From Aquificota bacterium (lineage in GTDB: Bacteria; Thermosulfidibacterota; Thermosulfidibacteria; Thermosulfidibacterales; B14-G1): a DNA stretch of 15,922 nt. The position numbers and the translations under genes were made by a program. Positions within the stretch are counted from its first letter, which is position 1; each line of letters begins with the position of its first letter. This document shows, one piece after another, positions 1 through 15,922 of the stretch. The DNA lies in contig WFSL01000004.1 of NCBI GenBank assembly GCA_015486015.1, positions 1 through 15,922 on the forward strand. The letters run 5' to 3'. The notes under the pieces were generated by a model. The model was not told the DNA's origin, made no database searches, and was given only the letters and a program-made list of their open reading frames with translations.

Positions 1-701
1 ATCTCAGCCAAAGGCCACGGAAAGTCCACCTCTTTTAATATATCATACCCCACCTGAGGATGTGCTTTCAGCATCCCAAATTCCACATCTGTCAGGCGGC
101 CGGGCTTGCTCAGGATCTCTGCCGGCACAGATATCTTTCCAATGTCGTGGACCAGTCCAGCCATGTGGATTCCCATGCACTCCTCCCTCGGGAGGCCCAT
201 TTCTTCAGCTATGGCAAGGGCGAGCTGGGCCACCCGCCGCTGGTGACCTGCTGTATAGGGATCCCTCTTTTCTATGGTGGAGGCAAAGGCATAGATGGTA
301 TGCTCCAACACAGAGTGAAGCCTGTCAATGGCCTCCTTCATCCCCTCTTCTGCCTGCTTGCGCTCGGTGATGTCCACCACATTGCCCATGACAGCAGGCC
401 TTCCCCTGTACTGGATGGCCACCGCCATCATTTGACACCAGATGACCCGTCCGTCCTTTGTAAGCCTTCGGATCTCATGGTACCCAGACAACAGCTCCCC
501 CTCTATCCTCTGTGCCGTTCGTTGCCTTGCAGCCTCTCTGTCCTCAGGATGAATCAGCTCCAGATAGTTCCTCCCAATCAACTCCTCGGCGGTATAGCCG
601 TGCATCCGGGCGAATCGCTCGTTGACAAACACGTATCTGCCATCCTGATGAATAAAGACACCGGTGAGGGAACTCTCCACAAGGGTCCTGTACCTCTCCT
701 C
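1..701. repeat. Direct repeat copy A (PAS + HD-GYP coding)
   Basis: Aligns without gaps to 2747-3447 at a constant offset of 2746. The first 131 bases are identical. Scattered single differences follow to about 360, then two diverged patches (about 380-435 and 480-535) separated and followed by near-identical sequence. Identity fades after about 701. It lies inside two paralogous HD-GYP genes in the same orientation and may extend left of the window. Confidence 0.95.
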
Positions 702-1988
702 CGATTCTCTGAGGGCGACAGTTTCCCAGTGCCTCCTCACTGCCAGGGCATAGAGATCGGCGATACGCTTCAGGGGCTCCAAATAGCGCTGGGTAAATCC
801 CTTGGGGGAATTGGCTAAAGCAATTTGACCCACCACCTCATCACCCACCATAGCAGGTGCCGCCATGAAGTTTTGCAATGGGAGGTGCCATTTGGGGACT
901 CCCGTGCTGGCCTCATGGTCACCTGGCTCGTTGGTAAAGAAGGGCTGGCCCGTGTTGAGGGCATGTCCCCAAAGACCATGATAACGCCCATCCGAACCCT
1001 TAGGGAAAGCCACCTCACCTTTTAGCCGCGTTGCACACTCCTGATTATCCACCCCGGCAAAGAAAAGCCTAACGTCCCCCCCACTCTCAGGGTCGATAAT
1101 GGACAGGAAACCGTGCCGGCCTCCTGTAAGATCCATCAAGCGAGCAAGGATCTCACGCCCAATATCCTGCAGGGAGAAGAAAGGATTCAACAGAGCATGG
1201 GCGATCTCAGACGCAACAGTACTCACCTTCAAATCCCACTGAAGCATCTCCTCCATTTGCCTACGAGCAGTGACGTCCCGGGCTATTCCCAAGGCACCCA
1301 TCACCCTCTCACCTTGCACAATGGGGCCACCAGTAAGTTCATAGACACCATAAACACCCGATTTCAGCCGAATTCGGATGTCAACAGGGAGCAATGATTC
1401 CCCCTCCAAGACACGCTGGAATGTTTCCTCGGCAAGGGGGCGATCGTCAGGATAAACCAGACCAGTAAAGCGCCTCCCAATCCACTGTGAGGAAGACCAG
1501 CCAGTACGAGTCTCAAAGGCACGATTTAGCGACACAATTACTCCATCGGGAGAAAGGCTAAAGATCACGTCCCTGGCCGTTTCCACCAGAGTCCTGTACC
1601 GCTCCTCACTCTCCCGCAGTGCCTCTTCTGCTCGCTTGCGCTCGGTGATATCCACCAGGGTACCTACAACAGCAAGCCCACCTCCATATTCGATGTGCCT
1701 TCCATAGGACTCACAGTATATAGTGGCCCCGTCCTTGCACAGACCCCGAAAGACCGAGTGCACATGGGCAACTCGCCCTTTGATCCGTTCCTGGATGTTT
1801 TTCTTTACCATCTCACGATCATCTGGATGGGTAAGATCCAAAGGCCCCAGTCTGTCAATGATCTCCTCGGGCTGGTACCCAAAGATCCTGGACAGGGCAG
1901 GATTCACATAGCGAAAAACCCAATCCTGGATCAGATAAACCCCCACCACGTTGCTCTCTAAAACAGCCTCAAGCAGGTTTTTTTTCAT
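1..1988 (-). CDS. PAS-PAS-GAF-PAS-HD-GYP sensor, 3' end outside window
   Basis: An open frame of 662 codons runs from ATG at 1988 off the left edge without a stop. Seen in order: PAS (about residues 10-112, ending in ITERKRAEEAL), PAS (about 129-238), GAF-like (about 250-408), PAS (about 430-542), then the start of an HD-GYP domain with the metal-binding H614-D615 in LVHDIGKISVP. The HHE and GYP motifs would lie beyond the edge. HD-GYP proteins hydrolyse cyclic-di-GMP; the PAS/GAF array is a cytoplasmic signal input, and I see no membrane segments. The start follows a purine-rich AAGGGGGGGTG stretch, and an A8 tract lies directly after the ATG. The last ~700 visible bases nearly match the neighbouring 927-residue sensor. 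Family assignment is firm. That the protein is an active phosphodiesterase is inferred. Confidence 0.9.
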   Translation of the reverse strand, partial: MKKNLLEAVLESNVVGVYLIQDWVFRYVNPALSRIFGYQPEEIIDRLGPLDLTHPDDREMVKKNIQERIKGRVAHVHSVFRGLCKDGATIYCESYGRHIEYGGGLAVVGTLVDITERKRAEEALRESEERYRTLVETARDVIFSLSPDGVIVSLNRAFETRTGWSSSQWIGRRFTGLVYPDDRPLAEETFQRVLEGESLLPVDIRIRLKSGVYGVYELTGGPIVQGERVMGALGIARDVTARRQMEEMLQWDLKVSTVASEIAHALLNPFFSLQDIGREILARLMDLTGGRHGFLSIIDPESGGDVRLFFAGVDNQECATRLKGEVAFPKGSDGRYHGLWGHALNTGQPFFTNEPGDHEASTGVPKWHLPLQNFMAAPAMVGDEVVGQIALANSPKGFTQRYLEPLKRIADLYALAVRRHWETVALRESEERYRTLVESSLTGVFIHQDGRYVFVNERFARMHGYTAEELIGRNYLELIHPEDREAARQRTAQRIEGELLSGYHEIRRLTKDGRVIWCQMMAVAIQYRGRPAVMGNVVDITERKQAEEGMKEAIDRLHSVLEHTIYAFASTIEKRDPYTAGHQRRVAQLALAIAEEMGLPREECMGIHMAGLVHDIGKISVPAEILSKPGRLTDVEFGMLKAHPQVGYDILKEVDFPWPLAE

Positions 1989-2115
1989 CACCCCCCCTTG
2001 AGAGTCTGTTAAGCAACACTTAGAAGCCACACTCCCGAGAACCTGAAACCATTATGCTCAATTTATTTACAAGATTTGTGCGAAGATATGGCATGTGCAA
2101 GAAAAAAACAAGCTC

Positions 2116-2166
2116 AAAAACCGAGGTGAATAGTAGCTCACCCGGTTTTCTCTTGCATACTAAGGC
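2116..2166. promoter_or_regulatory. Conserved hairpin leader element, copy 1
   Basis: A 12-bp stem (left arm 2117-2129 with A2124 bulged, right arm 2138-2149, 8-base loop 2130-2137) is followed by TTGCATACTAAGGC. Positions 2123-2166 match 6936-6979 at 42 of 44 bases. It lies about 130 bases upstream of the start of the first sensor (minus strand). The stem has A-tract and T-tract flanks, so it could act as a terminator in either direction. It could also be an RNA leader or part of a repeat family. Conservation is seen directly; function is unknown. Confidence 0.6.
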
Positions 2167-2173
2167 AGGTAAG

Positions 2174-2232
2174 TGCATATTCCAGCTGCATATTCCAGTC
2201 AAAGTCCCCAGTGATTCCAGTGAAACTCCCCA
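2174..2232. mobile_element. IS21-like terminal repeats (remnant)
   Basis: TGCATATTCCAG occurs at 2174-2185 and again at 2187-2198. A 19-base unit, ATTCCAGTCAAAGTCCCCA at 2192-2210, recurs at 2214-2232 with two differences (22-base period). On the minus strand this reads as TGGGGA..TTTCACTGGAAT repeats leading to GGAATATGCA. That resembles the multiple terminal repeats of IS21-family elements. No istA or istB gene is present, so at most this is an isolated end or scar. The family assignment comes from pattern memory. Confidence 0.4.
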
Positions 2233-2487
2233 CTTCATCTTACACCCTGACTCTGGCATGGTAATCTTCACCTCAAAATGGATCCATGAAAGAGGACTGC
2301 CCTCCAAAGGCGGTTTAGGAGGTACAGCCCTATGGAGATCTATATTGGCATGGATACTTTGATCTGGAATCACCAGGGAGTTCAGGCTGGAATACGCAGC
2401 ACAAAAACCAACTTTTCTAACCAATGCCTACTTCCCCAACCCTGACATACCCGACCCGAGAAAAAGCTTTCTTCTATCCCCCCTCAA

Positions 2488-5271
2488 TCACTCAAACTGA
2501 TACCCCTTCTCTCCGAAAAGCCTTATGCAGGTGTCCACTACCCGGGGATCATAGAAGATGCCCTTGCCCCGGGAGATCTCTTCCAAGGCAACATCTATAC
2601 CCAAAGCTGGCCTGTAGGGGCGGTGAGAGGCCATGGCCTCCACCACATCGGCCACAGCCAGGATCCTGGCACCTAATAAAATCTCCCCATCCTTGAGTCC
2701 CTGGGGGTACCCGGATCCATCCAATCTCTCATGGTGTTGGAGCACTATCTCAGCCAAAGGCCACGGAAAGTCCACCTCTTTTAATATATCATACCCCACC
2801 TGAGGATGTGCTTTCAGCATCCCAAATTCCACATCTGTCAGGCGGCCGGGCTTGCTCAGGATCTCTGCCGGCACAGAGATCTTTCCAATGTCGTGGACCA
2901 GTCCAGCCATGTAGATTCCTCTGCACTCCTCTCTCGGGAGGCCCATTTCTTCAGCTATGACAAGAGCGAGCTGGGCCACCCGCCGCTGGTGACCTGCTGT
3001 ATAGGGATCCCTCTTTTCTATGGTGGAGGCAAAGGCATAGATGGTATGCTCCAACACAGAGTGAAGCCTGTCAATGGCCTCTTTCATCCCCTCTTCTGCC
3101 TGCTTGCGCTCGGTGATGTCCACCACATTACCCATGTCAGCAGGCCTCCCCTTATATTGAACAGCTACCACCATCATCTGGCACCAGATGACCCGTCCGT
3201 CCTTTGTAAGCCTTCGGATCTCATGCTGTCCGGGGAGAATTTTTCCCTTCATCCTCTGTGCTGTTCGCCACTTGGCAGCCTCTCTGTCCTCAGGATGAAT
3301 CAGCTCCAGATAGCTCCTCCCAATCAACTCCTCGGCGGTATAGCCGTGCATCCGGGCGAATCGCTCGTTGACAAACACATACCTGCCATCCTGATGAATA
3401 AAGACACCGGTGAGGGAACTCTCCACAAGGATCCTGTACCTCTCCTCTGAATCCTGGAGAGCCCTTTCTGCCTCTTTCCGCTTGGTGATATCGTAATAGT
3501 GCTCAATGCGCCCGCCGGTATAAAGACCCAGTTTTATAGGTTGGCTCCAGTGTTCCAGCCAGCACTCTTCTCGGCCTGGGTCTGGCAGTACGTGGCACTC
3601 AAAATTTTCAATATAGGTATTGTCATCGTAGGTAGATAGGACCCTATCTGCAAATCCATCCGGGTCTTCAAAGATGTATTTTATCTTCTCCTGGATAAGT
3701 TGCCTCTTATCCTTTCCTATAACCTCTTCCCTTTTGAGACCAAAGAATCTCTCTAAGGCCTTGTTGAGCCAGACAATCCTGAAATTAGCATCAAGGATGA
3801 ACAGGCCCACGTTGGAGCTTTCTATGACCTCATCTATCAGTGAACGGTATTTCTCTTCACTTTCGCGCAAGGCTTTCTCTGCCTGCTTTATTTCTGTGAT
3901 ATCTTTTGCTCCAGCCACCACACCTGTGATATTGCCCGCTTCATCAGTTAGTACACTGGCGTTGAAAGACATTGGAATGAGTCGTCCATCTTTGGTTTTG
4001 TAGGTAAGCTCCCAATTGCGTATGGTATCCTGTGGGCCAAGGGCTTCTTTATCCTCTGGCGCACGGAAAAAGGAAAAAAACCGATTCACTTCTTCTTCTT
4101 CTTCTTCTTCAAAAATCATGCCAACTGGCTGTCCTATGAGTTCTTCTTCTGTGTAGCCTAATAATTGACAGGTTGCCGGGTTTACAGTCTTTATCTTCGC
4201 CTCTGCGTCAACCACTATAAGGGTATCAAGGAAATTCTGTATGATAGATTCAGTATACGCTTTGGATGCCTTGAGTGCTTCCTCTGCTTGCTTGCGTTCC
4301 TCTTCCAGTTCTATGTTGTGCAGGGCAAGGGCGATGTCACTGGCAACCTCTTGGAACAAGACTTGCTCTTCCTCGTCTGCAACAAGTGTTTTGGGGATAG
4401 AAGCACTGAGCAGACCATAGACCCTTCCGCCGTGCTCCAACCGAGTGGTCAGCGCTCCTCGGCCGCTGTATTTGCCTGCCAGAGGACAATCAACACAAGC
4501 AGAGGGTGGATCTTCGGTGATCATAATGCCCGACTGAGAGAGTGCTTTCTGTCCACAATTGGGCAACTTACCACGCTTCAACTGCTCGACTAGGGGCAAA
4601 AATCCCTTACCCAGTCCGGCTTCGGCAGCCGCTATAAGCCTTCCGGACTCGTCAAATAGAGCGCACCAGGCGTTGTAATAGCCATGAGTCTCAGTGAGAT
4701 TCTCACAGGTACCTCGAAGCAATCTGTTGCGGTCCTTTTCCCTAGTGATGAGGCGATTGGTGTTGCGGATGGCGTGCAGCACAAGGTTGATATGCTCCAG
4801 CTTCTCCTTTGCTTTTTTGTGCTCGCGGATGTCCCTGGCCACGCCCACCACAGCAGCCAAGCGCCCGTCTTTCTCTCGGATGACCGATCCGTTAAACAAT
4901 ACCGGAATCCGTTCGCCCGATTTAGTCAGCAGTGTCAGCTCTACATTCCGAACCGCCCCTTCACGGAGCAACCTCACCCACCCTGTACCTTTGAAGAATT
5001 CTTCTTCTTCTTCTTCTTCTTCTTCTTCAAAGATCATGCCAACTAGCTGGCCTATGAGCTCATTTTCGGAGTAACCCAGGAGTTCAAAGGCAGCACGGTT
5101 GACTGTACGGATGGTGCCGTCAGGATTGGCCACGATGACGGCATCGAGCATGCTCTCCAAGATGCTATCCAAGTAGTGATAATGAGCCAGCAGCTCTTCC
5201 TTAGATGGGTTGCCATCACCGTAACATTCACCATGCGGCTCCATTTCCACCTCCATTCCCATACTTTTCAT
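2488..5271 (-). CDS. Multi-PAS/GAF sensor with HD-GYP phosphodiesterase domain (927 aa)
   Basis: Predicted soluble sensor that degrades cyclic-di-GMP. Domains: PAS (35-150), GAF (about 170-320, with Cys239 and the pair Cys259/Cys262), PAS (335-460), PAS (480-600), PAS (607-723), HD-GYP (735-925). The HD-GYP domain has H793-D794, H846-H847-E848 and G854-Y855-P856, all the family's key motifs. Two PAS domains carry glutamate runs of 10 (residues 82-91) and 7 (388-394) after the shared GMIF motif, encoded by pure GAA repeats. ATG 5271 directly abuts the TGA of the upstream RpoN-like gene, suggesting translational coupling. An internal ATG at 5244 (residue 10) has a better Shine-Dalgarno (GGAGGTGGAA) and may be the real start. 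The C-terminal PAS/HD-GYP DNA is duplicated at 1-701. Confidence 0.93.
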   Translation of the reverse strand: MKSMGMEVEMEPHGECYGDGNPSKEELLAHYHYLDSILESMLDAVIVANPDGTIRTVNRAAFELLGYSENELIGQLVGMIFEEEEEEEEEEFFKGTGWVRLLREGAVRNVELTLLTKSGERIPVLFNGSVIREKDGRLAAVVGVARDIREHKKAKEKLEHINLVLHAIRNTNRLITREKDRNRLLRGTCENLTETHGYYNAWCALFDESGRLIAAAEAGLGKGFLPLVEQLKRGKLPNCGQKALSQSGIMITEDPPSACVDCPLAGKYSGRGALTTRLEHGGRVYGLLSASIPKTLVADEEEQVLFQEVASDIALALHNIELEEERKQAEEALKASKAYTESIIQNFLDTLIVVDAEAKIKTVNPATCQLLGYTEEELIGQPVGMIFEEEEEEEVNRFFSFFRAPEDKEALGPQDTIRNWELTYKTKDGRLIPMSFNASVLTDEAGNITGVVAGAKDITEIKQAEKALRESEEKYRSLIDEVIESSNVGLFILDANFRIVWLNKALERFFGLKREEVIGKDKRQLIQEKIKYIFEDPDGFADRVLSTYDDNTYIENFECHVLPDPGREECWLEHWSQPIKLGLYTGGRIEHYYDITKRKEAERALQDSEERYRILVESSLTGVFIHQDGRYVFVNERFARMHGYTAEELIGRSYLELIHPEDREAAKWRTAQRMKGKILPGQHEIRRLTKDGRVIWCQMMVVAVQYKGRPADMGNVVDITERKQAEEGMKEAIDRLHSVLEHTIYAFASTIEKRDPYTAGHQRRVAQLALVIAEEMGLPREECRGIYMAGLVHDIGKISVPAEILSKPGRLTDVEFGMLKAHPQVGYDILKEVDFPWPLAEIVLQHHERLDGSGYPQGLKDGEILLGARILAVADVVEAMASHRPYRPALGIDVALEEISRGKGIFYDPRVVDTCIRLFGEKGYQFE
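2747..3447. repeat. Direct repeat copy B (PAS + HD-GYP coding)
   Basis: Partner of the repeat at 1-701, located in the last PAS domain and first part of the HD-GYP domain of the 927-residue sensor. Mosaic identity (perfect blocks interrupted by diverged patches) suggests gene conversion between the paralogs rather than a uniform ageing duplication. Confidence 0.95.
4090..4110. repeat. (TTC)7 trinucleotide run
   Basis: Seven perfect TTC units, read as seven GAA glutamate codons in the second PAS domain of the 927-residue sensor. A length change by whole units would keep the frame. Confidence 0.95.
4999..5028. repeat. (TTC)10 trinucleotide run
   Basis: Ten perfect TTC units, read as ten GAA glutamate codons at the same relative place (after GMIF) in the first PAS domain of the 927-residue sensor. 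Together with the seven-unit run it looks like a slippage-prone microsatellite. Confidence 0.95.
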
Positions 5272-6507
5272 TCACGGTCTAATCCGGTTACAAAGCGGCA
5301 GAGCACCATAAGCCATAATAAAGCACTGGCAAAGCCTCTTCTCCTCGGTCCTTGCGCCATTGGGGTTGACAACATATCTAAAAACGGCTCGATGGTCGTT
5401 GAGAAGGTCCTTCAGGTCAGTGTTCTTTGAGCCCGGGCGCAGGTGATCTGTCAGTCTTTTTCTAAGGTTCTTGGCGCTTCCAATGTAGACCACCTCGCTA
5501 GAGCATAGGGGATACCCAATTCCCATATCGACAAGGGATATCTCATATATTCCAGGAAGCTCTGGGGCATTAGCCTTTACTGAAGCCATGTTCATCGGAT
5601 AATAGAACGAGAAGCAAACCAGCTTGGGCGGATACGTACGGTGGCTATTCCTGGTGTACGACGAAGGTATCCTCAACTCTTGGCGGCACACGCTGACCGT
5701 GCGCCGTGAGATGGAGATACCGTATTGGTCTCTCAACCTTTCTTTGATCTCTTTGTCAGTGTAAGCCCTTCTGGCCCCACCTTGCCTGATAAGATCCTTC
5801 TCTTCTTCAATGATAGCTTTGATTAACCTTTTGTGAATATCACGAGTGCTGGGGAGTAGGTTGCGCACGGGGATCTCCTGGCCCTGTAGACCCATCACGC
5901 TCATGTCCCTTATGAGCCTCGATATCATGCTGCTATCAACTAATTCTATTTTGCTATTGGGTGGAAGGAAACAACCGTTGGCTTGTGACTTTTCTCTTAT
6001 CCATCTGGCCAGGGCTACCTGACTCAATGGCTTCAGGTGCCGCACGTCTCCCGAGCTTAGGTAGCTTCTCTGATGCTCAGCGATGCCCATCAGCACCATA
6101 TGGGTCAGTCTATTCCTGACATTGATATGCCACAGCTGACGCACCAGGAACTGGATATCATTCGCTACATCCTTACCAGAGAGTAGATGCCTTTGTTTCC
6201 ATCGCCTCATCTTCCCTTCGTCAATGTTATACTCCCTTGCTAACCTGACATGCCGGTAACTCATGTAAAAGCCTGCCTGGTCTCCTTGCAGCTGCCCGAT
6301 GGCGTTTGGCACCAGGTCCCCTGCACATTCTATCCCTTGAGCCCTTGGGAAGACGGTAGTAGAGATGATCTCGGGCCAGAGTTGCCTGAACATGGGGGAT
6401 GCTTCTACCCTTTCCACCATCGCCTCATACTTGGTTAAGGGCAGCGATAGGGTTCTGGCCAGGATGATGATGCCGATGAGACGAGTGCAACTGGTATCGT
6501 TGCTCAT
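5272..6507 (-). CDS. RpoN (sigma-54)-like DNA-binding protein fused to GIY-YIG nuclease domain
   Basis: A 411-residue protein. Residues 17-45 (LSLPLTKYEAMVERVEASPM) resemble the sigma-54 core-binding segment. Residues 145-165 align with the sigma-54 stretch RQRDFL..LKPLTL. Residues 191-220 (SSMISRLIRDM...VRNLLPS) align with its helix-turn-helix (ESTISRVTRNK...KYFFSS). Residues 267-276, SRRTVSVCRQ, are a diverged RpoN box (usual form ARRTVAKYRE), followed by IPSS. Residues 316-411 are a GIY-YIG domain: GIY 319-321, YIG 341-343, probable catalytic Arg351, Glu388 or Glu389, Asn407. The glutamine-rich activator-binding N-terminus of a true sigma-54 is not evident. ATG 6507 has no clear Shine-Dalgarno and is preceded by an in-frame TGA; Met30 is an alternative. 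The stop abuts the next sensor's start. Each half is recognised with good confidence. The role (regulator, selfish nuclease or both) is unknown. Confidence 0.85.
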   Translation of the reverse strand: MSNDTSCTRLIGIIILARTLSLPLTKYEAMVERVEASPMFRQLWPEIISTTVFPRAQGIECAGDLVPNAIGQLQGDQAGFYMSYRHVRLAREYNIDEGKMRRWKQRHLLSGKDVANDIQFLVRQLWHINVRNRLTHMVLMGIAEHQRSYLSSGDVRHLKPLSQVALARWIREKSQANGCFLPPNSKIELVDSSMISRLIRDMSVMGLQGQEIPVRNLLPSTRDIHKRLIKAIIEEEKDLIRQGGARRAYTDKEIKERLRDQYGISISRRTVSVCRQELRIPSSYTRNSHRTYPPKLVCFSFYYPMNMASVKANAPELPGIYEISLVDMGIGYPLCSSEVVYIGSAKNLRKRLTDHLRPGSKNTDLKDLLNDHRAVFRYVVNPNGARTEEKRLCQCFIMAYGALPLCNRIRP

Positions 6508-6795
6508 ATGTAATCACGTGAACAAAGGCGGCATTAGTTATTAAAATACTGAACACAGCTTGGGGGAATTGCTGCGATTTTTGAAGAGCTTCCTCCGCTC
6601 GCTTGTAGCTTTCTATCAACTTGGCAGTTATTTGGCACATGCCCACTAATCGGCCTACAAATTGACAATTTCGCTTTGTCTCCTTAGTAACCACCTTCCC
6701 TTCAAGAGCAACACTACATTTGCCCTTTGACGGCATCACGGTCATCGCAAATCCCTACCATAGCACTCCCTAAAAAGCCTCAAGCAGGTCCTTCA
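6508..6795 (-). pseudogene. Decayed PAS-sensor gene, 5' remnant
   Basis: Reading leftwards from ATG 6795, the frame MKDLLEA matches the first sensor's MKKNLLEA. It then loses one base and hits TAG; shifting frame restores LGSAMVG against LESNVVG. Farther on, an open stretch (6745 to about 6540) contains GRLVGMCQI and YKRAEEALQKS, which look like the end of a PAS domain and its linker. The DNA just upstream is also homologous to the region before the first sensor. I read this as a frameshifted, internally deleted paralog. A 106-codon frame from 6745 exists, but its end simply overlaps the RpoN-like gene in another frame. No intact product is supported. Confidence 0.55.
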
Positions 6796-6928
6796 TCACT
6801 CCCGCCTCTATGCATTAGCCACCTGAAAGTCTGCCGAGCAAACCTCAGAAGAAGTCATGCCCGCAGCCACCACGCCAAACTCACATAGCAATTTGTTTAA
6901 TAAAACATGTCCAGAGTAAGATCAAGAT

Positions 6929-6979
6929 AAAAATTGAGGTGAATGGTAGCTCACCCGGTTTTTTCTTGCATACTAAGGC
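6929..6979. promoter_or_regulatory. Conserved hairpin leader element, copy 2
   Basis: Same element as at 2116-2166. Stem left arm 6929-6942 with bulged A6937, right arm 6951-6963, loop 6943-6950, then TTGCATACTAAGGC. Two stem pairs that are C-G in copy 1 become T opposite G here, which stays paired as G-U only in RNA from the plus strand. The element lies about 130 bases upstream of the remnant start (minus) and 47 bases before the plus-strand PAS gene, so it could be a leader for either. Confidence 0.6.
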
Positions 6980-7010
6980 CGAAAGGTAATAGATATGATA
7001 CTGAAAAAAA

Positions 7011-7016
7011 AGGAGG
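7011..7016 (+). promoter_or_regulatory. Ribosome binding site of the single-PAS gene
   Basis: A perfect AGGAGG nine bases before ATG 7026, within AAAAAAAAGGAGGGTATAGGAC. It fixes the start of the downstream gene. Confidence 0.85.
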
Positions 7017-7025
7017 GTATAGGAC

Positions 7026-7478
7026 ATGAAAGATAACGGACTTAGCGCATATCCCCAGTGTTATGCCCTTTTAGAATCCGTGTTAGACAGCTTAAGAATC
7101 GCTATCTTTCTTTTGAACTCTGACTTTGAAGTGTTATGGATCAACAAGTGCACAGAAAAATTCTTTGGTTTAAAGAGAAGGGACGTATTAGGTAAAAACA
7201 AGAAGAAACTCGTATCAGAATATATATCTACGTTATTTGAACATGGAAATGAGTTCAAAGAAAGAGTGCTCGCAACCTATGAAGACAACACATACGTAGA
7301 GAACTTCCAGTGCCATATCCTGCCCCGGAAGGGGATACGGGAGAGGTGGTTGGAGCACTGGAGCCAACCTATACTCCAAGGACCCTACGCAGGCGGGAGA
7401 ATCGAGCAGTACCTCGATATCACCCTCTTGAAAATGGCCCTGCAGGAATTGGAGATACACAGAATTAAAGGGAGATAG
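7026..7478 (+). CDS. Stand-alone PAS-domain protein (150 aa)
   Basis: The only clear intact plus-strand gene in the signalling island. It is almost entirely one PAS fold (about residues 18-135) with no output domain, transmembrane segment or kinase motif. It is clearly related to the third PAS domain (480-600) of the 927-residue sensor: both share KFFGLKR/RFFGLKR, the ATYEDNTYVENFQCHILP-type stretch, WLEHWSQPI and GGRIE.Y.DIT. A strong Shine-Dalgarno supports ATG 7026. It runs convergently toward the next HD-GYP gene. It could act as a soluble sensor or an adaptor that pairs with the PAS domains of its neighbours; that role is inference. It could also be a surviving fragment of a larger sensor, but the start, ribosome binding site and stop all look intact. 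Confidence 0.85.
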   Translation: MKDNGLSAYPQCYALLESVLDSLRIAIFLLNSDFEVLWINKCTEKFFGLKRRDVLGKNKKKLVSEYISTLFEHGNEFKERVLATYEDNTYVENFQCHILPRKGIRERWLEHWSQPILQGPYAGGRIEQYLDITLLKMALQELEIHRIKGR

Positions 7479-7500
7479 TCGCTATTCAACGTGCAATACT

Positions 7501-7580
7501 GGAAGGTCAAAATAATGACCCAAATCTTCCTGCGGTGTTGATGTATCCTTTTCCTCCGTAAGCGGACATGTAAACACCGC
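7501..7580. terminator. Possible hairpins between convergent genes
   Basis: The gap holds GGTCA/TGACC (7505-7509 and 7516-7520) inside GGAAG/CTTCC, and an 8-bp inverted repeat GCGGTGTT/AACACCGC (7532-7539 and 7573-7580) with a long loop. Neither has a clean T-tract, so terminator function is only possible. Confidence 0.25.
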
Positions 7581-9581
7581 TCATGTGGTATCTCCCTCAA
7601 CGATCATCTTGAGAAAAGCCTCCACTACCCGCGGGTTAAAGTGTTTACCGCTCTGCTCGCGAATGTACCTTAGCGCCTTCTCCTTGGACCAGGACTTGCG
7701 ATACGGACGGTCAGAGGTGAGGGCATCAAACACATCCACCACAGCAAAGATGCATGCTGCCAGGGGTATCTCTTCTGCCTTCAGCCCACGGGGGTACCCC
7801 GTGCCGTCCCACTTTTCATGGTGACAGTAGGGAATGTCTATAGCAGGGCGCAGGTAAGCGATGGGTGAGAGCATTTCATAGGCCAGTCGAGGATGCCTTT
7901 CAATGACCTTTTGCTCTTCGTCGGTGAGTTTCCCGGGCTTGAGGAGAATGCTGTCGGGAATACCTATCTTTCCAACGTCGTGGAGCAATGCTCCACGACG
8001 CACATGGACAATCTCCTCTTCGCTCATGCCCATTGCCCGGGCCAGTTGCACGGTCATTTCGGTGACCCGCTGGGAATGACCCTCGGTCTCCTCATCCCGC
8101 AGATCGAGGGCGCGGCCCCAGCCCTCGATGGTAGCGTCATAGGCCTGGATCAACTCGATATTGGCACGCTCGAGACTATCAAACAAGGCCACGTTTTCAA
8201 TGGCGATCGCCGTCTGACCAGCCAGGGTCTCCAGAAACGCCGTCCACTCTCCATCAGACTCCAGGGAAGAACGGTGAAAGATCTCTAACACCCCCTGTAT
8301 GCGACCCTTGGCGATGAGGGGCAGCGCGTAGTAAGTGGCAAAGCCCTCCTCTTCCAGAAGGGGGCTCTGGACTGGGTCGGGTTCAATCTCGGAGAGGTTG
8401 GGGATGTGGACGGTCTCTCGTTCGAGGGCGGCGCGACCGGCATAGCCCTCGCCCAAACGCAGATGAGTGGGCCTGGGACCCTCCGTGATAAAACCGCGCC
8501 AGGCAGCGTACTCCATCGTCTTGGTGTGCGTGTTGAGGAGGAGGATGGCAGCGGCATCAACGCCCAGTTGGTTGGTGATAACGTCCAGGGCCACGCTAAA
8601 TGTGACCCGCAGATCAAGGCTCCCTGTGATGGCCATGTCTATGGTGCGCAGGGCCTCTATCTTCCGCAGGCGATGTTGGGCACTCTCAAAGAGGCGCTGG
8701 CGGCGCAGGGCAGTACCCACCATTTCACCGATGGATGCAAGGAGGCGCATCTGGTGAGGTGCAAAGGGACACACCTCCGCCTGGAGGCGCCGGGCGAGAA
8801 CAAGCACACCCAACAACTCCTCTTCCGAACGTAGCAGCGCACACACGGCAGGGCCAGTCTCGGTGGCAGCGTCCACGGACAGGGCTCGGGGGTCCACGCT
8901 GTAGTTCTCGCTGACATAAGGCTCGCCTGTGCTCAGCACCAGGCCACACAAGCCCTGCACCGCAGGAAAGGTAAGACCAGTGTGCGCCTGCCAGAACCCG
9001 TCGGCCAGAGTGATAGTGAAACAGGTGCGGTCGGGCGAGAGCAGCTCCACCCAGCCGGCGTCAGCCTTGAGCTGTCGGCCCGCCTCCCTGAGCACAACGG
9101 CCAGCATCTCGTCGCTGGATTTGGCTTTCCGCAGGCGGGTTGACAGTTCAAATAGCGTAGTGAGTTCTTCACCACGAGAGCGCAGTTGCTCCTCTGCCCG
9201 CTTGCGCTTGGTGATATCCACAAGCATTCCAATCACTGCCGACTGGCCCTGATACTCTATACGGCGGCTAAAAGCCTCACACCAGATCGAGGTCCCATCT
9301 TTACGCAGACCCCGAAACTGGTGTAGGGCACCTTCTGTCTCTGCGCTTAATAGGCGACGAACATTCTCCTGCACCAGGGCCTGGCCCTCAAGATGAGTCA
9401 GGTCCAACGGTCCTAACTTCCCAACAATCTCCTCAGGCTGATAACCAAACAACTCCGCCATGGCGCGATTGACATAGAGAAAGTGATGCTGGCCAAAAAG
9501 ATAAGCCCCGGCCAGGGACTGCTCTACCAGTCTTTGAAAAAACGAGGAACCGAGCTTGTCTGGATTCTCTCCCCCCATCAC
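7581..9581 (-). CDS. PAS-GAF-GAF-HD-GYP phosphodiesterase (666 aa)
   Basis: Predicted cytoplasmic cyclic-di-GMP phosphodiesterase. Domains: PAS (10-128, ending VDITKRKRAEEQL), GAF (about 140-295), GAF (about 305-470), HD-GYP (about 478-660). Key residues are present: H534-D535 in LLHDVGKIGIP, H587-H588-E589 and G595-Y596-P597. Its PAS domain is homologous to the first PAS of the leftmost sensor (shared FGYQPEEI and LGPLDLTH). A GGGAGGT sequence lies three bases before ATG 9581 and six before ATG 9578, so the second Met may be used. The gene is visibly richer in G+C than the nuo and racemase genes, which may mean a separate origin. It shares no long DNA repeat with the other two HD-GYP genes. 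Confidence 0.93.
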   Translation of the reverse strand: MMGGENPDKLGSSFFQRLVEQSLAGAYLFGQHHFLYVNRAMAELFGYQPEEIVGKLGPLDLTHLEGQALVQENVRRLLSAETEGALHQFRGLRKDGTSIWCEAFSRRIEYQGQSAVIGMLVDITKRKRAEEQLRSRGEELTTLFELSTRLRKAKSSDEMLAVVLREAGRQLKADAGWVELLSPDRTCFTITLADGFWQAHTGLTFPAVQGLCGLVLSTGEPYVSENYSVDPRALSVDAATETGPAVCALLRSEEELLGVLVLARRLQAEVCPFAPHQMRLLASIGEMVGTALRRQRLFESAQHRLRKIEALRTIDMAITGSLDLRVTFSVALDVITNQLGVDAAAILLLNTHTKTMEYAAWRGFITEGPRPTHLRLGEGYAGRAALERETVHIPNLSEIEPDPVQSPLLEEEGFATYYALPLIAKGRIQGVLEIFHRSSLESDGEWTAFLETLAGQTAIAIENVALFDSLERANIELIQAYDATIEGWGRALDLRDEETEGHSQRVTEMTVQLARAMGMSEEEIVHVRRGALLHDVGKIGIPDSILLKPGKLTDEEQKVIERHPRLAYEMLSPIAYLRPAIDIPYCHHEKWDGTGYPRGLKAEEIPLAACIFAVVDVFDALTSDRPYRKSWSKEKALRYIREQSGKHFNPRVVEAFLKMIVEGDTT

Positions 9582-9849
9582 ACCTCCCTCAGCAATAGCA
9601 ATTACAAATTTGCACTTTTTATAACACTATGTGAGCTTATACCAAATATAATCGATTCTAAGTATTATGCAAGAATGAATGGGATTATGGCCTTTTTATG
9701 AGGCACCCTGGAAGGGTTAGATCTCCAAACAGTAAAGGAGGTTAGAAAAATCCTCGCAATCCTTTTCTCTCCTTCCCTCCATCCTACAATACTCTAAAAT
9801 ACATATAGAACACAAGGTGGCAGAGTCTCCATCCACAAAAGTCGTCCCT
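9582..9849. other. Intergenic between SDR and HD-GYP gene
   Basis: About 270 AT-rich bases with the candidate promoter of the HD-GYP gene near the left end. No gene or clear terminator seen in the rest. Confidence 0.5.
9645..9672 (-). promoter_or_regulatory. Candidate sigma-70 promoter for the 666-aa HD-GYP gene
   Basis: On the minus strand, TTGCAT (9667-9672) and TATATT (9645-9650) are 16 bases apart in an A+T-rich stretch about 65 bases before the start codon. Judged by eye only. Confidence 0.3.
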
Positions 9850-10620
9850 TCACCAGGAGGTCCAACCCCCATCCACCACCAAGCAGTGGCCTGTCATATA
9901 GGAAGCAGCAGGCGAAACCATAAAGAGGGTGGCATAGGCCACTTCCTCAGGACGTCCAAAGCGGGCCAGGGGAATTCTAGCCATAAGCTCTTCCCTGAGA
10001 CCCTCATTCCTGGAGATACCTGAAGTCATATCCGTCTCTATGAACCCGGGGCACAGGGCATTCACCCTGATACCGCAAGGGGCCCACTCAACGGCCAGGG
10101 TTTTGGTGAAGGTGGTGAGGGCCCCTTTGGTAGCAGTATACACGGCCACCCTTGGGAGGCCTATGAGACCCCCTATGGAAGAGACATTGACCACAGCCCC
10201 TCTCCCTGCAGCCTTTAACAAGGGAAAAGCCAAATAGGAAGCATAAAAAGTCCCCTTTAAATTCACCGCCAGCATCTTGTCCCAGTCCTTCTGAGCCGTC
10301 TCGTGAAAGGGCAAATAATGAGGGCTCACCCCGGCATTATTCACCAAAATATGGAGATGGCCATGCCTCTCCCTCACCTTTTTGAAAACCTCCTCCATCT
10401 CCCCCCTTGAGGCCACATTGGCCACATGATAACAGGAGTTTCCCCCTTCTCCCCAAATCTCCTTTTGAAGTTGGGCCAGCAAATCCCCCTTCCTGCTCAC
10501 CATATTTACCAGGGCCCCAGCCCGAGCCAGAACCTTAGCTATGGCCCTTCCAATACCTCTACTGGCCCCCGTCACCAGGGCTACCTTACCCTCCAGATTA
10601 AAGAGCTTATCCAACTCCAT
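9850..10620 (-). CDS. Short-chain dehydrogenase/reductase (SDR), 256 aa
   Basis: Classical NAD(P)-dependent SDR. Cofactor motif TGASRGIG (residues 17-24), NNAG (94-97), Asn120, catalytic Ser148, Tyr161 and Lys165 (YTATK), and the usual C-terminal VDGGW. Length is typical of the FabG-like group, but the substrate cannot be read from sequence. It starts two bases after the stop of the racemase/CaiB gene, so the two form an operon. By context it probably oxidises or reduces a hydroxyacyl- or ketoacyl-CoA, or a related intermediate. 3-Oxoacyl-ACP reductase activity is the main alternative. Confidence 0.92.
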   Translation of the reverse strand: MELDKLFNLEGKVALVTGASRGIGRAIAKVLARAGALVNMVSRKGDLLAQLQKEIWGEGGNSCYHVANVASRGEMEEVFKKVRERHGHLHILVNNAGVSPHYLPFHETAQKDWDKMLAVNLKGTFYASYLAFPLLKAAGRGAVVNVSSIGGLIGLPRVAVYTATKGALTTFTKTLAVEWAPCGIRVNALCPGFIETDMTSGISRNEGLREELMARIPLARFGRPEEVAYATLFMVSPAASYMTGHCLVVDGGWTSW

Positions 10621-10622
10621 CT

Positions 10623-11753
10623 TTATCCATCCCCCAAAATGCGCTGAAGGACATTTTCCCTATCTTCGTCCAAGGCAGGGGGAAGCTTCCTACAGGCAAA
10701 CTCTACCCCCTCCATCTTAAAGGGGGGGGCCACCATGAGGAGTTCCCCCTCGATGGGATGCCTCACCTTCCAGAGCATCTTCCGGGCCTTCACCTGGGGA
10801 TCATCCATGAGATCCGACAGGGAGTTAAGGGGATACAACAGGAGATCCTCGGTAGCACAGGTAAGCTCCAACCACTCTTCTAAGGTCTTGGAACGGAAGA
10901 GGACCTCTATCTCTTCCAACACCTGGGGATCTTGAGAAAACTGGTGAGGCAAGAGGTCCATCCTCTCCACAGCCTGGCAAAAAACCTTCCAAAACTTCTC
11001 CTCCAAAGCCCCCAACGTCACATAAGCTCCATCGGCCGTCTCGTATACCCGATAACAAGGAAGCCCTCCTCCCAAGAGAAAATCACCCTTAGCGGGGGCA
11101 CGGCCTGTGGCGGCATACTGGGCAAGGTGGATAGGAAGCCAAGACAGCACGGCATCCATCATGGATACATCAATAAAGGTCCCCTTACCTGTGGCCTTAG
11201 AACGAATCACCCCTGCTAAAATGGCAATAGCCGACCAGAAGGCTGAACTCAAATCAGCAATCTGAATAGTGGGCAACACCGGAGGACCATCCTTCATCCC
11301 TATCTGGTCTAAAACCCCTCCCATGGCAATGTAATTTATATCGTGCCCCGGCCTGTCCCGATAAGGACCATCCTGGCCGAAGCCCGTTATAGCACAGTAA
11401 ACCAGTCCAGGGTTGATCCCTTTAAGCCTCTCATAGCCCAGTCCCAGCTTGTCCATGACTCCAGGGCGAAAACCTTCCATGAGGACATGGGCTTTGGAAA
11501 CCAGCTTCAAAAAGGTCTCCCAGTCCCCCTTATCCTTGAAGTTAAGGGAGATGCTCTTTTTGTTCCTGTTCACAGCATAATAGAAGGCGCTATCCTCCTT
11601 GAGCTTAGGTTCAAACTCCCTCATATAGTCCCCGGGAGGGGGAGGCTCCACCTTAATCACCTCAGCGCCCAGGTCAGCCAGAATCATGGAGCAGTAAGGT
11701 CCAGGTAAAAGCCGGGTAAGATCCAGGACTACAATCCCTTGGAGAGGAAGCAT
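10623..11753 (-). CDS. CaiB/BaiF family, alpha-methylacyl-CoA racemase-like (376 aa)
   Basis: A member of the class III CoA-transferase fold family. The opening VLDLTRLLPGPYCSMILADL and VIKVEPP are diagnostic. His137 in PGHDINYIAMGG, Asp167 in IADLSSAF and Glu238 in VYETADG correspond to the His/Asp/Glu of alpha-methylacyl-CoA racemase. The 30-residue His-Asp spacing matches that enzyme, so a racemase of 2-methylacyl-CoA thioesters is the best guess, with CoA transfer (which would use the Asp) as the alternative. I chose ATG 11753 because AAAGGAGGT sits just before it; an upstream ATG at 11789 would add 12 residues without such a site. It is the first gene of an operon with the SDR. A C8 run at 10722-10729 lies in the coding sequence and keeps the frame. 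Confidence 0.9.
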   Translation of the reverse strand: MLPLQGIVVLDLTRLLPGPYCSMILADLGAEVIKVEPPPPGDYMREFEPKLKEDSAFYYAVNRNKKSISLNFKDKGDWETFLKLVSKAHVLMEGFRPGVMDKLGLGYERLKGINPGLVYCAITGFGQDGPYRDRPGHDINYIAMGGVLDQIGMKDGPPVLPTIQIADLSSAFWSAIAILAGVIRSKATGKGTFIDVSMMDAVLSWLPIHLAQYAATGRAPAKGDFLLGGGLPCYRVYETADGAYVTLGALEEKFWKVFCQAVERMDLLPHQFSQDPQVLEEIEVLFRSKTLEEWLELTCATEDLLLYPLNSLSDLMDDPQVKARKMLWKVRHPIEGELLMVAPPFKMEGVEFACRKLPPALDEDRENVLQRILGDG

Positions 11754-11782
11754 ATCTACCTCCTTTGCCTTTTTGTATATCC

Positions 11783-12019
11783 ATGGCACAGAATCATCAC
11801 CTTCTCAAGGACCCTGACGATCCATACATTAGAAAGATCCTGGAGCAGAACATTAAGGGAGAGCAATGCGCCATCCAGGTATACAGCGAGCTCTTAGAAT
11901 TTACGAAGGAAAGAGACCCCATCACCCACAATACAGTGCTTCAGATCCTGACAGATGAGGTAGAACACGAAGACGACCTTCAAGCCCTTATGGAAGATCT
12001 GGAAGTGAGAAAACTCTAA
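11783..12019 (+). pseudogene. Half ferritin-like gene (C-terminal two helices, 78 aa)
   Basis: The product (DPDDPYIRKILEQNIKGEQC... to the end) matches the C-terminal half of ferritin/bacterioferritin-like proteins. It has Glu27, Tyr34 and the E59-x-x-H62 motif of one half-site of a di-iron centre. The N-terminal two helices of a usual ~150-residue protein are absent; upstream DNA is the oppositely oriented racemase gene. There is no Shine-Dalgarno before ATG 11783, and a TTG at 11765 would add only six unrelated residues. Most likely this is a 5'-truncated remnant cut by the arrival of the racemase operon. A functional two-helix protein that dimerises, as encapsulated ferritins do, cannot be excluded. 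Confidence 0.7.
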
Positions 12020-12026
12020 TTGTACC

Positions 12027-12066
12027 AGGAGTAAGGGGAAGAACACCTCCCTTTACTCCTCCTTTT
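12027..12066. terminator. Rho-independent-type hairpin between convergent genes
   Basis: AGGAGTAAGGG (12027-12037) pairs with CCCTTTACTCCT (12049-12060) with one bulge and an 11-base loop, followed by CCTTTTCC. It lies between the ferritin remnant (plus) and the Fur-family gene (minus) and can serve both directions. Confidence 0.65.
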
Positions 12067-12105
12067 CCACAAATTGGCCTACCAGGAGATATTCAAAGAT
12101 AGGGA

Positions 12106-12540
12106 TCAGGAACTTGTACACTTGCTACATAAACCGTAGATAACCAGCTCCCAGCGTTTTGGACTCAATCCCCGGGACTCCATCACTTTAAGATCCAGAC
12201 ATGGGGAAAAATCCACTTCTAAATCTATAATCCGTCCACACTTCTCACATACAAAATGGGCATGGGGTGCCTTCTCCCCTTCGTATCTCACTTTATCATC
12301 CACGGATGGGACCCTTTGTATCAGCCCCTTTTCCTCAAAGAATCGAAGGGTCCTGTAAACTGTGGCCATGGAAAGCCCCGGCATTATCTCTCTCAAAGGG
12401 GCAAAAACCTCCTCCACACTGGGGTGATCGTAGCGCCGAGCTAACTCTTGATAAATAGCCAGTCTTTGAGGAGTGATCTTGATTCCCAGAACCCTGGCTT
12501 TCTCTTCGAACTCCTTCAAAACCCCTCTGTCTGCCTCCAA
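12106..12540 (-). CDS. Fur/PerR-family metal-dependent repressor (144 aa)
   Basis: Winged-helix regulator: KITPQRLAIYQEL, recognition helix SMATVYRTLRFFEEKGLI (57-74), and structural zinc site C98-x-x-C101 with C138-x-x-C141. Regulatory-site candidates are His39 (DHPS), His93, His95 and Asp106, in the register of PerR. The position of PerR's Asp85 is Glu87 here. So peroxide sensing (PerR) versus iron sensing (Fur) is not decided. The start is TTG at 12540, supported by GGAGG five bases upstream (12546-12550) and the lack of a better Met. Length is typical. The neighbouring ferritin remnant fits an iron or oxidative-stress locus. AT-rich DNA upstream could hold an autoregulatory operator. Confidence 0.9.
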   Translation of the reverse strand: MEADRGVLKEFEEKARVLGIKITPQRLAIYQELARRYDHPSVEEVFAPLREIMPGLSMATVYRTLRFFEEKGLIQRVPSVDDKVRYEGEKAPHAHFVCEKCGRIIDLEVDFSPCLDLKVMESRGLSPKRWELVIYGLCSKCTSS

Positions 12541-12559
12541 ATCTGCCTCCGAGCCAAAT

Positions 12560-12625
12560 CTAACGGCTTATGATTTGCCCTTTTCTTGGTCTATTAAATT
12601 AACACCTTTATTAAAAAGTAACATG
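12560..12625 (-). promoter_or_regulatory. AT-rich upstream region of the Fur-family gene
   Basis: The minus strand reads TTACTTTTTAATAAAGG then TGTTAATTTAATAG, with repeated TTAA half-sites. This is consistent with a promoter and Fur-family operator, but I cannot identify a clean box. Confidence 0.25.
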
Positions 12626-12736
12626 CTTATCTCCATGGGGCAACAAAGAAGAAAAATCCATTGGAGACAAATGACGGCATTGCAGAGAACCCTCTACAAA
12701 GGCCTGAATCAGTCTCTAAAGCAGCCGACAGTCCCG
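12626..12736. other. Intergenic, downstream of nuoN
   Basis: No gene, RNA or convincing terminator recognised. A short AGAG-GGTT-CTCT hairpin is the only local structure seen. Confidence 0.5.
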
Positions 12737-14209
12737 CTAAGACATGAACATAAAAAAGGTATGGGCAGTATTCTTAGCCAAAGCCATAAGGGGTTGGGGA
12801 AAGATCCCAAAGACAAGAGTAAAAACGCTTACCAAAGCCAAGGCCAACACCAATCCCTTACCAGGTACCGGCTGGGGAAGGGGCTCAGGATTCTTCATAT
12901 ACATGACCTTGGCAACTCTGAAATAATAGAAAAGGGCGATTACTGAATTGAGGGCCGCTATGACCACTAACCAGTAAAATCCTGCCTTTATAGCCGCAGC
13001 AAAGAGGAGGAACTTGCCCACAAAACCAGCCGTTGGTGGTATGCCCGCCAAGGAGAGGAGAAAGATAACCATAATCACTGCCGCCAAAGGATGGGTCTGG
13101 GCCAATCCAGTAAAGTCGTCTACCCTGTCCCCCACTATATTTCCCCTTTTCAGGTATATGACCAAACCGAAGGCTCCCATATTCATAAAGGCGTATGCAA
13201 AAAAGTAGAAAGTAACCCCTTGCACCCCCATCTGGTTAGCCGCCAAAACACCCAAAAGGATGTACCCTGCATGGGCTATACTGGAGTAGGCCAGCATTCT
13301 TTTCATATTCTCCTGAAGAAGGGCTGTCACATTTCCAAGGGTCATGGTAACAGCACATATAATCCATAAGAGAACCTGCCAATGGGGCATGAGAAGTTGA
13401 ATGCCGTAGAAAAACACCCTTATCAAGGCTGCAAAAGCCGCTGCCTTAGGAGCAACGGATATGAAGGCGGTAATAGGAGTGGGTGCACCTTCGTACACAT
13501 CAGGGGCCCAAAAGTGGAAAGGGGCCATGGCAATTTCCAAGCCAAAACCAGCAGCCAAAAGGAACATAGCCACAACCAATAAAGGATTACTTCCAAGTCC
13601 CTTAGCCTTCACTACAGAAGCCACCTGGGCCAGTTGGGTAGAACCTGTAGCAGCATAGGTAAGGGCTATACCATAGAGAAGGATACCGGAAATAAAGACC
13701 CCCAAAAGGAAATATTTTAAAGCTGCCTCGTTGCACTTCTGGTTAAAACGCATAAAGCCCGCCAAAACATACACAGACAAGGCCATAGTCTCTATCCCCA
13801 AATAAATGACAATAAGATCGGCTCCGGAAACCATGATCATCATGCCCAAGGTACAGAAGAGCATAAGGGCATAATACTCTCCCAGGCTAACCCCTTCCAT
13901 CTCAAGGTATTTGAGGGAAAGGAGAATGGTGATGGCCGTGCAAAAGAGAAACACCTCTTTGAACATAAGGGCAAATCTGTCCATGACAAAGGTGCCAGAA
14001 AAGGTGGTGACTGGCTTAGATAATCCCACCCAGTAAGTGGCTGTTACCAGGCCAATGATCACCACTCCCAAAAGGGCCAAGACTCCAACAATCCTTTTTC
14101 TATCCTTGGGAATGAAGAGATCCACCATGAGAAGGCCACAGGAGAGCACCAGCATTAGGATCTCTGGCCCAATAAGACTCAGATTAGGCACTGGCACAGA
14201 TACGTTCAT
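12737..14209 (-). CDS. nuoN: NADH-quinone oxidoreductase (complex I) subunit N
   Basis: A hydrophobic antiporter-like subunit of complex I that helps pump protons across the inner membrane. It has about 14 membrane segments over 490 residues, the usual length. Signature stretches include YLGIETMALSVYVLAGF (Glu140), FHFWAPDVYEGAPTPITAF, SVAPKAAAFA (Lys255) and LAGIPPTAGFVGKF (Lys399). The lysine usually found just before the PFH motif (GFAFK.A..PFH in typical homologs) is Glu225 here. It follows nuoM by 11 bases and ends the visible nuo operon. ATG 14209 gives the standard N-terminus. Confidence 0.96.
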   Translation of the reverse strand: MNVSVPVPNLSLIGPEILMLVLSCGLLMVDLFIPKDRKRIVGVLALLGVVIIGLVTATYWVGLSKPVTTFSGTFVMDRFALMFKEVFLFCTAITILLSLKYLEMEGVSLGEYYALMLFCTLGMMIMVSGADLIVIYLGIETMALSVYVLAGFMRFNQKCNEAALKYFLLGVFISGILLYGIALTYAATGSTQLAQVASVVKAKGLGSNPLLVVAMFLLAAGFGLEIAMAPFHFWAPDVYEGAPTPITAFISVAPKAAAFAALIRVFFYGIQLLMPHWQVLLWIICAVTMTLGNVTALLQENMKRMLAYSSIAHAGYILLGVLAANQMGVQGVTFYFFAYAFMNMGAFGLVIYLKRGNIVGDRVDDFTGLAQTHPLAAVIMVIFLLSLAGIPPTAGFVGKFLLFAAAIKAGFYWLVVIAALNSVIALFYYFRVAKVMYMKNPEPLPQPVPGKGLVLALALVSVFTLVFGIFPQPLMALAKNTAHTFFMFMS

Positions 14210-14220
14210 TCCTCACCCCC

Positions 14221-15822
14221 TCAATCTAAGGCCTGGGCCTTTTCACCGTGACTCAACTTCAACAAAGCCTCCTTCAGCTTGGCCTCGTGCTGGGCCTTCT
14301 GCTTGAAATAACCTGGGTTGACTCGCTCCACCAAATGGTCCACGCTCACCTTCATAATATTAAAGAAGGGTTTGGGATATATGCCAATCCAAATAAAGGT
14401 AATCACCAAAGGAGTCATATAGATCCATTCTCTGAGATTCATGTCTGTAAGTTTAAGGTTCTTTTCATGGGTGATACGCCCAAACATGGTCCTCTGGTAC
14501 AACCAGAGCATATAACCGGCTCCCAGTATCACTCCTGTAACGGCAAAAGCAGCGTATACCCAGTTATGTTTAAAGACACCCGCCAAACAAGTGAACTCTC
14601 CTATAAAACCATTGAGCCCTGGCAGTCCTATGGAAGAAAGCATGGTTATCATAAAAAAGGCAGCGAAGGCAGGCACCACCTTGGATATACCTCCAAAGTC
14701 CTTAATAAGCCGGGTATGAGCCCTTTCGTAAACTATACCCACGATAAGGAACAAGGCACCCGTAGACACTCCATGATTGATCATCTGCAAGAGAGAACCC
14801 TCGAGACCCATGGGATTGAGGGCAAACATGGCCAGCATCACCAAACCCATATGAGAAACGGAAGAATAGGCCACTAACTTCTTCATATCCTCCTGGGCCA
14901 AGGCGCATAGGGCACCATATATGATGGCTATTATGGATAGTATGGCCACAAAAGGAATGAAATACTTGGAAGCCTCGGGGAAGAGAGGAAGACTAAACCT
15001 GATAAAACCGTAAGTCCCCATCTTCAGGAGGACACCAGCCAGTATGACGGAACCCGCCGTAGGGGCTTCAACGTGGGCATCGGGAAGCCACGTGTGGAAG
15101 GGGAACAAAGGCACCTTAATGGCAAAACCTAAGAAGAAGGCCAGGAACAGCCAAAACTGGAATCCCGCTGGTATATGCATGTTATAGGTCCACTTAACAA
15201 AGTTGAAACTCCATACCCCCGTGATATGGTGATAGAGGAAATACATGGAGATGATAGCAATAAGCATGAAAAGAGAACCAAACAAGGTATACAGGAAAAA
15301 CTTGATGGCGGCATAAAGCTTTCTGGGACCACCCCAAACACCTATAAGGAAGTACATAGGAACCAGCATAACCTCCCAAAAAACATAAAAGAGAAACATA
15401 TCCAAGGCCACAAAGACCCCCAACATCCCTGTCTCTAAAACCAACATAGCTATGTAGTACTCTTTGTCCCTCTCCTTGATGTAATTAAATGAAGAGAGAA
15501 CGGAAATGGCTGTAAGAAAGGTTGTAAGAAGCACTAACAAAAGGCTGATGCCATCCACACCAAAGTAATACTCCACCCCCAACGCTTTTATCCAGCTACA
15601 CCTCTCCACAAACTGGAAATGCCATGTGGATCTGTCAAAACCAAGCCACAGGGCAATAGAAATGAAAAAATCTACCAGGGCTACAGCAAAGGCAAAATAC
15701 TTGATGAATTTAACCTTTTCCTTGTTAACAAACAGGATGAATATAGCCCCCGCTAAAGGTAGATAAGTAACGAGAGAGAGGATGGGAAAGCCAAAGACGT
15801 TTGTACCAAAGTTGAGCTCCAT
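14221..15822 (-). CDS. nuoM: NADH-quinone oxidoreductase (complex I) subunit M
   Basis: An antiporter-like proton-pumping subunit of complex I, 533 residues with about 14 membrane segments. All key charged residues are in place: Glu150 in YVFWEVMLVPMYFLIG, Lys236 in FAIKVPLFPFHTWLPDAH, Lys267 in GVLLKMGTYG and Glu409 in NGFIGEF. The C-terminal tail (about 505-533) is unusually charged, with repeated Lys/Glu. ATG 15822 follows GAGGAGG. It sits between nuoL (22 bases upstream) and nuoN (11 bases downstream). Confidence 0.97.
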   Translation of the reverse strand: MELNFGTNVFGFPILSLVTYLPLAGAIFILFVNKEKVKFIKYFAFAVALVDFFISIALWLGFDRSTWHFQFVERCSWIKALGVEYYFGVDGISLLLVLLTTFLTAISVLSSFNYIKERDKEYYIAMLVLETGMLGVFVALDMFLFYVFWEVMLVPMYFLIGVWGGPRKLYAAIKFFLYTLFGSLFMLIAIISMYFLYHHITGVWSFNFVKWTYNMHIPAGFQFWLFLAFFLGFAIKVPLFPFHTWLPDAHVEAPTAGSVILAGVLLKMGTYGFIRFSLPLFPEASKYFIPFVAILSIIAIIYGALCALAQEDMKKLVAYSSVSHMGLVMLAMFALNPMGLEGSLLQMINHGVSTGALFLIVGIVYERAHTRLIKDFGGISKVVPAFAAFFMITMLSSIGLPGLNGFIGEFTCLAGVFKHNWVYAAFAVTGVILGAGYMLWLYQRTMFGRITHEKNLKLTDMNLREWIYMTPLVITFIWIGIYPKPFFNIMKVSVDHLVERVNPGYFKQKAQHEAKLKEALLKLSHGEKAQALD

Positions 15823-15844
15823 GAACGCTCCTCCTCTAAAATTT

Positions 15845-15922
15845 TTACAAAATGTTTATGAATATATAAACGGTAAACATCAGGAAGATGCCCAAGACCA
15901 TGTAGAGCATGTAATTCTCCAC
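15845..15922 (-). CDS. nuoL: NADH-quinone oxidoreductase subunit L, C-terminal end
   Basis: An open frame of 25 codons enters from the right edge and ends in TAA at 15845. The peptide VENYMLYMVLGIFLMFTVY is a hydrophobic last membrane helix of the kind ending NuoL, whose C-terminus commonly reads like NYALYMVLG. Position directly before nuoM in the same direction fits the conserved nuoL-nuoM-nuoN order. The start is outside the window. Confidence 0.8.
   Translation of the reverse strand: MENYMLYMVLGIFLMFTVYIFINIL

Follow-up and report, generated by a model that had tools for sequence, protein, structure and literature searches.

The window analyzed here, 15,922 nucleotides of an Aquificota genome assembly (contig WFSL01000004.1), raises the question of what is done by a gene that joins a sigma-54-like DNA-binding region to a GIY-YIG nuclease domain, and of where its product would act. 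The original prediction placed the C-terminal half of sigma-54 at residues 145-276 and a GIY-YIG domain at residues 316-411. The first assignment held in substance: the protein matched Pfam Sigma54_DBD (PF04552) above the cut-off (Table 1) and NCBIfam TIGR02395 rpoN_sigma (residues 190-286, E 1.4e-11), although the helix-turn-helix (HTH) match starts nearer residue 190 than 145. The predicted RpoN box, a diverged SRRTVSVCRQ, is present and is followed by IPSS, as foreseen. RpoN similarity in residues 100-290, for which profile searches had been proposed, was also found with a profile of the fusion family, which matched solved sigma-54 chains at profile positions 90-278; the best match was 5ui5 (E 1.5e-13), isolated Aquifex sigma-54 bound to promoter DNA. 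Structural alignment of a model of the window protein with sigma-54 gave a Z of about 10, where the confidence of the model is moderate (mean pLDDT 50; 65-86 over most of residues 130-280 and low elsewhere). The GIY-YIG score of the window protein alone was 21.4 bits, just below the Pfam cut-off of 22.6, and its homologues scored 26.0, 25.9, 23.4, and 31.0 bits, above it. Pfam GIY-YIG was matched in all eight aligned family members, and the catalytic residues Tyr321, Tyr341, Gly343, Arg351, Glu389, and Asn407 are invariant in the family alignment A2, in agreement with the residues named at the outset. Models of this domain are of low confidence (pLDDT about 50 and 38), and a UvrC GIY-YIG chain was a weak Foldseek match.

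The fusion is real. A sequencing or assembly error that joined two genes, which had been named as a refutation, was ruled out by the same full-length fusion in four independent assemblies, and pairwise dN/dS values of 0.23-0.42 place the gene under purifying selection. Neither the core-RNA-polymerase-binding domain (PF04963) nor the activator-interacting domain (PF00309) gave a Pfam match in the window protein or the other members scanned, which implies that the window protein is not a sigma factor; a separate, normal RpoN is encoded in the host genome. The supposition that no such system had been described was borne out by the literature searched, which contained no description of this architecture, and by a 2006 survey of the GIY-YIG superfamily, which mentions neither sigma nor RpoN. 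A separate family of sigma-54-like proteins of 360-405 amino acids without GIY-YIG [L005/L038 (G034), L063 (G741), L064 and L065 (G519), and L066 (G577)] resembles the fusion protein at the N-terminus. L063 and L064 adjoin histidine kinases and NtrC-type activators, and L065 lies near a histidine kinase. These proteins are possibly the source of the DNA-binding part of the fusion, or else alternative sigma-54 proteins.

Full-length homologues (59-65% identity) were found at three Chloroflexota MAG loci (L016, L017, and L018), with more distant homologues in other bacterial families as well as on two betaproteobacterial plasmids. A scan of 396 genomes from the class of G061 gave members in G137, G324, and G176, and a scan of 386 genomes spread over Bacteria gave G764, G497, G731, and G471 and a short member, G045. 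Plasmid-borne members are those of Sulfuricystis pSTJ2 and the conjugative Diaphorobacter plasmid pDCB1 and a divergent Arcobacter copy. Most loci come from metagenome assemblies, and the L032 homologue is cut by a contig end. Eight relatives from the same order as the window genome gave at most sigma-54-level matches and no fusion. A contaminating contig was ruled out by the NuoM protein of the window contig, which shares 89% identity with same-family genomes compared to at most 52% with nuclease-bearing Chloroflexota. Because the fusion gene is absent from the eight same-order genomes although the contig is native, it looks acquired, and its distribution is patchy and horizontally spread, with the nearest relatives in Chloroflexota and copies on plasmids too. 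A phage origin was rejected, as phage and viral collections, including viral contigs (one protein, alignment A2), gave no relatives of the fusion protein; the sole PHROGs match was a weak endonuclease match of one homologue. A known defense system was also rejected, the PADLOC matches being weak (E 0.01 or worse).

Some copies show irregularities of the reading frame. In L059 and L060, from two species of one genus, the nuclease frame is interrupted about 100-170 bp in, at a run of nine A residues, which is possibly a slippage site or a shared inactivation. In L017 (7940-8070), the conserved and open nuclease frame has no ATG, GTG, or TTG start near its N-terminus; a short open reading frame that begins with ATG ends just upstream of this N-terminus. 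In L033 (5493-6507), a nucleotidyltransferase/HEPN-like pair of genes that resembles a toxin-antitoxin module comes after the degenerate G045 nuclease, and no tract of the kind described below is present.

A search for the same architecture and its neighboring genes, as had been suggested, yielded 13 loci, each with a tract-bearing PAS sensor gene. In all 13 loci with a recognizable sigma54-DBD/GIY-YIG gene, related loci that are not statistically independent, a flanking PAS sensor gene on the same strand carries a pure, in-frame repeat tract near the nuclease. The repeat is (GAA)6-13 in 12 loci and (GTAGAA)5, at the equivalent place, in G137, and all tracts begin exactly after TTG[AC][AG]. 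They occupy two points of the PAS fold, one after PVxxIF and the other in the segment just before the terminal (V)xDITE strand. The window sensor, L061, and L062 contain two tracts each, which in L061 and L062 lie one on each side of the nuclease. Two nuclease-like genes are without a tract: that of G045, in which the sigma-54 domain is deleted, and the Arcobacter copy, with a Sigma54_DBD match below the cut-off. Neither the tract nor the sigma-54-like site that it abuts (Table 1) was part of the original prediction.

Table 1. Features of the fusion gene and the adjacent sensor gene in the window.
Feature	Position	Strand	Remarks
Sigma-54-DBD/GIY-YIG fusion gene	5272..6507	(-)	411 aa; open reading frame, domain matches, full-length homologues L016, L017, L018
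Sigma54_DBD segment, HTH (ISRL) to RpoN domain	5647..5931	(-)	residues 193-287; Pfam E 1.5e-10
RpoN box SRRTVSVCRQ	5680..5709	(-)	residues 267-276
GIY-YIG nuclease domain	5275..5562	(-)	residues 316-411; catalytic residues invariant in homologues
Adjacent sensor gene, PAS-GAF-PAS-PAS-PAS-HD	2488..5271	(-)	927 aa; ATG directly after nuclease stop codon
Tract-bearing PAS module 1	4825..5164	(-)	about 76% DNA identity to the nuclease-adjoining module of L017; homology stops at PAS end
Sigma-54-like -24/-12 site 1, TGGCATGATCTTTGAA	5026..5041	(-)	inside first PAS coding region
(GAA)10 tract 1	4999..5028	(-)	in frame (10 Glu); abuts site 1
Tract-bearing PAS module 2	3849..4287	(-)	76% identical in DNA to the PAS with a tract that lies upstream of the L061 nuclease (another family)
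Sigma-54-like -24/-12 site 2, TGGCATGATTTTTGAA	4108..4123	(-)	inside second PAS coding region
(GAA)7 tract 2	4090..4110	(-)	in frame (7 Glu); abuts site 2

The tracts follow the nuclease closely. Across 16 genomes and 3 plasmid records, 15 of 15 matches to TTGMR(GAA)4 lay beside the nuclease. In the 386 genomes, tracts in PAS genes were found in 5 of 5 genomes with an intact nuclease compared to 0 of 381 others (Fisher P 1e-11); six other genomes matched TTGMR(GAA)4 in unrelated proteins or non-coding DNA, and none of these matches was in a PAS gene. An unrelated nuclease gene could by coincidence lie near sensor genes that happen to hold poly-Glu, since these genomes are rich in PAS sensor genes and runs of poly-Glu are found elsewhere too. 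This explanation is already contradicted by the distribution (13/13 loci and the Fisher test), and the exact abutment of tract and -12 half and the codon-level conservation described below count against it as well; we give it almost no credence.

The consensus of sigma-54 promoters is TGGCACN5-7TTGCT (PMC12316311), in which the -24 element is read by the RpoN box and the -12 element by the HTH (PMC7057263). At the loci with SRR-type RpoN boxes (window, L016, L017, L018, L030, L056, and L057), the 16 bases up to and including the -12 half are TGGCA-N5-[TC]TTG[AC][AG], with the spacing of sigma-54 promoters, and no further such site was found in the sensor genes of these loci. At the loci with S[AVL]RTICNCRK boxes (L031, L032, L059, L060, and L061), the GG of the -24 half is absent and TTGCA is kept. 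A -24 TGG is present in 8 of 8 sites with SRR boxes and in 0 of 6 with S[AVL]R boxes, a correlation that comes mostly from one deep branch of the tree and whose P value overstates independence. The PAS module common to the window (tract 2) and L061, which has 76% DNA identity, reads GTTGGCATGATTTTTGAA in the window versus GTAAGCATGATATTTGCA in L061; the GG of the window site is AA in L061, whose protein has an SVRT box. The L062 protein has no RpoN box, and both of its sites are without TGG. TTGGCATGATCTTTGAA and the GG-bearing TTGGCATGATCTTTGAAGAA are candidate target sequences of the fusion protein. The -24 bases vary in step with the RpoN box among family members, so that the site would constitute a ready-made specificity code.

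These sites might instead be ordinary sigma-54 promoters located within the sensor genes, at which RNA polymerase acts with the host RpoN; the fusion protein would compete with RpoN or counteract it. The host has a normal RpoN, and the spacing is that of sigma-54 promoters. However, the tract persists at the S[AVL]R-type loci, where the -24 GG is absent, and an RpoN promoter gives no reason for the tract. Moreover, a scan of 80 genomes for TTGGCANNATYTTTGMAG, with no tract required, gave seven matches, six at nuclease-locus sites and one in dnaJ, so that PAS-gene sites among these genomes occur only beside the nuclease. We consider such promoters highly improbable.

The site is built by codon choice: synonymous randomization with the usage of each gene gave P values of 0.034 to 0.0007 per site. 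The Glu codons of the tracts are GAA in 112 of 112 cases (12 genes), and outside the tracts GAG dominates in the window and Chloroflexota SRR-type sensors. The GAA purity and the different unit in G137 point to a DNA-level process at the tract and not to selection for poly-Glu alone; amino-acid selection on its own fails to explain the 112 GAA codons or the codon-built site. These observations also bear on whether the fusion protein is a DNA-binding regulator, bound to the site within the gene, where it acts as a roadblock or autoregulator of a nuclease-sensor operon, with the GIY-YIG domain vestigial or used elsewhere and the tract a tuned protein loop. Consistent with regulation, the gene is operon-like with the sensor gene, their stop and start codons being adjacent or overlapping in several loci, and the site is near the sigma-54 consensus. 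By contrast, the invariance of the catalytic residues across very divergent homologues does not favor a regulator, and a protein-level account leaves the exclusive GAA use and the codon-level conservation of the site unexplained, so we regard this role as improbable.

Another reading, possible but rather unlikely in our judgment, is a dedicated, two-part system for repeat diversification that would be of use to the host and not primarily selfish. The nuclease would cut or nick its neighbor at the sigma-54-like site, repair would expand or contract the in-frame tract, and growth, contraction, and homogenization of the tract would tune the length of a PAS loop. In keeping with this, all resident alleles conserve the cis site, which correlates with the RpoN box; TGG is missing from the -24 halves of L062, where the RpoN box is lost; and the tracts, pure GAA or at one locus a different unit in the equivalent place, lie at two PAS points and always in frame. 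However, tract lengths vary little among relatives (11, 11, and 12; 7 and 8; 7 and 7), with a range of 6-13 units between species; the split PAS genes, plasmid copies, and patchy spread resemble those of a selfish gene; and, in a yeast study (PMC3991675), a break within a trinucleotide repeat led to contractions.

The extent of the shared DNA provided further evidence. In L016, L017, L018, and the window, similarity begins at the nuclease start and extends to where the first PAS domain ends (about 9960 in L017; slightly further in L018). Beyond this shared module the outputs differ (histidine kinase, GGDEF, kinase-receiver, and HD), and similarity to G217 ends at the equivalent point. In L031, L059, L060, and L061, the nuclease gene interrupts a PAS gene, such that the upstream gene ends with the N-terminal PAS half and the downstream gene starts with the C-terminal half and the tract. 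The joined halves gave a weak PAS_7 match across the junction (E 0.0015, below the cut-off), and the 386 genomes contained split copies only and no unsplit copy of the L031/L061-type PAS. An intron or intein carrying the nuclease was rejected: no Rfam intron was found at six loci, and stop/start overlaps at the ends of the nuclease gene in L031 and L061 leave no room for an intron. Separately, comparison of L060 (6277-7947) with L059 (5322-5351) revealed ~1.7 kb in one of these two close relatives; the junction is about 45-75 bp past the GAA tract, at the PAS linker, and marks a rearrangement point beside the proposed cut site. An orthologous TM-PAS sensor in G217 (75% identical PAS) has no nuclease upstream. 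Its allele reads PVDTIFEKEEFFRGT, with no tract and with GTGGACACAATTTTTGAA where the site would be; the -24 half is missing. As far as one allele shows, tract and site go with the nuclease.

The reading that we favor, to which we give about an even chance, is a free-standing, homing-endonuclease-like selfish nuclease that would target PAS genes via a borrowed sigma-54 domain; the tract would be a scar or a form of immunity. Two of the original suggestions, a nuclease guided to -12/-24-like DNA and a selfish gene, would then fit together, the candidate target being the site in the neighboring PAS gene. We infer binding, cleavage, homing, and a role of the tract as follows. The protein would be a site-specific endonuclease whose target reader is a sigma-54 DNA-binding domain that lost its RNA-polymerase-binding part. 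It would bind the -24/-12-like sequence within the codons of certain PAS domains, including that of its own neighbor or host gene, would cut PAS genes without the nuclease, and would be copied into them by recombination, together with the PAS module that flanks it. Breakage and repair at the site would have left the pure GAA (or GTAGAA) tract directly 3' of the -12 half as a scar, retained either because it spares the resident allele from cutting or because turnover maintains its purity.

This homing-like reading is favored by the tract in 13/13 loci, its exclusive co-occurrence with the nuclease, the codon-built site, and the site/box correlation. The state of G217 without nuclease, tract, or site, the ends of the shared module, and the split PAS genes count for it as well, as do the absence from same-order genomes, the copy on a conjugative plasmid, and the dN/dS of 0.23-0.42. 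However, in classical homing a nuclease-free allele should keep an intact site, and G217, the only such allele found, lacks the -24 half, a departure from the intact, unoccupied site expected under simple homing. The lack of any unexpanded intact site in a PAS gene among the 80 genomes likewise counts against homing. The perfect site in supposedly protected alleles suggests continuing use there, and a passive scar fails to explain the purity of the tracts despite a divergence at which synonymous change is expected. The module boundaries could result from ordinary PAS domain shuffling instead.

Free-standing GIY-YIG homing endonucleases, such as the I-TevI relatives and the Seg family of phage T4, resemble the fusion in having a separate DNA-binding part and a gene that lies beside its presumed target, outside an intron or intein, with the site hundreds of bp away (PMC2988022). 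The fusion differs from them in that its DNA reader is a sigma-54 domain and not a NUMOD or zinc finger/HTH, that it occurs in chromosomes and plasmids with no match in phage and viral collections, and that its loci have a repeat tract at the target and PAS sensors as presumed targets. MobE of phage Aeh1 is reportedly an HNH endonuclease that splits nrdA into genes-in-pieces. Like MobE, the fusion gene can lie inside a host gene and leave two open halves; unlike MobE, it encodes a GIY-YIG nuclease, its presumed target is a PAS sensor gene, and site and tract are in the downstream half. The MobE insertion is cited in PMC2988022. In diversity-generating retroelements and contingency (phase-variable) loci, a trans-acting enzyme is encoded beside its target, and a conserved cis site borders a repetitive or variable stretch. 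The fusion loci likewise pair an enzyme gene with a neighboring presumed target and a cis site bordering repeats, but no reverse transcriptase was seen there, and the repeat units are multiples of three with no on/off frameshift. With RpoN itself, the fusion shares the ELH-HTH and RpoN domain and the -24/-12 geometry of the presumed site; it differs in having no activator-interacting or core-binding Pfam match, in being fused to a nuclease, and in having its site in a coding region.

If the favored reading is true, this would be, within the searches made, the first described sigma-factor DNA-binding domain that serves a nuclease for targeting, and the likely target of this nuclease, a promoter-like site inside a signaling gene, could be read from sequence. 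The link to the GAA tract would provide a compact system in bacteria in which to study how targeted breakage creates or maintains a trinucleotide repeat, and it suggests a possible route by which PAS sensor genes get shuffled.

Two further observations concern flanking DNA. Positions 1-300 and 2747-3046 of the window form a direct repeat with 98% identity, which corresponds to the C-terminal PAS/HD part of two neighboring paralogous sensor genes; that the contig ends inside this repeat suggests recent gene conversion or duplication among the sensor genes. On plasmid pSTJ2 (L056:8812-9023), a cobalamin riboswitch lies upstream of an anaerobic ribonucleotide reductase gene.
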